From positions 1-64,000 of the forward strand of contig JABMOK010000011.1 in the NCBI GenBank assembly GCA_013204155.1: a stretch of 64,000 bases of DNA, given 5' to 3'. The number at the start of each line of letters is the position of its first letter. The stretch's first letter is position 1. This stretch comes from Pseudohongiella sp. Its GTDB lineage: Bacteria; Pseudomonadota; Gammaproteobacteria; Pseudomonadales; Pseudohongiellaceae. The notes under the pieces are model-generated. The model worked only from the letters and a program-made list of their open reading frames with translations. It had not been told where the DNA came from and did not search any database. Both the position numbers and the translations under genes were made by a program. Shown in pieces: positions 1 through 64,000 of this stretch.

Positions 1-409
1 ACGCACAACTATGGGCAACAGCATTATTATGGGTCGCAATACCTGGGAGTCTATAGGGCGGGTACTACCGGGCAGAACGAACATAGTAATCAGCCGCAAT
101 ACTGCCTACAAAGCAGAGGGAGCGAAGCTAGTACACAGTCTCGAGGATGCAATAAAGTTGGCTGAAAGTATCGCCGTAATCGATGGCAGCACGGAGGCAT
201 TCATCATTGGCGGAGCAAGTTTGTACAACAGCGCATTACCGCTGGCCAATCGATTTCATTTGACTCGAGTGCATGGAGAAGTGGATGGCGACACCTACCT
301 TGGCGAATTCGATGAATCACAATGGCAGGAAATTTCTCGCGATGAGTATCACAAGGATGAATCGAATGACTTCGACTACAGCATCTGCCTGCTTGAGCGT
401 CGCCAATAG
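1..409 (+). CDS. folA: Dihydrofolate reductase, 5' end cut by window
   Basis: C-terminal three quarters of a dihydrofolate reductase, which reduces dihydrofolate to tetrahydrofolate with NADPH in the cytosol. The frame is open to the left edge, where the first full codons read R-T-T before MGNSIIMGRNTWESIG, so the true start lies outside. Visible family features are the MGRNTWESIG block, LPGRTNIVISRN (cofactor-binding region), the FIIGGASLY block and the DxYLGEFD-like strand before the C-terminus. The gene converges on argA. Identification is certain; only the N-terminal substrate-binding part is unseen. Confidence 0.95.
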   Translation, partial: RTTMGNSIIMGRNTWESIGRVLPGRTNIVISRNTAYKAEGAKLVHSLEDAIKLAESIAVIDGSTEAFIIGGASLYNSALPLANRFHLTRVHGEVDGDTYLGEFDESQWQEISRDEYHKDESNDFDYSICLLERRQ

Positions 410-472
410 TCCGTGGATGTTGCGGAGGATATTGTGGCGGCAGATTCTTGCAGAAGATCGCGCTAAAACTTC

Positions 473-1801
473 CTAGAGTTTTTTAATCAGGACTTTTGAT
501 TTTCTTTGAAAATTATATAGCTGCTGGCGTTGCTCCGGCAGCTCACTCAGCGCTTCTTCATTGAACCCTCTTTCAATAAACCAATGTGCGGCGACGGTGG
601 TCAAAACGAAAAGTTTTTTCAGCGATTTTTTCCTGGCCTCAGTTTCGAGACTGGCCAGCAAGCGTTCACCATAACCGTTTTTTCGATAATGTGAATCGAT
701 AGCAATACACGCCACTTCTCCAAATTCTTCGCCGTTAGGATATAGCGCGGCACAAGCGATAATGGCTCCTTCCAGTTCGACGATTTTGAAGTTCCCGATT
801 TCATTTTCCAGCAGTTCACGAGAACGCTCTACTAAAGAGCCGTCTTCCTCCAACGGTTTGATCAGCTTAAGAATTCCAGTTACATCCTCAATAGTTGCCG
901 CGCGCAAGTTATCAAAGTTGTCACTACTGATCAGGCTGCCATTTCCTTCTCGGGTAAACAATTCCCGTATCAGTGAGCCGTTGTCCTTAAAGCTTATCAG
1001 ATGACAGCGATGGACATCGTTACTATAGGCCTGCAAGCAGGCTCTGAGCGCGCGACTAATACTTTTGGAGTCGTCATCACCTTGAGAAAGTTTGTCGGCG
1101 TAGAGTCTTGCATCTTCCTCGCTCAGGGATGCGACAAGTTCACCGTTATCATCAATAACACCGGCCTGGGGAATCAGGAGAATCAATTTGTCTACCTGTA
1201 ACTTGATGGCAGCCTCGGTGGCCACCTCCTCCGCCGTCAAGTTAAAAACTTCGCCGGTAAGGGAATAGCCAAGATTGGAGAGCAGCACAATATTATTCTG
1301 TGCAAGTTGTTGTTCGATAGCCTGGGTTTGAATTTTTCGCACTGTGCCGGTGTAGTGATAGTCGACACCATTAATTATTCCCAGCGGTTTTGCGGTTACA
1401 AAATTGCCCCGGACTAATCGAATGTTTGATCCCTGCATAGGCGAGTTACTAATACCCATCGAAAAAAGAGCTTCCAGTTTGGCACTCTCGCCACCGACGA
1501 CTCGCATTATGGTTTCTATGCTTTCTGCCTCGGTGATCCGCACGTTCTTATGGTAACTGGATTGGCTTCCGTTTTTCTCCAGTGCCTGGGCAATTTGCGG
1601 TCGGGCTCCGTGTACCAGAACCAGCTTGATGCCGAGACTATGCAGTAGAGTAAGGTCACAGACCAAATTTGGCAGATTTTTGTCCGCCAGGGCCTCGCCG
1701 CTTAGCAGGACCACGAAACGCTTGCCGCGATGTGCATTAATGTAAGTAGTGGATGCTCTAAACCACTCAATTAACTCTGTCTTGTCTTTAATCTCAGTCA
1801 T
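473..1801 (-). CDS. argA: N-acetylglutamate synthase (amino-acid N-acetyltransferase)
   Basis: First step of arginine synthesis: acetyl-CoA plus glutamate to N-acetylglutamate. About 442 residues, close to the 443 of the E. coli enzyme. An N-terminal amino-acid-kinase-like domain (roughly residues 20-285, with FVVLLSGEAL and LVHGARPQI) binds arginine for feedback inhibition in this family, and a C-terminal GNAT domain (about 290-435, with a YRKNGYGERLL acetyl-CoA loop) is catalytic. I chose the ATG; an in-frame GTG nine bases upstream abuts the argE stop codon and is also possible. It follows argE directly, so the two are surely cotranscribed. Confidence 0.95.
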   Translation of the reverse strand: MTEIKDKTELIEWFRASTTYINAHRGKRFVVLLSGEALADKNLPNLVCDLTLLHSLGIKLVLVHGARPQIAQALEKNGSQSSYHKNVRITEAESIETIMRVVGGESAKLEALFSMGISNSPMQGSNIRLVRGNFVTAKPLGIINGVDYHYTGTVRKIQTQAIEQQLAQNNIVLLSNLGYSLTGEVFNLTAEEVATEAAIKLQVDKLILLIPQAGVIDDNGELVASLSEEDARLYADKLSQGDDDSKSISRALRACLQAYSNDVHRCHLISFKDNGSLIRELFTREGNGSLISSDNFDNLRAATIEDVTGILKLIKPLEEDGSLVERSRELLENEIGNFKIVELEGAIIACAALYPNGEEFGEVACIAIDSHYRKNGYGERLLASLETEARKKSLKKLFVLTTVAAHWFIERGFNEEALSELPEQRQQLYNFQRKSKVLIKKL

Positions 1802-1810
1802 GCTACTCAC

Positions 1811-2968
1811 TCAATATAGGCAGTGTTGCGAAATCAACTTTCGTAGTATTTCAATGTAGGGCTCTATCATGTCGATTGACATATATTCATCCGGCTGATG
1901 TGCCTGGTCAATATTGCCAGGCCCAAGAATAATAGTATCCATGCCCAGTTGCTGCAAGAAAGGTCCTTCGGTTGCAAAAGCAACATTAATGGCCGAGTGT
2001 CCAGTCAAAGCCTGTGCTGTTTTTAACAGCGCGCTATTTTCTTCAGCGAAGAATGCCGGCACCCCGGCGAACAGTGGCGCCAATTCGAACTGTATACCCA
2101 GCGGTTGGGTTATCCCCTCAACGCGTCGTCTAATTTCAGCGCGAACTGTTTCTATGTGCATCCCCGGCATTAAACGGATGTCGAACTCAAGTTCACAGTG
2201 GCCGCAAATTCGGTTAGGGTTATCGCCACCATGAATGCTGCCAAGATTAAGAGTGGGATAAGGAATCTCAAATAGATCATTATGATATTTTTCTCTCATT
2301 CCCAATCTAAACTGCATTAGATCCGAAATCACCGTATGCATAGCGTCCAGAGCATTATTGCCCAAGGCGGGGTTCGACGAGTGGCCGCTTTCGCCAAGCA
2401 AGCGAATTGAGTCCATCATTATGCCCTTATGGGTTCGCACTGGCTGCAAACCCGTAGGCTCTCCAATGATAGCGGATCTTGCTTTTGGTCTTCCTAGTTC
2501 TGCAATGGTGCGGGCGCCTTGCATAGATGTTTCTTCATCCGCGGTTGCGAGTATGATGAGGGGTTCCTTAAAGTCTTCATCCAGTAATGGCTTTATTGCC
2601 TGCATAACAATAGGGAAAAACCCTTTCATATCGGTAATGCCTAAGCCAAAAAGCTTCCCGTCTTTCTCTGTTACATGAAATGGATCGACCGACCACAATT
2701 GCTCGTCCAGGGGGACAGTGTCCGTATGACCTGCTAATACTAAACCGCCAGGCCCGGAACCAAGAGTAGCAATCAGGTTAAATTTATTACTGTCCATCCC
2801 GGAGCAAGGAACGATCTCACATGTGAACCCCATGGATTCGAACTGGTTGGCCAGATAATCGATAACATCTTTATTACTCATGTCGATGCGGGCATTAGCC
2901 GAGCTTATACTGGGCAAACTGACTACTTTGTCTAATTGAGTCAATAAGTCTGAGGTATTAAGGGGCAT
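1811..2968 (-). CDS. argE: Acetylornithine deacetylase
   Basis: M20-family metallohydrolase of 385 residues that removes the acetyl group from N-acetylornithine. The metal-binding signature is complete: H81 in GHTDT, D113 in ITDMKG, and the catalytic/ligand pair E145-E146 in ADEET. A dimerisation domain is inserted around residues 180-295. It lies upstream of argA in the same transcription unit with no gap, so the acetyl-donating and acetyl-removing steps of the linear arginine pathway are coupled. A bifunctional ArgJ is not needed with this gene set. Succinyl-diaminopimelate desuccinylase (DapE) is the main alternative, but pairing with argA favours ArgE. Confidence 0.93.
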   Translation of the reverse strand: MPLNTSDLLTQLDKVVSLPSISSANARIDMSNKDVIDYLANQFESMGFTCEIVPCSGMDSNKFNLIATLGSGPGGLVLAGHTDTVPLDEQLWSVDPFHVTEKDGKLFGLGITDMKGFFPIVMQAIKPLLDEDFKEPLIILATADEETSMQGARTIAELGRPKARSAIIGEPTGLQPVRTHKGIMMDSIRLLGESGHSSNPALGNNALDAMHTVISDLMQFRLGMREKYHNDLFEIPYPTLNLGSIHGGDNPNRICGHCELEFDIRLMPGMHIETVRAEIRRRVEGITQPLGIQFELAPLFAGVPAFFAEENSALLKTAQALTGHSAINVAFATEGPFLQQLGMDTIILGPGNIDQAHQPDEYMSIDMIEPYIEILRKLISQHCLY

Positions 2969-2995
2969 AATATTCGACCAGTTAACCTACGAGAA

Positions 2996-3349
2996 TCAGG
3001 ATTTGGCGGAGAGTTTTGCGATCATGTCAGTTTTTGCAGCCATGATAAAGTCATTAACATGCAAGCCATTTATTTTATGAGTCCACCAGAAAACTGTGAC
3101 TTTTCCCCATTCGGTCATTATAGAAGGGTGATGTTTTTCACGTTCGGCAAGCGTGGCTATTTTGTAAGTGAAAGCAAAAGCGTCCTTAAATTCAATAAAG
3201 TAGAATTCACGAATTAGTTTCTCGACTCCTTCATGAAAGTCTCTCTTCCAGGCAGGCACCTTCAGCAATAGCTGATTTGACTCCTCGGCGGTAACCAGAG
3301 GTGCGCCCATATGGCAGACTTCACAGTGCTTTTGATACAATTCTTTCAT
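2996..3349 (-). CDS. phhB: Pterin-4a-carbinolamine dehydratase
   Basis: Small dehydratase (117 residues) that recycles the 4a-hydroxytetrahydrobiopterin made by aromatic amino acid hydroxylases. The family signature is present: EKHHPS followed by a Trp, then WWTH and a distal D in GLHVND. It sits alone between argE and hemW with no phenylalanine hydroxylase gene in the window. Such orphan copies are common in bacteria and may act in phenylalanine catabolism encoded elsewhere, or in molybdopterin or transcriptional roles that have been proposed for the family. Confidence 0.9.
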   Translation of the reverse strand: MKELYQKHCEVCHMGAPLVTAEESNQLLLKVPAWKRDFHEGVEKLIREFYFIEFKDAFAFTYKIATLAEREKHHPSIMTEWGKVTVFWWTHKINGLHVNDFIMAAKTDMIAKLSAKS

Positions 3350-3389
3350 TCGAGTACCTTGTAAGACTTTGCAGAAACATTTAACACGC

Positions 3390-4529
3390 TTAGAGAAACT
3401 CCTGCAATAGACTGTTTAGCATTAAGAACCCCCTATCTGTCGAAGTTATCCAGCCATCGTCGGCTTGCAGCAGTCCGTTCATGACCAGAGATCCTACCTT
3501 CTTTCTTATCGTGCTAAAAGGCAGGCCGGTTCTACTCTCGAACATCGGTATAGAGAAGCCTTGTTTGGTACGCAGCACATTGAGCAGGAATTCGATCGGC
3601 AGACTCGCCGGGTCAATCCAGTTGATTTCGGCGTCCCTGCTTATACTGCTCCTTAAGTAGTTCTTTGGCTGCACGGGTTTTCTTGTGCGAGACAGCCTAT
3701 TTTGCTCAACATTGGTAAGCTTGCCATGAGCTCCGGCGCCGATTCCCAGATAGTCACCGAATTGCCAGTAATTAAGGTTGTGCCTGGATTGCTTGCCTTT
3801 GAGTGAAAATGCCGAGACTTCGTAGCGGATGTATGAATATTCCTCCAATAGCGCGTTTCCAGCAGTTTCCACATCGGTGATGACAGATTCGCTCGGCAGT
3901 AGTGGGGGGCGGGCATAGAAAATAGTATTCGGCTCGATGGTTAACTGATACCAGGAAATATGTGCGGGCGAAAAATCTATCGCCGTCTTCAGGTCCTCCA
4001 GTGCTTCGATCTGCCTTTGCCCGGGAAGTCCATGCATTAGATCCAAATTCAAATTGTCGAAGCCGGCTTGTCCGGCATAGTCGATGGCTCTCTTTGCTTC
4101 GTTGGCATTGTGTATTCGGCCAAGGTTTCGTAGTTGTGTATCATCAAAACTTTGAATGCCCAGTGAAAGCCGATTGATTCCCGCTGCCCGATAGTCCTTG
4201 AACTTCTGCGCTTCTACGCTGCCGGGATTTGCTTCAAGGGTGATTTCCGCATGCTCCGCAAGAGACGACTTTGATTGTATGTGCCCAAGAATGGTTTCAA
4301 AAGAACCCGCGCTGAACAGGCTGGGCGTACCTCCACCAATAAAAATCGACTCGATTGGCCTGTTTCCGCAGTAGGCATAATCTCGATCGAAGTCCTCGCA
4401 GAGGGCGAAGACATATTCGAGCTCGGGAAGGTCTTTCTGGACTTCGTGTGAATTGAAATCGCAATACGGACATTTCTTCGTACACCAGGGGATGTGGATG
4501 TAGACGCTTAGCGGTGGGAGTTCCAGCAT
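3390..4529 (-). CDS. hemW: Radical SAM protein HemW (CPO-III-like haem chaperone)
   Basis: Radical-SAM protein of 379 residues. The [4Fe-4S] motif is C16-x3-C20-x2-C23 in the WCTKKCPYCDF segment, preceded by IHIPW, and an IGGGTPS SAM-binding block follows. The C-terminal HemN-type domain is present. Family members of this length were long annotated as oxygen-independent coproporphyrinogen oxidase, but characterised HemW proteins insert haem into haemoproteins rather than oxidising coproporphyrinogen. It overlaps the 3' end of rdgB by 22 bases, the order seen in Pseudomonas, and is probably translationally coupled. Confidence 0.93.
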   Translation of the reverse strand: MLELPPLSVYIHIPWCTKKCPYCDFNSHEVQKDLPELEYVFALCEDFDRDYAYCGNRPIESIFIGGGTPSLFSAGSFETILGHIQSKSSLAEHAEITLEANPGSVEAQKFKDYRAAGINRLSLGIQSFDDTQLRNLGRIHNANEAKRAIDYAGQAGFDNLNLDLMHGLPGQRQIEALEDLKTAIDFSPAHISWYQLTIEPNTIFYARPPLLPSESVITDVETAGNALLEEYSYIRYEVSAFSLKGKQSRHNLNYWQFGDYLGIGAGAHGKLTNVEQNRLSRTRKPVQPKNYLRSSISRDAEINWIDPASLPIEFLLNVLRTKQGFSIPMFESRTGLPFSTIRKKVGSLVMNGLLQADDGWITSTDRGFLMLNSLLQEFL

Positions 4530-5110
4530 TGTAGTAGCTGCCTTAAGGCTTGACCTCTATGACTGATGGCGTTTTTAACTTCTGCATCCAGTTCGGCTGA
4601 AGCGCAGTCATGAGTAGGCACATAGAACAAGGGGTCATAGCCAAAGCCATTGCCACCAGATGCAGAAAATAGAATGCGTCCTTCCCAGGTTCCCTGACAG
4701 ATTAATGGCATTGGATCGTTTTCATGGCGCAAGTAGACTATTACACATTGAAATCGAGCCGCGCGCTGCGGTTCGGCTATCGACTCCAGTTCCGCCAACA
4801 GCTTCGCATTATTGTCTCTATCGGCCTGGGAGCCACTGGTTCCAGCATAACGGGCAGAATAAATACCAGGCTCACCGTTGAGAGCATCGACTTCTATGCC
4901 GGAATCATCGGCAATAGCAGGAAGCCCGGTTGCAACGCAGGCATGCCTTGCTTTTATCAGTGCGTTTTCAACGAAGCTAAGGCCAGTTTCGTCCGCGTCA
5001 GAGACGCCATATTCTGACTGAGGAATCAGGTTTATTTCTTTCCCTGACAAGATTGCCTGCAGCTCAACTAACTTGCCCGCATTACCACTGGCTAACACTA
5101 TTTTTTGCAT
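4508..5110 (-). CDS. rdgB: Non-canonical purine NTP pyrophosphatase (dITP/XTP)
   Basis: House-cleaning enzyme that hydrolyses dITP, ITP and XTP to monophosphates and keeps deaminated purines out of DNA and RNA. Starting at the internal ATG (MQKIVLASGN) gives 200 residues, the usual length; the longer open frame upstream adds 20 residues that do not belong to the family. Motifs: SGNAGK near the N-terminus, IADDSGIEVDAL with catalytic Asp, GIYSARYAG, and the C-terminal SHRGQAL. It sits between metW and hemW in the conserved order. Confidence 0.95.
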   Translation of the reverse strand: MQKIVLASGNAGKLVELQAILSGKEINLIPQSEYGVSDADETGLSFVENALIKARHACVATGLPAIADDSGIEVDALNGEPGIYSARYAGTSGSQADRDNNAKLLAELESIAEPQRAARFQCVIVYLRHENDPMPLICQGTWEGRILFSASGGNGFGYDPLFYVPTHDCASAELDAEVKNAISHRGQALRQLLQCWNSHR

Positions 5111-5123
5111 AGAACTGCTCTGC

Positions 5124-5726
5124 CTACTCGGCAGTTTCCTTGGTGATATGGTAGATTGCGATTTCTCCAAGCAGATTCGGCCAAGCCTTCATATACCAGC
5201 TCCCCTGATGTTCAAGGTCCACAACTGTTCTCGTTAGTACCTTGATGTTTTTCTCGCGGCAGAGGGCATCAAAATCCTTTACGGTGCAAAAATGTATATT
5301 AGGAGTGTTATACCAGGCATGAGGCATAAACTTTGATACTGGCATACGCCCTTTACTGGACAGATAGAGCCGGCTTTTCCAATTACCGAAATTGGGAAAA
5401 GTAATAATGCCTTTCTCGCCTATACGAAGCATTTCGTCGATAAGAACGTCAGGTTTACTCAATGCTTGAAGTGTCTGCGTTAATAACACGGTATTGAAAC
5501 TGTTCGATTGAAAATTAGAAAGCCCCCGATCCATGTTCTGCTCGATGACATTGATGCCATTACCGATGCACCGTTGAATATTCTCGGGATCTATCTCCAG
5601 GCCAATTCCGTGAACATTTTTGCTGGTTCTCAAATAGTGCAACAGGCTGCCATCGCCGCAACCGAGATCGAGAACCTTGCTGCCGGGTTCAATCCACTGT
5701 TGAATTATTTCCAGGTCAGGTCGCAT
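5124..5726 (-). CDS. metW: Methionine biosynthesis protein MetW (class I methyltransferase fold)
   Basis: SAM-dependent methyltransferase fold of 200 residues with motif [12 protein letters not shown] near residue 20 and [11 protein letters not shown], typical of MetW. It nearly always lies directly downstream of metX and is reported to be needed for, or to modulate, MetX acyltransferase activity; its own substrate is not settled. I start it at the ATG of MRPDLEII, as in homologues; a TTG nine bases upstream is also in frame. The start overlaps the end of metX by 11 bases, implying translational coupling. Confidence 0.92.
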
Positions 5727-6918
5727 TGACTTCAAGCTCCTTGTGTACCCTGGTCAGATAAGTTGAAAGGGCATCGACATAACGCGGGATTGCTATCAAA
5801 AAGGCATCGTGCCCCTGGTCGGCTTCTATTTCCAGATAGCTTACTTCTCTTCCTGCTTTAAGCAAGTCGGTCACAAGCTCGCGGGAACGTTCTGGTGGAA
5901 AACGCCAGTCTGTACTGAACGACATCAGGAAAAACTTACAGGGGCTGTTTTCGAACGCCTTGGCCAGGTCTCCCTCAAAATCTACGGATGGATCAAAGTA
6001 GTCTAAAGCCTTAGTCATTAGCAGATAAGTATTGGCATCAAAATTTTTGGAAAAGCGTTCGCCTTGATAATGCAGATAGCTCTCGACCTGAAAATCCACA
6101 TCGAAACCAAAACTTAACTTGCCAGTGCTCAAGTCTCTCCCGGAATTTTCGGAAGAATCTCGTTTATAGTCTGAGACAGCCTTGCTAAATTTTGCACGCA
6201 TCGCGCTGTCGGAAAGATAGGTTATATGACCGATCATGCGGGCGAGCATGAGGCCCTGTTTAGGGTAGGTGCCTAGTTCCAGGTAACGACCGGCATGAAA
6301 GTTGGAATCGCTGGTGATTGAGCGCCGGGCTACTTCGTTGAAGGCAATGTTCTGAGCGGATAGCTTCGGCGCAGCAGCGATACAAATAGCATGGTCCAGG
6401 CGCTCGGGATAGCTAATAGCCCAGCGCAAGACCTGCATGCCACCCAGGCTGCCACCGACCACGGCCGCCCATTTTGGAATCTCCAGCCGGTCCATTAGTC
6501 TGGCCTGACTATTCACCCAGTCGCGAACGGTAACCACCGGGAAGTCGGGCCCGTAAAATTTTTCGGTCTCTGGATTGATGGAGGCGGGGCCCGTGCTGCC
6601 GGCGCATCCGCCCAGATTGTTCAGGTTTACAACGAAGAATAGAGTTGTATCTATCGCCTTGCCTGGGCCGATACAGGCATCCCACCAGCCAGGCTTTTTG
6701 TCGTCAGGGCTGTGAAAGCCCGCGGAATGATGATCGCCACTTAGCGCGTGACAGATGAGAATGGCATTGGTCCTTGCGGAATTGAGCGTGCCATAAGTCT
6801 CTACTACTAAATCGTAGGCAGGCAAGACCTTGCCGCTGCGTAACGTAAGCGGGTCATCGAAGTGGTGTACCTGGGGTGTTACCAGGCCAACAGAGTTTGT
6901 TGGAAATGAGTCTGACAT
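5716..6918 (-). CDS. metX: Homoserine O-acyltransferase MetX
   Basis: Alpha/beta-hydrolase-fold transferase of 400 residues that activates homoserine for methionine synthesis. The nucleophile is S157 in GGSLGGMQ; the late Asp and His of the triad lie in the C-terminal part (TDWRFPPE and QGHDAFL). [12 protein letters not shown] is the MetX substrate loop. Proteobacterial MetX proteins encoded with MetW are often succinyltransferases rather than acetyltransferases, so the acyl donor cannot be fixed from sequence alone. First gene of a tight run metX-metW-rdgB-hemW. Confidence 0.93.
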
Positions 6919-6966
6919 AGATCTTGGTTAGGTTTTTTCTCTATAGTTGCTGGATACACATACAAG

Positions 6967-7263
6967 CTAGCTAAACAAATTTTGATTGAATCGTAAAACT
7001 TCAGGTACTACGACTGGGCTTTCAATACACAATCGTTTATGTCGATTAGTGTGTCCGCTCCTGATAGTAATTGCACTCTGCTTCACCTTGAATTGCTTTG
7101 CCAGATACCGAATCAGGTGTTTATTGGCCTTGCCGTCTGTGGGTGGCGCTGTGATTCGAATCTTCAAGTATTCGCCCTCTGGACCCACTATCCGGTCTAC
7201 CCCGGATTTGGGCTGAATGCTGCAATCCAGAATCAGGTTCTCGTTTTCCCATTGGTAGTACAT
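6967..7263 (-). CDS. yggU: YggU/DUF167 family protein
   Basis: 98-residue member of the DUF167 (YggU) family, recognised by IQPKSGVDRIVG near the N-terminus and the central VTAPPTDGKAN-like block (ITAPPTDGKANKHLI), followed by IRSGHTNRHKRL. The biochemical function is unknown. It lies between yggT and metX on the same strand; YggT and YggU adjacent to proC is the standard gammaproteobacterial arrangement. Confidence 0.9.
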   Translation of the reverse strand: MYYQWENENLILDCSIQPKSGVDRIVGPEGEYLKIRITAPPTDGKANKHLIRYLAKQFKVKQSAITIRSGHTNRHKRLCIESPVVVPEVLRFNQNLFS

Positions 7264-7338
7264 AGATTAGTCGTCTACAAATTAATTTAGCGCACAGAAC
7301 TAATTGGCCAGGCTTGTCTTAAAGCCAATAAACTAAAA

Positions 7339-7938
7339 CTAAATTCCTATTATTACCTGTGCTAGTCGTGCAGTAATTCCGAACGTAGCAAGAATAAAAT
7401 TACGTAGTAACTGAATAATAATAAAAATAAAGATAGGCGAGAAATCCAATCCAGCCATTGGTGGAATAACTTTTCTCACCGGCGCCATCACCGGCTCGGT
7501 AAGTTGCAAGATCAATCTTAGAATGGGATGAGGATTCATGTTGCCGGAAAACATCATAACGAAGGACATAATGATGGAGCCGATAATTGCGTAATAGTAG
7601 ATATTGATTACAAAGTAGATTACACCGACGAACGCCCAGGTTATAACCGAGCCAGGGCCGGGAATACTGTATCCATAAAGTAGAATAAGGGCATAAATTG
7701 CAATCGCCTCAACCACCAGAGCAACGATTAGCGTGGAGAAATCTATGCCTCTATATCCCGGAATGAAGTGCCTGAAGATTCGAATCAAAGGATCAGTAAT
7801 TCTCACAATTGCCTGAGACATAGGATTGTAGAAGTCCGCCTTCGCCACTTGCAAGAGGAAACGAAGCAAAATTGCCAGCAAATAGATGCCGCCAATCGTA
7901 CTCAATATTGGAGCGATAGAAATACCGAAAGAACCCAT
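7339..7938 (-). CDS. yggT: YggT family integral membrane protein
   Basis: 199-residue inner-membrane protein built of two YGGT repeats, each a pair of hydrophobic helices enclosing an amphipathic loop. The second repeat shows NPHPILRLILQLTEPVMAPVRKVIPP; the first shows the matching NPMSQAIVRITDPLIRIFRHFIPG. Family members have been linked to osmotic stress or cell division and are often next to proC/yggS. Downstream of proC on the same strand, probably the same operon. Confidence 0.9.
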   Translation of the reverse strand: MGSFGISIAPILSTIGGIYLLAILLRFLLQVAKADFYNPMSQAIVRITDPLIRIFRHFIPGYRGIDFSTLIVALVVEAIAIYALILLYGYSIPGPGSVITWAFVGVIYFVINIYYYAIIGSIIMSFVMMFSGNMNPHPILRLILQLTEPVMAPVRKVIPPMAGLDFSPIFIFIIIQLLRNFILATFGITARLAQVIIGI

Positions 7939-7993
7939 AGCTAAATCTCAACTACTCAAAAATTAAAATAACTTATTCGTGCAAAAACCAATT

Positions 7994-8815
7994 TTATTTG
8001 TCGGATATATTTGCCAGCTCGATGGATCTTTTGTGAGCCGATTGTAATGCCTTGGCGACCAATTCTCTTAAACCGCCGGCTTCGAATTGCTTTATCGCCT
8101 GCTCGGTTGTGCCCCCGGGGGAGGTAACTTTACGGCGCAATTCGGCGCTGTCATCTTCACTCTGTAGAGCAAGTTCCGCCGCTCCTGCCGCCGTATGATA
8201 AGTCAGGTCCCGTGCCAGCTGTTCACTAAGGCCCATTTCCATCGCTGCATCTTGCATCGCTTCCATAAACAGGAAAAAGTAAGCCGGGCCGCTGCCCGAA
8301 ACAGCGGTAACAATATCAATGTCTGTTTCCTTATTCACCCACGCAATGAAGCCAACGGCAGACATGATATCTTCTGCCAATAGTTTTTGGCTATCACTGA
8401 CCTTCGGGCTTGCAAACAGCCCGCTGGCTCCCTTGCCCACCAGGGCGGGGGTGTTAGGCATACAGCGCACAACGGCGCAGGGTCGGGCAAGCCAACTTTG
8501 CAGATGTGAAGTGGTAATTCCTGCCGCAATTGAAATCAGCAACGGAGAGCGGTCAGCAAGATTTCCGGCCAGTGTCTGACACGCGTCCAGCATAAACTGT
8601 GGTTTTACCGCCAACACGATAACATCCGCATTAGCGGCGATTTCCGCGCTCGACGCGGGTCTAATGCCGCATTCCTGCTCCAGTTGCTGTAGCTTACTCT
8701 GGTCAATATCCATAGCCTGAATAGAGTCTGCCGGGATTCCTTTTGCCAGCAAGCCGCGAATCAGGCTATTTGCCATATTCCCGGCGCCGATGAATCCAAT
8801 ATTGGTACTGTCCAA
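7994..8815 (-). CDS. proC: Pyrroline-5-carboxylate reductase
   Basis: Last step of proline synthesis, reducing pyrroline-5-carboxylate with NAD(P)H. 273 residues; Rossmann motif GFIGAGNMA at residues 7-15, SGSGPAYFF in the middle and VTSPGGTTEQAI near the C-terminus are the ProC signatures. The start is a TTG: a perfect AAGGAG lies five bases upstream of it, while the nearby ATG at 8820 is in another frame and touches the ribosome-binding site. It belongs to the yggS-proC-yggT group. Confidence 0.94.
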   Translation of the reverse strand: MDSTNIGFIGAGNMANSLIRGLLAKGIPADSIQAMDIDQSKLQQLEQECGIRPASSAEIAANADVIVLAVKPQFMLDACQTLAGNLADRSPLLISIAAGITTSHLQSWLARPCAVVRCMPNTPALVGKGASGLFASPKVSDSQKLLAEDIMSAVGFIAWVNKETDIDIVTAVSGSGPAYFFLFMEAMQDAAMEMGLSEQLARDLTYHTAAGAAELALQSEDDSAELRRKVTSPGGTTEQAIKQFEAGGLRELVAKALQSAHKRSIELANISDK

Positions 8816-8947
8816 AACATCTCCTTGGCAACTATGCTAGACCATCCAGGACATTGAAGTTAGCGACTTATTCTAGCGTATTTTCTACCCCATTTAGTAT
8901 CAGGCGACGCATTTAGTTTGTCGGGGTTGGTAGGCTAGGCCAGAGAA

Positions 8948-9631
8948 TTACTCGCGGGGGCCAAATATTCCTGTGCCAATTCTGAGCAGGGTCGAGCCCT
9001 CGGCTATAGCGGCCTCATAGTCATTGCTCATTCCCATAGAAAGGGTGTCCATCTGGGGATACAGAGATTGCAATCTGACAAATTCATTTGCAAGCAGGCG
9101 GAAACAGACGCGCTGAGCGTCGAATACTGACAGTGGGGCAGGTATTGCCATTAGTCCACGCAATTTCAAGTGAGGCAGTCGTGCAATACAAACACATAGA
9201 TCCTCGGCGTCTTGCAGTGCGACCCCCGATTTGTTGGCTTCGTTTGACAGATTCACCTGTACACAGACATTGAGAGGTAAGCGGCTGTCCGCACGATGCT
9301 CATTCAAGCGAAGGGCGATCTTTGTGCGATCCACGCTGTGTACCCATTGGAACTCCTCGGCAATGGGCTTGGTTTTGTTGGCCTGAATCGGGCCGATGAA
9401 GTGCCAGTTAAGGTCAAGCGGCTTCAGCTTCTCGATTTTCTCTAGCGCTTCTTGCAGATAATTCTCGCCGAAGTCTTTTAGGCCCGCGCTATGCGCCTCA
9501 GCGATCTTCTCGATCGACTGTCTTTTGCTGACAGCCAGTAGTTTTACTGAACCAGCTGGCTTCTCATAGCGTTGCTCAAAGGAGCGAAGGCTGGTGACAA
9601 GCTTGTTAATATGTTCTGCTACTATCGTCAC
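8948..9631 (-). CDS. yggS: Pyridoxal phosphate homeostasis protein (PLPBP, YggS)
   Basis: 227-residue single-domain fold III PLP protein. The cofactor lysine is K36 in LLAVSKRQS; FGENYLQEA, WHFIGPIQ-NK, SVDR and LSMGMSNDYEAAI are family blocks. These proteins bind PLP without known catalysis and keep PLP and amino-acid pools balanced. The start codon is GTG. Divergent from pilT, a classic PilT-YggS arrangement. Confidence 0.94.
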   Translation of the reverse strand: MTIVAEHINKLVTSLRSFEQRYEKPAGSVKLLAVSKRQSIEKIAEAHSAGLKDFGENYLQEALEKIEKLKPLDLNWHFIGPIQANKTKPIAEEFQWVHSVDRTKIALRLNEHRADSRLPLNVCVQVNLSNEANKSGVALQDAEDLCVCIARLPHLKLRGLMAIPAPLSVFDAQRVCFRLLANEFVRLQSLYPQMDTLSMGMSNDYEAAIAEGSTLLRIGTGIFGPRE

Positions 9632-9783
9632 GTTTTCGTCTGATTATTAGCCGGGTGAAGTCTGTGATATTGACCAAAGGACAGGTACTATAGGTCACGT
9701 ATTCACTAATGGCTAGTGTTGTAGTTGCCGAATAAAACCAGTACCGGCGCACACTTATATATAAGAAATGTGAAGGAAGGCTA

Positions 9784-10818
9784 ATGGATATTACAGAATT
9801 ATTGGGTTTTAGCGTTAAACAGGGAGCGTCTGATCTGCACATTACTGCGGGTATGCCCCCATTGATACGTGTAGACGGGGATATACGACGTATCAACGTG
9901 CCGGAGATGGATCACAAAGAAGTACACCAGCTGATTTATGAAATCATGAATGACAAACAGCGCAAAGACTATGAAGAGTTTTGGGAAACTGACTTCTCAT
10001 TTGAAATTCCTAATCTGGCCCGATTTCGGGTGAACGCTTTTATGCAGAATCGTGGCGCCGCCGCCGTGTTTAGAACCATTCCTTCCAAAGTACTGTCGAT
10101 GGAAAACCTGGGAATGGGTGAGATTTTCAAGAAGATTGCCGATGTGCCGCGTGGACTGGTGGTGATAACCGGACCAACTGGATCTGGCAAGAGTACTACG
10201 CTGGCGGCGATGGTAGACTATATAAATGATTCCAAATATGAGCATATTCTCACCATTGAAGATCCGATAGAATTCGTTCATCAAAGTAAGAAATGTCTGG
10301 TGAACCAGCGCGAAGTGCATCGCGATACTCATGGATTTAACGAAGCTCTCCGCTCAGCTTTGCGTGAAGACCCCGACATTATTTTAGTCGGTGAATTGAG
10401 AGATCTCGAAACAATTCGTTTGGCCTTAACCGCGGCGGAAACCGGCCATTTGGTATTCGGCACATTACACACCACATCTGCTGCAAAAACTATCGACAGA
10501 ATAATCGATGTATTTCCGGCGGCAGAAAAAGATATGGTTCGATCGATGTTGTCTGAATCATTGCAGTCAGTAGTTTCGCAGACGCTATTGAAGAAGCCTG
10601 GCGGTGGTCGTATAGCGGCCCACGAAATCATGATGGGCACATCGGCAATTCGAAACCTGATTCGGGAAGATAAAGTAGCGCAGATGTATTCAGCCATTCA
10701 AACAGGAGCAGGAGTTGGAATGCAGACATTGGATCAATGTCTAAAAGAACTGTTGGCAAAGGGTTTGATTAGTCGGGAAGAAGCAAAATCCAAGGCAAAA
10801 ATGCCCGATTCTTTTTAG
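9784..10818 (+). CDS. pilT: Type IV pilus retraction ATPase PilT
   Basis: Hexameric ATPase that depolymerises type IV pili and powers twitching motility. 344 residues. Walker A GPTGSGKST at residues 130-138, Asp box around 155-165 (LTIEDPIEF), Walker B DPDIILVGELRD near 197-207, His box GHLVFGTLHT and the C-terminal AIRNLIREDK retraction motif are present. A strong AAGGAAGG ribosome-binding site precedes the ATG. The usual downstream partner pilU is absent here; the next gene, ruvX, faces it. Confidence 0.96.
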   Translation: MDITELLGFSVKQGASDLHITAGMPPLIRVDGDIRRINVPEMDHKEVHQLIYEIMNDKQRKDYEEFWETDFSFEIPNLARFRVNAFMQNRGAAAVFRTIPSKVLSMENLGMGEIFKKIADVPRGLVVITGPTGSGKSTTLAAMVDYINDSKYEHILTIEDPIEFVHQSKKCLVNQREVHRDTHGFNEALRSALREDPDIILVGELRDLETIRLALTAAETGHLVFGTLHTTSAAKTIDRIIDVFPAAEKDMVRSMLSESLQSVVSQTLLKKPGGGRIAAHEIMMGTSAIRNLIREDKVAQMYSAIQTGAGVGMQTLDQCLKELLAKGLISREEAKSKAKMPDSF

Positions 10819-10910
10819 TTGTCCCCGCAGAGAATTCATCTTGCATGAAAGCTGTCCGAAGAGAGAGCTGAAGATAGAACAGGGACAAAGGGGAAAAGAA
10901 CGAGAGAAGG

Positions 10911-11372
10911 CTAGCGCTGATTGGCTTGATTACTAAATTCGGTGAACCAGTTTTCCAAAATAATTTGAGCGGCGATATCATCGATAGCGGTTCTCTTTTT
11001 TGAGCCCCTATTTTCTTCAAGCGCTTGCTCGGCAGCCGCCTGTGACGAAAGCCTTTCGTCCATGCCATAACAAGGTTTGTTAAATCGGCCATTAAGGCGA
11101 TTGGAAAATTTTACTGCCCGCCGCAATAGCTCGCTCTCGGATCCATCAAGATTGTAAGGCAAGCCGATGACGAATAGGTCAGGAGTCCATTCCGCAATCA
11201 GGGATTCGATTTCATTCCAGTCTGGAATACCGTCTTTGGCTTTTAGCACCTTTATCGCTTTTGCTGTGCCGGTTAGGCTTTGCCCGAAGGCCACACCAAT
11301 TCTCTGCGTTCCATAATCGAAGCCTAGAGCCGACAGGGGCTTGGTGTTAGCGGGGAAAGTTGTAGGAATCAC
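10911..11372 (-). CDS. ruvX: Putative pre-16S rRNA nuclease YqgF/RuvX
   Basis: 153-residue RNase-H-fold nuclease involved in maturing the 5' end of 16S rRNA; once thought to be a Holliday junction resolvase. Catalytic acidic residues lie in GFDYGTQRIGVAFG at the N-terminus, and in the MDERLSS and IDDIAAQIIL blocks. GTG start. It lies 27 bases downstream of yqgE, as in Pseudomonas and many relatives. Confidence 0.93.
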   Translation of the reverse strand: MIPTTFPANTKPLSALGFDYGTQRIGVAFGQSLTGTAKAIKVLKAKDGIPDWNEIESLIAEWTPDLFVIGLPYNLDGSESELLRRAVKFSNRLNGRFNKPCYGMDERLSSQAAAEQALEENRGSKKRTAIDDIAAQIILENWFTEFSNQANQR

Positions 11373-11399
11373 AGGTCTAACTCGACTTTTTTGTTTTAG

Positions 11400-11978
11400 C
11401 TACGAATGGCCAGTGGCAGGGGAAATTTGTCGCAAGTCTATGCCCAGTATCGCGGCCGCTTGCTGAATTTTGTTAGCATGGTCGCGAGAAAAGATTAAGT
11501 CGGTATCCGCAGGCACTGTAAGCCAGGCGTTGGCGCCTATTTCCTGTTCCAGTTGTCCCGCTTCCCAACCGGCGCAGCCCAGTGCAATCGCGTAATTTTC
11601 AGGGCCATTGCCGGCTGCAATATCTTGCAAAATCGTTCTCGAAGTGCAAATGCTGATCTTGGCTGTAACGGAGACTGACGATTCCCAGCCATCACCACCA
11701 TCATGGATAATAAACCCCTTGTCCCTTTCAACCGGCCCGCCAGTAAGTACCTGCTGCTCTTGAAAAGGGCCTTTGTCTATACTGCAGACAATGCCTAATT
11801 CATCAAATAGCTCTGCAACAGTAGCGCGTAAGGGTTTATTTATAATGACTCCAAGGGCGCCTTCATGGTCGTGCTTCCACAAATAGGTGACGGTATTTGA
11901 AAAATAGGAGTCCAGCATTTGTGGCATCGCAATTAGGAATTGATCTTGCAGATAGTCTGAGCTGGTTTTTTCATTCAT
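11400..11978 (-). CDS. yqgE: YqgE/AlgH family protein
   Basis: 192-residue DUF179 protein. Characteristic blocks are FLIAMPQMLDSYF near the N-terminus, HDHEGALGVIINKPL, VLTGGPVERDKGF and ALGCAGWEAGQLEQEI. The molecular role is not known; in Pseudomonas the gene is called algH and lies in the same place between a tonB and ruvX. Cotranscribed with ruvX. Confidence 0.92.
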   Translation of the reverse strand: MNEKTSSDYLQDQFLIAMPQMLDSYFSNTVTYLWKHDHEGALGVIINKPLRATVAELFDELGIVCSIDKGPFQEQQVLTGGPVERDKGFIIHDGGDGWESSVSVTAKISICTSRTILQDIAAGNGPENYAIALGCAGWEAGQLEQEIGANAWLTVPADTDLIFSRDHANKIQQAAAILGIDLRQISPATGHS

Positions 11979-12043
11979 GAAATTTGTTGTCTCAGCAGTT
12001 GTCGTTGCGGATGTATTAGTAAAGCTGCGCTGGCAAAAACGCC

Positions 12044-12919
12044 CTAGTAACTCGTTAGTGCATTTCCTTCATGGAAGCGCCAGGTGCGAATAATTTCCAG
12101 TATATCAGCTTCGGCTCGCATTTCCTCCGGGAAGGGATCAAAGGGGGCGGCAAGTTTCACAATTTCAACCGCGGCTTGATCCAGAATACTATGGCCTGAG
12201 GATTGTAGTATCTGAATTTCTTCAACCTCGCCACTGGGCAACAGTGCTACCAGAAGGCGGAGACTGCCATACAGTTTCAATTTTCGTGCTTGTTCTGGAT
12301 AATTAATATTTCCTACGGCTTCTACTCTTCGTCGCCAGCCATCTAAATAGAGTGCGTCTCGGGTTTTTTTCGTCGAGGCGGAAGAAATTGTATATTTCTT
12401 TGGGCGTTTTGCGTACGCCTGTCTTTGCAAGTCCAGCTGAGCCTGCAGGCTCGCTATTGCCAGACTTAGTTCATTCGGCGTCGCCTTCTCCGAAAGTAAT
12501 TGTTGCTGATCGGGCTTCAGCTCATCCAGTCGCTGTTGTGCTTGTTGTGCGTTCTGGAATGAAGAAATGACAGCGATATCCTGAACTTCGTTATCATTGC
12601 TGGTTTCCGGCGCTTGCGGAATAGGGACTATCTCTTGTATGACATCATCATTAAATTCAGATTCGAACGGAGTACTAGGCGCTGCTCTTGAATCGAGAGC
12701 GCCGCTACCAATTTGATTTTCCTGGGCGAGGAAATCAGCATCGTCTGGCGCGAATTCGCTACGGTACTGCGCCATGGTGATTTCCAGAGAAGATTCGCTA
12801 TTGAGTTCTTCCAGGTAGCTAAAACCTACACCAAGAATAATAATGGCATGCACGCAAGCGGAGAGAAAAATAGTAAAGCCGAAACGTTCTCTGGAAAGAT
12901 CGTCGTCGGTATTAGCCAT
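12044..12919 (-). CDS. Energy transducer TonB family protein
   Basis: 291-residue inner-membrane protein: a short cytoplasmic N-terminus, one membrane helix at about residues 14-36, a variable periplasmic spacer with Gln-rich and Glu/Pro segments, and a C-terminal TonB domain (from about residue 195: YPEQARKLKLYGSL, LPSGEVEEIQILQSSG, and the TWRF end). The spacer lacks the long Pro-Lys stretch of classical TonB. No exbB/exbD nearby. The position between yqgE and gshB matches Pseudomonas tonB3, which is linked to twitching motility, so a role with type IV pili rather than iron uptake is plausible but inferred. Confidence 0.85.
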   Translation of the reverse strand: MANTDDDLSRERFGFTIFLSACVHAIIILGVGFSYLEELNSESSLEITMAQYRSEFAPDDADFLAQENQIGSGALDSRAAPSTPFESEFNDDVIQEIVPIPQAPETSNDNEVQDIAVISSFQNAQQAQQRLDELKPDQQQLLSEKATPNELSLAIASLQAQLDLQRQAYAKRPKKYTISSASTKKTRDALYLDGWRRRVEAVGNINYPEQARKLKLYGSLRLLVALLPSGEVEEIQILQSSGHSILDQAAVEIVKLAAPFDPFPEEMRAEADILEIIRTWRFHEGNALTSY

Positions 12920-12944
12920 GTGCGTGCCTCATACAGGGTTGCGC

Positions 12945-13901
12945 TCAGTTTTTGGTCTGCAATTTTTGCTGAATGCAGTCCATTAAATCACCGGCGATGT
13001 CGAGATTAAAGGCCCGGTCAATTTCGCGGACACAGGTAGGGCTAGTGACGTTTATTTCAGTGAGATAATCACCAATAACATCCAATCCGACAAAGAGTAA
13101 ACCTTTTTCACGCATTACGGGCCCGACTTGTTCACATATCCAGCGATCTCTGTCGCTGAGTTCCTGAGCAACACCACTGCCGCCGGCGGCCAAATTACCC
13201 CTGTTTTCACCAGCGGCCGGGATTCTCGCCAGGGCATAGTTCACTGGTTCACCATTAACCAGCAGGATGCGTTTATCCCCATTGACGATATCCGGGATGA
13301 ATTTCTGCGCCATTATATGCTGTCGACCGCCGTCGGTCAGGGTTTCGATAACAACGCCTAAGTTTGCATCGCCTGGCTTAATTCGAAAGATCGAAGCTCC
13401 ACCCATTCCATCGAGGGGTTTATATATTACATCTTCGTGCTGCAGGTGAAATGCCTTTAGCTTTTGAGCAGAAGAAGCAACGATAAGCGGGGGACAGCAT
13501 TGTGGAAATTGGGTGGCAAACAGTTTTTCATTGCAATCACGCAGGCTTCTCGGGTCATTGACGATCAATGTTCCGTCACGTTGCGCCTGCTCGAGCAAAT
13601 ACGTCGAGTACACATAATCCATATCGAAGGGAGGATCCTTTCGCATCAGAATGACATCCAGCTCAGATAATGCGATGTCGGACTCAGATCCGAAGCTATA
13701 CCAATCCTTTTCGTCGTCTTTTACCGTGAGCGCTCGACCAGTTGCCCTGCAATTCCCATGATCCAGATACAGATCAGATTGCAGCATATAGTGAATTGTC
13801 CAGCCCCGGCTCTGGGCCGCCAACAGCATGGCTAGAGTTGTGTCTTTCTTAACCGTGATAGATTCGATCGGATCCATCACCACACCAAGTTTTACATCCA
13901 T
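12945..13901 (-). CDS. gshB: Glutathione synthetase
   Basis: ATP-grasp ligase that adds glycine to gamma-glutamylcysteine. Starting at the ATG of MDVKLGVVMDPIES gives 318 residues, as in homologues; the open frame extends 15 codons upstream without family similarity. Key blocks: MRKDPPFDMDYVYSTYLLE, VNDPRSLRDCNEKL, KPLDGMGGASIFR (ATP loop), and VTSPTCVREID at the C-terminus. Its partner gshA is at 47.9 kb. Confidence 0.95.
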   Translation of the reverse strand: MDVKLGVVMDPIESITVKKDTTLAMLLAAQSRGWTIHYMLQSDLYLDHGNCRATGRALTVKDDEKDWYSFGSESDIALSELDVILMRKDPPFDMDYVYSTYLLEQAQRDGTLIVNDPRSLRDCNEKLFATQFPQCCPPLIVASSAQKLKAFHLQHEDVIYKPLDGMGGASIFRIKPGDANLGVVIETLTDGGRQHIMAQKFIPDIVNGDKRILLVNGEPVNYALARIPAAGENRGNLAAGGSGVAQELSDRDRWICEQVGPVMREKGLLFVGLDVIGDYLTEINVTSPTCVREIDRAFNLDIAGDLMDCIQQKLQTKN

Positions 13902-14156
13902 TCTATCAGTCCTGTTATAAACGTGGCGGCCGTGAGCATGAGCCATAGTGGTCAGTCTGTCTTCTTCCAGGGGTGGCCTATTGCCTGGATAGCCGCCGTT
14001 GCCTCAAACCCGCCAGAATCTCGGCGAAATCATATCTCACTTTATTGGCAGAAGCGATTCGGTGAAAATCGGCATAATCTTAAGGCATCAATGATTTTTC
14101 TGCTTCCAGCCTAAAGTCGTTATACTAGCCACTTCGACACTCCTGAATGGATCAAC

Positions 14157-14669
14157 GTGAAAACTTTCGGATTTGCCTGGGGCATAGGAGGCGTTCTTCT
14201 CCTGCTTGCATTTGCAATTTTTAGACTAACGCCGATAGCGCTGGCTCTGGGGGACTCCCCTCTGAGTCTGCTGCATTGGGCGGCGTTGGTCTTTAGCGTG
14301 CTAACTATGGCTTATGCGGAAGGTTATCGAGGATTCTACTTGGGCTTCGCCCCCCGGGTAGTGACGCGGGCCAATTATCTGCGAGATAATCCCCGCCTCG
14401 CTCATGTTGTTCTCGCTCCGCTTTTCTGCATGGGATATATCTACGCTACCCGCAAGCGTCAGGTGCTATCTTTCGCTGTTACCCTGATGGTCATTAGCTT
14501 CGTTATGATTGCACGCCTTCTGCCGCAACCCTGGCGCGGCATTGTGGACGCGGGAGTGGTGGTGGGCCTGGGGATAGGAATATTTTCTATTTTCTATTTT
14601 CTGCTACTAGTGAGCAAAAGCCCGGAGCGTGTTCACATCTCGGCGGAAGTGCCCAGTGACAAATACTAA
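14157..14669 (+). CDS. Conserved hypothetical four-helix membrane protein
   Basis: 170 residues, GTG start. Four hydrophobic helices at roughly residues 5-27, 35-55, 100-121 and 128-152. The loop after helix 2 holds an unusual conserved-looking block, YAEGYRGFYLGFAPRVV, followed by a Cys-containing LAPLFCMGY segment. I do not recognise a named family; proteins like this occur beside gshB in other gammaproteobacteria. A TATACT hexamer at 14121-14126 is a possible -10 element. Overlaps the start of the next glycosyltransferase, so likely cotranscribed. Confidence 0.7.
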   Translation: MKTFGFAWGIGGVLLLLAFAIFRLTPIALALGDSPLSLLHWAALVFSVLTMAYAEGYRGFYLGFAPRVVTRANYLRDNPRLAHVVLAPLFCMGYIYATRKRQVLSFAVTLMVISFVMIARLLPQPWRGIVDAGVVVGLGIGIFSIFYFLLLVSKSPERVHISAEVPSDKY

Positions 14670-15618
14670 TCCTGTGACTAATAATCCCACCACTGTTGGT
14701 CTCAGGGAAAGCAGCGGTTCCAGTACAGGGAGAAGCTGTGCGGTGGTAGTGACCTACAAGCCCGAGATTACGCCACTATTGAAATTATTGAGGCAGTTGA
14801 ACAAGGAAACGGACTTTATTGTGATCGACAACGGGACTCCGGGTTCAGCGTCATTGGTGGAATCGATTACGGTCTATGATCGCTGCCTGAAGCTTATTCG
14901 ACTGCACGACAATGAAGGTCTGGCGAAGGCGCTAAATCGCGGGATCGCGTGGGCAGTAGAGAATAACTATGACTATGTTTTCCTTTTTGATCAGGACAGC
15001 AGTCTTTGCGACCTATTCATAAGTCGAATGCTTTCAGCCTATGTTGATGCCGATCAGTACAGCAAGAGGGGGTTAGCGGCCCTGGGCCCAAGAGTTATTA
15101 ATCCGCAGACGATGCGGCAAACGCCATTCAAATTGTTTAATCGATTTTTTCTTCGTTCTAACCGAACCTTTGCCAACAGCAAAAATTATTTTGTCGCAGA
15201 CTTTTTGATTACGTCAGGTTCATTGATAGTGTTGAAATATATCGATGAGATAGGTGCTATGAAGGAGAGCTATTTCATAGACAATGTGGATCTGGAATGG
15301 TGCTTTCGCGCCAAGTCAAAAGGCTTCGATATCGTCGGTACCGACGAGGCAGTGCTCTACCATGCGATTGGTGAGCGCAGCATGAACCCCTTGGTTAGAG
15401 CGGGGATTATGGCGCAGCATAATCCATCACGAACCTACTATTCGAGCAGGAACAGGGTTCATCTGTATAGAGTCGCTTATTCGCCCTGGGGATGGAAATT
15501 ACGCGACATAGTTCGATTCACTCTTAAGGCGACATGGTTACTAGTCTCTTCACATGATCGCAAACTGTACTGGCACAATATTTGTTCTGGCATTAGAGAT
15601 GCCAAATCTCTAAGCTGA
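14656..15618 (+). CDS. Family 2 glycosyltransferase, rhamnosyltransferase-like
   Basis: About 320 residues, GT-A fold. VVVTYKPE starts the nucleotide-sugar domain, EGLAKALNRGI and FLFDQDSS (metal-binding DxD-type site) follow, and FIDNVDLEWCFRAKSKG is the acceptor-side ED motif. This combination is typical of the RfbF/WbbL-like rhamnosyltransferases of O-antigen and exopolysaccharide clusters. I start at a GTG with a GGAAG six bases upstream; an upstream GTG at 14629 is also open. It overlaps the membrane protein gene by 14 bases. Confidence 0.85.
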   Translation: MTNTNPVTNNPTTVGLRESSGSSTGRSCAVVVTYKPEITPLLKLLRQLNKETDFIVIDNGTPGSASLVESITVYDRCLKLIRLHDNEGLAKALNRGIAWAVENNYDYVFLFDQDSSLCDLFISRMLSAYVDADQYSKRGLAALGPRVINPQTMRQTPFKLFNRFFLRSNRTFANSKNYFVADFLITSGSLIVLKYIDEIGAMKESYFIDNVDLEWCFRAKSKGFDIVGTDEAVLYHAIGERSMNPLVRAGIMAQHNPSRTYYSSRNRVHLYRVAYSPWGWKLRDIVRFTLKATWLLVSSHDRKLYWHNICSGIRDAKSLS

Positions 15619-15624
15619 TTTCGC

Positions 15625-16596
15625 ATGGATACAAAGCCGAAAATAGCCATACTGCTTTCCACCTACAATGGCGAAAAATTTCTTGCCGAACAGCTCGATT
15701 CTATCCTCAATCAAAGTTATGACAATTTTTTGATAGTAGTGCGCGACGATGGCTCCAGCGATGGAACTGTCTCAGTGTTGCAGCAATACCTGGCGGAAAA
15801 CCCGGGCCGCTTCCATTTAGTCGAACAAGATAATATCAACAGGGGTGCAAGCGGAAGTTTCTCCTGTTTGATCGAATACACACTCTCTAAGAAAGCCAGT
15901 CTCGGATTAGATAGGGCCTATATGATGTTTTGTGATCAGGATGATATCTGGTTTAACAGCAAGATAGAGGAGCAAGTTACCGCCATGTTGCAAGCCGAGG
16001 AAATGGGCATGGATAAAGAAAGAAAAGGCTCGCAAATTGACAAATCCGAAATTGTGCCCGTCCTTATTCATAGTGATCTACAAGTTGTATCGGAACAAAA
16101 TAGCGTAATTGCCAAGTCCTTTATAAAATACCAGGGTCTGGAAATTGAGAGGAATCGATTTCAACATCTCGTGGTTAGCAATTTAGTAACCGGTTGTACG
16201 GCATTTATTAATGAATCTCTTGCCGAGAAAGCGGTTCCGGTTCCTGAGAAAGCCATTATGCATGACTGGTGGTTGGCTGTGGTAGCGACGGCGTTTGGAA
16301 AGCTGATATTTCTAGACGTTCCGCTTGTCCGCTATCGACAGCATGGAAGTAACACCATTGGTGCGAAGGAGTTCATCAAGCCCACTCCTGTTAGTCTGTC
16401 ATTTTGGCGGCGAGTGTTTGCCAGGAAGACGAACGGACATCTGATTGAAGTCGCAAATCAGGCTTACGAGTTCAGGCAACGTTTCGGCAAGCAGCTATCG
16501 ACACGAGAAAACATGGGGCTACGAATTTCAGCCGCTATGAAGATTCGTATTGGGATAGTGCAGAGGATAGCATATCGAATTTCTCGTCGTTTCTAG
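15625..16596 (+). CDS. Family 2 glycosyltransferase
   Basis: 323-residue GT-A enzyme starting with IAILLSTYNGEKFLAEQL. RDDGSSDGT (nucleotide binding), MFCDQDDIW (DxD metal site) and MHDWWLAVVA (acceptor-site region) are seen. This subgroup is found in rhamnan, O-antigen and teichoic-type polymer clusters; donor and acceptor cannot be read from the sequence. It follows the previous transferase after six bases and ends 15 bases before the convergent three-module transferase. Confidence 0.85.
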   Translation: MDTKPKIAILLSTYNGEKFLAEQLDSILNQSYDNFLIVVRDDGSSDGTVSVLQQYLAENPGRFHLVEQDNINRGASGSFSCLIEYTLSKKASLGLDRAYMMFCDQDDIWFNSKIEEQVTAMLQAEEMGMDKERKGSQIDKSEIVPVLIHSDLQVVSEQNSVIAKSFIKYQGLEIERNRFQHLVVSNLVTGCTAFINESLAEKAVPVPEKAIMHDWWLAVVATAFGKLIFLDVPLVRYRQHGSNTIGAKEFIKPTPVSLSFWRRVFARKTNGHLIEVANQAYEFRQRFGKQLSTRENMGLRISAAMKIRIGIVQRIAYRISRRF

Positions 16597-16610
16597 CTAA
16601 CAATTCGACA

Positions 16611-19600
16611 TTATTCGAATATCTCAGCTACGGCGCTGCGAAATTTTTCTTGGGAACAATCGCGAATAATCGCATCAAGCGCCGTGTCTCGTATCGATTG
16701 CCATAACTCAGCATCCTGATAGAGTCTGATGCATTGATTGGCAAAATCTTTGACACTATCAGCTACTAACAATTGTTGTTCATCAGACCAGCCTAGCTGC
16801 TTAGCGAGTAAAGCCGTAGTCACCGATGGCAGGCCCATCGCGGCCGCCTCATGAACTTTATGAGGGATGCCGGCGGAAAATCGAGTTGGTGCTATAAAAA
16901 TACGGCAGGAATTGTACATTTCGTTAATTGAATCCAGACGGCCGGTAAAAACCACATTCTCTTTTTCTACAGTAGCGAGTGACGGAGCAGAATTATCGCC
17001 AACCACATACAGCACAATTTCTGGCATTGCCTGCTCAATTAGAGGAAAGACGTTAATTAGAAACCAAAGCAGCGAATCTACATTTGGTGAGCCCTCATCT
17101 CTTAGTGCCCCGACAAACAGGATTCCCTTTCTCTCCTGATAGACGTTCGGGCCCGGCGAGCTTTGTAGAGAATGTCCAAGTACCACCGTATTGTGATATC
17201 CATAATCTTGAAATATTTTTTCTTCACTCTCAGACACGGCAATAATTTTCCCCGCTAGCCGAGCCGTCTCCAACTCTTTGTTAATCAATTCTTTCTGTTC
17301 ATTTTCTGAAATTTCATTGCCTAGGATTTTCTCCTGCAAAATCTCTCTAGGAGAAGAGACAGCCTCGGCATCATAGATTATCTTTGCGTTACCCGCTAAG
17401 CCTGGATTGCTGCTAAGGACATGGTTGAAAAATTCCATGTTGTGAACACGACTAACGACGATAAATTGGTAGAAATCACTACGTTGATTCAGAAAGGACC
17501 GAAGTCCATCTCGACCACTATTTAAAATGACTTCGATATTTTTTGAAAGAGTTGTATAAATCTCATCCCAACTATCCTCCGGGTAGAGCAAGGGATAGAA
17601 ACTAATATTTAGTTTCAGCTTACTGAGTTCGTGGAGAAAGGTTGAGCAACGTGGATATCCTACTCCAAGACTCGGATGTGGAACCCTGTCATCAATCACC
17701 AACACATTGGGGTGAGTATTACTGGTTCGTGCTCGCAAATAATTCGCTGGATCATTCGAAAATTGTTTGCTCAGAAAGTTTTCGTGTTTGCTACAAAGAA
17801 TTTCACGATGCGCCGCCTGCAAACTCAATGCGCCACTTAAGCCGCCTGAGCTAGCGAACTCATAATGGGTTATCTGGACGGCAGGATTGTAGACAATTCG
17901 CAGACCCTGCTCTCGCAGTCTAATGCAAAAGTCCGATTCCTCGTAGTAGGCCGGAGCGAAGTCCTCGTCGAAGCCGCCAAGATCTGTAAAAGTCTCTCGG
18001 CGGAACAATAAAAACGCCCCCGAGCAATAGTCGACATCGCGCTGAAACATAAATTCGGGATTATCTGCGGGCTGGCCGCGACCGTAACCAAGACAGGCGC
18101 CATCACTAAAGATTATGCTTCCAGCCTCTTGCAGGCGGCCATCGAGTAATTTTATTTTGGCACCGACGGCGCCAATGCCCCTGTCTGCCTCTATGCACGC
18201 CAGGGCATTGGATAGCGTCTGCTTCTCGAGCAATGCATCGTTATTTAGTAGGAGAATAGTTTTCCCGGTCGCCAGTTCAGCGGCCTGGTTCACTGCCCTA
18301 ACGAAGCCCAGGTTTTCCTGATTTCGTTCGATGTCAGCATTTTCAATTCGATCGAGCAGTTGATCTGTCCCATCGCTTGAACAATTGTCGATAATGATCA
18401 ATTGATAAGGGGTATCCGCATACTGCAATATCGATTGCAAGCATAACAAGCTCAAGTGTGCCTGATTGTAGAAGATCAGAATAATGGAAATTTGCGGTGC
18501 TTTTTCGTCGGGGAAACGCAGCCTGGCGGAACTTGTTAAGAATTTTTTGAATGCTATGCTTGCCCTTTCGTCAAACTCAGCCTTTGGGCTTTTATCATCG
18601 ACATAAGCCTCGCTACTGGAAGATGTACTCGTATTCGAGTCATTCAAAGTTTCATGACTACTTTGTTCCCCAATACTTGGCGTCCGGTCGCGGGGGCTTG
18701 GTGTAACGGAATTTTTTAGCCAGCGCAGGGGTGCGGTCATGCGCCAGAATATGGAATTTTCGATTAGGCTATGTGCATGTTCCAGGCGCTGAGCATGCGC
18801 TTCAAGTTGTCTGTAATCAGCTTGTAGATTACGCGAATATTCTTCTGCCTCGACTAAAGCATCGGCTGTCAAAAACTGATGGCTTGCATTCTCAGGCGCC
18901 GATTCTACGGTCGAGCCTCTCTCGAGATAGAGATTGTCAGCAGCTGCCAGAACTATATCGTCTATTGAAGTTGATGATGCCGACTGTCGCTTAGCGATGG
19001 CTTCCCTCTCTGCAGGGATGCCAGACAAGTAGTTGTGTCCGATAAGTCGGTTCTGCCATCGGGACTGCATATAGGTATGTTCTTGCAAGGCTCTGCTGCG
19101 ATTTGACGGGTGTTCATCACTTTTTCGAGAAACGGACTCATGATGAATCAATACGACTTCGGGATGCAGAAGAACCGGAAAGCCTTTTTCGGCGAGGCGA
19201 AGGCAGAGGTCAACATCGTTAAAGGCAACCGCTAGCTGATCTTCGTTGAATCCACCCAGGCGCAGGAATAAGGATTTTCTGATCAGCATGCATGCCGCGG
19301 TAATCGCATCTACTGCAAATGGTAAGGATATCGATTTACTTGCCAGGTAATCCGATTTCTCGCCGCTGGCAATATGCCGACCGACGGATTTTTCATCGAG
19401 AGCAATACCGGCATGTTGAATAGTGGAATCGGGATACAGCAGTGTGCAACCCACAGCGCCAACGGCTTCGTTTCTGGCAATTGTAAGAAGCTTGCTCAGC
19501 CAATTCTTGTCAATAATCTCGATATCGTTATTAAGAAAGCAGAGGATGTCGCTTTCACATTGAGTTGCGGCAAAATTGTTGATGGCCGAAAAATTAAAGG

Positions 19601-19844
19601 CGTGTTGCCAGGAAAGTATTTTTATATTCGAGTTGTCTTGCAGCGACTGTAGATATACCCGGGTTTCCTCTTCTTCACTATTATTGTCGACAATAATAAT
19701 TTCTATAAGGTCACTCTCAGCACTATCGAGAATGCTAGTGATGCAGGGTCTTAGAAAGTCGAGCTTATCCCGAGTAGGAATTATGAGTGAACAGATAGGG
19801 CGTTCGGCAGCGGGAGCGAATTTATCTTGAGGATCCATAGTCAT
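16611..19844 (-). CDS. Three-module glycosyltransferase (GT2-GT2-GT4)
   Basis: 1077 residues with three catalytic modules in one chain. Module 1 (about 15-260) is GT2: CSLIIPTRDKLDFLR, VDNNS, CFLNNDIEI and the NDVDLCLR acceptor motif. A linker with a short helix and a Ser/Thr-rich stretch (about 300-430) follows. Module 2 (about 450-690) is a second GT2: IILIFYNQ, IDNCSSDGT, LLLNNDA, YYEESDFCIRL. Module 3 (about 715-1077) has the GT-B/GT4 pattern with GILFVGALRDEGSPN, YVVGDNSAP, FTGRL and PTRFSAGIPHKVHEAAAMG. Such proteins build repeating glycans or modify surface layers. It overlaps the upstream transferase gene by four bases (ATGA type). Confidence 0.88.
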   Translation of the reverse strand: MTMDPQDKFAPAAERPICSLIIPTRDKLDFLRPCITSILDSAESDLIEIIIVDNNSEEEETRVYLQSLQDNSNIKILSWQHAFNFSAINNFAATQCESDILCFLNNDIEIIDKNWLSKLLTIARNEAVGAVGCTLLYPDSTIQHAGIALDEKSVGRHIASGEKSDYLASKSISLPFAVDAITAACMLIRKSLFLRLGGFNEDQLAVAFNDVDLCLRLAEKGFPVLLHPEVVLIHHESVSRKSDEHPSNRSRALQEHTYMQSRWQNRLIGHNYLSGIPAEREAIAKRQSASSTSIDDIVLAAADNLYLERGSTVESAPENASHQFLTADALVEAEEYSRNLQADYRQLEAHAQRLEHAHSLIENSIFWRMTAPLRWLKNSVTPSPRDRTPSIGEQSSHETLNDSNTSTSSSSEAYVDDKSPKAEFDERASIAFKKFLTSSARLRFPDEKAPQISIILIFYNQAHLSLLCLQSILQYADTPYQLIIIDNCSSDGTDQLLDRIENADIERNQENLGFVRAVNQAAELATGKTILLLNNDALLEKQTLSNALACIEADRGIGAVGAKIKLLDGRLQEAGSIIFSDGACLGYGRGQPADNPEFMFQRDVDYCSGAFLLFRRETFTDLGGFDEDFAPAYYEESDFCIRLREQGLRIVYNPAVQITHYEFASSGGLSGALSLQAAHREILCSKHENFLSKQFSNDPANYLRARTSNTHPNVLVIDDRVPHPSLGVGYPRCSTFLHELSKLKLNISFYPLLYPEDSWDEIYTTLSKNIEVILNSGRDGLRSFLNQRSDFYQFIVVSRVHNMEFFNHVLSSNPGLAGNAKIIYDAEAVSSPREILQEKILGNEISENEQKELINKELETARLAGKIIAVSESEEKIFQDYGYHNTVVLGHSLQSSPGPNVYQERKGILFVGALRDEGSPNVDSLLWFLINVFPLIEQAMPEIVLYVVGDNSAPSLATVEKENVVFTGRLDSINEMYNSCRIFIAPTRFSAGIPHKVHEAAAMGLPSVTTALLAKQLGWSDEQQLLVADSVKDFANQCIRLYQDAELWQSIRDTALDAIIRDCSQEKFRSAVAEIFE

Positions 19845-21007
19845 AGATCTGCTTCAGTCTTATCTGCGGCTTGTTTCGATGAGGGACTGATAAATCGCCG
19901 AAGCCTGCGAAACGGCCCCATCAATTTCCAACCAGGTGAGCTGTAAATAACGCTTAGCGTGGATTCGAGCATCGAAATATGCCTGCCTTGGACTTCTGCC
20001 TGTTTAGCTTGGACTTCTGCCTGTTTAGCTTGGACTTCTGCCTGTTTAGCTTGGGCGTCTAACTGTTTGGTTTGCTCCTTTGCATGTTGTTGTAATGCCT
20101 CAATTTGCAAAACCCTATTGTTTAGTTGCAGAGTAAGTTGGTCTATCACACTGTTTCTGTTATCTATCTGGTGCAGCAAATCTGCATTTTTTTCAAGTTC
20201 CTGCTGAATATGTTTTGCTTGTTCGGTAACAATAAGAGACTGATCCAGATGGCCGATCAATTCGTTTAGCTTCTCGCCGCTCCAATGAGTTAGCCATTTC
20301 CCAAAAATGGCGGCCCTGCCTTTTCCTAGATAGTTATCGCTCTGATATCTAAGTTGCACATTCTCCACGGCAGTATCCGAATCGCCGCCCTCGCGATAGA
20401 AAGCAGTTATCTTATCGATGTGCCGAAATTCTGTGTGCTGACTCAATTGTAGCCAGAAGTCCCAGTCTTCATATATATCGAAGGCTTCATCGAAGTGGCA
20501 GCCATGATCAAGCAGTGATCTTTCAAATAACATGGCATGTATGGGAATATAGTTATCCCTCATTAAGAGTACCGGGTCGAAGTTCTCTTCGAATACGTAG
20601 TCTATAGGATTGCCATCGACATCGGTTTTCTGGGTGCTGCTGTAGGCCGCAAGAACTTCGTTTTGATTGCCGAGAAATTCCATCAGGGTTTGCACGTGAT
20701 CGTTAGCGATCCAGTCATCATCGTCCAGAAACATTAAATACTGGCCCTTGGCCGCATGCAGTCCGGCATTGGCTGCTTCGGATCTTGTCAGTGGCTGGCC
20801 GGTAGCGATCAGGGTAACAGGCGTATCACCCGCGTAAGCTTGATAGCCGCTGAGAGTCTTCGTCGCCGCATTGACGAGCACGATTTCAATATTGGGGTAG
20901 CTCTGTGAATTAACAGACTTTAGAGCCTGCTGTAATTCCGGGCGGCCGATAGTACGGCAAATGATTGAAACCAGGGCTTTATTATTGGCAGAATTTTCAG
21001 TAGACAT
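19841..21007 (-). CDS. Family 2 glycosyltransferase with C-terminal coiled coil
   Basis: 388 residues. The N-terminal GT2 domain (about 10-235) shows VSIICRTIGRPELQQAL, QYLMFLDDDDW (DxD site) and IYEDWDFWLQL. After residue 245 the chain becomes a Gln/Glu-rich coiled coil that includes three copies of a seven-residue unit (KQAEVQA) and ends with a SPGWKLMGPFRRLRRF segment resembling those that close many O-chain synthesis proteins. The coiled coil could set chain length or tether the following three-module transferase, with which it overlaps by four bases. Confidence 0.87.
   Translation of the reverse strand: MSTENSANNKALVSIICRTIGRPELQQALKSVNSQSYPNIEIVLVNAATKTLSGYQAYAGDTPVTLIATGQPLTRSEAANAGLHAAKGQYLMFLDDDDWIANDHVQTLMEFLGNQNEVLAAYSSTQKTDVDGNPIDYVFEENFDPVLLMRDNYIPIHAMLFERSLLDHGCHFDEAFDIYEDWDFWLQLSQHTEFRHIDKITAFYREGGDSDTAVENVQLRYQSDNYLGKGRAAIFGKWLTHWSGEKLNELIGHLDQSLIVTEQAKHIQQELEKNADLLHQIDNRNSVIDQLTLQLNNRVLQIEALQQHAKEQTKQLDAQAKQAEVQAKQAEVQAKQAEVQGRHISMLESTLSVIYSSPGWKLMGPFRRLRRFISPSSKQAADKTEADL
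19988..20071. repeat. 21-bp tandem repeat, three perfect copies plus one degenerate
   Basis: Units 19988-20008, 20009-20029 and 20030-20050 are identical; a diverged fourth copy follows. The period is a multiple of three and encodes KQAEVQA on the minus strand, exactly one coiled-coil heptad, so copy-number change lengthens the coil without breaking frame. Confidence 0.9.
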
Positions 21008-21059
21008 TATTTGTTAGATCGCTATGAGTTATCTGCGAGCTATCTCTTCAGCAGGAACA

Positions 21060-21779
21060 CTATGCGGCAGTGTCGAATAGTTGCCTGTCCAGAACGGCTC
21101 CGACAACGTGGCCAATAAAATCCAAAAATAGAGTATCGAGATTAACATTGAAATAATTTTCATTTTGGTTGCCGAAAGCAATCAGCGCGAGAATTTCATT
21201 GTTGTGAATAACTGGACACAAAGCAGTGGAATGAATGCTATTGTCGTTAGTTGGAAATAGATAGTTGGCCTGATCTTCAGTAATTTCTCCGCAGTGGGTT
21301 TTTCTTAAGCGGAATACATCAGCGAATTTTTTCTGCAGATTGCTGTGTGACTCAGTGCGAACTGAGTCAGAAATGCAGAGCCCTTCTTGTTCGACAACGA
21401 TAATTTCGCAGCGATCAATATTGGTATGGCTGGATAGTTGATCCTGAGTGACATTTGCAATCTCTGTAACATTCTCGGCGCGTAATAAAGCGAGTACCAA
21501 ATTCCGAGTGGTATCAAAAAGCTGATCGTTGTTGCGTGCATTTTCTAACAGGTTACCAAGTTTTTGTCGGGATTCGATTCCGCGATCGCGAAGAATTGTA
21601 ACCTGTCGTTCTAATAACGAGATAGCCTTTCCGCTTTCGTGGGGCAGGGACAGGTTCGCCAGTAATTCATCTTGCTCGACGAAAAACTCGGGATGCTCTT
21701 GTAAGTAGTTCGCAACTTGTTCGGGCGAGAGCTCAGTCTCGGCATTAATCTTTTCAGCAGCACAGGCGTCATTGCTCAT
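21060..21779 (-). CDS. DUF484 family protein
   Basis: 239-residue DUF484 (YigA-type) protein, with the opening block [30 protein letters not shown] and a C-terminal GAF-like region ([20 protein letters not shown]). Function unknown. In most gammaproteobacteria the order is dapF-DUF484-xerC-HAD hydrolase. Here the start overlaps dapF by four bases as usual, but the gene downstream is a glycosyltransferase, so xerC is missing from its usual place. Confidence 0.9.
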
Positions 21780-22618
21780 ATTTGAATTGTCCCCTCGTAA
21801 ACCGTAGTAGCTGGCCCTGTCATCAACACGGGAGAGTCTCCTCCCAGCCAGTTTATTGTGAGTTGTCCGCCATGCAAATTTACCGTGACGGTATCATCTA
21901 ATAGTCCTTGTAAGCAACCGGCGGCCACGGCCGCGCAGGCCCCTGTCCCGCAAGCTAAAGTCTCCCCGGCGCCGCGCTCATAAACTCTCAGATTTATGTT
22001 GCTGCGATCGAGGATCTGCATGAATCCGACATTGCATCCCTCGGGGAAATCAACATGACTGCCAAGCGCCTCCCCAATATCTTTTACGGCCGCCTTGTCG
22101 ATGTCTTCAACAATAATTACAGCGTGGGGATTTCCCATCGAAAGGGCACAGAATTCTATTTCCTGCTCGATATCATTTATCAACAGGCTTCCGCAATAAG
22201 TCATTGCAGCGGCGTCGGCAATAAAGGGGATTTGAGCCGGATCGAATTCTGGCTTATCCATGTCTACCGTGACATCGCCATTTTCCAGCAGATGAAGGGT
22301 CAGGGTTCGATTCACTGTTTTTACTACAATGGGATTTTTGTTAGTTAGCCCCTTGTCAGTGACAAATTTGGCGAAACAGCGGGCTCCATTGCCGCAGTGT
22401 TCGACTTCTTCTCCGTCTGCGTTGAAGATTCGGTAGTTAAAATCTACGCAGTCGTCGCTTGCCGGTTCGACCTGCAATAGCTGATCGAAACCGACGCCGA
22501 AGTGTCGGTCAGCCAGATGTCTAATCTGTTCGGCAGTTAGCTCAACAGAGTTGGCCACAAGGTTCAATACCATGAGGTCATTGCCCAGGCCGTGCATTTT
22601 GGTGAAGGAGATTTGCAT
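21776..22618 (-). CDS. dapF: Diaminopimelate epimerase
   Basis: Converts LL- to meso-diaminopimelate for lysine and peptidoglycan. Starting at [14 protein letters not shown] gives 280 residues; the upstream extension of the frame is not family sequence. The two catalytic cysteines are C75 in EHCGNGARC and C223 in LACGTGACA. It lies between lysA and DUF484 in a single transcription unit. Confidence 0.95.
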
Positions 22619-22678
22619 ATAAAAGGTAGCCTCAGAATACCTTATCGTCAGGTGTGGCAATTATTGTTGCTACACAAG

Positions 22679-23926
22679 CTAACCAGGCAGACAGGATTCC
22701 AGCTTTAGCTGATCGGTGATTACTTCCCGCTCGCGAACCAGATGGGCGCGGGATCCGTCAACCATGACTTCGGCGGCTCGTGGGCGCGAATTATAATTTG
22801 AACTCATCACAAATCCATAGGCCCCGGATGATCGGACCGCGAGTAAATCCCCGGCCTCCAGCAGCAGGCGGCGATCCTTGCCGAGAAAATCGGCAGACTC
22901 GCAGACCGGGCCAACTACATCGTAAACCGACGGCTCGCCCTGTCGCGGGTTAACCGGAACAATTTCCTGCCAGGCTCCATAAAGTGCCGGTCGTAGTAAA
23001 TCGTTCATGGCGCCATCGACGATAGCGAAGTTCTTGTGATCGGTACATTTGAGATATTCGATGCGAGTGACGAAAATACCGGCATTGGCAGCAATGGACC
23101 GGCCTGGTTCCAGCATCAGAGTCAGTTTGCGATCTGTAAATCGAGTCTTTACGGCAGAGATAAGCTCAGCGGGAAGCGGTGGATTTTCCTGGTCGTAAGT
23201 CACCCCCAATCCGCCGCCCATATCGAAATGGCTCAGTCGGATATTTTCAGCATCAAGAATATCCACCATTGTCAGCAGGCGATCGATTGCATCCAGAAAT
23301 GGCTCAATATGGGTAAGTTGTGAGCCGATGTGACAGTCAATTCCGACCACTTCTATGCCGGGCATTTGCGCGGCCCGGCGATAGACGGCGATGGCCTGAT
23401 CGCTGGAGATGCCGAATTTATTTTCCTTCAGGCCGGTTGAAATATAGGGGTGAGTGCCGGCGTCAACATCCGGGTTTACCCGAATCGAAATTGGCGCTCG
23501 CACTCCCAGCCCCTGAGCTACTTCATTAATTCTGTCCAGTTCAGCACTGGACTCTACATTGAAGCAGTGGATTTTCGCCAGCAGTGCCTGCTCGATTTCG
23601 GCTTTGGTTTTCCCCAAACCGGAAAAAATCACCCTGGATGCGTCGCCACCTGCCGCCAGGACGCGCGTTAACTCGCCGCCGGAGACGATGTCGAAGCCCG
23701 CGCCAAGCCGTGCCAGAACATTGAGTACAGCCAGATTGGAATTAGCTTTCACCGAGTAGCAGACCATACTGGACAGGCCATCGAGTGCCTGTTGATAGGC
23801 CTGATAATGCCTTTCCAGAGTGGCACGGGAGTAGATGAAACAAGGTGTTCCAAACTGTTCGGCAATATCGGCAACGGCTACATCTTCTGCGAAGAGCGCA
23901 TCACCCTTGTAATTGAAATAGTCCAT
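22679..23926 (-). CDS. lysA: Diaminopimelate decarboxylase
   Basis: PLP-dependent fold III decarboxylase that makes lysine from meso-diaminopimelate. 415 residues. K60 in CYSVKANSN is the PLP lysine; HIGSQ, GGGLGV, EPGRS and the active-site Cys in GPVCESADFL are present. The substrate of LysA is the product of DapF, encoded just downstream. Confidence 0.95.
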   Translation of the reverse strand: MDYFNYKGDALFAEDVAVADIAEQFGTPCFIYSRATLERHYQAYQQALDGLSSMVCYSVKANSNLAVLNVLARLGAGFDIVSGGELTRVLAAGGDASRVIFSGLGKTKAEIEQALLAKIHCFNVESSAELDRINEVAQGLGVRAPISIRVNPDVDAGTHPYISTGLKENKFGISSDQAIAVYRRAAQMPGIEVVGIDCHIGSQLTHIEPFLDAIDRLLTMVDILDAENIRLSHFDMGGGLGVTYDQENPPLPAELISAVKTRFTDRKLTLMLEPGRSIAANAGIFVTRIEYLKCTDHKNFAIVDGAMNDLLRPALYGAWQEIVPVNPRQGEPSVYDVVGPVCESADFLGKDRRLLLEAGDLLAVRSSGAYGFVMSSNYNSRPRAAEVMVDGSRAHLVREREVITDQLKLESCLPG

Positions 23927-23973
23927 TCTGAATTGGAATCCAGTTAGTGGGGAATCCCCATAGGAGGAAAGCT

Positions 23974-24189
23974 TTATTTTTCGGCTATTGTAAATGTAGA
24001 TTGTTCGGGGCGAGTCAGGCCGCCCTTCTGTCCACAGTGACTAAGGCTTAATGCCAGAGCCACTAGCATTAGTGTTGTTATTAATTTAGTTATTAATTTA
24101 GTTATTAATTTAGGTATTAATTTAGTTATTAATTTAGATATCAATCTGGGCATGCGCTTAATCATCAATTTAGCCGGCTGTATTTTCAT
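23974..24189 (-). CDS. lptM: LptM-type small lipoprotein with repeat-expanded signal peptide
   Basis: 71 residues. The C-terminal half matches LptM/YifL: a hydrophobic stretch, the lipobox-like LSHC with lipidated C52, then GQKGGLTRPE. LptM helps mature the LPS translocon LptD/E. It is in its standard place upstream of lysA. The N-terminal half is odd: instead of a short basic segment there are about 40 residues containing the unit KLIT (one KLIP) repeated, from a 12-bp DNA repeat. No later ATG leaves a workable signal peptide. His at the position before Cys is unusual for a lipobox. Confidence 0.72.
   Translation of the reverse strand: MKIQPAKLMIKRMPRLISKLITKLIPKLITKLITKLITTLMLVALALSLSHCGQKGGLTRPEQSTFTIAEK
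24077..24148. repeat. 12-bp tandem repeat inside lptM
   Basis: Five near-identical 12-bp units at 24077-24136 (consensus GTTATTAATTTA, one copy with a G for T) and a diverged sixth to 24148. On the minus strand each unit encodes Lys-Leu-Ile-Thr/Pro, so the array extends the lptM signal peptide in frame. Confidence 0.9.
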
Positions 24190-24221
24190 TTGCCACGAAT
24201 ATCAAGGTTTGGTTTGAAATC

Positions 24222-24237
24222 GGGCGATTATAACGCC
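24222..24237 (-). promoter_or_regulatory. Candidate promoter of lptM-lysA-dapF-DUF484
   Basis: Consensus -10 hexamer TATAAT on the minus strand (plus coordinates 24227-24232), about 38 bases upstream of the lptM start, embedded in a GC-flanked palindrome. No good -35 hexamer at standard spacing, so the call rests on the -10 and position only. Confidence 0.4.
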
Positions 24238-24403
24238 CAGCGTCATATAAACACAGGCCAATTTTGGCTCTCAAAATTGAGTTTAGGTCTACACTGCGCC
24301 CGATCCAGAAGAATATGTCATTTAATGTGTTGAATCTTGAAAAATGCGGTTAACGCGCCTATATTTGCCCATCACATTTTATGCCCCTGGTTTTCCAGAC
24401 CAG

Positions 24404-24438
24404 TTTTACATCCAATTTTACATCCAGTTTGTATCCAG
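24404..24438. repeat. 12-bp tandem repeat, three copies
   Basis: Units 24404-24415 and 24416-24427 differ by one base (TTTTACATCCAA/G); a third, one base shorter, ends at 24438. Intergenic, about 100 bases before the ABC ATPase start. Confidence 0.8.
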
Positions 24439-24535
24439 AAGGATGATGCGCATCGACAGGCAATCCTTTCGAGCGTAGAAAGTACAAAAAAAACCGAATG
24501 CATAATGCCGGAACCAACTCAGGATCACCAAGTAA

Positions 24536-25531
24536 ATGATTGAAATTAGCCATTTAACAAAAAACTTTGACCAGTTTACCGCCATTGACGATCTCAGCTT
24601 CACTGTGAAAGAAGGTGAGGTGCTGGGGTTTCTCGGCCCGAATGGCGCTGGAAAATCTACCACGATGAAGGTGATTACCGGCTTTCTTTCACCCTCCTCA
24701 GGCACCGTAACCATTGATGGTCACGATATTAGCACAAGCCCGATGGCGGCGAAGTCCCTGATGGGATATCTGCCCGAGGGAGCGCCGTCCTATGGTGATA
24801 TGACAACGCTGGAATTTCTCAATTTTATTGCTCAGGTGAGAGGCTATCGGGGCGAAGAAATTGCCAGGCGTGTTCAACACGCTATCGATGAGGTTGAGCT
24901 TGCTTCTGTCAGCCAACAAACCATTGATACCCTGTCGAAGGGATTCAAGCGACGAGTAGGATTGGCACAGGCCATCATGCATGACCCCAAGGTGCTGATT
25001 CTCGATGAGCCTACCGATGGCCTCGATCCCAATCAGAAGCACCATGTGCGAGAGCTGATTAAGAATCTGGCGCGAGACAAGATTGTGATTATTTCAACCC
25101 ATATTCTCGAAGAAGTTACGGCGGTGTGTAGTCGCGCAATTATTATCTCGCAGGGGAAAATTGTAGCAGACGGAACTCCTGCGGAATTGGAATCACGCTC
25201 TAAATATCATCAAGCAGTGAGTGTGCGTTTAACCGATGACTATGATCTGGAAGCAGATTTGGCGAACTTGCCTGACGTAGCGGCCGTCGAAAAGGATGAA
25301 GAGAATAAATTAACATTTACCATTCTGGCCAAAGAAGGGAAGTCCATATTTTCTCAAGTATCCGAGATTGCACAGTCTAAGCAATGGCCCGTCACCGAGT
25401 TTCACGTCAGTCGCGGACAACTGGAAGATGTCTTTAGAACTGTGACACAGCAATCTACTTCACAACAATCGATGCCACAACAATCGATGTCACAACAGCC
25501 TATTTCACAACGACAGCAGGGAGCCGAATAA
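24536..25531 (+). CDS. ABC transporter ATPase, GldA-like
   Basis: 331-residue ABC-2-type ATPase. Walker A GPNGAGKST at 34-42, a Q-loop-region LMGYLPEG, the signature-like LSKGFKRRVGLAQ, Walker B VLILDEPTDGLDP and the H-loop STHILEE are present. It opens a three-gene unit with a six-helix permease and a GldG-like protein, the arrangement of gliding-type ABC systems that also occur in non-gliding proteobacteria with unknown substrate. The last 25 residues are a Gln/Ser/Pro tail from a 15-bp tandem repeat, not part of the conserved fold. Confidence 0.9.
   Translation: MIEISHLTKNFDQFTAIDDLSFTVKEGEVLGFLGPNGAGKSTTMKVITGFLSPSSGTVTIDGHDISTSPMAAKSLMGYLPEGAPSYGDMTTLEFLNFIAQVRGYRGEEIARRVQHAIDEVELASVSQQTIDTLSKGFKRRVGLAQAIMHDPKVLILDEPTDGLDPNQKHHVRELIKNLARDKIVIISTHILEEVTAVCSRAIIISQGKIVADGTPAELESRSKYHQAVSVRLTDDYDLEADLANLPDVAAVEKDEENKLTFTILAKEGKSIFSQVSEIAQSKQWPVTEFHVSRGQLEDVFRTVTQQSTSQQSMPQQSMSQQPISQRQQGAE
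25445..25516. repeat. 15-bp tandem repeat at the 3' end of the ABC ATPase gene
   Basis: Units at 25445, 25460, 25475, 25490 and a partial one at 25505; the second and third are nearly identical (xCACAACAATCGATG). The period keeps frame and encodes a (S/P)QQ-S/P-M/I tail. The array ends 15 bases before the stop codon. Confidence 0.85.
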
Positions 25532-26265
25532 TGGGAAACCTTGCAATTATTTTCAAGCGCGAGCTAATGAGTTATTTCGCTACGCCGCTGGCTTACATTT
25601 TTATCGTAATCTTTTTGATCTCCAACGGAATTTTCACATTCGATTTGGGCGGGCTTTATGCTCGAGGTCAGGCTGACTTGCTGCCGTTCTTTAGCTTTCA
25701 CCCCTGGTTGTATTTAATCATGGTGCCAGCTATTGGTATGACACTCTGGGCCGATGAGCGCAAGACGGGGACGATTGAGCTTCTACTTACCCTGCCGGTC
25801 AGGCTTGCAGATGCGGTATTGGGAAAATTTCTGGCAGCATGGGCATTAACCGGTATCGCCCTGCTGCTTACCTTTCCGATCTGGATAACCGTGAATTATT
25901 TGGGCGACCCGGACAATGGAGTGATTCTGGCGGCCTATATAGGGAGTTGGTTCATGGCAGGAGGATTTCTTGCTATCGGATCCTGTATGTCAGCCTGTAC
26001 CAAGAATTCGGTAATCGCCTTTATCCTTACAGTAAGTATCTGCTTTTTGTTTGTGATAATGGGTTCGCCCATATTGCTGGATGCATTTCCCGGCTGGGTT
26101 CCGCAGATTCTGGTTGATGCGTTTTCAGCCATGGGATTTCTCACTCACTTTGATTCGATCGCTAAAGGAGTTCTCGATATCAGAGACTTCCTGTTTTTTA
26201 GTGTATTCATTGCAGCCTGGCTGATGGCCAGCGCAATTGTAATCGAAATGAAAAAAGCTAATTAG
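25531..26265 (+). CDS. ABC transporter permease, GldF-like
   Basis: 244-residue ABC-2 family permease with six hydrophobic segments. Diagnostic features are the N-terminal IFKRELMSYFATPLAYIFI block, GMTLWADERKTGTIELLLTLPV before the third helix and SCMSACTKNSVIAF. The ATG shares one base with the ATPase stop codon, so translation is coupled. Confidence 0.9.
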   Translation: MGNLAIIFKRELMSYFATPLAYIFIVIFLISNGIFTFDLGGLYARGQADLLPFFSFHPWLYLIMVPAIGMTLWADERKTGTIELLLTLPVRLADAVLGKFLAAWALTGIALLLTFPIWITVNYLGDPDNGVILAAYIGSWFMAGGFLAIGSCMSACTKNSVIAFILTVSICFLFVIMGSPILLDAFPGWVPQILVDAFSAMGFLTHFDSIAKGVLDIRDFLFFSVFIAAWLMASAIVIEMKKAN

Positions 26266-26270
26266 GCAGG

Positions 26271-28229
26271 ATGAAGCGGATGAATACCAAGTCTCTATTT
26301 TCAAGTATTGGCCTGCTGGCGATTGCCGTTGGCTTGATAGTGTGTGTGATAATTATTAGTTTATTGCCAGGTCTGAGAATCGATCTAACCGAAGATAATT
26401 TGTACTCTCTGTCTGATGGCACGCGGAATATTGTGTCCAATCTGGAAAGACCAATCGAACTCATGTTTTTCTACTCAGAGAGTGCCACCGAAGACATTCC
26501 TCAAATTCGTAGTTATGCGACGCGTGTTCAGGAATTGCTGAAAGAGATCGTTATCGCCAGTAATGGGCGTCTAAGCCTTAATGTAATAGACCCGGAACCT
26601 TTTTCAGAAGATGAGGATCTGGCTACCGGGTTTGGTATACAGGCCGTCCCTATTTCTCAAGGCGGTCAGGCAATCTATTTTGGATTGGTTGTTGCTCAGG
26701 CAGAAGACGAATTGCGCGGCCCGATGGGTAGAGCCGCTGAAACCATGCCGCTTATTCGGCCCGACCAGGAGCAGTTTCTCGAATATGAATTCATGAAGCT
26801 GATAAGCAAGGTTGACCAGCCAGACCTGCAGGTCATTGGCTTACTCACCGAGTTGGATATCGATGGCGGCTTCAATCCGATAGCGGGCCAGGCAACACAA
26901 CAGTGGATGGTGATGGATATTATTCGTCAACTTTATGAGGTTCGACGGGTAGATCTGGACACCAGCAGTATTGATGAAGATATCGATATTCTGATGATCG
27001 TGCATCCCCATGAGTTGGCGCAGCAGACGCAATATGCCATCGATCAATTTGTCCTGGCAGGCGGCAGCGTCATGTTGTTCCTGGACCCCAGCGCCGATTC
27101 GATGGTTACCCGCTCGCAAGAGGGGTCGTTGATCCCGGCAGGCATGCGCTCAGATTTGCCTGCATTATTGCAGGCCTGGGGAATTGAATACGCCAGCGAT
27201 AAGGTGCTCGCTGACAATGAATTGGCATTAAGAGTAATGATGGGTGAGAACACACGGCCGATCGCTCATCTGGGAATGTTGGGGATACAACGCAACTATT
27301 TGGCGCAGGATGACATTGTTACCAATCGCATGGAGGCGATTAACTTTTCTTCGGCTGGGGCAATTGCACCAGCGGACGGGGCAACAACGCGATTCGATCC
27401 GCTCATAACTTCATCTACCGATGCGATGCTGATGGACGCACGCCTGCTTGAGGATGTTACCGATCCTTCTGTGCTGTTTGATGAATTTGTATCCGCCGGG
27501 CAGAGCTTCACTATTGCCGCGCGTGTCACCGGCATTGTCGAAAGCGCTTTTCCTGAGGGTCGGCCGGTGCTTGCCGAAGAGTCGTCTGAAGCGACGGATG
27601 CCGCCGCGGATGCAGATGCTGTTGCCACCGAGGAAGCTGAACCGGTTGCCGAACATATCGCCAGATCGAACGGCGAAGTCAATATTCTCGTGTTTGCCGA
27701 TACGGACATGTTAACTGACAGACTTTGGGTGCAAGTGGCGCAATTTCTGGGTCAGCGTGTTCCCCAGCCTTTTGCCAACAACGGTGACGTGGTGATCAAT
27801 GCGCTGGAGAATCTTAGTGGCGGCGCCGCTCTGACAAGTATTCGAAGTCGGGGAAGATATTCAAGGCCGTTTACCCGAGTGATTCAATTGCAACGGGAAG
27901 CAGACGACCGTTTACGCAGCGAAGAAGCTGTGTTGCTCGAGAGTCTGGCCGTGACCGAGCAGTCTCTGGCAGAACTCAATCAGACAGAGGACGGTGAACT
28001 TATCGGTCAGATTACCCCTGAAATTCAAGCGGAGGTTGATACATTCAATGCGGAGATGTTGCAGACACGGCGTCGGCTGCGAGACGTGCAGTATCAATTG
28101 ACCGCAGATATTGAGCGGCTGGGCAGCAATCTCAAATTGATCAATACCGCCTTGATTCCTGTGCTACTGACATTGCTGGCCTTGATGATGCACTTCTTGC
28201 GCAGCAAGCGCCAAAAACGCAATGCATAG
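26271..28229 (+). CDS. GldG-like auxiliary protein of the ABC transporter
   Basis: 652 residues. An N-terminal membrane helix (about 10-31) is followed by RIDLTEDNLYSLSDGTRNIVSNLERPIELMFFYS, the typical GldG opening, then a long periplasmic part with an ABC-type uncharacterised-transport domain (DxxxFxLLxxP-like QFVLAGGSVMLFLDP), an Ala/Glu-rich low-complexity insert near residues 435-465, a short helical region and a C-terminal membrane helix at about 622-643. Clusters of this type usually continue with a DUF4340 protein; here the frame is followed at once by tandem repeats and a convergent kinase gene. Confidence 0.87.
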   Translation: MKRMNTKSLFSSIGLLAIAVGLIVCVIIISLLPGLRIDLTEDNLYSLSDGTRNIVSNLERPIELMFFYSESATEDIPQIRSYATRVQELLKEIVIASNGRLSLNVIDPEPFSEDEDLATGFGIQAVPISQGGQAIYFGLVVAQAEDELRGPMGRAAETMPLIRPDQEQFLEYEFMKLISKVDQPDLQVIGLLTELDIDGGFNPIAGQATQQWMVMDIIRQLYEVRRVDLDTSSIDEDIDILMIVHPHELAQQTQYAIDQFVLAGGSVMLFLDPSADSMVTRSQEGSLIPAGMRSDLPALLQAWGIEYASDKVLADNELALRVMMGENTRPIAHLGMLGIQRNYLAQDDIVTNRMEAINFSSAGAIAPADGATTRFDPLITSSTDAMLMDARLLEDVTDPSVLFDEFVSAGQSFTIAARVTGIVESAFPEGRPVLAEESSEATDAAADADAVATEEAEPVAEHIARSNGEVNILVFADTDMLTDRLWVQVAQFLGQRVPQPFANNGDVVINALENLSGGAALTSIRSRGRYSRPFTRVIQLQREADDRLRSEEAVLLESLAVTEQSLAELNQTEDGELIGQITPEIQAEVDTFNAEMLQTRRRLRDVQYQLTADIERLGSNLKLINTALIPVLLTLLALMMHFLRSKRQKRNA

Positions 28230-28279
28230 CACAGACAAAGAGCACAGACAAAGAGCACAGACAAAGAGCACAGACAAAG
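28229..28279. repeat. 13-bp tandem repeat, four copies
   Basis: Four copies of GCACAGACAAAGA (28229-28241, 28242-28254, 28255-28267 and a last one missing its final A). The first unit begins with the last base of the gldG-like stop codon and the array ends at the stop codon of the convergent sensor kinase, filling the whole gap between the genes. Confidence 0.92.
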
Positions 28280-28281
28280 CT

Positions 28282-29616
28282 CTAAGCTAATTGCTCGGCA
28301 GTGATGTCCGGAGGATGGCGAGGTAGTCTCACAGTAATATGAGTGCCCTCGCCAAGTTTGCTTTTAATAATAAATTCACCACCGTGTGCTGCCGCAATCA
28401 AGCGGCACAAATAAAGCCCAAGTCCGAAGCCACCGGTATTTCTCTGGCGTGCGCTATCGGCACGGTAGAAGGGCTCGCTAATCTGAGACAGATGTTCCTC
28501 GGCAATGCCTTCCCCCTGATCTTCTACTTCCAGAACCGCCTGATCATTGCTAAAGCTGATTCTAACTCGAATCGGATTATTTTCACCGTGGCGTACGGCA
28601 TTATTTAGCAAATTGGTAATTAACAATCTTATCCGAAGCCTGTCAATCACAAATTCTTCGTCGCTGTCCGGCGTTTCGATCAACAGGCCGCCCGCATAAT
28701 AATCAAATTGTTCAGTCACACCGTTAACGAATTCGGCAATCAGTACCGGTTCGGTTACCAATACAGAGTGTTCATAATTCAAGCGCTCTGCCTCGATCAG
28801 GTCAGAGATCAGCAGTTCGATCTCCTGGATGTCTTCTTTTAGCTGATCTTTCTCAATACTTTCCGGCATGAACTCCATTCGAAGTTTTGCCTTGGTGATT
28901 GGCGTTCTTAGCTCATGACTAATCGCTAAAAGCAGTTGCCGCTTCGCTTCCAGCATGGACTGCAATGAATCAGCCATGTGGTTGATGCTTTCGGTAAGTT
29001 CTCCCAATTCATCTTGTCGATTGGTTTTGACTCGAAAGCTGAGGTCGCCGCGCCGAATGCGCTCGGCTCCTTTTCTTAATAGATGTATCGGACTTAATAA
29101 TTTGTTGACCATGAAGTAGTTGAGAAACAGAACAAGTGCCGCAAGTGAAACCCCTACGTATAGCACAACATAATTAAAGTTATTGTCGTCAAAGAAGCGT
29201 TGATACAGGTAGAAGTCATATCCGCCGGTTTTTACCATGATGATTTCTTCATCGTTAATCAAGCGAACTTCAGCTTCGCTGGTAAGGGTTCTATTGTAGA
29301 GCGACTCATCAACATTGAGTCGGTTTTCATTGTCAGAGCTCCAGCGCATTATGGGATTGTGGATATTGATGCTCCAATTAAGTTCGCCGGCGAGGCGCAT
29401 CGCGTTGCTCAAATTTGGCGGGGTACCTATATCGAGGATGACCGATTCTATGTTGCGAGTAAAATAGTCAGGAATGGTTTCAATTGCATTGATATTTTGA
29501 TTTACCGTGCGTAATGAAATTGAAAGAATTAGGAAAAACAGAATAATAGTTATTCCGAAAATCAGCAGTAAACGAAGGAAAAGCGATCGCCTTACGCTTT
29601 GAATCATTGCTGTCAT
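28282..29616 (-). CDS. Sensor histidine kinase (RstB/CpxA type)
   Basis: 444 residues. Membrane helices at about 14-36 and 150-170 enclose a periplasmic sensor domain of about 110 residues; a HAMP domain follows (about 171-222). The phospho-acceptor is H234 in AISHELRTPITKAKLRMEF; the N box (LITNLLNNAVRHGENN) and G boxes (DQGEGIA, GGFGLGLYLC) of the ATPase domain are intact. Overlaps the upstream response regulator gene by four bases, its evident partner. The input signal is unknown. Confidence 0.9.
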   Translation of the reverse strand: MTAMIQSVRRSLFLRLLLIFGITIILFFLILSISLRTVNQNINAIETIPDYFTRNIESVILDIGTPPNLSNAMRLAGELNWSINIHNPIMRWSSDNENRLNVDESLYNRTLTSEAEVRLINDEEIIMVKTGGYDFYLYQRFFDDNNFNYVVLYVGVSLAALVLFLNYFMVNKLLSPIHLLRKGAERIRRGDLSFRVKTNRQDELGELTESINHMADSLQSMLEAKRQLLLAISHELRTPITKAKLRMEFMPESIEKDQLKEDIQEIELLISDLIEAERLNYEHSVLVTEPVLIAEFVNGVTEQFDYYAGGLLIETPDSDEEFVIDRLRIRLLITNLLNNAVRHGENNPIRVRISFSNDQAVLEVEDQGEGIAEEHLSQISEPFYRADSARQRNTGGFGLGLYLCRLIAAAHGGEFIIKSKLGEGTHITVRLPRHPPDITAEQLA

Positions 29617-30311
29617 ATTTGCTCGCCGACAAAAGTATAGCCGCGTCCCCAGACGGTTTTAATAAACCGTGGTGTCTTGGAAGTGTCGCCTAGCTTATGT
29701 CGTAATCGGCTAACCAATGTGTCTACAGCTCTGGAAAATAATTCGGCATCGATTCCCCGTAGTCGATTCATTAACTCGTCACGCGTAAAGGTCTTGTTGG
29801 GAAACTGCATGAACAGGATCAGCAATTCGTATTCCATTGTGGTTAGATCGAGAACGGCACCATCTAATTTGACTTCCCTGCGCGAGGGTTCCACTTCGAG
29901 GCCGTTGATAGGTTTGATGTCCCGGAGAGTATTGTCGTCACTACTGCGGCGCAGGATATTGTGAATACGTGCCACCAGTTCCCGTGGCTCGAACGGCTTT
30001 GGCAAATAGTCGTCGGCACCTAACTCAAGGCCAACGATGCGATCGGTTACCTCGGCATGGGCGGTAAGCATCAATATGGGCAACTGGCCATAGATAGAAG
30101 ATTTTGCACGAATTTCCCGGCAAATCTCGAAGCCATCTTTCTCCGGAAGCATGACGTCGAGGATTAACAGATCGGGCTTTATCTTCTTTAACAGCTCAAA
30201 TCCCTTGGTTGGAGTCACGGCGACGTGGGCTGTCATGTCATATCTCTCGAGATACTGAGTGAGTAGTTGTCCCAGTTTTTCGTCATCATCAATGATCAAA
30301 ATTTGTTTCAT
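29613..30311 (-). CDS. OmpR-family response regulator
   Basis: 232 residues: receiver domain (acidic pocket IDDDE, phospho-acceptor D52 in LILDVMLPEKDG, T in LTAH, K in PKPFE) and a C-terminal winged helix (SRREVKLDG, LTTMEYELL, VWGRGYTFVG). Closest in style to RstA. The SRAVDTLVSRLRHKLGD stretch is the DNA-recognition helix. First gene of the pair; its targets are not evident from the window. Confidence 0.92.
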   Translation of the reverse strand: MKQILIIDDDEKLGQLLTQYLERYDMTAHVAVTPTKGFELLKKIKPDLLILDVMLPEKDGFEICREIRAKSSIYGQLPILMLTAHAEVTDRIVGLELGADDYLPKPFEPRELVARIHNILRRSSDDNTLRDIKPINGLEVEPSRREVKLDGAVLDLTTMEYELLILFMQFPNKTFTRDELMNRLRGIDAELFSRAVDTLVSRLRHKLGDTSKTPRFIKTVWGRGYTFVGEQI

Positions 30312-30443
30312 TGGCTATCCAGCTAATGCAGGGGCCAGGATGAAATATCGAGGCATTAGGCAATAGTACGAATTCAATCTGATGAAATCAATTATGGTGT
30401 ATGATGTGGCGCTTTATGATTTCAAACTAAAACCCTCAAGCCG

Positions 30444-32336
30444 ATGATTTCACTGAACAATATTATGCTAATGCGTGGTTCTCAGATTCTACTGAGAGAC
30501 GTCAGCCTGGTGATACACAAGGGCGAGTCCATCGGCATCATTGGCAGGAATGGCTGTGGTAAAACCAGTCTGTTCAAGGCGCTGAGCGGGGAGATAGCAC
30601 TGGAAGAGGGCGAAATCGAAATGCCTAATTGGCTTCGCTGCTCCTCTATGGCACAGGAAACGCCGGGTAGCAGTAGAAGCGCTCTGGATTTTGTGATCGA
30701 TGCGCATGAGGAATACCGCAGGCTGGAAACCAGCATCGGCGAAGCAGAGGAGCAGGGCGATGACAACCGTTTGGCGATGCTAATCGGTAAGCTGGAGGAG
30801 ATTGATGGCTACGCTGTCAAGCATCGGGCTGAGCAATTGCTCTCAGGACTGGGATTCGCCGTTGATGATTTCCACCGACCAGTGAGCAGTTTTTCCGGAG
30901 GCTGGCGTGTCAGGCAAAATTTAGCCGCGGCGCTGATGTGCCCCTCGGACCTATTAATGCTCGATGAGCCGACTAACCATCTGGATCTTGAGGCTACCAT
31001 CTGGCTGGAGCAATGGCTGCAACATTATCAAGGCACTATCCTGCTCATTCCACATGATCGAACCTTTCTCGATTCTGTCATTGATAAGGTAATTAGTTTT
31101 GAGAATTGCAAGCTAGACGTCTACAAAGGGAATTACAGCGCCTATGAAAAACAACGAGCAGCAAGAATGGCACTGCAACAGGCTTTGTATGAAAAGCAGC
31201 AGGAGCGGCGCGCAGAAATAGAAGGCTTTGTCCGGCGTTTCAGCGCCAAGGCAACCAAGGCCAGGCAGGCACAGAGTCGCCTGAAAGAACTAAATCGCAT
31301 GCAGGAAATAGCGCCGGCTCATGTTGATTCGCCGTTTCAATTTCAGTTCCCCGAACTCGGCCAGCTGCCGGCGTATTTGCTGCAGATGGAATCCCTGGCT
31401 ATCGGATATGATTCCCCTCTGGTGGAAAAGATAAGCCTCAATATTCGCTCGGATTCCCGCTTCGGTCTGCTCGGATTTAATGGCAATGGCAAGTCGACCT
31501 TACTTAAGGTGCTTGCGGGTCAGATGCCGGCGCTGGGCGGTGAACTTGTCAAAGCCAAGAAACTTCGCATCGGTTACTTTGCCCAGCATCAAGTGGATGA
31601 ACTGGATCAGCTGGCCACGCCGATGCAATTACTACAGAACGAGGAGAGGAAGGCGACGGATCAAGAAATCAGAGATTTTCTCGGGGGCTTTGATTTTCGC
31701 GGGTCAAGAGTAGACGAGGTGATTTCAATTTTTTCCGGCGGCGAAAAGGCGCGTTTAGCTCTGGCAAAAGTGGCCTGGCAGAAGCCGAATTTTCTATTGC
31801 TCGACGAGCCAACCAATCATCTGGACCTGGAGATGTGCCACGCGCTGACGGTAGCCTTACAGCAGTATCAGGGAGCAATGATGATCGTTTCCCACGACAG
31901 ACATTTGTTGGTCAATACGGTGGATGAGTTCTATTCGATTCACCAGGGGAAATTCACGGAATTTAAGGGTGACTTGAAGGATTATGAAAGGTGGCTAAGT
32001 CATCAATCCAATGCAGGCTACGAAGAGGAGCTTGGCGGCAGCGAACTGCAGACATCAAAACTGGACAAGAAAGAAAAACGGCAACAGGCCGCTGCCAGCA
32101 GAGAACAACTTGCTCCATTGAAACGTCAGGAGAGGGCAATCGAATCGGAGATTGACAAGGTTCACCTCGCGCTTAAGAAAATCGAAGAGGCCCTTATTGA
32201 TGAGGCGCTCTACACGGCGGCGCAGAAACCCAAACTCAATGATTTGCTGCAACAACAGGGAAAGCTAAAGACCCGGCTTAACGAAAGGGAAGAGAAGTGG
32301 CTAACGATTCAGGAAGAAATTGCCGCTTTTGATTGA
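30444..32336 (+). CDS. yheS: ABC-F family ATPase, YheS-like
   Basis: 630 residues without membrane segments, two ABC domains. First Walker A GRNGCGKTS at 34-42 with signature SFSGGWRVRQ; second Walker A GFNGNGKST with signature FSGGEKARLAL; both Walker B motifs end LLDEPTNHLD. The linker RRFSAKATKARQAQSRLKEL between them and the C-terminal coiled coil (about 535-625) are typical of ABC-F proteins that act on the ribosome rather than in transport. Divergent from the two-component genes. Confidence 0.92.
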   Translation: MISLNNIMLMRGSQILLRDVSLVIHKGESIGIIGRNGCGKTSLFKALSGEIALEEGEIEMPNWLRCSSMAQETPGSSRSALDFVIDAHEEYRRLETSIGEAEEQGDDNRLAMLIGKLEEIDGYAVKHRAEQLLSGLGFAVDDFHRPVSSFSGGWRVRQNLAAALMCPSDLLMLDEPTNHLDLEATIWLEQWLQHYQGTILLIPHDRTFLDSVIDKVISFENCKLDVYKGNYSAYEKQRAARMALQQALYEKQQERRAEIEGFVRRFSAKATKARQAQSRLKELNRMQEIAPAHVDSPFQFQFPELGQLPAYLLQMESLAIGYDSPLVEKISLNIRSDSRFGLLGFNGNGKSTLLKVLAGQMPALGGELVKAKKLRIGYFAQHQVDELDQLATPMQLLQNEERKATDQEIRDFLGGFDFRGSRVDEVISIFSGGEKARLALAKVAWQKPNFLLLDEPTNHLDLEMCHALTVALQQYQGAMMIVSHDRHLLVNTVDEFYSIHQGKFTEFKGDLKDYERWLSHQSNAGYEEELGGSELQTSKLDKKEKRQQAAASREQLAPLKRQERAIESEIDKVHLALKKIEEALIDEALYTAAQKPKLNDLLQQQGKLKTRLNEREEKWLTIQEEIAAFD

Positions 32337-32391
32337 GTCTTTAGAAATATATACCCCGATCATAAAATCCCGTTTCCAACAGCCCGCCATG

Positions 32392-32572
32392 ACCCGGTAT
32401 CCTCGCTCTGCGAGGGCAAAGCTGTAATCTCCAGATCCGGCGCCGACGTCAACAATAGTTGAGCCTGGGGGTAAATCCAGTAGTTCGAGCAATTTTGAGC
32501 TGATGCGCGGGTCCGCCGCCCGTGTGGAGGTATAAGTCTTGCCAATAATGTAATATTCGGTGGGGCATCTAT
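32392..32572 (-). pseudogene. Remnant of a class I methyltransferase gene
   Basis: Minus-strand reading gives about 60 residues resembling the N-terminus of a type 11 methyltransferase: YYIIGKTYTSTRAADPRI, LLDLPPGS, then the SAM motif TIVDVGAGSGDYSFALAERGYRV. Similarity stops there; the frame runs into unrelated residues and ends by the stop codon of the ABC-F gene. There is no clear start codon or ribosome-binding site upstream. I take it as a truncated relic whose 3' part was deleted. Confidence 0.65.
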
Positions 32573-32688
32573 TCAGGACATTACACGAGTACTTGAATTT
32601 AGTGAAATTGAACCTATCTACTATCTATCCTGTCCGTTAACAAATTCCGCCTATTCATTTACCTCCGGGCACAAGAGGGTAATTCGCG

Positions 32689-33762
32689 ATGAAACTATTA
32701 CAATCTCTACTTTTCGGCCTCAGCGTTTTCTCGGCGACATCGTTTGGCTATGGGCAGACGGCGGACTATAGCCAATTCAAAACAGACGATGAAGAGAACA
32801 ATATTGAAATATTCAAGCAGACCAGTCCTTCTGTGGTAAACATCACCAACTCTCGCCTGGTGCGTTCGTACTACTCACTGAACCCGCAAGAGGTTCCACA
32901 GGGCAGTGGAACCGGTTTTGTCTGGAGTAAGGAAGGCTATATCGTGACTAACTTTCACGTCGTTCAGCAGGCTGAACGGGTTACGGTCACCATGCAGAAC
33001 GGAACAACCTATGACGCCACCGCCGTCGGCGCCGATCCGGACAAAGATCTGGCGGTCCTGAAAATTGATGCCCCGGGGGAAGATCTGGTTCCGGTCAGGC
33101 CAGGAGATTCATCACTGCTGGAAGTGGGGCGGAAAGTAATTGCCATCGGCAATCCCTTCGGACTCGATACCACGATGACAGTTGGTGTGGTCAGCGCTCT
33201 GGGGCGAGAAATAGATTCTGTCAGCCGGCGCAAAATTGGCGATGTTATTCAGACCGATGCGGCGATTAATCCTGGCAACTCCGGCGGCCCGCTGTTGAAT
33301 TCTTTAGGTCAGTTGATTGGCGTTAATACCGCAATCTACAGTCCCAGTGGCGCCAGTTCCGGGATAGGATTTGCAATACCAGTGAATACGGTAAAAAGAG
33401 TCGTGCCAGAACTTATCGCCTACGGCAGAGTGCAGACCCCGGTGTTAGGCATCGTACAAATTCCGCAAGCCGACTATTACCGTCAACTGTGGGGCATCGA
33501 CGGCGTCATAGTGATGGATGTGGTGGATGGCAGCGATCCTGCGCGTATGGGAATGCGTGGTCTATCTCGCAGTCAGCGGGGGACAATACAATTGGGAGAT
33601 GTCATCGTTGATATCGGTGGTAAACCTGTCCGCAACGAGAATGACTATGCCGATATTATGGAGCAGTACAAGCAGGGAGATATAGTTAAAGTGCAAACCC
33701 GACGGGATAACCGCTTGCTGGAATACGATATTAAATTGCAGGCGCCGACAAGAAGTCGCTAG
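32689..33762 (+). CDS. Periplasmic trypsin-like serine protease with one PDZ domain (DegS/AlgW-like)
   Basis: 357 residues. A Sec signal peptide (residues 1 to about 22, hydrophobic LLFGLSVFSATSFG) precedes the chymotrypsin-fold protease with H90 in TNFHVV, D120 in DKDLAVLKID and S198 in NPGNSGGPLL. A single PDZ domain occupies about residues 245-350. DegS and AlgW have this domain plan and start the sigma-E response by cutting the anti-sigma factor, but they are membrane-anchored; here a cleavable signal looks more likely, so a general periplasmic quality-control role is also possible. Confidence 0.88.
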   Translation: MKLLQSLLFGLSVFSATSFGYGQTADYSQFKTDDEENNIEIFKQTSPSVVNITNSRLVRSYYSLNPQEVPQGSGTGFVWSKEGYIVTNFHVVQQAERVTVTMQNGTTYDATAVGADPDKDLAVLKIDAPGEDLVPVRPGDSSLLEVGRKVIAIGNPFGLDTTMTVGVVSALGREIDSVSRRKIGDVIQTDAAINPGNSGGPLLNSLGQLIGVNTAIYSPSGASSGIGFAIPVNTVKRVVPELIAYGRVQTPVLGIVQIPQADYYRQLWGIDGVIVMDVVDGSDPARMGMRGLSRSQRGTIQLGDVIVDIGGKPVRNENDYADIMEQYKQGDIVKVQTRRDNRLLEYDIKLQAPTRSR

Positions 33763-33787
33763 ACCTCTCGGTTTTTTCTAGCGCTTC
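33752..33787. terminator. Possible shared hairpin between convergent protease gene and argH
   Basis: GAAG-T-CGCTAGA at 33752-33763 pairs with TCTAGCGCTTC at 33777-33787 with one bulged base; the T-rich run lies in the loop rather than after the stem. It spans both stop codons. Weak as an intrinsic terminator. Confidence 0.3.
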
Positions 33788-35175
33788 TCCAGCATGGATC
33801 GGGCCACTTGAATGGCGGCTCGAACCTGTTCCGGTGCGGTGCCACCAATATGATTTCTGGCGTTGACCGAGCCCTCCAGTGTGAGCACCTGAAAAACATC
33901 GTCTTCAATTAATTCAGAGAAAGACTGCAGCTGCTCGAGTGTCAGTTCTGCCAGATCTTTTTTCTGCTCGATGCCGAAAGCGACAGATTTCCCAACGACT
34001 TCATGGGCATCTCTAAACGGCATGCCTTTCTTCACCAGATAGTCCGCCAGGTCTGTTGCCGTCGCATAACCCTGTTTCGCGGCTTGATACATCAGGTCTG
34101 CATTGCAAGTAATCGCCGGTATCATTTCGCTGTAGGCATACAAACAGTCTTTGACTGTATCCAGCAGGTCGAATACCGGCTCCTTGTCTTCCTGATTGTC
34201 CTTGTTATAGGCCAGTGGCTGTGACTTCATGAGGGTTAATAATGACATCATGTGTCCATACACTCTGCCGGTTTTGCCTCGTACCAATTCGGGTACATCC
34301 GGATTCTTTTTCTGTGGCATTATCGATGAGCCAGTACAAAATCGGTCGGGAAGATCGATAAAACCAAATTGAGCCGACGTCCACAGCACCAATTCCTCGG
34401 AAAACCGGGAAAGATGCATCATTAACATACTGGCGAACGCCGCGAGCTCGATGGCGAAATCCCGATCGCTAACCGAATCCAGTGAGTTTCTTGTGGGGCC
34501 ATCGAATCCGAGCAATTGCGCGGTATATTCCCGATCAATAGGGTAAGTAGTACCGGCTAATGCCGCCGCACCTAAAGGTGACAGGTTGACTCTTTTGCGG
34601 CAGTCCAGCAGGCGCGCATAGTCTCGCGTTAACATTTCGTACCAGGCCATCATATGATGACCAAAGCTAACCGGTTGCGCCGTTTGTAAATGCGTGAAGC
34701 CTGGCATAATCGTATCGGCCTGGGCGTCTGCAAGATTCACCAGTGCCAGCTGCAGTTTAACGATCAAATCTGCGACCTGGTCAATTTCATCGCGCACATA
34801 CAGTCTAAGATCCGTAGCAACCTGATCGTTACGAGAGCGGCCGGTGTGTAATTTCTTGCCGACATCTCCAATCCGCTTGGTCAGCTGGGCCTCCACATTC
34901 ATGTGCACGTCTTCCAGGGCGATTGACCATTCGAACTTGTCATTCTGAATATCGTCTCTGATAGACTCGAGGCCGTGGAGAATCTGCTGCAACTCCTGCG
35001 CAGTTAGAATGCCCACCTTGTGTAGCATCCTGGCATGGGCTATCGAGCCGTTTATATCGTGACGATACAGGCGACGGTCAAATTCCACCGATGCGGTAAA
35101 TCGCTCCACGAAGGCGTCTGTGGCTTCGGTAAATCTGCCACCCCAGAGTTTAGTTGGATCTTTCTTGTCAGTCAT
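33778..35175 (-). CDS. argH: Argininosuccinate lyase
   Basis: Final step of arginine synthesis: argininosuccinate to arginine and fumarate. 465 residues; the fumarase-superfamily signature [12 protein letters not shown] lies near residue 285 and [17 protein letters not shown] near residue 110. The fumarase-superfamily catalytic His ([10 protein letters not shown] region) is present. It stands alone and faces away from hemC; its promoter candidate is about 66 bases upstream. Confidence 0.96.
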
Positions 35176-35240
35176 AGCTCGATTACACGGTACATGAACG
35201 TTATCAGGCCGCTTAAACAGGCGCCCTTTATCAGCGCGCG

Positions 35241-35269
35241 ATTATAACAGGATAGCTAAAGCTTAATAA
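35241..35269 (-). promoter_or_regulatory. Candidate argH promoter
   Basis: On the minus strand a perfect TATAAT (plus 35241-35246) has a partial -35, TTATTA, at 17-base spacing (plus 35264-35269). It lies about 66 bases before the argH ATG. No arginine-repressor operator was recognised. Confidence 0.4.
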
Positions 35270-35291
35270 GCACAGTGATTGATCATAAGGG

Positions 35292-35342
35292 CTAATCATA
35301 GAGCGTGGCTAATAATAGAGAATGATTAATCATAGTGAGCGG
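35292..35342. repeat. 17-bp degenerate tandem repeat, three copies
   Basis: Units 35292-35308, 35309-35325 and 35326-35342 share the core (C/T)TAAT(C/A)ATAG. It fills the middle of the argH-hemC intergenic region. Confidence 0.6.
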
Positions 35343-35400
35343 TCATTCGGCATGACAGGCCGTTATGAAATCAGGTTTTTAGAGGAACAGTAACGCCAGT

Positions 35401-35430
35401 TCGGACAAATGTGGGGAATTGCCGTAAAAT
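35401..35430 (+). promoter_or_regulatory. Weak candidate hemC promoter
   Basis: TAAAAT at 35425-35430 with a poor -35 (TCGGAC at 35401-35406) at 18-base spacing, about 38 bases upstream of the hemC ATG. Position is right for a divergent hemC/argH promoter region, but the -35 is not convincing. Confidence 0.25.
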
Positions 35431-35468
35431 GCGCCTATGTCTGAATTTGAAAGCGTATTAGTGAGCCT

Positions 35469-36395
35469 ATGTCATCGAAAATCCTGAGAATCGCCACCCG
35501 TAAAAGTCCTCTCGCTCTGTGGCAGGCCCATTATGTGAGAGACGCCCTGCAGCGGGCGCACAGCGAGCTGAGTGTAGAACTGGTAGCCATGAGCACCCGT
35601 GGCGACAAGATTCTGGATACCCCGCTTGCCAAGGTGGGCGGCAAGGGCCTGTTTGTCAAAGAGTTAGAGCATGCCTTGTTGGAGGATCGGGCCGACATCG
35701 CGGTACATTCCATGAAAGATGTGCCGATGGAATTTCCGCAGGGTTTGGGTCTGGCAATTATTTGCCAGCGGGAAGACCCGGCAGACGCCTTCGTATCCAA
35801 TCAATTCGCCAGTTTTGCCGATTTGCCTCTGCATGCAAAAGTCGGAACCTCCAGCTTCAGGCGCCAATGCCAATTACGCGAATTGCGTCCCGATCTGGTG
35901 ATTGCCGACCTGCGTGGCAATGTGGGAACGCGATTAGGCAAGCTCGATGCAGGGGAATACGATGCCATTATTCTGGCGGCCGCAGGCTTGAAAAGATTGG
36001 AGCTTGGCGATCGCATCAAACAACGGCTGGCATACAGTGAATGCCTGCCAGCGGGAGGCCAGGGTGCAGTCGGAATCGAATGTCGCAGTCAGGATCTGGA
36101 GACACTGAAGCTGATTGATTGCCTGCATCACAATGAGACAGCTGCAGTGGTTGTCGCGGAACGGGCTGTTAATGCGCGCCTGCAGGGGGGTTGTCAGGTG
36201 CCTATCGCCGCTTTTGCGGAATTAGAGGGCGAGGTTCTTCACCTGCGCGCCTTGGTGGGGAATCTGGATGGCAGTCGGATAATTCGAAGTGAGATTCGCG
36301 GTGACGTTCATCAGGCAGAGCAGCTGGGCTTAACAGTGGCTGAAGACTTATTGTCCCAGGGAGCGGAAGAAATTCTTGCTGCTCTGAGGGAATAG
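35469..36395 (+). CDS. hemC: Porphobilinogen deaminase (hydroxymethylbilane synthase)
   Basis: Polymerises four porphobilinogens into hydroxymethylbilane. 308 residues; the dipyrromethane cofactor Cys is C242 in [12 protein letters not shown], and the catalytic Asp is D84 in [18 protein letters not shown] and STRGDKILD form the substrate-binding arginine/lysine region. First of the hemC-hemD-hemX-hemY run, a standard gammaproteobacterial operon. Confidence 0.97.
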
Positions 36396-36454
36396 CTTTG
36401 GGTAACACTTGCCTGAGCCGTTGTGGGCTGTAGCCATAAACAAAAGGTCTATCA

Positions 36455-37240
36455 ATGAGTTCTGATTCGCTCACCGGTCTTCATGTGTTAATTACGCGAC
36501 CCACTGAGCAACAGCAAGCGCTGCGGGAATCCATCGAAAGTCATTCGGGCAAGGTTCTGAGTCTGCCGTTGATAGAGATTCAGGCACTGCAACAGGCAGA
36601 TGCCATTCAAGCAATTACTGAGCAGATCCAACAGCTTGGTCATTATCAAATTCTTATCTTTGTCAGCAGTAATGCAGCTAAATTTGCCGGGCGATTAATC
36701 GCTGATTCCTGGCCACAGTTTCCCCCTGGTTTGAGTACGATTGCAGTCGGCCCGGCTACGGCAAAAACACTCAGTCTTCTATTGGATGTGGACATCATCC
36801 AGCCCGGCGACGGAGCGACCAGCGAAGATCTGCTTAAACTGTCTCTGCTCGATGATGTCGGGGGCAAAAAAATAGCGATTGTACGCGCGCAAGGCGGCAG
36901 GGAATTGCTGGCGGAAACATTGCGAGCGAGGGGTGCGCAGGTGGACTATCTGGAAGCCTATCGACGTACGCCGGTTGATTATGATGCGAGCGAATTTTGT
37001 CAGCGGCTAAAGACAGCCGGGGTCAATGTGTTGAGCGTGACAAGCAGTGAGTCGCTGCATAGATTACAAACTATGCTGGCCGATAACAAAGAACAAATGA
37101 GTCTGTTACCATTGCTGGTACCGTCCGAGCGAATCGCTCTGCAAGCCCGGGAAATAGGCTTTGCGAAGGTGGTAAACGCCAATGGTGCTGACCCTGAAAA
37201 TTTTTTGCGAGCACTGGAATTATTGGCCAGCAGCAACTAG
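36455..37240 (+). CDS. hemD: Uroporphyrinogen-III synthase
   Basis: Closes and inverts ring D of hydroxymethylbilane to give uroporphyrinogen III. 261 residues, a poorly conserved family; recognisable are LHVLITRPTEQQQAL, LIFVSSNAAKF, IAVGPATAKTL and VDYLEAYRRTPVD. It follows hemC by about 60 bases. A 16-bp tandem repeat begins right after the stop codon. Confidence 0.93.
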   Translation: MSSDSLTGLHVLITRPTEQQQALRESIESHSGKVLSLPLIEIQALQQADAIQAITEQIQQLGHYQILIFVSSNAAKFAGRLIADSWPQFPPGLSTIAVGPATAKTLSLLLDVDIIQPGDGATSEDLLKLSLLDDVGGKKIAIVRAQGGRELLAETLRARGAQVDYLEAYRRTPVDYDASEFCQRLKTAGVNVLSVTSSESLHRLQTMLADNKEQMSLLPLLVPSERIALQAREIGFAKVVNANGADPENFLRALELLASSN

Positions 37241-37242
37241 CG

Positions 37243-37312
37243 CAGTGTCCTTATGGAACAGTGGCCTTATGGAGCAGTGTCCTTATAGATTAGTATCCTT
37301 ATAGAGCAGTGT
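37243..37312. repeat. 16-bp tandem repeat, four copies plus partial
   Basis: Units 37243-37258, 37259-37274, 37275-37290 and 37291-37306 (consensus CAGTGTCCTTATRGAG-like), then six more bases. It starts two bases after the hemD stop codon and fills most of the hemD-hemX gap inside the operon. Confidence 0.88.
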
Positions 37313-37356
37313 GCTGAATTTGAGCAAGCGGTAGAAAAATAGTTAATAGGCAGACA

Positions 37357-38487
37357 GTGACAGAATCAGCAGAAACACCCAAAATTCTGGAAGAGCTTTC
37401 CAGGAGCAACACGGCCACAGCGGGAAGTCGCTCGAGTCGACAACAGCGAACAGCGCGCCGGCGCATTGTGATTGTAGTTATCCTGTTTCTGCCGGTCGTG
37501 GCCGGTGTTGTTTTTCTGGGCTATCAACAGCTTTCATTGCGATCACAATTAGGTGCATTGCAGCTTGAAAATCAACAGCTCGACCAAACACTGAGCCAGC
37601 AAAATTCGGCGCTACAACAGTTGCGTCAAGATCAACTTGCCATCCCGCAGTCATTAGAAGTTGACGACTCAATTGTACGAGAACTTGAAGTCAGGGTGAA
37701 TCAGGAGTTTAGTCAACTTACTCAGCGGATTTCCGAATTACAGGATCAGCAGTTACAGGATCGGCAGTTACTTGGCGCGGTGCAGTCGGATCAGGAATGG
37801 AAAATACTGGAAGCTGAATACCTGCTCGGCATTGCCAAGCAGAAACTGCAATTGGAAAATGACGTGGATACGGCAGTCGTATTACTGGAGCAAGCAGATC
37901 AGGCTTTGCTTGCCTCGGATAACCGTAATATTTTCGCCGTACGACAAGCAATCGCAAGCGACCTATTGATGTTGAAAAGCGTAGAGACACTGGATCGCGA
38001 GGGGATATATCTACGAGTCGATAATCTTCTAACGCAAATAGATACAATCGATTTAGTCGCTTCGATGCGGCAAAACTTTCAGAGCAGAGCGGATGAAGAA
38101 GCCGAAGCCGTACAATTAAAGAGTGGCACTGCCAGCATCATCGATTCCAGTTTGGAATTTTTGGGTTCAATTTTTGTGTGGCGGAAATGGGATGAGACAC
38201 CGCAGGCCATGTTAGCTCCAGGCCAGGATGCGCTCATTAAGCAAAGCCTGCAGTTGATGCTAGGGCAGGCTCAGCTTGCGCTGTTAATGGCTGACAATAG
38301 TCTTTATCAACAATCGTTGAGCAAGAGCAAGGACTGGATTCAGCGTTATGCCGTAATAGATTCGACCGCAGGCCAAGCTCTCGCGCGCGAGTTAGATCAA
38401 CTCATGGCTATTGATATAGATCCCTCGATGCCTTCTATAAACCAGTCGCTGTCTCTCATTAGTCAACTTGTCGCAAGTGAGCGCTGA
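37357..38487 (+). CDS. hemX: HemX-like membrane protein
   Basis: 376 residues, GTG start. A cytoplasmic basic N-terminus, one membrane helix near 34-55, then a long coiled coil (about 60-135) and a helical periplasmic domain with WKILEAEYLLGIAKQKLQLENDV, typical of HemX. Many databases call it uroporphyrinogen-III methyltransferase, but there is no methyltransferase domain. The role is likely structural in haem synthesis. It sits between hemD and hemY with eight bases to hemY. Confidence 0.92.
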   Translation: MTESAETPKILEELSRSNTATAGSRSSRQQRTARRRIVIVVILFLPVVAGVVFLGYQQLSLRSQLGALQLENQQLDQTLSQQNSALQQLRQDQLAIPQSLEVDDSIVRELEVRVNQEFSQLTQRISELQDQQLQDRQLLGAVQSDQEWKILEAEYLLGIAKQKLQLENDVDTAVVLLEQADQALLASDNRNIFAVRQAIASDLLMLKSVETLDREGIYLRVDNLLTQIDTIDLVASMRQNFQSRADEEAEAVQLKSGTASIIDSSLEFLGSIFVWRKWDETPQAMLAPGQDALIKQSLQLMLGQAQLALLMADNSLYQQSLSKSKDWIQRYAVIDSTAGQALARELDQLMAIDIDPSMPSINQSLSLISQLVASER

Positions 38488-38495
38488 AGCCGCTT

Positions 38496-39758
38496 ATGAT
38501 CAAGCTTTATATATTTAGTCTTCTGGTCATTGTTCTGGCGCTTCTGGTAAGCCTGTATCTGGGTTTTCCCGCCGATCCCGGTTATCTGCTGATCGCCTTT
38601 GGAAGTTATACATTCGAAACCAGTTTGTTCGCATTGCTTATTGCTCTCGCCCTGATCTACTTGCTGGTTAAATTTCTGCTGATTATTTTCCACTGGGCAA
38701 ACCCCTGGCAACTGGTTCGCGCTGGCCGCAGATTCAATCGATATCGAAAAGCGAAGGCGCGCAGTAATACCATAGAAGGGCTATTGTATTTTACTCGAGG
38801 AAACTGGAATTCCAGTTATAGGTTACTTATAAGCAGCGTGAATGACGCAGACGCCAGTGTTATAAACTATCTTGCCGCCGCCTATGCTGCTTATCAGCAA
38901 GATGATGAAAATTCATGGGTAAAATGTCTGGAAAAAGCCGAACAGGAATATCCTGCGGCACGATCCACGATAAATTCTCTGAGGGCACAACTTCTATTCA
39001 AGTCAGATCAATTAGAACAATGCGTAGCTGTTTTGCAACAATTGAAAACCAGCTCGCTCAATGATTCTTCCCTATTGCAGTTATTGAAGGAGGTCTATTT
39101 AAAACTTGAAGACTGGGAGCAGATGGAAAAGTTGCTCCCGAGCCTGGAGAAAAATAAAGTAGTCGATGACAATGAATTGGAGCGGATTCGTATACGAGTG
39201 TTTATGGAGAAACTCTATGGAGCATCTAACATTGATGGTGGCAGCTCTGATGCCGATGAGGCGATAAGTCAGCTTGCCAAATTATGGAAGAAGGCGCCAG
39301 CAAATTACAGGAAAGATGAAAGGGTTGTAAAACACTATTCAGAAATATTATTTAAGTTCGATCAAAAAGAAGCTGCCGCCAAGTCTATCGAATCAGCTCT
39401 GGAAAAGAGCTGGAGCGACTCTTTGATAATCCATTATGGTGAACTTGATTTTGGCAGTAGCCAAAAGCAACTTCATCAGGCGGGGAACTGGTTAAAGGCC
39501 AGGCCCGGAAATGCGAAACTATTACTCACTTTAGGTCGGCTATCTCTGCGCAGTGAATTGTGGGGCCAGGCCAGTGAATATTTTCAAGCGAGCATACAGG
39601 CTGCTCCGTCGGCAGATGCCTATGGCGAGCTTGGTCGCTTGCTAAAAAGTCTTGGAAAAACAGCAGAGGCCGAAGAGAATCAGCAAAAATTTATTGCCTT
39701 ATTGGGGGCAGAGTTGCCAGAGCTGCCTCTGCCATCGATAACTGACAAAAATCTATAA
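38496..39758 (+). CDS. hemY: HemY-like protein (TPR membrane protein)
   Basis: 420 residues with two N-terminal membrane helices (about 4-22 and 39-62), the FHWANPWQLVRAGRRF-type HemY_N block, and a C-terminal domain of TPR-like helical repeats. This is the gammaproteobacterial HemY, unrelated to the protoporphyrinogen oxidase of the same name in Bacillus. Last gene of the hem operon; a candidate terminator follows. Confidence 0.92.
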   Translation: MIKLYIFSLLVIVLALLVSLYLGFPADPGYLLIAFGSYTFETSLFALLIALALIYLLVKFLLIIFHWANPWQLVRAGRRFNRYRKAKARSNTIEGLLYFTRGNWNSSYRLLISSVNDADASVINYLAAAYAAYQQDDENSWVKCLEKAEQEYPAARSTINSLRAQLLFKSDQLEQCVAVLQQLKTSSLNDSSLLQLLKEVYLKLEDWEQMEKLLPSLEKNKVVDDNELERIRIRVFMEKLYGASNIDGGSSDADEAISQLAKLWKKAPANYRKDERVVKHYSEILFKFDQKEAAAKSIESALEKSWSDSLIIHYGELDFGSSQKQLHQAGNWLKARPGNAKLLLTLGRLSLRSELWGQASEYFQASIQAAPSADAYGELGRLLKSLGKTAEAEENQQKFIALLGAELPELPLPSITDKNL

Positions 39759-39774
39759 TTGGGCAGGGATCGCC

Positions 39775-39801
39775 GCGCAAAAAGCTGCGCCACTATTTTT
39801 T
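39775..39801 (+). terminator. Candidate intrinsic terminator after hemY
   Basis: A short GC stem, GCGCA/TGCGC (39775-39779 with 39786-39790) with a six-base loop, is followed by CACTA and a run of six T. The stem is short, but location right after the hem operon and before the convergent ubiD supports it. Confidence 0.4.
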
Positions 39802-39817
39802 CAGTAACCAGTTCTGC

Positions 39818-41296
39818 TTAGTCATCAGCCTGATCGATACCAAGCTCTTGCCATATTTCATCGACTCGATTCTTGACTTCTTCGCTCATGCTGATTGTGG
39901 ACCCCCATCGACGCTGGGTCTCTCCCTCAATTTTATTGGTTGCATCCAGGCCCATCTTTGAGCCCAGGCCAGATACCGGAGAGGCAAAGTCCAGATAGTC
40001 TATTGGTGTGTTCTCGATAAGCACCGTGTCGCGAGACGGATCCATGCGTGTAGTGATGGCCCAGATCACATCATCCCACTTGCGGATGTCAACATCGTCA
40101 TCTACAACAATAACAAATTTCGTGTACATGAATTGGCGAAGGAAAGACCAAACTCCCATCATTACTCGTTTGGCATGACCGGGATATTGTTTCTTCATAC
40201 TGACTACGGCAAGCCGGTAGGAGCAGCCTTCGGGAGGTAAGTAGAAATCTACAATTTCCGGAAATTGTTTTTGTAATAAGGGTACAAATACTTCATTCAG
40301 TGCAACACCCAGCATTGCCGGTTCATCTGGCGGCCTGCCGGTATAAGTACTGTGATAAATTGGATCTTTGCGATGAGTGATGCAGGTGACGGTGAATACT
40401 GGAAATTTTTCGACTTCGTTATAGTAGCCAGTATGATCCCCATAAGGGCCTTCCTCAGCCATTTCGCCGGGTTCGATAACACCTTCCAAAACAATTTCGG
40501 CGCTGGCCGGAACTTGTAAATCATTCGTGAGTGATTTAACCACGTCAGTTTTGCTTCCGCGTAACAATCCGGCGAATGCGTATTCAGAAAGGGTATCCGG
40601 TATTGGGGTTACTGTAGCCAGAATAGTTGCCGGGTCTGCTCCTATTGCAATGGAAACAGGAAAGGCCTCTCCCGGGTGTTTCTGCTGCCATTCTCTGAAA
40701 TCCAGCGCGCCACCTCGATGAGACAGCCAGCGCATAATCAGCTTGTTGGGCCCCAGTAGTTGCATGCGATAGATGCCGAGGTTCTGCCGTTCTTTTTCAG
40801 GTCCTCTGGTAATGACCAGGGGCCAGGTTACTAGGGGTGCAACGTCGCCAGGCCAGCAGGTTTGAATAGGCAGAAAAGACAGATCGACATCGTCCCCTTG
40901 AAGAACTACCTCCTGACAGGGAGCCGATTTCTTCACATTGGGTGAAATATTCAGTACACTTTTATAGCTGGGAAGAGATTGCCACAAGTCTTTCCAGCCA
41001 GTGGGCGGAGTGGGTTCTTTCAAGAATGCCAATAGGTTGCCGACGTCACGCAGGCCGGAAATATCTTCCTGACCCATGGCCAGAGCAATGCGTCGGGTAT
41101 TGCCGAATAGATTTGCCAGCAGAGGAATTTTCGATCCCTTCGGGTTTTCAAACAGCAGGGCGGGACCGTTGCTGCGCAAGGTGCGATCGCTAATCTCGGT
41201 TACTTCCAGATACGGATCGACTTCAGTCTGGATACGCTTAAGCTCACCCTCTTTCTCGAGTAAATCGATGAAGTCTCGCAAATCTTTAAATGACAT
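39818..41296 (-). CDS. ubiD: 4-hydroxy-3-polyprenylbenzoate decarboxylase
   Basis: 492 residues, family length. Decarboxylates polyprenyl-hydroxybenzoate in ubiquinone synthesis using prenylated FMN made by UbiX. Diagnostic blocks: [19 protein letters not shown] at the N-terminus, the prFMN-binding region [19 protein letters not shown], catalytic [13 protein letters not shown] with the E-R-E-type acidic residues, and [17 protein letters not shown]. Downstream of rho by 61 bases, as in related genomes. Confidence 0.95.
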
Positions 41297-41357
41297 AAAT
41301 CGCTTTCTGCTTGCTTGGCGCGTAGGGAGAAAACAGGAATCGCTTAGCGCATGTACA

Positions 41358-42617
41358 CTATTTGCGCTTCATCGAGGCAAAGAATTCCTCATTGGTTTTG
41401 GATTCTTTTAACTTGTCCAGAATAAATTCTGTGGCTGCAACATCTTCCATGGAGCTTAGCAATTTTCGCAGAATCCACATGCGTTGTAATTCGTCTTCGG
41501 AAGTCAGTAATTCCTCTCTGCGTGTTCCGGAGCGGCGCACGTTAATGGCGGGATAAATGCGCTTCTCTGCAATCTTTCGATCCAGGTGTAACTCCATGTT
41601 ACCCGTGCCCTTAAATTCTTCGTAGATTACCTCGTCCATCTTTGAGCCGGTCTCGATAAGCGCAGTCGCGATAATAGTCAGACTGCCGCCCTCTTCAAGA
41701 TTACGTGCTGCACCGAAGAAGCGCTTCGGGCGCTCGAGTGCATGGGCATCGACACCGCCAGTCAATACTTTGCCTGATGATGGAATAATTGTGTTGTAGG
41801 CTCGCGCCAAACGGGTGATGGAGTCGAGCAGGATAATCACGTCTTCTTTGTGTTCTACCAGACGTTTGGCTTTCTCAATAACCATCTCCGCAACCTGAAC
41901 GTGTCTTGATGGTGGTTCATCGAAAGTGCTCGCTACGACTTCGCCTCTTACCGAGCGCTGCATCTCGGTTACTTCTTCGGGCCGTTCATCGATCAGCAAG
42001 ACAATGAGCCGACACTCGGGATTATTTTTAGCAATCGATTGGGCCATATTTTGCAGGATAAGGGTTTTACCCGCCTTGGGTGGTGAAACAATCAGGCCGC
42101 GTTGTCCCTTTCCGATCGGAGCTGACAGGTCGATAACCCTGGCGCTAAGATCTTCTGTGCTGCCATTACCAACTTCCAGGATTAATCGTTCATCTGGAAA
42201 TAGAGGGGTCAGGTTTTCAAACAGGATTTTATTCTTCGAATCTTCGGGGCTGCTGAAGTTGATTTCATGAATTTTCAGCAGTGCGAAATAGCGTTCGCCG
42301 TCTTTTGGGGGGCGAATCTTGCCGGAGACGGTATCGCCTGTGCGTAAATTGAAACGCCGAATCTGACTGGGTGATACGTAAATATCATCGGGGCCAGCTA
42401 AATAGGAAGAGTCCGCAGATCGCAAGAAGCCGAAACCATCTTGCAATATTTCCAGCACCCCGTCGCCGCTAATGTCTTCCCCGCTCTTGGCGTGTTTTTT
42501 TAGAATGGCGAAAATAATGTCTTGTTTGCGCGTGCGTGAGACATTGTCCAATCCCATTTCGTGGGCTGTTGCCAGTAATTCGGTGATTGGTTTTTGCTTG
42601 AGGTCGGTTAGATTCAT
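41358..42617 (-). CDS. rho: Transcription termination factor Rho
   Basis: Hexameric RNA helicase that ends transcription at C-rich sites. 419 residues: N-terminal helix bundle, cold-shock RNA-binding fold with RNP1 GFGFLR at 61-66, P-loop SPPKAGKTL at 178-186, Walker [14 protein letters not shown], and the secondary RNA-binding Q/R loop regions. The leader upstream is long and G-poor, consistent with autogenous control known for rho. Confidence 0.97.
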
Positions 42618-42709
42618 GTTGTGGGGTCTTCTTGTATGATTAGGATAGTTTAGAGTTGGATAGCTAGGGCTAAGCCGCCTAAACCATTATTGGCATGCAC
42701 ATTTAAGTG

Positions 42710-42790
42710 ACATAGATTAATTTTGTGAAATTTTAGGGATTGGTTTTTGGGTTAGAATTTTTTAGGTCTTATTTTTTGGATATTATGTGT
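42710..42790 (-). promoter_or_regulatory. Candidate rut-like region in the rho leader
   Basis: Read on the minus strand this stretch has runs such as CTAACCCAAAAACCAATCCC with only two or three G in about 80 bases, the C-over-G bias of Rho utilisation sites. It lies about 95-170 bases before the rho ATG. Autogenous attenuation of rho through its leader is established in E. coli; the exact site here is inferred. Confidence 0.45.
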
Positions 42791-43154
42791 ATTGGGGAGT
42801 AGTAATTCGATGAAACTAATTATCGATATGCTTATGTCGTACCAAGCGCGGGATTAAAAGTACTCAGCGCTCTTTCTTTCTATATCGGTAATTAACTTAG
42901 GGACTGTAGCTTTTTTGAAAACTTGCCCAACGATTTCTGCAATATAGACCTACTCGACTCTTGTGTCTAGAAAAATATGACCAGAAAAATGTCTGGACTG
43001 ATATTGGAATTCTTATTTACTAATTAGGTTAGATTCAGAAGGTCAGGCAAGCGGCCCGCTAGTCGAAGGGAATTCGTAGAATAATTTGAATTGCTTTCTT
43101 GTTCGACTATCTCGGCTTCTACCGGGGTCAATCGACCTGAATCTCGCACATCCT

Positions 43155-43184
43155 GTGGTGTCTCAAGGATAAATGAGACACCAC
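43155..43184 (-). terminator. Perfect hairpin downstream of trxA
   Basis: GTGGTGTCTCA at 43155-43165 pairs perfectly with 43174-43184 across an 8-base loop, 13 bases beyond the trxA stop codon. There is no T-run on the minus strand after the stem, so it may protect the 3' end of the mRNA or stall polymerase rather than act as a classical intrinsic terminator. Confidence 0.45.
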
Positions 43185-43196
43185 ATTAGACGCAAT

Positions 43197-43523
43197 TTAG
43201 ATCACGCTGTCAATAAAAGCGGACAGTTGGGACTTCGAGAGCGCGCCAACTTTTGTTCCTGCCAGGTCACCATTGTTAAAAATCAGCAGGGTTGGGATGC
43301 CTCGAATGCCATATTTTGGGGCAGTATCGGTATTGGCATCGACATCCATCTTGCAAATCTTCAGTTTGCCGTCGTATTCGCCTGCCAGTTCTTCCAGTAC
43401 CGGTGCAATCATCTTGCAGGGACCACACCATTCAGCCCAGAAATCCACCAGTACGGGGCCTTCGGCCTGTAATACATCTTGTTCAAAACTACTATCAGAG
43501 ATGTGAACGATATTGCCGCTCAT
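43197..43523 (-). CDS. trxA: Thioredoxin 1
   Basis: 108-residue thioredoxin with active site W-C33-G-P-C36-K in [14 protein letters not shown] and cis-Pro in RGIPTLLIF. Reduces protein disulfides in the cytosol with electrons from thioredoxin reductase. Upstream of rho on the same strand, the standard trxA-rho order, but with an unusually long gap of about 580 bases. Confidence 0.96.
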
Positions 43524-43671
43524 GTGTTTTTTCCTTCTATTAGCACGGTTTGCTTGGTAAATGAGAATCTGTCTTCGAAGTGAAGTGCTCGATTACGTTA
43601 ATAATGCCTATGATAAGGCCAAATATTCAGGTTTCAAGTGGCAAAAGCTATTCACTCACAGTTTGTCGCTG

Positions 43672-43690
43672 CGGCCTGACTATCAGGCCG
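43672..43690. other. Eight-bp perfect stem-loop between hemB and trxA
   Basis: CGGCCTGA and TCAGGCCG separated by CTA form a compact hairpin. No T-run follows on either strand. The surrounding region (43524-43802) has no gene; this hairpin and the 10-bp repeat are all that stand out. Confidence 0.5.
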
Positions 43691-43730
43691 TTACAGGCTT
43701 GTCACTGCGGCAAAGGGTCTGTATCGACAA

Positions 43731-43790
43731 TTACTTTGGTCTACTTTGGTCTACTTTGGTCTACTTTGGTCTACTTTGGTCTACTTCCGT
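43731..43790. repeat. 10-bp tandem repeat, five copies plus variants
   Basis: TTACTTTGGT at 43731-43740, then CTACTTTGGT four times (43741-43780) and CTACTTCCGT (43781-43790), trailing into TTACTTCGG-like copies that run to the hemB stop codon at 43803. The period equals about one helical turn. Confidence 0.93.
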
Positions 43791-43802
43791 CTTACTTCGG
43801 TC

Positions 43803-44831
<1,029 letters not shown>

Positions 44832-45031
44832 TTATGCTATATAAGGGCTTAGTTTAATTTTTTTTAGAATTCAGCCAAATTTAACTATCTGACTAATTCT
44901 ATCTCGTTAAGCAATTGCAACTGGTTTATAGCATATCGAATTAGCTTGGCAAGGATTATATTCCAGATTCAAGCGTGCGTCTTTATACCTGGCGCACTCC
45001 GTTTATGAGCAATACTGAAGGATTTGAGCGC

Positions 45032-47167
45032 GTGAACAAGAGTAAATTTATTGTAGTAGGGCTTTTGCTGCTGGCTATTGCCAGCTACCTTACATTCGAT
45101 CTTGGCCAGTATATAACTCTGGAATTCGCTCAGTCCCGCCTTGCCAGTATTCAGCAATTCAAGGGCGAGAATTTCGGCTTAACGGCGTTAATCTATTTCC
45201 TGGGATATGTCGCTGTAGTGGCCTTATCAATTCCTGGTGCAGTAATCGTAACCCTACTGGGCGGTGCCGTCTTCGGTGTGTTATGGGGAAGCTTAATAGT
45301 TTCCTTTGCCAGCAGCATCGGCGCAACTCTGGCATTTCTGGTATCTCGCCTGCTATTACGTGACTGGGTACAGGCCAAATTCGCTGACTATCTGGCGCCG
45401 GTCAATAAAGGCATTGAGAAAGACGGCAATTTCTATTTGTTTAGTATTCGAATGGTGCCTTTGTTCCCATTCTTTATGGTTAATCTACTCATGGGCCTGA
45501 CTTCGATACCCGCGGCGTCTTTCTACATCGTGAGTCAGGTGGGGATGTTATTGGGCACCGTCGTTTATGTGAATGCCGGGTCGGAGTTGGCTCAGATAAC
45601 ATCCCTATCCGGCCTGGTGAGTGCTCCGCTTATTCTTTCCTTCGTGCTGCTTGGTGTGTTTCCGCTATTGGCAAAGAGTTTCATTGCTTTTATTGGGCGA
45701 AATAAAATCATGAAGAAGTTCGCGAAGCCAAAAAAGTTTGATGCCAACGTTGTCGTAATTGGAGCCGGCTCGGCGGGATTGGTTACCGCGCTGATTGTCG
45801 CCGGAGCCAAAGCGAAGGTTGTACTGATAGAAAAACACAAGATGGGCGGTGATTGCTTGAACACGGGTTGTGTGCCAAGCAAGGCCATCATTCGCAGTGG
45901 ACGTATCATGTCTTATATTCGCCGAGCGGAGGAATTTGGCATCGAAGGCGCGCAAGCTCAGGTCAATTTCGCGCAAGTTATGCGACGCGTCCAGGGGATA
46001 ATCAAAGCCATTGAGCCCCATGACTCGGTAGAAAGATTCACTTCACTTGGCGTGGAATGTGTAATCGGAGAGGCCCGTATCGAATCGCCTTATACCGTTT
46101 CGGTCAATGGGCGTCGCATCAATACCCGCTCGATCGTATTGGCAACCGGTGCCAGGCCACTACTGCCGCCAATTCCCGGGCTCGAGCAAATTGACTATTT
46201 AACGTCCGATTCGATCTGGTCGCTGCAGGAATTGCCTTCGCGCTTGCTGATAGTCGGAGGCGGCCCGATTGGTTGTGAATTGGCACAGGCGTTCAGTAAT
46301 CTGGGCTCACAAGTAACCCAGGTAGACATGGCAGAACGGATTATGCCGAGGGAGGATGAAGAGGTCTCTGAGTTAGTCATGCAGCAATTCAAACGGCAGG
46401 GAATAAATGTGCTTACCGGCCATCGCTTGCTGAAATTTGGCTCAGCCGATGGTGAGTCCTACATGGAAGCGGAGCATCAAGACAAAACTGTGCGAGTAGA
46501 GTTCGACAAGGTGTTATTGGCTGTTGGACGCAAAGCGAATGTTGAAGGCTTTGGACTCGAGGACTTGAAATTGGTCCTGAACAAGCAGGGCACTGTGCAG
46601 GTTAATGAATATCTGCAAACCAGTTACCCTAATATCTATGCATGTGGTGATGTAACCGGGCCGTATCAGTTTACACATATGGCGTCTTTTCAGGCCTGGT
46701 TCGCCTCGCTTAATTCCATGCTAGGTGGTCTTTGGCGATCTAAAGTTAATTACAATGTGGTGCCCTGGGCAACGTTTACCGACCCCGAGGTTGCCAGAGT
46801 AGGGCTTAGCGAACAGGAAGCGATAGATCAAAATATTGCTTACGAGGTCACTCGCTATGAGATGGATCACCATGACAGATCACTAGCCGATGGAGAGGCG
46901 CACGGTTTTATCAAAATTCTTACCGTCCCCGGTAAAGACAAAATTCTTGGCGTAACCATTGTTGGTTATCATGCGGGAGAGCAGATCGGGGAGTTTGTAT
47001 TCGCCATGACACACGGCATGGGTCTGAAGAAGATATCCGCCGTTACGCATATCTATCCAACGTTGTTAGAGGCTAATAAATTTGCGGCCAATGCCTGGCG
47101 CAGCGCCAGATTACCACAGAAGTATTTCCCTTTGGCGGAGAAGTTTTTTAAATGGCGACGAGGATAA
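45032..47167 (+). CDS. TVP38/TMEM64 membrane domain fused to a pyridine-nucleotide disulfide oxidoreductase
   Basis: About 711 residues. The first 230 form a VTT/TVP38 (DedA-like) membrane domain with several helices and the FSIRMVPLFPFFMVNLLMG re-entrant block. From about residue 238 a complete flavoprotein reductase follows: FAD motif VVIGAGSAGLV, redox pair C275-x4-C280 in GGDCLNTGCVPSK, NAD motif IVGGGPIGCELA, and a C-terminal dimer domain with HIYPTLLE. It resembles mercuric and dihydrolipoyl reductases but lacks an N-terminal metal-binding domain. I start at a GTG with AAGGA nine bases upstream; ATG at 45005 is possible. Substrate unknown. Confidence 0.87.
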   Translation: MNKSKFIVVGLLLLAIASYLTFDLGQYITLEFAQSRLASIQQFKGENFGLTALIYFLGYVAVVALSIPGAVIVTLLGGAVFGVLWGSLIVSFASSIGATLAFLVSRLLLRDWVQAKFADYLAPVNKGIEKDGNFYLFSIRMVPLFPFFMVNLLMGLTSIPAASFYIVSQVGMLLGTVVYVNAGSELAQITSLSGLVSAPLILSFVLLGVFPLLAKSFIAFIGRNKIMKKFAKPKKFDANVVVIGAGSAGLVTALIVAGAKAKVVLIEKHKMGGDCLNTGCVPSKAIIRSGRIMSYIRRAEEFGIEGAQAQVNFAQVMRRVQGIIKAIEPHDSVERFTSLGVECVIGEARIESPYTVSVNGRRINTRSIVLATGARPLLPPIPGLEQIDYLTSDSIWSLQELPSRLLIVGGGPIGCELAQAFSNLGSQVTQVDMAERIMPREDEEVSELVMQQFKRQGINVLTGHRLLKFGSADGESYMEAEHQDKTVRVEFDKVLLAVGRKANVEGFGLEDLKLVLNKQGTVQVNEYLQTSYPNIYACGDVTGPYQFTHMASFQAWFASLNSMLGGLWRSKVNYNVVPWATFTDPEVARVGLSEQEAIDQNIAYEVTRYEMDHHDRSLADGEAHGFIKILTVPGKDKILGVTIVGYHAGEQIGEFVFAMTHGMGLKKISAVTHIYPTLLEANKFAANAWRSARLPQKYFPLAEKFFKWRRG

Positions 47168-47216
47168 GCCAGCGTTGAGTAATGCTGGTTATGGTTTGTT
47201 GCTACTGGCCGAAATT

Positions 47217-47732
47217 TTATTTGGCTGTGGCATCAGGAGTACGAAAGGCGATAAACAGGCAAATGCCGAACAAGACAGCGAAAGCGACCAGGGCCATTTC
47301 CGGAATCGATAACAAGCCAAGGAAGCGGTACTTAACTTCTGCGCAATTACCATCACCCTTGAGCAGAAAGCTGAGGGTTTCCATAAACGGAAAGTTATCG
47401 AAAATATAGGTAAGGCCAGGCCCGCAGGCCGGCACCTGATCTTCCGGCAGATGCTGTAACCAAATCTGCCGACCCGCAAAATAGCTACCAAACACACACA
47501 TAGACGCGGCCAGGAATGCGTACAGTCGTTGCCCGGCCGGGGCAGGATTGTGAATAGCACTGATCAGGCATACAAAGCCGCATAATATGACAAAAACCCG
47601 TTGCGTGATGCACAGGCCGCAAGGGGACAAGAACATGACATGCTCCATATAGAGCACTATCCCAATAGTAATTACGCAAACTATAAACAGACCTATGTTG
47701 ATTTGTCGGTTGCCGGGAATTGTCAATGTCAT
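47217..47732 (-). CDS. dsbB: Disulfide bond formation protein B
   Basis: 171-residue inner-membrane protein with four helices that reoxidises DsbA and passes electrons to quinone. Redox pairs are C38-G-L-C41 in the first periplasmic loop and C103/C130 in the second, at almost the same positions as in E. coli. I start at the ATG rather than a TTG one codon upstream. It converges on the TVP38-reductase gene. Confidence 0.94.
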   Translation of the reverse strand: MTLTIPGNRQINIGLFIVCVITIGIVLYMEHVMFLSPCGLCITQRVFVILCGFVCLISAIHNPAPAGQRLYAFLAASMCVFGSYFAGRQIWLQHLPEDQVPACGPGLTYIFDNFPFMETLSFLLKGDGNCAEVKYRFLGLLSIPEMALVAFAVLFGICLFIAFRTPDATAK

Positions 47733-47867
47733 CAAGTTCTCCTAAGCGCTCTGTTGAGTCTGCTCTAATCTGGGTGTTCTACGATCAATTCAGGCTGAAC
47801 AGTTTACACGGTTCAGTCTTGCTTTGAAAATCGCCAAGTCCTTGCAAAATCTACAAGGGAAAATAAT

Positions 47868-49514
47868 CTACGCCTTATTCCAGTTTTCTAAAAATTCGTC
47901 GAAGCCTATAGTGTCTTGTGCTTCAATTTTCTTTTGTTTTAACAAGGAGGCGGAAGCCGTGTCCCGCATCATTTGTGCGGATTCTTCGCTTAAGCCGTTA
48001 TGCTGAAAATAGTCTCTGTGAGCGCGGGATTGTCGCATCGAAAACTCAAAGAATGACAATTGGCCCTCTTTCATGTCTTTAAGAATGCGGCCGGAAGGAG
48101 TGAGTTCGGAATTTTCTATCTTTTCGAATTGTGCGCTCAGGCTGTTTTGATAGTCATCGCCGGCATGAATATGATCCAGTATCGAAGCGCTATGTGTCAG
48201 GTCTTGCAGAAATTCATTGGCCCATCGTCGCATCGGTACAGGAGAGCCTTCCAGTTTTAATTCCAGTTCCGGGTCGCGGCCTTGCTCCACAACCAATGCG
48301 AGATTACTCGCCACTTCGAAATATTCCTGTTCATGGCACTCGGGACTGTCGCTTAACAGGCAATGTAATAAAAAGGTATCGAGAAAGCGAATCTGTTCTA
48401 CGTCGATTCCCAGAGGCAGATAAGGATTTAAATCCAGGGCTCGTACTTCAATATACTCGATGCCTCTTTCTGTGAGTGCTTGTAATGGGCGTTCGTCATT
48501 TTTTACATTGCGCTTGGGGCGAATGGTGCTGTAGAACTCATTTTCTAACTGCAGCAAATTGGTATTGATTTGCAGATATTCGCCATCCTTTTTTTGGCCT
48601 ATGGCTTCGTATTCAGGATAAGGCGTATGCATCGCCTGACTAAGACAATCAGCATAAGAAGACAATTCGTTATAACAAACGAACAGAGATTTTTGCGCCT
48701 CGCTCTTATAGCCAAGATTGCCCATTCGTAAACAAGTCGCGTAGGGTAGATACAGAGTATGCTCATCGAGTTCTTGCAGGTGGTGTTCTCGACCTTGCAC
48801 AAAACATTTGCAGGCCGCCGGAGAAGCACCAAACAAATAGACGAGTAACCACGAATAGCGATGAAAGTTTCGAATCAGGTGCAGGTATTTTTGCGTTCTG
48901 AAGTCTTGCAGGGAGCCTTGATGAGCGCAATGCTTTTGGTAAGGCGACCAGAATGATTCGGGCATGGAAAAATTGTAATGCAAACCGGCAATCGCTTGCA
49001 TCAAGCTGCCGTAGCGATGACTCAGGCCATGGCGGTACAGAGTTTTTAGTTTTCCCTTATTTGAGCTGCCGTACTGGGCTATCGGAATTTCGGCTTCGGC
49101 GCCCATTGGACAAGGCATGCTCGCCACCCACAGCATTTCATCATTTTCTAAATTCTGCAGAGTGAAACGGTGAGTGTCTTCCAGCATCTGTAGACATTCA
49201 CTAATATTCCCATAGGCCGGTGTAATGAATTCCAGCAAGGCTTCGGAGAAATCGGTGGTGATAAAGGGATTGGTAAGCGTCGAACCCAGAACGGCAGGAT
49301 GACTGAGGGAAGAAATATAACCCTCGGGAGTAATGCGCAGACTTTCTTTCTCTATTCCCCGCCGCACAATCCCCCACTCGGAATTGAATTCAGCTAGCTG
49401 ATAGCGTTGTAGGCTCTCGTTAAATTGCTTACTCAAGATCTTTCCTGTTTCAAAGGTACTTGCCTCGGCCCGGCAGCCTGTATCGGTCGACGGGCTGTTA
49501 AAGGTGAGCGGCAT
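47868..49514 (-). CDS. gshA: Glutamate-cysteine ligase
   Basis: First step of glutathione synthesis. 548 residues, a gammaproteobacterial class GshA: RRGIEKESLRITPEGY (ATP/glutamate-binding start), TDFSEALLEFITP, LHYNFSMPESFW and YIEVRALDLNPYLPLGI. The first 30 residues before LSKQFNESLQ are not conserved, so a later start is possible. Works with gshB at 13 kb. Confidence 0.95.
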   Translation of the reverse strand: MPLTFNSPSTDTGCRAEASTFETGKILSKQFNESLQRYQLAEFNSEWGIVRRGIEKESLRITPEGYISSLSHPAVLGSTLTNPFITTDFSEALLEFITPAYGNISECLQMLEDTHRFTLQNLENDEMLWVASMPCPMGAEAEIPIAQYGSSNKGKLKTLYRHGLSHRYGSLMQAIAGLHYNFSMPESFWSPYQKHCAHQGSLQDFRTQKYLHLIRNFHRYSWLLVYLFGASPAACKCFVQGREHHLQELDEHTLYLPYATCLRMGNLGYKSEAQKSLFVCYNELSSYADCLSQAMHTPYPEYEAIGQKKDGEYLQINTNLLQLENEFYSTIRPKRNVKNDERPLQALTERGIEYIEVRALDLNPYLPLGIDVEQIRFLDTFLLHCLLSDSPECHEQEYFEVASNLALVVEQGRDPELELKLEGSPVPMRRWANEFLQDLTHSASILDHIHAGDDYQNSLSAQFEKIENSELTPSGRILKDMKEGQLSFFEFSMRQSRAHRDYFQHNGLSEESAQMMRDTASASLLKQKKIEAQDTIGFDEFLENWNKA

Positions 49515-49972
49515 TATGCCAAATATCTACAGGCAGCGCTAACTACGGATTCGCCTTGAGAAGTGGGCCCTCGAGCCCGAAATATCCGGACAAAATATTC
49601 AGTTAACTCAACAAGATAGTCCTGCTAATTTTAAGAAGGGCGCCAAATTTGACATAGAGGACTAGGGGACAGGGGACTAGGGGACACTAATAAGATAGTA
49701 ACTTAACGGAAAGTTAAGACTAGGGGAGACTAGGGGACACTAATAAGATAGTAACTTAACGGAAGCCTAGTCCCTTAAGTTACTATCTTATTAGTGTCCC
49801 CTAGTCCTGTCCTCCTGGTCCTCGGACACTGGGCGCGCGGCGATTTTTTCAGCGCGGCGGAACTCGGCTTCGCGTGCAGACTAGATAAAACCCGAATGAA
49901 ATCTAACGCGATCATTGAAATTTTGTGGGGGTATCTCAGCCATCAAGCCAATAATACGGGTCTGTTTGGCGA
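49515..49972. other. Intergenic region with repeat element
   Basis: No supported gene in 458 bases. The middle (49660-49820) holds a composite of direct and inverted repeats described separately. The remainder, 49820-49972, shows GC-rich sequence with no recognisable motif. Confidence 0.6.
49675..49806. repeat. 37-bp direct repeat plus 32-bp perfect inverted repeat
   Basis: A 37-base unit beginning GACTAGGGGACACTAATAAG occurs identically at 49675-49711 and 49728-49764. Bases 49775-49806 are the exact reverse complement of the first 32 bases of that unit, so 49728-49806 folds into a 32-bp perfect stem with a 15-base loop; the first copy can pair instead. Extra AGGGGAC copies lie just upstream (49658-49675). 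It resembles a palindromic REP/MITE-like element. No transposase is nearby. Confidence 0.93.
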
Positions 49973-50383
49973 TCAGCTCTGTTTGAAGCGATGAATCAAT
50001 CGCCGGTCTTTCTTATTGGGTTTGCTGCTTGGGGGCCAATGGCTGGGCTGGGCTTTGCGCTGATCGGCCATGCTTTGTCGATGTTTGATACTTTCCTCGG
50101 TTTCCTGGTACAACAATTCGGCTTCCGGGGCCCCACGACGCTTTTCACAGAGGGCTTTTACAATCACAATCTTGTCATCGAATCCTTGCCGTAGCTTAAT
50201 TTCCATCCCGGCTTCTATTTCCTTGCTGGGTTTGCTTCGGCTTCCATCACATTGAACTTTTCCGCCCTCGATAGCTTGCTTGGCAATCGCTCGGGTCTTG
50301 TAAAATCGTGCCGCCCATAACCATTTGTCCAGACGCAAGCGATTCAGGCCCGGCGATTTGTCTTCTGCATTGGATTTGTTCAT
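49973..50383 (-). CDS. hslR: Ribosome-associated heat shock protein Hsp15
   Basis: 136 residues with an S4 RNA-binding domain: LRLDKWLWAARFYKTRAIAKQAIEGGKV near the N-terminus, followed by a basic C-terminal tail. Hsp15 binds stalled 50S subunits carrying nascent chains and helps recycle them. Pairs with yrfG as in E. coli. An ATG start is used rather than a TTG one codon earlier. Confidence 0.93.
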   Translation of the reverse strand: MNKSNAEDKSPGLNRLRLDKWLWAARFYKTRAIAKQAIEGGKVQCDGSRSKPSKEIEAGMEIKLRQGFDDKIVIVKALCEKRRGAPEAELLYQETEESIKHRQSMADQRKAQPSHWPPSSKPNKKDRRLIHRFKQS

Positions 50384-50402
50384 CAATTAATTACGCCGTT
50401 CT

Positions 50403-51074
50403 TTAAGTATTCGAAGAAGTTCGGCCAGGCATGATGTGAGCAAAATCTTCTATCTGGGGAAATTCCGCCGCGGTGAGAGAAGCCTGCTGACTGTCTGGTT
50501 GTTTGATGGCATACAGATGTCGAATGCCTTCTCGTTTCGCCTGTCGTAGTACGGCAAGAGAGTCATCGAATAGCACCGTGCGTTCTGGCTCATAAGATTC
50601 CAGTTGCTGCAGATTTTCCCAGAAGCCATGATTCTCTTTAGCCAGTCGCAGGCTATGAGAGCTAATGCATTGGTGGAAATAATCGGCGATTCCGGTTTGC
50701 TCCAGCTTGATTTTCAAGCTTGATGGGTGAGCATTGGTTATCAGCAGTAGTCGTTTATTGCTTAACTTAAGTGCCTGGAGAATTTTCACTACATTGGGGC
50801 GGATCTTGATTTTGTGTTTGATAGTCGCTTTAAGATCAGCCACATCGAGCTTTAGTTCGCGTTGCCAGTAGTCCAGGCAATACCAGTCCAGAGTTCCCCT
50901 AACCTCGGCATACTTGCAGTGTATAATTTCTCTGGCGGCATCCTCCGTTACCCCGTGGGTCTGGCTATAGATACTCGGTACCAGCACCTGCCAAAAATAG
51001 GTGTCGTAATGCAGGTCCAGCAGGGTGCCATCCATATCAAACATGATGGTGTCGATGTCAGACCACGGTGGCAT
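50403..51074 (-). CDS. yrfG: HAD-family GMP/IMP nucleotidase YrfG
   Basis: 223-residue HAD phosphatase. Motif I is D13-x-D15-G-T in FDMDGTLLDLHYDTYFW, motif II LLITNAH and motif III/IV FDDSLAVLRQA. The LHYDTYFW extension marks the YrfG subgroup, which dephosphorylates purine monophosphates. It lies 19 bases upstream of hslR and is divergent from cysQ. Confidence 0.92.
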   Translation of the reverse strand: MPPWSDIDTIMFDMDGTLLDLHYDTYFWQVLVPSIYSQTHGVTEDAAREIIHCKYAEVRGTLDWYCLDYWQRELKLDVADLKATIKHKIKIRPNVVKILQALKLSNKRLLLITNAHPSSLKIKLEQTGIADYFHQCISSHSLRLAKENHGFWENLQQLESYEPERTVLFDDSLAVLRQAKREGIRHLYAIKQPDSQQASLTAAEFPQIEDFAHIMPGRTSSNT

Positions 51075-51206
51075 TGGTATCTCCAGAAAATAAGGCTTGG
51101 CAAGGAAGAACAGCTAATGCAACATGCCAGTAAATACACTTTGTTTGCAGTCAAGTATAAATAAAAAAACAAACTTCTTGTTAATAGAATTCAATGGACT
51201 AGCTGC

Positions 51207-52040
51207 ATGTGGAAGGATCAACAACTCGATGCGCTGAGAGATATAGTCGTCAGCGCCGGCCGTGAAATTCTTTCCGTCTACAATTCCGATCAGGCAATCG
51301 CGGTTACTGACAAAGCAGATAATTCACCGCTGACTGATGCAGACCGACGAGCACATCGCCTGATCGAGGATCGGCTAAAGAATCTTACACCTGACATACC
51401 CGTCTTGTCAGAAGAATCGGAGATGATTGATTTCCAGATTCGCCGTTCATGGCAACGTTATTGGCTGGTAGACCCGCTGGATGGCACCAAAGAATTTATT
51501 AAGCGCAATGGTGAATTCACGGTCAATATTGCGCTTATAGAGCAAGGCCGGGCCAGCATGGGAGTCGTGCACGTGCCAGTTAGCGGCATTAGCTATCTCG
51601 GCAAATTGGGCTCTGGAGCCTGGAAGCAGGATGGGGAAAGCATAGTCGCTATACACAGTAGTCGACTAAAACCCTTAGACAATCTCGTTCGCGTGGTGGT
51701 TAGCAGAAGTCATCGGGGTGAACTACTCGATGGAATAATCCAGATTATAGAAACAGAGTTGGGTGAGACTGAGGTGGTTAGCATGGGTAGCTCCCTGAAG
51801 ATTTGCCTGTTGGCTGAAGGCAAGGCGGATATTTATCCGCGCCTTGCGCCTACCTGTGAGTGGGACACCGCCGCCGCCCACGCGGTGCTGTCGGCGGCGG
51901 GTGGAGAGATTGTCGATATCGAGTTTAGGCCGCTGCGGTATAACCAGAAATCAGAATTGTTAAACCCTTATTTTTTTGCGCTGGCTGATAGTGCTTACCC
52001 CTGGCAACAGCTGCTGGACAAGCCCCGGCAGAAGTATTAG
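51207..52040 (+). CDS. cysQ: 3'(2'),5'-bisphosphate nucleotidase CysQ
   Basis: 277-residue member of the inositol-monophosphatase superfamily that removes the 3' phosphate of PAP formed in sulfate assimilation. Metal-binding residues: E in LSEESE, D-x-L-D in VDPLDGTKEFI and the D in CEWDTAAAHAVL. KEFI after the DG(T) motif is the CysQ mark. Alone, divergent from yrfG. Confidence 0.95.
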   Translation: MWKDQQLDALRDIVVSAGREILSVYNSDQAIAVTDKADNSPLTDADRRAHRLIEDRLKNLTPDIPVLSEESEMIDFQIRRSWQRYWLVDPLDGTKEFIKRNGEFTVNIALIEQGRASMGVVHVPVSGISYLGKLGSGAWKQDGESIVAIHSSRLKPLDNLVRVVVSRSHRGELLDGIIQIIETELGETEVVSMGSSLKICLLAEGKADIYPRLAPTCEWDTAAAHAVLSAAGGEIVDIEFRPLRYNQKSELLNPYFFALADSAYPWQQLLDKPRQKY

Positions 52041-52109
52041 CGTCAGCGGCTGTGTTGTTCTGCGAGTCTCTCGCATCGCGGTTAACACACCTACCCGGAG
52101 AGAATGATT

Positions 52110-53972
52110 ATGCGTTTGATAGTATCGGCATTTGTGGTTTTGCTTGTGGCATGCTCAGAACAAAGCCCACCCACTGAACTGGGAAATAATTTAGCTGCCT
52201 CAGAACAATCGGTGATTGCCGCCGAAACAGCTCGTCTGAACAGCTGGCTCGATGAGCAATTCGCCGAACAGCTGAACTTTAGTCCCGAATTCAAAACCCA
52301 GCTGGGAGACAAGACCGACTACGATCGCCTCGACGACTATTCGGAAGCGGGCATGGACAGGCAATTGGCATGGCTGCGGTCGAGTGTCGCCAGTATGCAA
52401 TCGGATTTCGACTATGAGCGGCTGACTGAAGATGGCAAGTTATCCTACGACATGTGGGCGTACTCACTACGGCGCGACGAGCAAGCCGTGCCCTATAGGA
52501 AGCACGGTTATATCTTCGGTCGTGGTGGTCCGCATGCGGCTATTCCAAATTTTCTAATTAATTATCACAAGGTAGAGTCAGCAGAAGATATGCAAGCCTA
52601 TCTGAGTCGACTCGCTGAGATTGACCGCGTGTTTGCAGAGCTTCTTCAGTGGGCGAACTCCGCTTCACAAGCAGGGATTCGGCAGCCGGGATTTGCCTAT
52701 GATTTTGCCATTGCAGAAATTGGAAGAGTGACCGCAGGGGTTCCTTTTAACAACAATGACAGCTCGCCAAATTCACCGCTGTGGACCGATATCCAGGACA
52801 AGATAAAAACACTACTCGAGAGTAATCTCATCGATGCAAGGCAAGCTCAAAACTTCACCGCCGAAGCGCAACAAATATTGTCCACTGAAGTGCAGCAGGC
52901 TTATCAGGAAGTTCTGGCCTGGCTCGAAGCAGATAAACCCGAGGCAACAGAATTACCCCGTGGAGTATGGGCGCTTCCTGACGGTGAGAATTATTACAAT
53001 CATCAACTGGCATTAATGACGACGGTAGATTTAACCGCCGATGAAATTCACGCCATTGGCTTGTCCGAAGTGGCGCGTATCCGTGGTGAAATGGAGAGTA
53101 TCAAGGACAGTGTGGGTTTCGAAGGTTCGTTGCAGGACTTCTTTGTGTTCATAAGAGAAGACCCGCAGTTTTATTTTGAAAATACCGATGAAGATCGTCA
53201 GGCCTATCTCGAACTCAATAACGAATACCTCGATGGCATTACGGCAAAATTGCCAGAGTATTTTGGTCGACTACCCAAGGCCGGGCTTGAAATTCGACGG
53301 GTGGAGGCATTCCGGGAACAGGCAGGAGCCGCGCAACATTATGCAGCAGGGACTCCGGACGGCTCACGGCCGGGTGTGTTCTATTCGCATATGTCAGACA
53401 TGGGCACCTTGCCAATCTATCAAGTGGAAGATGTTCTCTACCACGAAGGCATACCGGGTCATCACATGCAAATTGCTATTCAGCAGGAATTGAGCGGAGT
53501 GCCGGTTTTTCGAACCCAGTATTTCACCACCTCCTATGTCGAAGGCTGGGGTTTGTATGCCGAATGGCTCGCCAAAGACATGGGAGCCTTTGCAGATCCC
53601 TATTCCGACTTTGGCCGCCTCGGGGGTGAAATGTGGCGCGCAATTCGATTAGTGGTGGACACAGGTATTCATGCTAAGCAATGGACAGAAGAACAAGCCG
53701 TGCAATATTTTCTGGAAAATTCAGCGATACCCCAAGCAGCCATTCGCTCGGAAATACAGCGCTATTTCACCAGCCCCGGTCAGGCCACGGCCTATAAGAT
53801 AGGTATGATGAAATTCCAACAACTTCGCGCCGCAGCGGAATTGGCATTGGACGATGAGTTCGACATTAGAGCGTTTCACGATGTAGTGCTGGGCGCCGGG
53901 GCATTACCTTTGCCATTATTGGAAAGCCGAGTCGAGCGCTGGATCAGTGAAATGACAAATTCAATAAACTAG
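52110..53972 (+). CDS. DUF885 family lipoprotein, putative metallopeptidase
   Basis: About 620 residues. Lipoprotein signal MRLIVSAFVVLLVAC with lipidated C15; GGAG lies nine bases before this ATG, favouring it over an ATG six bases upstream. The DUF885 body contains FIREDPQFYFEN and the conserved YHEGIPGHHMQ, an HExxxHH-type site likely to bind a metal. Family members are annotated as peptidases or hydrolases with little biochemistry. The next gene follows after a few bases. Confidence 0.87.
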   Translation: MRLIVSAFVVLLVACSEQSPPTELGNNLAASEQSVIAAETARLNSWLDEQFAEQLNFSPEFKTQLGDKTDYDRLDDYSEAGMDRQLAWLRSSVASMQSDFDYERLTEDGKLSYDMWAYSLRRDEQAVPYRKHGYIFGRGGPHAAIPNFLINYHKVESAEDMQAYLSRLAEIDRVFAELLQWANSASQAGIRQPGFAYDFAIAEIGRVTAGVPFNNNDSSPNSPLWTDIQDKIKTLLESNLIDARQAQNFTAEAQQILSTEVQQAYQEVLAWLEADKPEATELPRGVWALPDGENYYNHQLALMTTVDLTADEIHAIGLSEVARIRGEMESIKDSVGFEGSLQDFFVFIREDPQFYFENTDEDRQAYLELNNEYLDGITAKLPEYFGRLPKAGLEIRRVEAFREQAGAAQHYAAGTPDGSRPGVFYSHMSDMGTLPIYQVEDVLYHEGIPGHHMQIAIQQELSGVPVFRTQYFTTSYVEGWGLYAEWLAKDMGAFADPYSDFGRLGGEMWRAIRLVVDTGIHAKQWTEEQAVQYFLENSAIPQAAIRSEIQRYFTSPGQATAYKIGMMKFQQLRAAAELALDDEFDIRAFHDVVLGAGALPLPLLESRVERWISEMTNSIN

Positions 53973-54003
53973 TGTGAGCATGTTGGCGTGGAGAAAAGTA
54001 ACG

Positions 54004-55266
54004 ATGCATAAAAAGCTGTCAGCCCTTTTGTCGGGTTTGCTATTAACCACCAGTCTGTCAAATATCGTGACAGCGCAAGAGCTGAGTCTTGCCGAGCCCG
54101 ATAGCGTCGGTATGTCGGCGTCGGTGCTAGCGCGCGCGACGGAACGTCTTCAGCAGCACATCGATGACGGCGATATTGCCGGGGTTGTTGCCGCCGTGGC
54201 GCGCGATGGAAAATTGGTGTACTTCGAATCTCTGGGCCAGATGGACAGGGAGCAGGGCAAGCCAATGCAGGATGACAGCCTGTTTCGGCTATATTCAATG
54301 AGTAGACAGATTACCAGTGCCGCAGTGCTTAAGTTATATGAACAAGGGAAATTTAAATTTGATGATCCAATCAAGCTTTATCTTCCGCAGTTCGAAGATC
54401 AGAGAGTTTTGATCGATTCTTCCAGCACTGATTTGTCTCAAACCAAAGCCAGGACAGGCGACATCACGGTTGCGCACTTGCTAACGCATACCTCAGGTTT
54501 GGGCAGTCGAAGTTCTGCTTTGTATCGAGAGAACAATGTGCGTGACAAGAATATTAGTCTGGATGAAATGGTAGACAATGCAGCACGTATCCCGCTTTTT
54601 CAGGACCCAGGCACAGCGTTTCGCTATGGTATTCATGCAACCATTCTTGGCAAACTAATCGAAGTTTGGTCTGGCGAATCGTTTGAGGAATATTTGCGGA
54701 AAAATTTGTTTGATCCCTTGGATATGGATAGCACCATGTTTTGGGCGGAAGCAGCGGATGCTCGAAGGTTGGCGACACTGTATCGGCCAAGCGAGGGCCG
54801 CCTGATGCCCTATCAGATTGAAACAGTTTCCTGGACTAGTCGGCCGAAGTTAATTGAGGGAGGCGTGGGCTTGTTGTCGTCTGTGATGGATTATATGAAA
54901 TTCAGCCAGATGGTATTGAATGGGGGTCGCTTCAATGGTGAGAAAATATTGCAATCCGACACGGCGAAATTGATGTACCGAAATGCTGTGCCGGCAGAGG
55001 CTATGCCGATAGGCGCTAATGGATACTGGCTCGGTTCTGGCTGGACATTAGGTGGTTTTAATTTAGTAATGGATCCGGCCGCCTATAACTTTCCAGTTTC
55101 CAAGGGCACGATCTGGTGGGATGGTTCGGCGGGCACTCGCTTTTTTATCGATCCCCGGCAAAAAACAATTATTGTAATTATGGCGCAGATATCGCCTTCG
55201 AACGGAGGTGGCTTTAGAGAAAATTTTACTCAGCTGGTGGATGAGGCGATAGTAGATCGGCGCTAG
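54004..55266 (+). CDS. Secreted serine hydrolase, beta-lactamase (class C/EstB) fold, altered active site
   Basis: 420 residues from the internal ATG (MHKKLSALLS), with a Sec signal peptide ending about residue 25. Family blocks are FRLYSMSRQITSAAV, VAHLLTHTSGL, FRYGIHATILGKLIE, GGVGLLSSVMDYMKFSQM and WWDGSAGTRFFIDP. In this family the catalytic Ser-x-x-Lys is usually SMTK; here it is S98-M-S-R101, so the general base Lys is Arg, and the usual Tyr-x-Ser/Asn second motif reads Y-G-I-H. Activity may be changed or lost. Follows the DUF885 gene closely. Confidence 0.85.
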   Translation: MHKKLSALLSGLLLTTSLSNIVTAQELSLAEPDSVGMSASVLARATERLQQHIDDGDIAGVVAAVARDGKLVYFESLGQMDREQGKPMQDDSLFRLYSMSRQITSAAVLKLYEQGKFKFDDPIKLYLPQFEDQRVLIDSSSTDLSQTKARTGDITVAHLLTHTSGLGSRSSALYRENNVRDKNISLDEMVDNAARIPLFQDPGTAFRYGIHATILGKLIEVWSGESFEEYLRKNLFDPLDMDSTMFWAEAADARRLATLYRPSEGRLMPYQIETVSWTSRPKLIEGGVGLLSSVMDYMKFSQMVLNGGRFNGEKILQSDTAKLMYRNAVPAEAMPIGANGYWLGSGWTLGGFNLVMDPAAYNFPVSKGTIWWDGSAGTRFFIDPRQKTIIVIMAQISPSNGGGFRENFTQLVDEAIVDRR

Positions 55267-55280
55267 GGATTTTACTGGCT

Positions 55281-57605
55281 CTACAGAGATGACTTCTCAT
55301 TTATCATCGAACTGATCAGATTAGGTAGTTCGTTAGTGTCATAGGGCTTAGATACACAGACAATGTGTTGGTGCTCGGTAATTCGGTCCATTAATTCTTT
55401 TTCGGCATAACCAGTTGCCAGCAGAACCGGCTTATCGGGAGCAATCTCGAAGATCTTTTCCGCCAATTCGATGCCGGTCATGCCCCCAGGCATGACTACA
55501 TCCGAGAACACAAGATCGATGTCAGCGTTAGCTTTGAATTTCTCCAGGGCCGAGGAACCGTCACCGGCAGAAATCACGGAAAACCCAACGTTTTCCAACA
55601 TGTGACAGGCAACATCTCTTACGTTGTCATCATCTTCCACAACTAAAATCGTGCCCTCATAATTTCTTGGCGCTGGCTTTAGATCTTGAGAAATTTTAGT
55701 TGAAGTGCTTATTTCTCCGGTTAGAGGTATATAAATGCGGAATGTAGTTCCCTCCCCCTCCCGGCTTTCTACCGTAATATTGCCACCAGATTGTTTAAGG
55801 AAACCGTAAACCGTACTCAGGCCCAAACCAGTGCCCTGGGTTTTTTCCTTGGTCGTGAAGAACGGCTCAAATATTTTCTTTTGTACATCAGCGGGAATGC
55901 CGGTGCCGTTGTCGGTTACAGTAAGTTCGACATAGTCATGCTCTTCACGGCTTTCGTCATGGCCTAAATGAGATTCTGCAAAGCGGGTAGTTCTTGCGGC
56001 TATAGAGAGTCTTCCACCCCTGGGCATGGCGTCTTTGGCATTAATGCAAAGATTAAGAATTCCATTTTCCAGCTGAGCCTTATCGGTTATAGCAATGCAT
56101 TTCTCATCAGGCATGTCCAGCAGCAGTTCAATCTCTTCTCCCAGAACCCGATCGAGCAACTCATGCATTTCTGTAAGCACCTCGGTAATATTAACAGCGC
56201 TGTTTTCCAATTCTTGCTCTCTCGAAAAACTGAGCAGGCGGTTGTTCAATTCGGCACCACTTTTCGCGGCATTCATGATTTTTCCGAGCAAGGTGTCTGC
56301 TTTTTCATTTCCACTCAACTGGCGTTGGAGGAATTGCAGGTTGCCCATAATGACGGTTAACAAATTATTAAAGTCGTGAGATACCCCTCCGGTAAGTCGC
56401 CCAAGGGCGTCCATTTTTTGCGATTGCATCAACATATTTTCCATTTCTTTTTGCTTGGAGGTATCTGCAAAACTCACAACGGCGCCAATTATTCTGCCTT
56501 CCTTTTTAAGTGGCTCGCTGGAGAATCGCACCGGTATCATATGTCCGTTTTTTCCAAAGAATGCACTATCTACCAGTTCACTTGGTTTGCCAGCCAGGTA
56601 TGAGGTAAGAATGGTTTTGTTAGCTTGAGTGATACTGTCGGGATTGTTATGCACTGGACAAATAAGCTGTGTTACGCCTTTCCCAATGACTTCGTCTTCC
56701 TCATACTGCAAAAGATTAAGAGCAGACTTGTTAATAAAAGTTATTGCTCCAACGTTACTGATACCAAAAATTCCTTCTTGTACCGCATCAAGTAACACCA
56801 AACGATCATGGTCTGCTATTTTTAGCTTTTCATCGACGTGTGCCTTCTGTGATTGTAAGGTCGCTTGACGCCGACGCTGAATCATCAATTCTTCTTCTTT
56901 TTCTTCCAGGCGTTTGGAGTCTGCTGTTAGCTTTCTTTGAAGATTGTTATTTTCCAGCTTGAGAGTGATGGCGCGCTTGAAATCGCCGCTGATTCTCATC
57001 GCGATCGGAATGATGAATGCGACATAGATCAGAGTCGCGCCAATCAGGATGAGTTGGTTATCCGTAATTTTTAGAAATACATAGACAATAAAAATGCCCA
57101 TAGCCGGAATTATAAAAATGAAAAATACTTCTTTCAATACCGACATAGTGATTGCTGCACCAGCCATCAAGCCTGCCAGCCAGAAGCTAATTAAAGCAGC
57201 ATGAAGAAAAGAAGGATCCTGCGGTAAGATCAGGCAAGATAAACCCCACACAAGCCCGGAAAAGCCGGCGCCGAGTAGCAAAAATCTCCAACTTGCCTCG
57301 AAATCCTGCGTCCCCGCCTTTGGCGAGCGATATCTCCGGATCATTAGCGCTCTGATTGCGGTACTGGCGAGCAATATTCCGAGCCAGAGTAAGGACCACG
57401 GATTGTAGGCCGTCACCAGAAGAATCAGGAAAAGAAAGGAGCCGGTGACGGCGTCAGCCAGTAAGATGACAGGCAGTTGGCCAAACAGCATTCGAATCTG
57501 CTCGTGGCGAAATTCTTTTGTATCAATCTGCAGCCAGTTGCTCATTTCGGCCGCGGGAATTTTGTCGGGTGAATTTGTCCTGCTGTCTACTGTCAATCGA
57601 ATCAC
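55281..57605 (-). CDS. Hybrid sensor histidine kinase with membrane N-terminus, PAS and receiver domains
   Basis: 774 residues. Six membrane helices (about 43-205), a coiled coil (about 215-265), a PAS domain (265-385), HisKA with phospho-acceptor H410 in [12 protein letters not shown], an ATPase domain with N box [14 protein letters not shown] and G boxes GTGIP and [12 protein letters not shown], then a receiver domain with [12 protein letters not shown] (acceptor Asp near 700). No DNA-binding output; a partner must lie elsewhere. The longest frame starts at GTG; an ATG 20 codons in (57545) is equally possible. Confidence 0.88.
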
Positions 57606-58071
57606 CCTACTTACGCTATGATGAAATAACTATTCGGCCCTTGATATCCTGCCGCGAGCACTTTCTGGGCTTGCCGGTTTTGAAGCCGCAAAATAAAGTT
57701 TGAGTGTCCTACAGGGGCGGATAAAGCTCAAGTAAAACAAGCCCATTTCCATGTTATCAAGCCCGGTAATCAAGCCCGGTCATCAAGCCCATGTAGTAGG
57801 AAGCCAACCGCCAAAATAGATTAGCCAGGGGGCGCGCATTGTACAAAGTCCGGATAGACTAAACTGTGATTGTTCTCGCAGTTTTCTATGGGATATCCCG
57901 GTAAGGCATGAATGGAAACAGGATTTCGACTTGATGCTTCGTGCTCTAATCCCGGTAGCTGGCCGATGCAGGGAGAAATTTCTTTGTTGCTGTGTAGAAA
58001 GTTGCTCTATAGTCGAGGCTGTCTGTATATTAGTGCGAGCAATTAGAATGAGCCGGTAACACACTAAAAAT
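57606..58071. other. Intergenic region between hybrid kinase and acetyltransferase
   Basis: 466 bases without a supported gene. The only notable structure is the 13-bp tandem repeat at 57756-57793; the rest shows nothing recognisable. Confidence 0.55.
57756..57793. repeat. 13-bp tandem repeat, three copies
   Basis: ATCAAGCCCGGTA (57756-57768), ATCAAGCCCGGTC (57769-57781) and ATCAAGCCCATG (57782-57793). A further ACAAGCCCAT copy lies just upstream near 57737. Confidence 0.85.
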
Positions 58072-58599
58072 ATGCAAGTCATCCGCGCCAGACCAGGACA
58101 TGAAGTAATACTCGCCAGTTATTTCGCGATGAATGAGTGCCATTTTCAGAGATGGAACCCCCTTGTGCCTGCGGGCCATCACTCGATTGATTGCTGGAAG
58201 ACCCGGTTGGACGAGCGGGAACTTGAGTTCGATAAAGGCATGTCGGCGCACTTTATTGGTATCGACGAAACGGAATCCTTCGTGGTCGGTGGTTGTTCGT
58301 TAAGTAATATTGTTCGTGGAGTATTTCAATCTTGCCATATGGGCTATTCGATAGCGCAGCGATTCGAAGGCGAAGGCAAGATGAAGCAGATCGTTACGCA
58401 CGTCATCGAGTTTGCGTTTCAGGAATTGAAGTTGCATCGCATTATGGCGAATCATATGCCGGCGAATCAAAGGTCAGCTGGGCTGTTGAAGAGCCTGGGA
58501 TTTGAGAAAGAGGGGTATGCCAAAGAGTACCTGTTAATTAATGGCGAGTGGGAAGACCATGTGCTGAATTCGCTGATTAACAAGTCATATCCGGGATAG
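58072..58599 (+). CDS. GNAT N-acetyltransferase, RimJ-like
   Basis: 175-residue GNAT protein of the ribosomal-protein-alanine acetyltransferase type: CHMGYSIAQRFEGEGKMKQ (acetyl-CoA region), LKLHRIMANHMPANQRS, LLKSLGFEKEGYAKEYLLINGEWEDH. These blocks match RimJ/RimL proteins, which acetylate protein N-termini. The start ATG lacks a strong ribosome-binding site. Specific substrate not determinable. Confidence 0.87.
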   Translation: MQVIRARPGHEVILASYFAMNECHFQRWNPLVPAGHHSIDCWKTRLDERELEFDKGMSAHFIGIDETESFVVGGCSLSNIVRGVFQSCHMGYSIAQRFEGEGKMKQIVTHVIEFAFQELKLHRIMANHMPANQRSAGLLKSLGFEKEGYAKEYLLINGEWEDHVLNSLINKSYPG

Positions 58600-58895
58600 T
58601 GTCGTGAGCCGGGATGATCGCGCGACGAATAGTTAGTTTCCTGCTTCTCTCGGTTACAGCACGACTATTAGCGGCGTATTTCCAGCTTTGATAGGTTCCT
58701 GTTCTCAATCGCATTTACTTTCCATTTCGACTAGACTCTGTCGTGCGCCAAAGGCCATCACCAGCGCTAGGAAATAGCCAGCAAGGCGATGGATCATAGC
58801 CCAGGAGGGTTTCCCCATCAGGATATTTTCGGTATCTCAATTATTGCTTGTTACGATTTAAAATACGGGTGAAAACTATTACTAAATTCAAAGCC

Positions 58896-60593
58896 ATGGA
58901 TTCCCTCGATGAATTATTGCTAGCCGCCACTGTCGAGTTGGATTCCGTGCAGGCAGTATTGGATTCAGGCTTTGGATACATAAAACGGAGCTGCCTGCGG
59001 GATAATAAACTGGACGCTGAGTTGTTAGATCAATGGCAACTCGCCAGCTACGATCTTGCTATCAGTGTGGCTGAGATATCAGCTTCGCGAGAATTTAACA
59101 AGTACGCGAGTAAGCTTTCCCCTGGCGAAGTGGCGCAGAAGATTGCGCTTGGTTTCTGTGCCGATACACTGCAATCTGTTCTGCAACGACTTATCGTTCG
59201 ATCGACTGAATTGAACTTCGATCGGAATACGCTGCTGGATTTCTATCAGCGGGCCTCGTTTAAAGAACTGCTCGATAAGTTTTTAAAGGCCGAATTCCTG
59301 GCGGCGGTAGGGAATGAGATTACGGAGTGTGACATCAATCGGCTTCCGTCCACTCTCGATGAAGACAAGGAATTGGTCAGAGAAACCTTCTTTCGGTTTT
59401 CCAACGATGTGGTTATGCCATTGGCGGAAAAAATTCATCGCCAGGATCAGGATGTTCCGGATGCCATAATAAAGCCCGCTGCCGAACTTGGTTGCTTTGG
59501 TACTTGTATCCCCGAGCGTTTCGGTGGGCTGCAGCCAGATGATCATGCCGACAGTCTAAGCATGATAGTGGTAACCGAAGAACTTTCCAGAGGCTCTCTG
59601 GGGGCGGCTGGAAGCCTGATTACCCGACCGGAGATTGCCGCTCGCGCATTGCTCTGCGGTGGCACGGAAGCGCAGCAACAGAGATGGCTGCCAAAATTGG
59701 CGACAGGAGAGATGCTCTGTGCCATATCAATCACCGAGCCGAATACCGGATCCGATGTGGCCGCAGTTTCGCTTAAGGCGACAGAAACACCAGGGGGTTG
59801 GTTGCTGAATGGCAGCAAGACCTGGTGTACCTTTGCCGGGAAATCAGAATTGCTTGTGGTGCTCGCGAGAACCAATCCCGATCAGTCAATCGGCCATAAA
59901 GGCTTAAGCCTGTTTATGCTGGAGAAGCCGGCCTACTCCGGTCACAAATTCAAACATCAACAGCATCCTCAATCTCAAGAACAATCTCAAGAGCAATCTC
60001 AAGAACAAGGCGGCTCTCTCACCGGCAATGCGATCGCCACTATTGGCTATCGAGGCATGCACTCCTACGATTTGTTTTTTGAAGACTACTTCGTTCCTGC
60101 CGAAAATCTTGTCGGTGAAAAAGACGGAGAAGGCAGGGGTTTCTATTACACTATGGCCGGGTTTTCTGGTGGTCGCCTACAGACCGCTGCCCGGGCGACT
60201 GGTGTTATGCAGGCCGCCTTCGAACAAGCGCTGAGTTATTCCAGACAGCGACAGGTTTTTGGTAAAGCCGTCGCCGACTATCAGCTCACGCAAGTAAAGC
60301 TTACGCGTATGTTGGCAACCTTGAGCGCCGCACGACAATTCAGTTATGCAGTTGCAGAACTAATGGATCAGGGTGCTGGTCAGATGGAAGCGAGTCTGGT
60401 TAAACTGTTTAGTTGCCGTTCTGCTGAGTGGATAACTCGGGAGGCACTGCAGATTCATGGCGGGATGGGATACGCGGAGGAATCCGTGGTGAGTCGTCTG
60501 TTTGTCGATGCGCGTGTGCTTTCGATATTCGAAGGAGCCGAAGAAACGCTGGCATTAAAAGTTATAGCGCGAGAATTGATCGCAAAAGCCTAA
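58896..60593 (+). CDS. Acyl-CoA dehydrogenase, methylsuccinyl-CoA dehydrogenase-like
   Basis: About 565 residues, longer than the usual 380 because of a helical N-terminal extension of about 150 residues, a feature of (2S)-methylsuccinyl-CoA dehydrogenase. FAD/substrate blocks: VTEELSRGSLGAAGSL, CGGTEAQQQRWLPKLATGE, SITEPNTGSDVAA, IGYRGMHSYDLFFEDY and QIHGGMGYAEE; catalytic Glu in SIFEGAEETLALKVIAR. GYRGM is Mcd-style rather than the common LGLRG. A 12-bp repeat inserts a (SQEQ)n loop. GTG at 58869 or TTG at 58848 are alternative starts. Likely reaction: methylsuccinyl-CoA to mesaconyl-C1-CoA. Confidence 0.8.
   Translation: MDSLDELLLAATVELDSVQAVLDSGFGYIKRSCLRDNKLDAELLDQWQLASYDLAISVAEISASREFNKYASKLSPGEVAQKIALGFCADTLQSVLQRLIVRSTELNFDRNTLLDFYQRASFKELLDKFLKAEFLAAVGNEITECDINRLPSTLDEDKELVRETFFRFSNDVVMPLAEKIHRQDQDVPDAIIKPAAELGCFGTCIPERFGGLQPDDHADSLSMIVVTEELSRGSLGAAGSLITRPEIAARALLCGGTEAQQQRWLPKLATGEMLCAISITEPNTGSDVAAVSLKATETPGGWLLNGSKTWCTFAGKSELLVVLARTNPDQSIGHKGLSLFMLEKPAYSGHKFKHQQHPQSQEQSQEQSQEQGGSLTGNAIATIGYRGMHSYDLFFEDYFVPAENLVGEKDGEGRGFYYTMAGFSGGRLQTAARATGVMQAAFEQALSYSRQRQVFGKAVADYQLTQVKLTRMLATLSAARQFSYAVAELMDQGAGQMEASLVKLFSCRSAEWITREALQIHGGMGYAEESVVSRLFVDARVLSIFEGAEETLALKVIARELIAKA
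59970..60005. repeat. 12-bp tandem repeat, three copies, inside the acyl-CoA dehydrogenase gene
   Basis: CAATCTCAAGAA/G at 59970-59981, 59982-59993 and 59994-60005. In frame it encodes Gln-Ser-Gln-Glu units, a polar loop between the beta domain and the GYRGM motif that homologues do not need. Confidence 0.9.
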
Positions 60594-60656
60594 AGAGGGG
60601 ATAAGTGCAAGAAATATGGAGTGTTCGATATTTCATGTAACTGTGTTCTTAATCGT

Positions 60657-60720
60657 CGCCGTGAATACATCCCTGTAGGCTCGGCCTCGGCGTCCTGCCT
60701 CGGACGGTTTCAAGTGAAAC
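60657..60720. repeat. Possible dispersed REP-like intergenic element
   Basis: The stretch with CGCCGTGAATACATCCCTGTAGGCTC followed in register by CCTCGG-rich pairs and GTTTCAAGTGAAAC (a six-base inverted repeat) resembles short palindromic intergenic elements I know from other gammaproteobacteria. Only one copy is in the window, so this is a suspicion. Confidence 0.3.
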
Positions 60721-60839
60721 TAACTCTACTCCGACCTGAATTTGTGCGCGGTCAGGATAGTTAGAATTAGATTAGGGAGTGGGCCGAAGAAAGAACACCG
60801 GTCGAAAATAGCAGGTTTTAAAAAACTTAGGGAAAACCA

Positions 60840-61697
60840 ATGTCATTCGACGCAAAGAAATTACTAAACCGGGAATTTCCGATCGTTCGTCAAAGCTATA
60901 CCGACAAAGACTGCATGTTGTATGCGCTGGGTGTTGGGATGGGCATCGATCCGTTGGACGAAGAATGTTTGCGCTTCGTTTACGAAGAAGATTTGAAGGT
61001 ATTGCCGAGTCAGGCGGTTATGATGGCGCATCCTGGGTTCTGGGTAAACGAAGGTGACACGGGGCTGGACTGGCTGCAGGTATTGCATGCGGGTCAGGAG
61101 ATCATCATGCACAGACCGATTCCAACTTCTGGCACGGTTGAGGCGACGACCCGGGTAACTGAAGTGGCGGACAAGGGAGAACGGATCGGCGCCTTGGTGG
61201 TTACCGAAAGAGTAGTCCGAGATGTTGAGACCGGCGAAGAACTATGCACCCTGATTACCACAATCCTGGCGCGCGGCGACGGGGGATTTGGCGGCGACCG
61301 CAAACCGACGCCGAAGACCGATGTAATTCCCAATACCGAGCCCGATGAAGTGTGCGACCTGCCCACTCTGCCCCAACAAGCCTTGCTTTACAGATTAAGC
61401 GGCGATTTTAATCCCCTGCATGCCTCGCCAACTGTTGCGCGCAATGCCGGCTTCAAGGCGCCTATCTTGCACGGCTTATGCACCCTCGGGGTGCTTACCC
61501 ATGCTTTGCTAAAGACCTGTTGTGATTACCAGCCAGAAAAATTCAAGCGGATGCGTTTGCGATTTTCGGCGCCGGTGTATCCTGGCGATACTATTCGAAC
61601 CGAGATTTGGCGTAATGGTAAAGAAGTGGCTTTTCGATGCAAGTCATTAGAGCAAGACAAAATGGTGATCAACAACGGTTACTTATTGGTTGAATAA
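60840..61697 (+). CDS. MaoC-type (R)-specific enoyl-CoA hydratase
   Basis: 285 residues in two hot-dog domains, the second catalytic with the hydratase-2 motif: D189, N191 and H194 in SGDFNPLHAS, and APILHGLCTLG. The first domain starts LLNREFPIVRQSYTDKDCMLYALGVG, like the hydratase 2 part of peroxisomal multifunctional enzymes. Alone it would be called a 3-hydroxyacyl-CoA dehydratase. Between an Mcd-like dehydrogenase and a mesaconyl-CoA transferase it may instead hydrate a mesaconyl-CoA; it is not the usual Meh sequence type, so this is inference. Confidence 0.85.
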   Translation: MSFDAKKLLNREFPIVRQSYTDKDCMLYALGVGMGIDPLDEECLRFVYEEDLKVLPSQAVMMAHPGFWVNEGDTGLDWLQVLHAGQEIIMHRPIPTSGTVEATTRVTEVADKGERIGALVVTERVVRDVETGEELCTLITTILARGDGGFGGDRKPTPKTDVIPNTEPDEVCDLPTLPQQALLYRLSGDFNPLHASPTVARNAGFKAPILHGLCTLGVLTHALLKTCCDYQPEKFKRMRLRFSAPVYPGDTIRTEIWRNGKEVAFRCKSLEQDKMVINNGYLLVE

Positions 61698-61705
61698 TTA
61701 GGCTA

Positions 61706-61795
61706 ATTCGAGGTAGTTCTATTCGAGGTAGTTCTAGTCGAGATAGTTCTAGTCGAGATAGTTCTATCCGAAATAGTTCTATTCGAAATCGCTGC
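61706..61795. repeat. 15-bp tandem repeat, six copies
   Basis: Units start at 61706, 61721, 61736, 61751, 61766 and 61781; consensus ATTCGAGATAGTTCT, the third and fourth identical, the last most diverged. It starts eight bases after the hydratase stop codon and ends 21 bases before the next start, filling the gap inside the operon. Confidence 0.93.
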
Positions 61796-61816
61796 AGATC
61801 GAGACTGGAGTAGCGG

Positions 61817-63034
61817 GTGCAACATTTATTAGATGGATTACGTATAGTCGAAGGTAGCGCTTTTATTGCCGCTCCCTCCGGCGGCATGACCCTCGCGCAA
61901 TTAGGCGCCGATGTTATTCGTTTCGATCAGATCGGTGGTGGTATCGACTATCGTCGTTGGCCTGTCACTAGCCAAGGCAAGAGTCTGTATTGGCATAGCC
62001 TGAATAAGGGCAAGCGCTCCATCGCGGTCGATTTTAGAAAACCCGAAGGACAAGAATTGCTTGCTCAACTAATCACCGCGCCTGGCGAAAATGCAGGACT
62101 GTTTGTTACCAATTTTCCTGCCCGTGGCTGGCTTGCCGAAGAAAAGCTAAGGGCGCGACGGGAAGATCTGATCTATTTGAATTTGACCGGCGATCGTCAT
62201 GGCGGTAGTGCGCTGGATTACACAGTTAACAGTAAAGTAGGTTTGCCATTTTTAATCGGGACGGCCGATGCGCCGGTTAACAATCCATTTCCTGCCTGGG
62301 ATGTAATAGCCGGGCAACATATCGCCTTGGGTCTATTGGCCGCCGAACGACATCGGCGTATCAGTGGCGAAGGACAATTTATCAAGCTAAGTTTGGCAGA
62401 TGTAGCCCTGGCAACAATGGGCCACTTAGGTTATCTCGCTGAAGCTGAAGTCAACGGACAGGGGCGGCAGCCAATGGGTAATCATATTTTTGGTACCTTC
62501 GGTCATGACTTCCTGTGCAAGGACGGTGAGCGGGTGATGATTGTCGGTGTCAGTCCTAATCAGTGGCGGGCAATTCTGAAGCTTACCGGGGCCGAGCAAC
62601 AAGTTTCGCAATTGCAGCAGAGCCTGAATCTGGATTTTACCCGGGAAGGTGATCGCTTTGAGGCGAGGGAACAGCTCAGACAATTATTCGCGCCCTGGTT
62701 TCTGCAATTTGATTCGAGCACTGTATACAAAGCTCTGGATGAGGCCGGTGTCTGCTGGGGGCCTTATCAAACAATTCAGCAACTACTAGAGAATGATATC
62801 GACTGTTCCGAAGACAATCCTTTGTTTAGCAAGGTGCATCAGCCGGGTATTGGCAGCTACTTGATGCCGGCCAGCCCGCTTGATTTTACCGGGGTAGAAC
62901 GGGAAGCGGTAAGGCCGGCGCCATTACTCGGACAACACACCGATGAAATTTTGGCGGACAGCCTGGGTTTGAGCAGCGCAGAAATTGCGCAGCTGCATGA
63001 CCAGGGCGTGGTCGCCGGTCCTGCTGATAACTAG
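61817..63034 (+). CDS. mct: 2-methylfumaryl-CoA isomerase (mesaconyl-CoA C1-C4 CoA transferase)
   Basis: 405-residue family III (CaiB/BaiF) CoA-transferase, GTG start with GGAG upstream. It matches, as far as I can recall, the bicycle enzyme Mct almost end to end: LRIVEGSAFIAAPSGGMTLAQLGADVIRFD, GGGIDYRRWPV, LNKGKRSIAVD, GLFVTNFPARGWL, the catalytic Asp D162 in PAWD, LLAAERHRR, GQPGIGSYLMP-like and the C-terminal GQHTDEIL and DQGVVAGP. Mct moves CoA within mesaconyl-CoA from C1 to C4. Other family III enzymes share only the fold and the Asp; the long identity blocks make Mct the best call. Confidence 0.85.
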   Translation: MQHLLDGLRIVEGSAFIAAPSGGMTLAQLGADVIRFDQIGGGIDYRRWPVTSQGKSLYWHSLNKGKRSIAVDFRKPEGQELLAQLITAPGENAGLFVTNFPARGWLAEEKLRARREDLIYLNLTGDRHGGSALDYTVNSKVGLPFLIGTADAPVNNPFPAWDVIAGQHIALGLLAAERHRRISGEGQFIKLSLADVALATMGHLGYLAEAEVNGQGRQPMGNHIFGTFGHDFLCKDGERVMIVGVSPNQWRAILKLTGAEQQVSQLQQSLNLDFTREGDRFEAREQLRQLFAPWFLQFDSSTVYKALDEAGVCWGPYQTIQQLLENDIDCSEDNPLFSKVHQPGIGSYLMPASPLDFTGVEREAVRPAPLLGQHTDEILADSLGLSSAEIAQLHDQGVVAGPADN

Positions 63035-63064
63035 AGCAGATAACTAGAGCCGATAGCTAGAGCG
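63026..63064. repeat. 13-bp tandem repeat spanning the mct stop codon
   Basis: GATAACTAGAGCA (63026-63038), GATAACTAGAGCC (63039-63051) and GATAGCTAGAGCG (63052-63064). The first copy contains the mct stop codon TAG. Confidence 0.88.
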
Positions 63065-63189
63065 GAAGACGGGGTAAGTCAGAGCCTCAGATTAGTAACA
63101 GATGCTTAAGCAAACTAATAGCGCCGCATGAGCCCGTATGGATTTACAGGCGGCGTGAAAAATTTAGTTCGTCCGATTGCAATCATCTT

Positions 63190-63852
63190 TTAGACCCAAC
63201 CGCCCGCCAGGGGAATAAGTTGCCCTATCATATGTTGGCAGTGCTCGCTGGCCAGATAGGCCGCCAGTTCCGCTGTCTCACTTGCTGCGCCGACTTTGTT
63301 AGTGGGTACATTCCTCTTGATGTGCTGCAGAAATTTCTCATTCTGTAAAATATCATCGGGATAGTAAGTGTTATTGTTAATGTAGTTTTGTGCGATGGCA
63401 TTCACTTGAATATTACTGCGGGCTAATTCCAGGCCAACGGCTTTGATAAAGCCGTTCTGTGCTCCGCGTGCGGCACAATAGGCAGCGTTGTTAGCAATGC
63501 CTTTGAGCGGCGCCGCGCTGGTCACCGCGATAATTTTTCCTGACTTTCGCTCCAGCATTTGTGGTGTAACCGCACGCACTAGATACATCAGTGGATGTAC
63601 CAGTGAATCAAATAATTTATTCCAATCCCTGTTCTCAATGTTTTGTACCGGGCCGGTCATGGGGGGTTCGGCCAGGTTCGCCACCAGGATATCTATTGCC
63701 CCGGCGTTGCTTACCAGTTCGTTCACCTCTGCTTCGCTGGTCATGGGCGAGGCGCCAGTGATGACATCGATATTCAAACTCTCGAATTTTTGTTTGATTG
63801 CTTCGCCCATATATTTATCGACGCAAGTTATCAGCGCGGTTCTATTCGTCAT
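63190..63852 (-). CDS. Halohydrin dehalogenase-like protein (SDR fold)
   Basis: 220 residues from the ATG of MTNRTALITC, with AAGGA upstream. The Rossmann glycine motif of true dehydrogenases is replaced by T9-x4-Y14-x-G16, the halide-site motif, and the catalytic triad is S112-x12-Y125-x3-R129, with Arg instead of the dehydrogenase Lys. The VNAIAQNYINNNTYY segment replaces the usual N-P-G. These are the defining marks of halohydrin dehalogenases, and the sequence recalls HheB/HheD/HheE types. Such enzymes turn vicinal haloalcohols into epoxides and open epoxides with anions. The start overlaps the DsbA-like gene by 11 bases. Confidence 0.82.
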   Translation of the reverse strand: MTNRTALITCVDKYMGEAIKQKFESLNIDVITGASPMTSEAEVNELVSNAGAIDILVANLAEPPMTGPVQNIENRDWNKLFDSLVHPLMYLVRAVTPQMLERKSGKIIAVTSAAPLKGIANNAAYCAARGAQNGFIKAVGLELARSNIQVNAIAQNYINNNTYYPDDILQNEKFLQHIKRNVPTNKVGAASETAELAAYLASEHCQHMIGQLIPLAGGWV

Positions 63853-64000
63853 GGCTATTTGAATCCTTGTTACCGGACGTATCCTGCTCGAGTAAATGCT
63901 GGACAAATTTTTCCAGCGTTTCATAGGGCTGGCAGCCAACAACTACCAACTCGTTTGCATAAAAAGTTGGCACGCCAGAAACTCCGTATTCCCGGGATCG
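63842..64000 (-). CDS. DsbA-family oxidoreductase (FrnE-like), C-terminal end only
   Basis: The last 52 codons of a gene entering from the right edge. RSREYGVSGVPTFYANELVVVGCQPYETLEKFV carries the cis-proline (GVP) and the closing helix of DsbA/FrnE or 2-hydroxychromene-carboxylate-isomerase-like proteins. The catalytic motif lies outside, so redox activity cannot be judged. It reads into the dehalogenase-like gene with an 11-base overlap and is cotranscribed with it. Confidence 0.75.
   Translation of the reverse strand, partial: RSREYGVSGVPTFYANELVVVGCQPYETLEKFVQHLLEQDTSGNKDSNSHDE

Follow-up and report, generated by a model that had tools for sequence, protein, structure and literature searches.

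Does the minus-strand gene at 63190-63852 of this Pseudohongiella contig encode a halohydrin dehalogenase (HHDH), and what do its neighbors say about the use of such an enzyme in nature? HHDHs are valued biocatalysts, and their natural role is unsettled. We analyzed the 64,000-nucleotide stretch containing the gene (hereafter, the window) together with relatives of the gene in the genus and beyond. The product is very probably a genuine HHDH, predicted from its sequence and modeled fold to convert halogenated alcohols to epoxides. An initial annotation, made from the window alone, had already proposed a probable HHDH, and the best matches in both sequence and structure (HheD8, HheD2, and HheB) bear this out. 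The most interesting point lies next to the gene: it is coupled to a selenoprotein gene, a concrete lead to the natural role.

Motifs, phylogeny, and predicted fold

The open reading frame runs on the minus strand from an ATG at 63852 to a TAG at 63190-63192 and encodes 220 amino acids. The features on which its assignment turns are as follows:

63190..63852, minus strand: gene for the HHDH-like protein, 220 aa (translation, PDB search, tree, predicted fold)
63805..63828, minus strand: motif 1, T9-CVDK-Y14-M-G16, at the nucleophile/halide pocket (dehydrogenase counterpart TGxxx[AG]xG)
63466..63519, minus strand: motif 2, S112-x12-Y125-x3-R129, the Ser-Tyr-Arg catalytic triad, invariant in 40 aligned relatives
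63358..63390, minus strand: loop QNYINNNTYYP, residues 155-165, at the position of the nicotinamide site

The motif pair T-x4-F/Y-x-G and S-x12-Y-x3-R is the published means of splitting HHDHs from dehydrogenases (PMC4989007, PMC11976700). Translation finds both in the protein, exactly as the initial annotation had claimed, and its reading of the loop was also correct (residues 155-167 read QNYINNNTYYPDD). Neither of the patterns of classical short-chain dehydrogenases/reductases (SDRs), TG/A-x3-G/A-x-G and S-x10-14-Y-x3-K, is found, and the glycine-rich NAD(P) motif is absent; features for binding NAD(P) thus appear to have been lost, as in known HHDHs. Among 28 ordinary SDR sequences (8 from the window genome and the rest from the neighborhoods of relatives), none has either HHDH motif and 24 show dehydrogenase motifs instead, so the match is not due to chance.

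Both motifs are retained in nearly all of ~100 relatives, at identities down to 38%. An exact match to motif 1 is absent from a few, among them L024, where Ser replaces Thr9. Forty aligned members show no variation at the catalytic Ser, Tyr, and Arg, the Met-Gly of motif 1, or Asn156, Asn160, Tyr163, and Pro165 of the loop, and hardly any at Thr9. Against the nearest copy (90% identical), pairwise dN/dS is 0.026, with dS saturated. The active-site columns agree with those of HheB and HheD in the alignment. The stretch at residues 25-55 is 30 residues long in the window clade, HheB, and HheD, 52-67 in HheA, HheC, and HheG, and 57-59 in dehydrogenases. The part of the SDR fold that would bind adenosine is therefore shortened in the window clade, by 27-29 residues relative to dehydrogenases.

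A sequence search of the PDB returned 8xxb (HheD8, 178 bits), 7b73 (HheD2, 171 bits), and HheB (145 bits), followed by 6a41 and HheC; the best SDR that is not an HHDH was 2hq1, at 85.5 bits. We built a maximum-likelihood tree of 79 sequences that included HheA2, HheB, HheC, HheD2, HheD8, 6a41, and HheG (HheE and HheF lie outside this set), with eight SDRs, all from the window genome, as outgroup. The HheC, HheA2, and HheG reference sequences were confirmed or corrected against PDB alignments. A 99/96 branch parts all the HHDH references and the window clade from the eight SDRs, and the clustering inside ordinary SDRs that would have spoken against the initial annotation is not seen. The window clade comprises 46 sequences (94/76) and is sister to a clade of HheB and HheD (99/95), with the union of the two at 97/96. 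With a limited outgroup and long branches leading to HheG, HheA2, and HheC, the deep branching order is unsure; the position of the window clade beside HheB and HheD is independent of those three. One relative, L156, lies at zero distance from HheD2, and the D-clade label is therefore correct.

An AlphaFold model of the protein, built with a 40-sequence input, has a mean pLDDT of 92.8. Foldseek ranks HheD8, HheD2, and HheB first with this model, and the VIA-align Z scores are 33.9 for HheD8, 33.8 for HheB, 32.6 for HheD2, 31.0 for 6a41, and 30.1-29.1 for HheC, with ordinary SDRs at 29.4 or below. The top chains for the predicted fold are all HHDHs. The ranking alone is modest evidence, because HHDHs and SDRs all have the SDR fold, and taken with the motifs and the tree it is consistent.

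We consider it highly likely that the gene encodes a cofactor-independent HHDH of the B/D-type branch. An ordinary SDR dehydrogenase that converged on the HHDH motifs is extremely improbable: the matches to SDR Pfam models above cut-off (PF13561, 108 bits; PF00106, 90 bits) do not discriminate, because HHDHs share the SDR fold, and such an enzyme is contradicted by the missing TGxxx[AG]xG, Arg rather than Lys at 129, the short adenosine region, the separation of HHDHs from the genome's own SDRs in the tree, the lead of HHDHs in the structure ranks, and the finding that no dehydrogenase model is above cut-off among the 25 best NCBIfam matches.

Subtype and distribution of the clade

The initial annotation called the enzyme new and rare. 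The first holds in that its clade is uncharacterized, although the family was already known. The protein is 38% identical to HheD2, 41% to HheD8, and 38% to HheB, while HheB and HheD2 share 46% and HheD2 and HheD8 62%; by these pairwise identities, the distance that sets the window clade apart matches or exceeds that between the B and D subtypes. HheD can be rejected as its subtype on these values and on the separate clade in the tree, and HheB on the 38% identity and a position outside the HheB group. For comparison, HheD19-38 are 57-95% identical to HheD members (PMC4989007).

The clade has no characterized member among the references compared, a set to which HheE and HheF do not belong. Since these two known subtypes lie outside the identity comparison, we do not claim a new HHDH subtype. 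The clade could be HheE, a subtype from marine gammaproteobacteria.

HheD2 (7b73) and HheD8 (8xxb) share with the window protein the motifs, a length of 220-230 aa, the short adenosine region, the predicted fold (Z 32.6 and 33.9), and a halide loop of the form QN-[FY]-x-x-N-x-T-Y-[FY]-P. The counterparts of the window loop are QNFVDNPTYFP in HheD2 and PNFFNNPTYFP in HheA2. The HheD type differs in its 38-41% identity, its separate clade, and the residues near the catalytic Tyr, which read SAAPLKGIANNAAYCAAR in the window protein versus SASALRGMKRASTYSAAR in HheD. HheB (4zd6, 5b12) is alike in the motifs, including the motif-1 Tyr, the short adenosine region, and the predicted fold (Z 33.8), but its identity is 38%, its loop is QHWTQNKEYFW, and the tree places it with other sequences. 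HheA2, HheC, and HheG have both motifs and an SDR-derived fold without cofactor, but they are only 24-30% identical and carry 22-37 extra residues in the 25-55 stretch; the loop of HheC also differs in length.

The claim of rarity does not stand. Of the 61 genus genomes, 39 (the window genome included) have an ortholog, the other copies being ~68-87% identical, and two genomes of the same order in this search have copies that are 55-57% identical. A scan of named genomes found at least 505 confirmed relatives. The best 80 of these come mostly from marine gammaproteobacterial metagenome-assembled genomes (MAGs), namely OM182, Pseudohongiella, SAR92/Porticoccaceae, Halieaceae, and Exilibacterium, and some come from Chloroflexota, Myxococcota, and Hydrogenedentota MAGs, where binning makes single odd placements unreliable. 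The clade is a large, common, uncharacterized marine HHDH branch, and it offers many wild sequences that are 38-41% identical to the nearest solved enzymes. Plasmid carriage was considered and set aside, as the matches include a single plasmid record, from Novosphingobium, at 35% identity.

Catalysis and natural role

For the window enzyme, we infer catalysis, substrate, and physiological role by analogy with characterized HHDHs and on a predicted fold. Tyr125, its pKa lowered by Arg129 and the substrate positioned by Ser112, would deprotonate the hydroxyl of a vicinal haloalcohol, and the resulting alkoxide would displace the halide to yield an epoxide. The halide pocket would be lined by the motif-1 loop (Thr9, Tyr14, and Gly16) and the 155-165 loop. 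In the reverse direction, small anions would serve the enzyme to open epoxides. Its probable task in the cell is to detoxify or degrade naturally produced marine haloalcohols.

Two near-identical genomes of the SAR92 clade bear on this role. In these (loci L107 and L108, with an HHDH 68% identical to ours), genes for a haloalkane dehalogenase (NF002043, 374 bits against a cut-off of 265), an SDR, and the HHDH lie on the same strand at bases 4018-6663, followed by a gene that, by eye, resembles one for a TonB-dependent receptor. The three form an apparent operon and a candidate natural pathway for dihaloalkanes. For vicinal dihalides, chemistry would lead one to expect a haloalkane dehalogenase first and an HHDH second, and pathways of this kind degrade vicinal dihaloalkanes in the engineered 1,2,3-trichloropropane route and in Mycobacterium sp. 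GP1. The SAR92 arrangement, with the HHDH gene immediately after those for the haloalkane dehalogenase and the SDR, resembles these pathways and supports a role in dehalogenation. Unlike them, neither the window genome nor the genus neighborhood shows the combination: a close haloalkane dehalogenase lies beside the HHDH only in L107 and L108 among the loci searched, and in the window genome the best match to NF002043 scores 122 bits, short of the 265-bit cut-off.

It is possible, if doubtful, that this enzyme with HHDH fold and triad has another physiological reaction, either the opening of epoxides by small anions or a different proton transfer or elimination, and that its halohydrin activity is promiscuous. 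This overlaps with the HHDH explanation, which concerns the nature of the enzyme more than its natural substrate. Presence in 39 of 61 genus genomes and in Chloroflexota, Myxococcota, and Hydrogenedentota MAGs suggests a general task, the window genome has no clear halohydrin-producing partner, and HHDHs accept azide, cyanide, and nitrite (PMC4989007). On the other hand, the active-site columns are of the HheB/HheD type, and a haloalkane dehalogenase precedes the SAR92 ortholog, both of which argue for the HHDH acting as a dehalogenase.

The selenoprotein gene and the CoA genes

The HHDH gene has neighbors on both sides:

63842..64000, minus strand: 3' part of a DsbA/FrnE-like selenoprotein gene, 213 aa (contig C72, 63842-64483)
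63842..63852, minus strand: 11-base overlap of the selenoprotein gene end (stop at 63842-63844) with the HHDH start, seen in the sequence
61817..63034, plus strand: family III CoA-transferase, a convergent conserved neighbor outside the HHDH unit (nearest to 2-methylfumaryl (mesaconyl)-CoA isomerase, below cut-off)
60840..61697, plus strand: MaoC-type hydratase of the neighboring CoA cluster
58848..60593, plus strand: acyl-CoA dehydrogenase of the same cluster

The coupling to a DsbA-like gene that the initial annotation had described is confirmed by the 11-base overlap, which makes translational coupling of the two genes probable. The partner is indeed DsbA-like (PF01323, 117 bits); its selenoprotein nature had been missed, the decisive TGA lying ~440 bases beyond the window end. 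The gene starts at contig base 64483, and codon 14 (64442-64444) is an in-frame TGA in the context MNKLVLDVFTDYI-U-PWCYLS. In the nearest PDB entry, FrnE (82 bits), CPWC is the aligned counterpart of UPWC, so that the TGA falls at the redox Cys. Matches across the genus show a read-through TGA too, and all 45 orthologous neighbors have TGA at this position, with no other stop and no Cys codon there. Ordinary gene calling would truncate the gene at 63842-64483 (minus strand).

Of the 42 distinct sequences, essentially all have AGT ACC GTG AGT ATT at codons 6-10 after the TGA (Ser-Thr-Val-Ser-Ile), whereas the codons on either side, those for Pro, Tyr, Leu, and Lys among them, show unrestricted synonymous variation. 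A 7-bp hairpin begins at base 17 counting from the T of TGA, a distance that we take to fit a bacterial SECIS. Covariation in this hairpin gave no compensatory changes, as the stem hardly varies, and the alifold energy was no better than that of codon-column shuffles; because a near-invariant stem makes covariation uninformative, the case for a SECIS rests on the frozen synonymous sites. The selenocysteine (Sec) machinery searched for is present in the window genome, with SelB at 374 bits (cut-off 242), SelD at 288 (125), and tRNA-Sec at 67 (47). These genomic signatures identify the partner as a selenoprotein. A predicted family of DsbA-like UxxC selenoproteins has been listed (PMC13188914); its form 1, given there as a computational prediction, shares PF01323 and, in UPWC, the UxxC with the HHDH neighbor. 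Our literature search found no paper that mentions a halohydrin dehalogenase together with a selenoprotein.

The two genes overlap or lie at most 21 bases apart in 21 of 45 loci; elsewhere the spacing is larger, reaching ~4 kb in six loci where another gene lies in between. Both genes occur in 37 of the 61 genus genomes, the HHDH alone in 2, and the Sec-DsbA gene alone in 11 (G055 among them), while 11 genomes lack both (Fisher p 8e-5, with no correction for phylogeny or genome incompleteness). The usual order is a divergent TPR-like gene (by eye), Sec-DsbA, and HHDH. Beyond the HHDH, on the opposite strand, come an acyl-CoA synthetase (often), the CoA-transferase, the MaoC hydratase, an SDR (often), the acyl-CoA dehydrogenase, a thiolase, and an HMG-CoA synthase-like gene, the names of the synthetase, thiolase, and HMG-CoA synthase-like genes being assigned by eye.

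The initial annotation had the HHDH face a mesaconyl-CoA module. CoA-transferase, MaoC, and acyl-CoA dehydrogenase genes do converge on it, and mesaconyl-CoA isomerase is the best model for the CoA-transferase, but at 568 bits against a cut-off of 725, and the specificity is possibly different. Nor is the module more than a neighbor, since it persists in eight relatives without a full HHDH gene. These are the eight inspected of the 11 genomes that have Sec-DsbA alone, and Sec-DsbA adjoins the CoA genes in all eight. At this site, the HHDH is undetectable in seven (G003 keeps a ~0.6-kb gap), and G055 retains a remnant, the last third of the gene (residues 151-216; L246, G055:C124:5463-13062, bases 3808-4005), between intact Sec-DsbA and CoA-transferase genes. 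Since both neighbors persist without the HHDH, neither depends on it, and it counts as an accessory gene with a fixed location. Within the genus, it would have been gained or lost at this one site between the translationally coupled Sec-DsbA-like gene and the CoA-ester catabolic cluster.

The sites without HHDH disfavor its membership in a mesaconyl-CoA pathway. A single pathway of HHDH, selenoprotein, and CoA cluster is also improbable, even if the order selenoprotein-HHDH-(acyl-CoA synthetase)-CoA-transferase-MaoC-SDR-acyl-CoA dehydrogenase-thiolase is conserved through the genus and the selenoprotein is present in 37 of the 39 HHDH genomes (the Fisher test above, uncorrected for phylogeny): 11 genomes have the selenoprotein without a full HHDH, with the CoA genes adjacent in the eight inspected, the HHDH lies beside unrelated genes in other lineages, and the HHDH and the CoA cluster occupy opposite strands.

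As a speculative and unlikely extension of the HHDH assignment, the Sec DsbA/FrnE-like protein and an HHDH of a subtype not yet lettered may form a functional pair with a shared marine substrate, either an organohalogen or an epoxide; the Sec protein might, for instance, reduce or dehalogenate a product or substrate of the HHDH. We know of no earlier natural selenoenzyme-HHDH system, and such a pair, if true, would be the first. The selenoprotein coupling, the presence or absence of the HHDH at one site among close relatives, and the apparent SAR92 haloalkane-dehalogenase operon are three genomic handles, each of which makes the question of natural role testable.

Among the loci listed, no partner gene recurs by eye near the HHDHs of the D type and of distant clades. 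In four marine MAGs labeled Burkholderiales or Betaproteobacteria (loci L100, L102, L104, and L111), the HHDH adjoins genes that by eye resemble those for a photolyase/cryptochrome and an FAD-dependent oxidoreductase.
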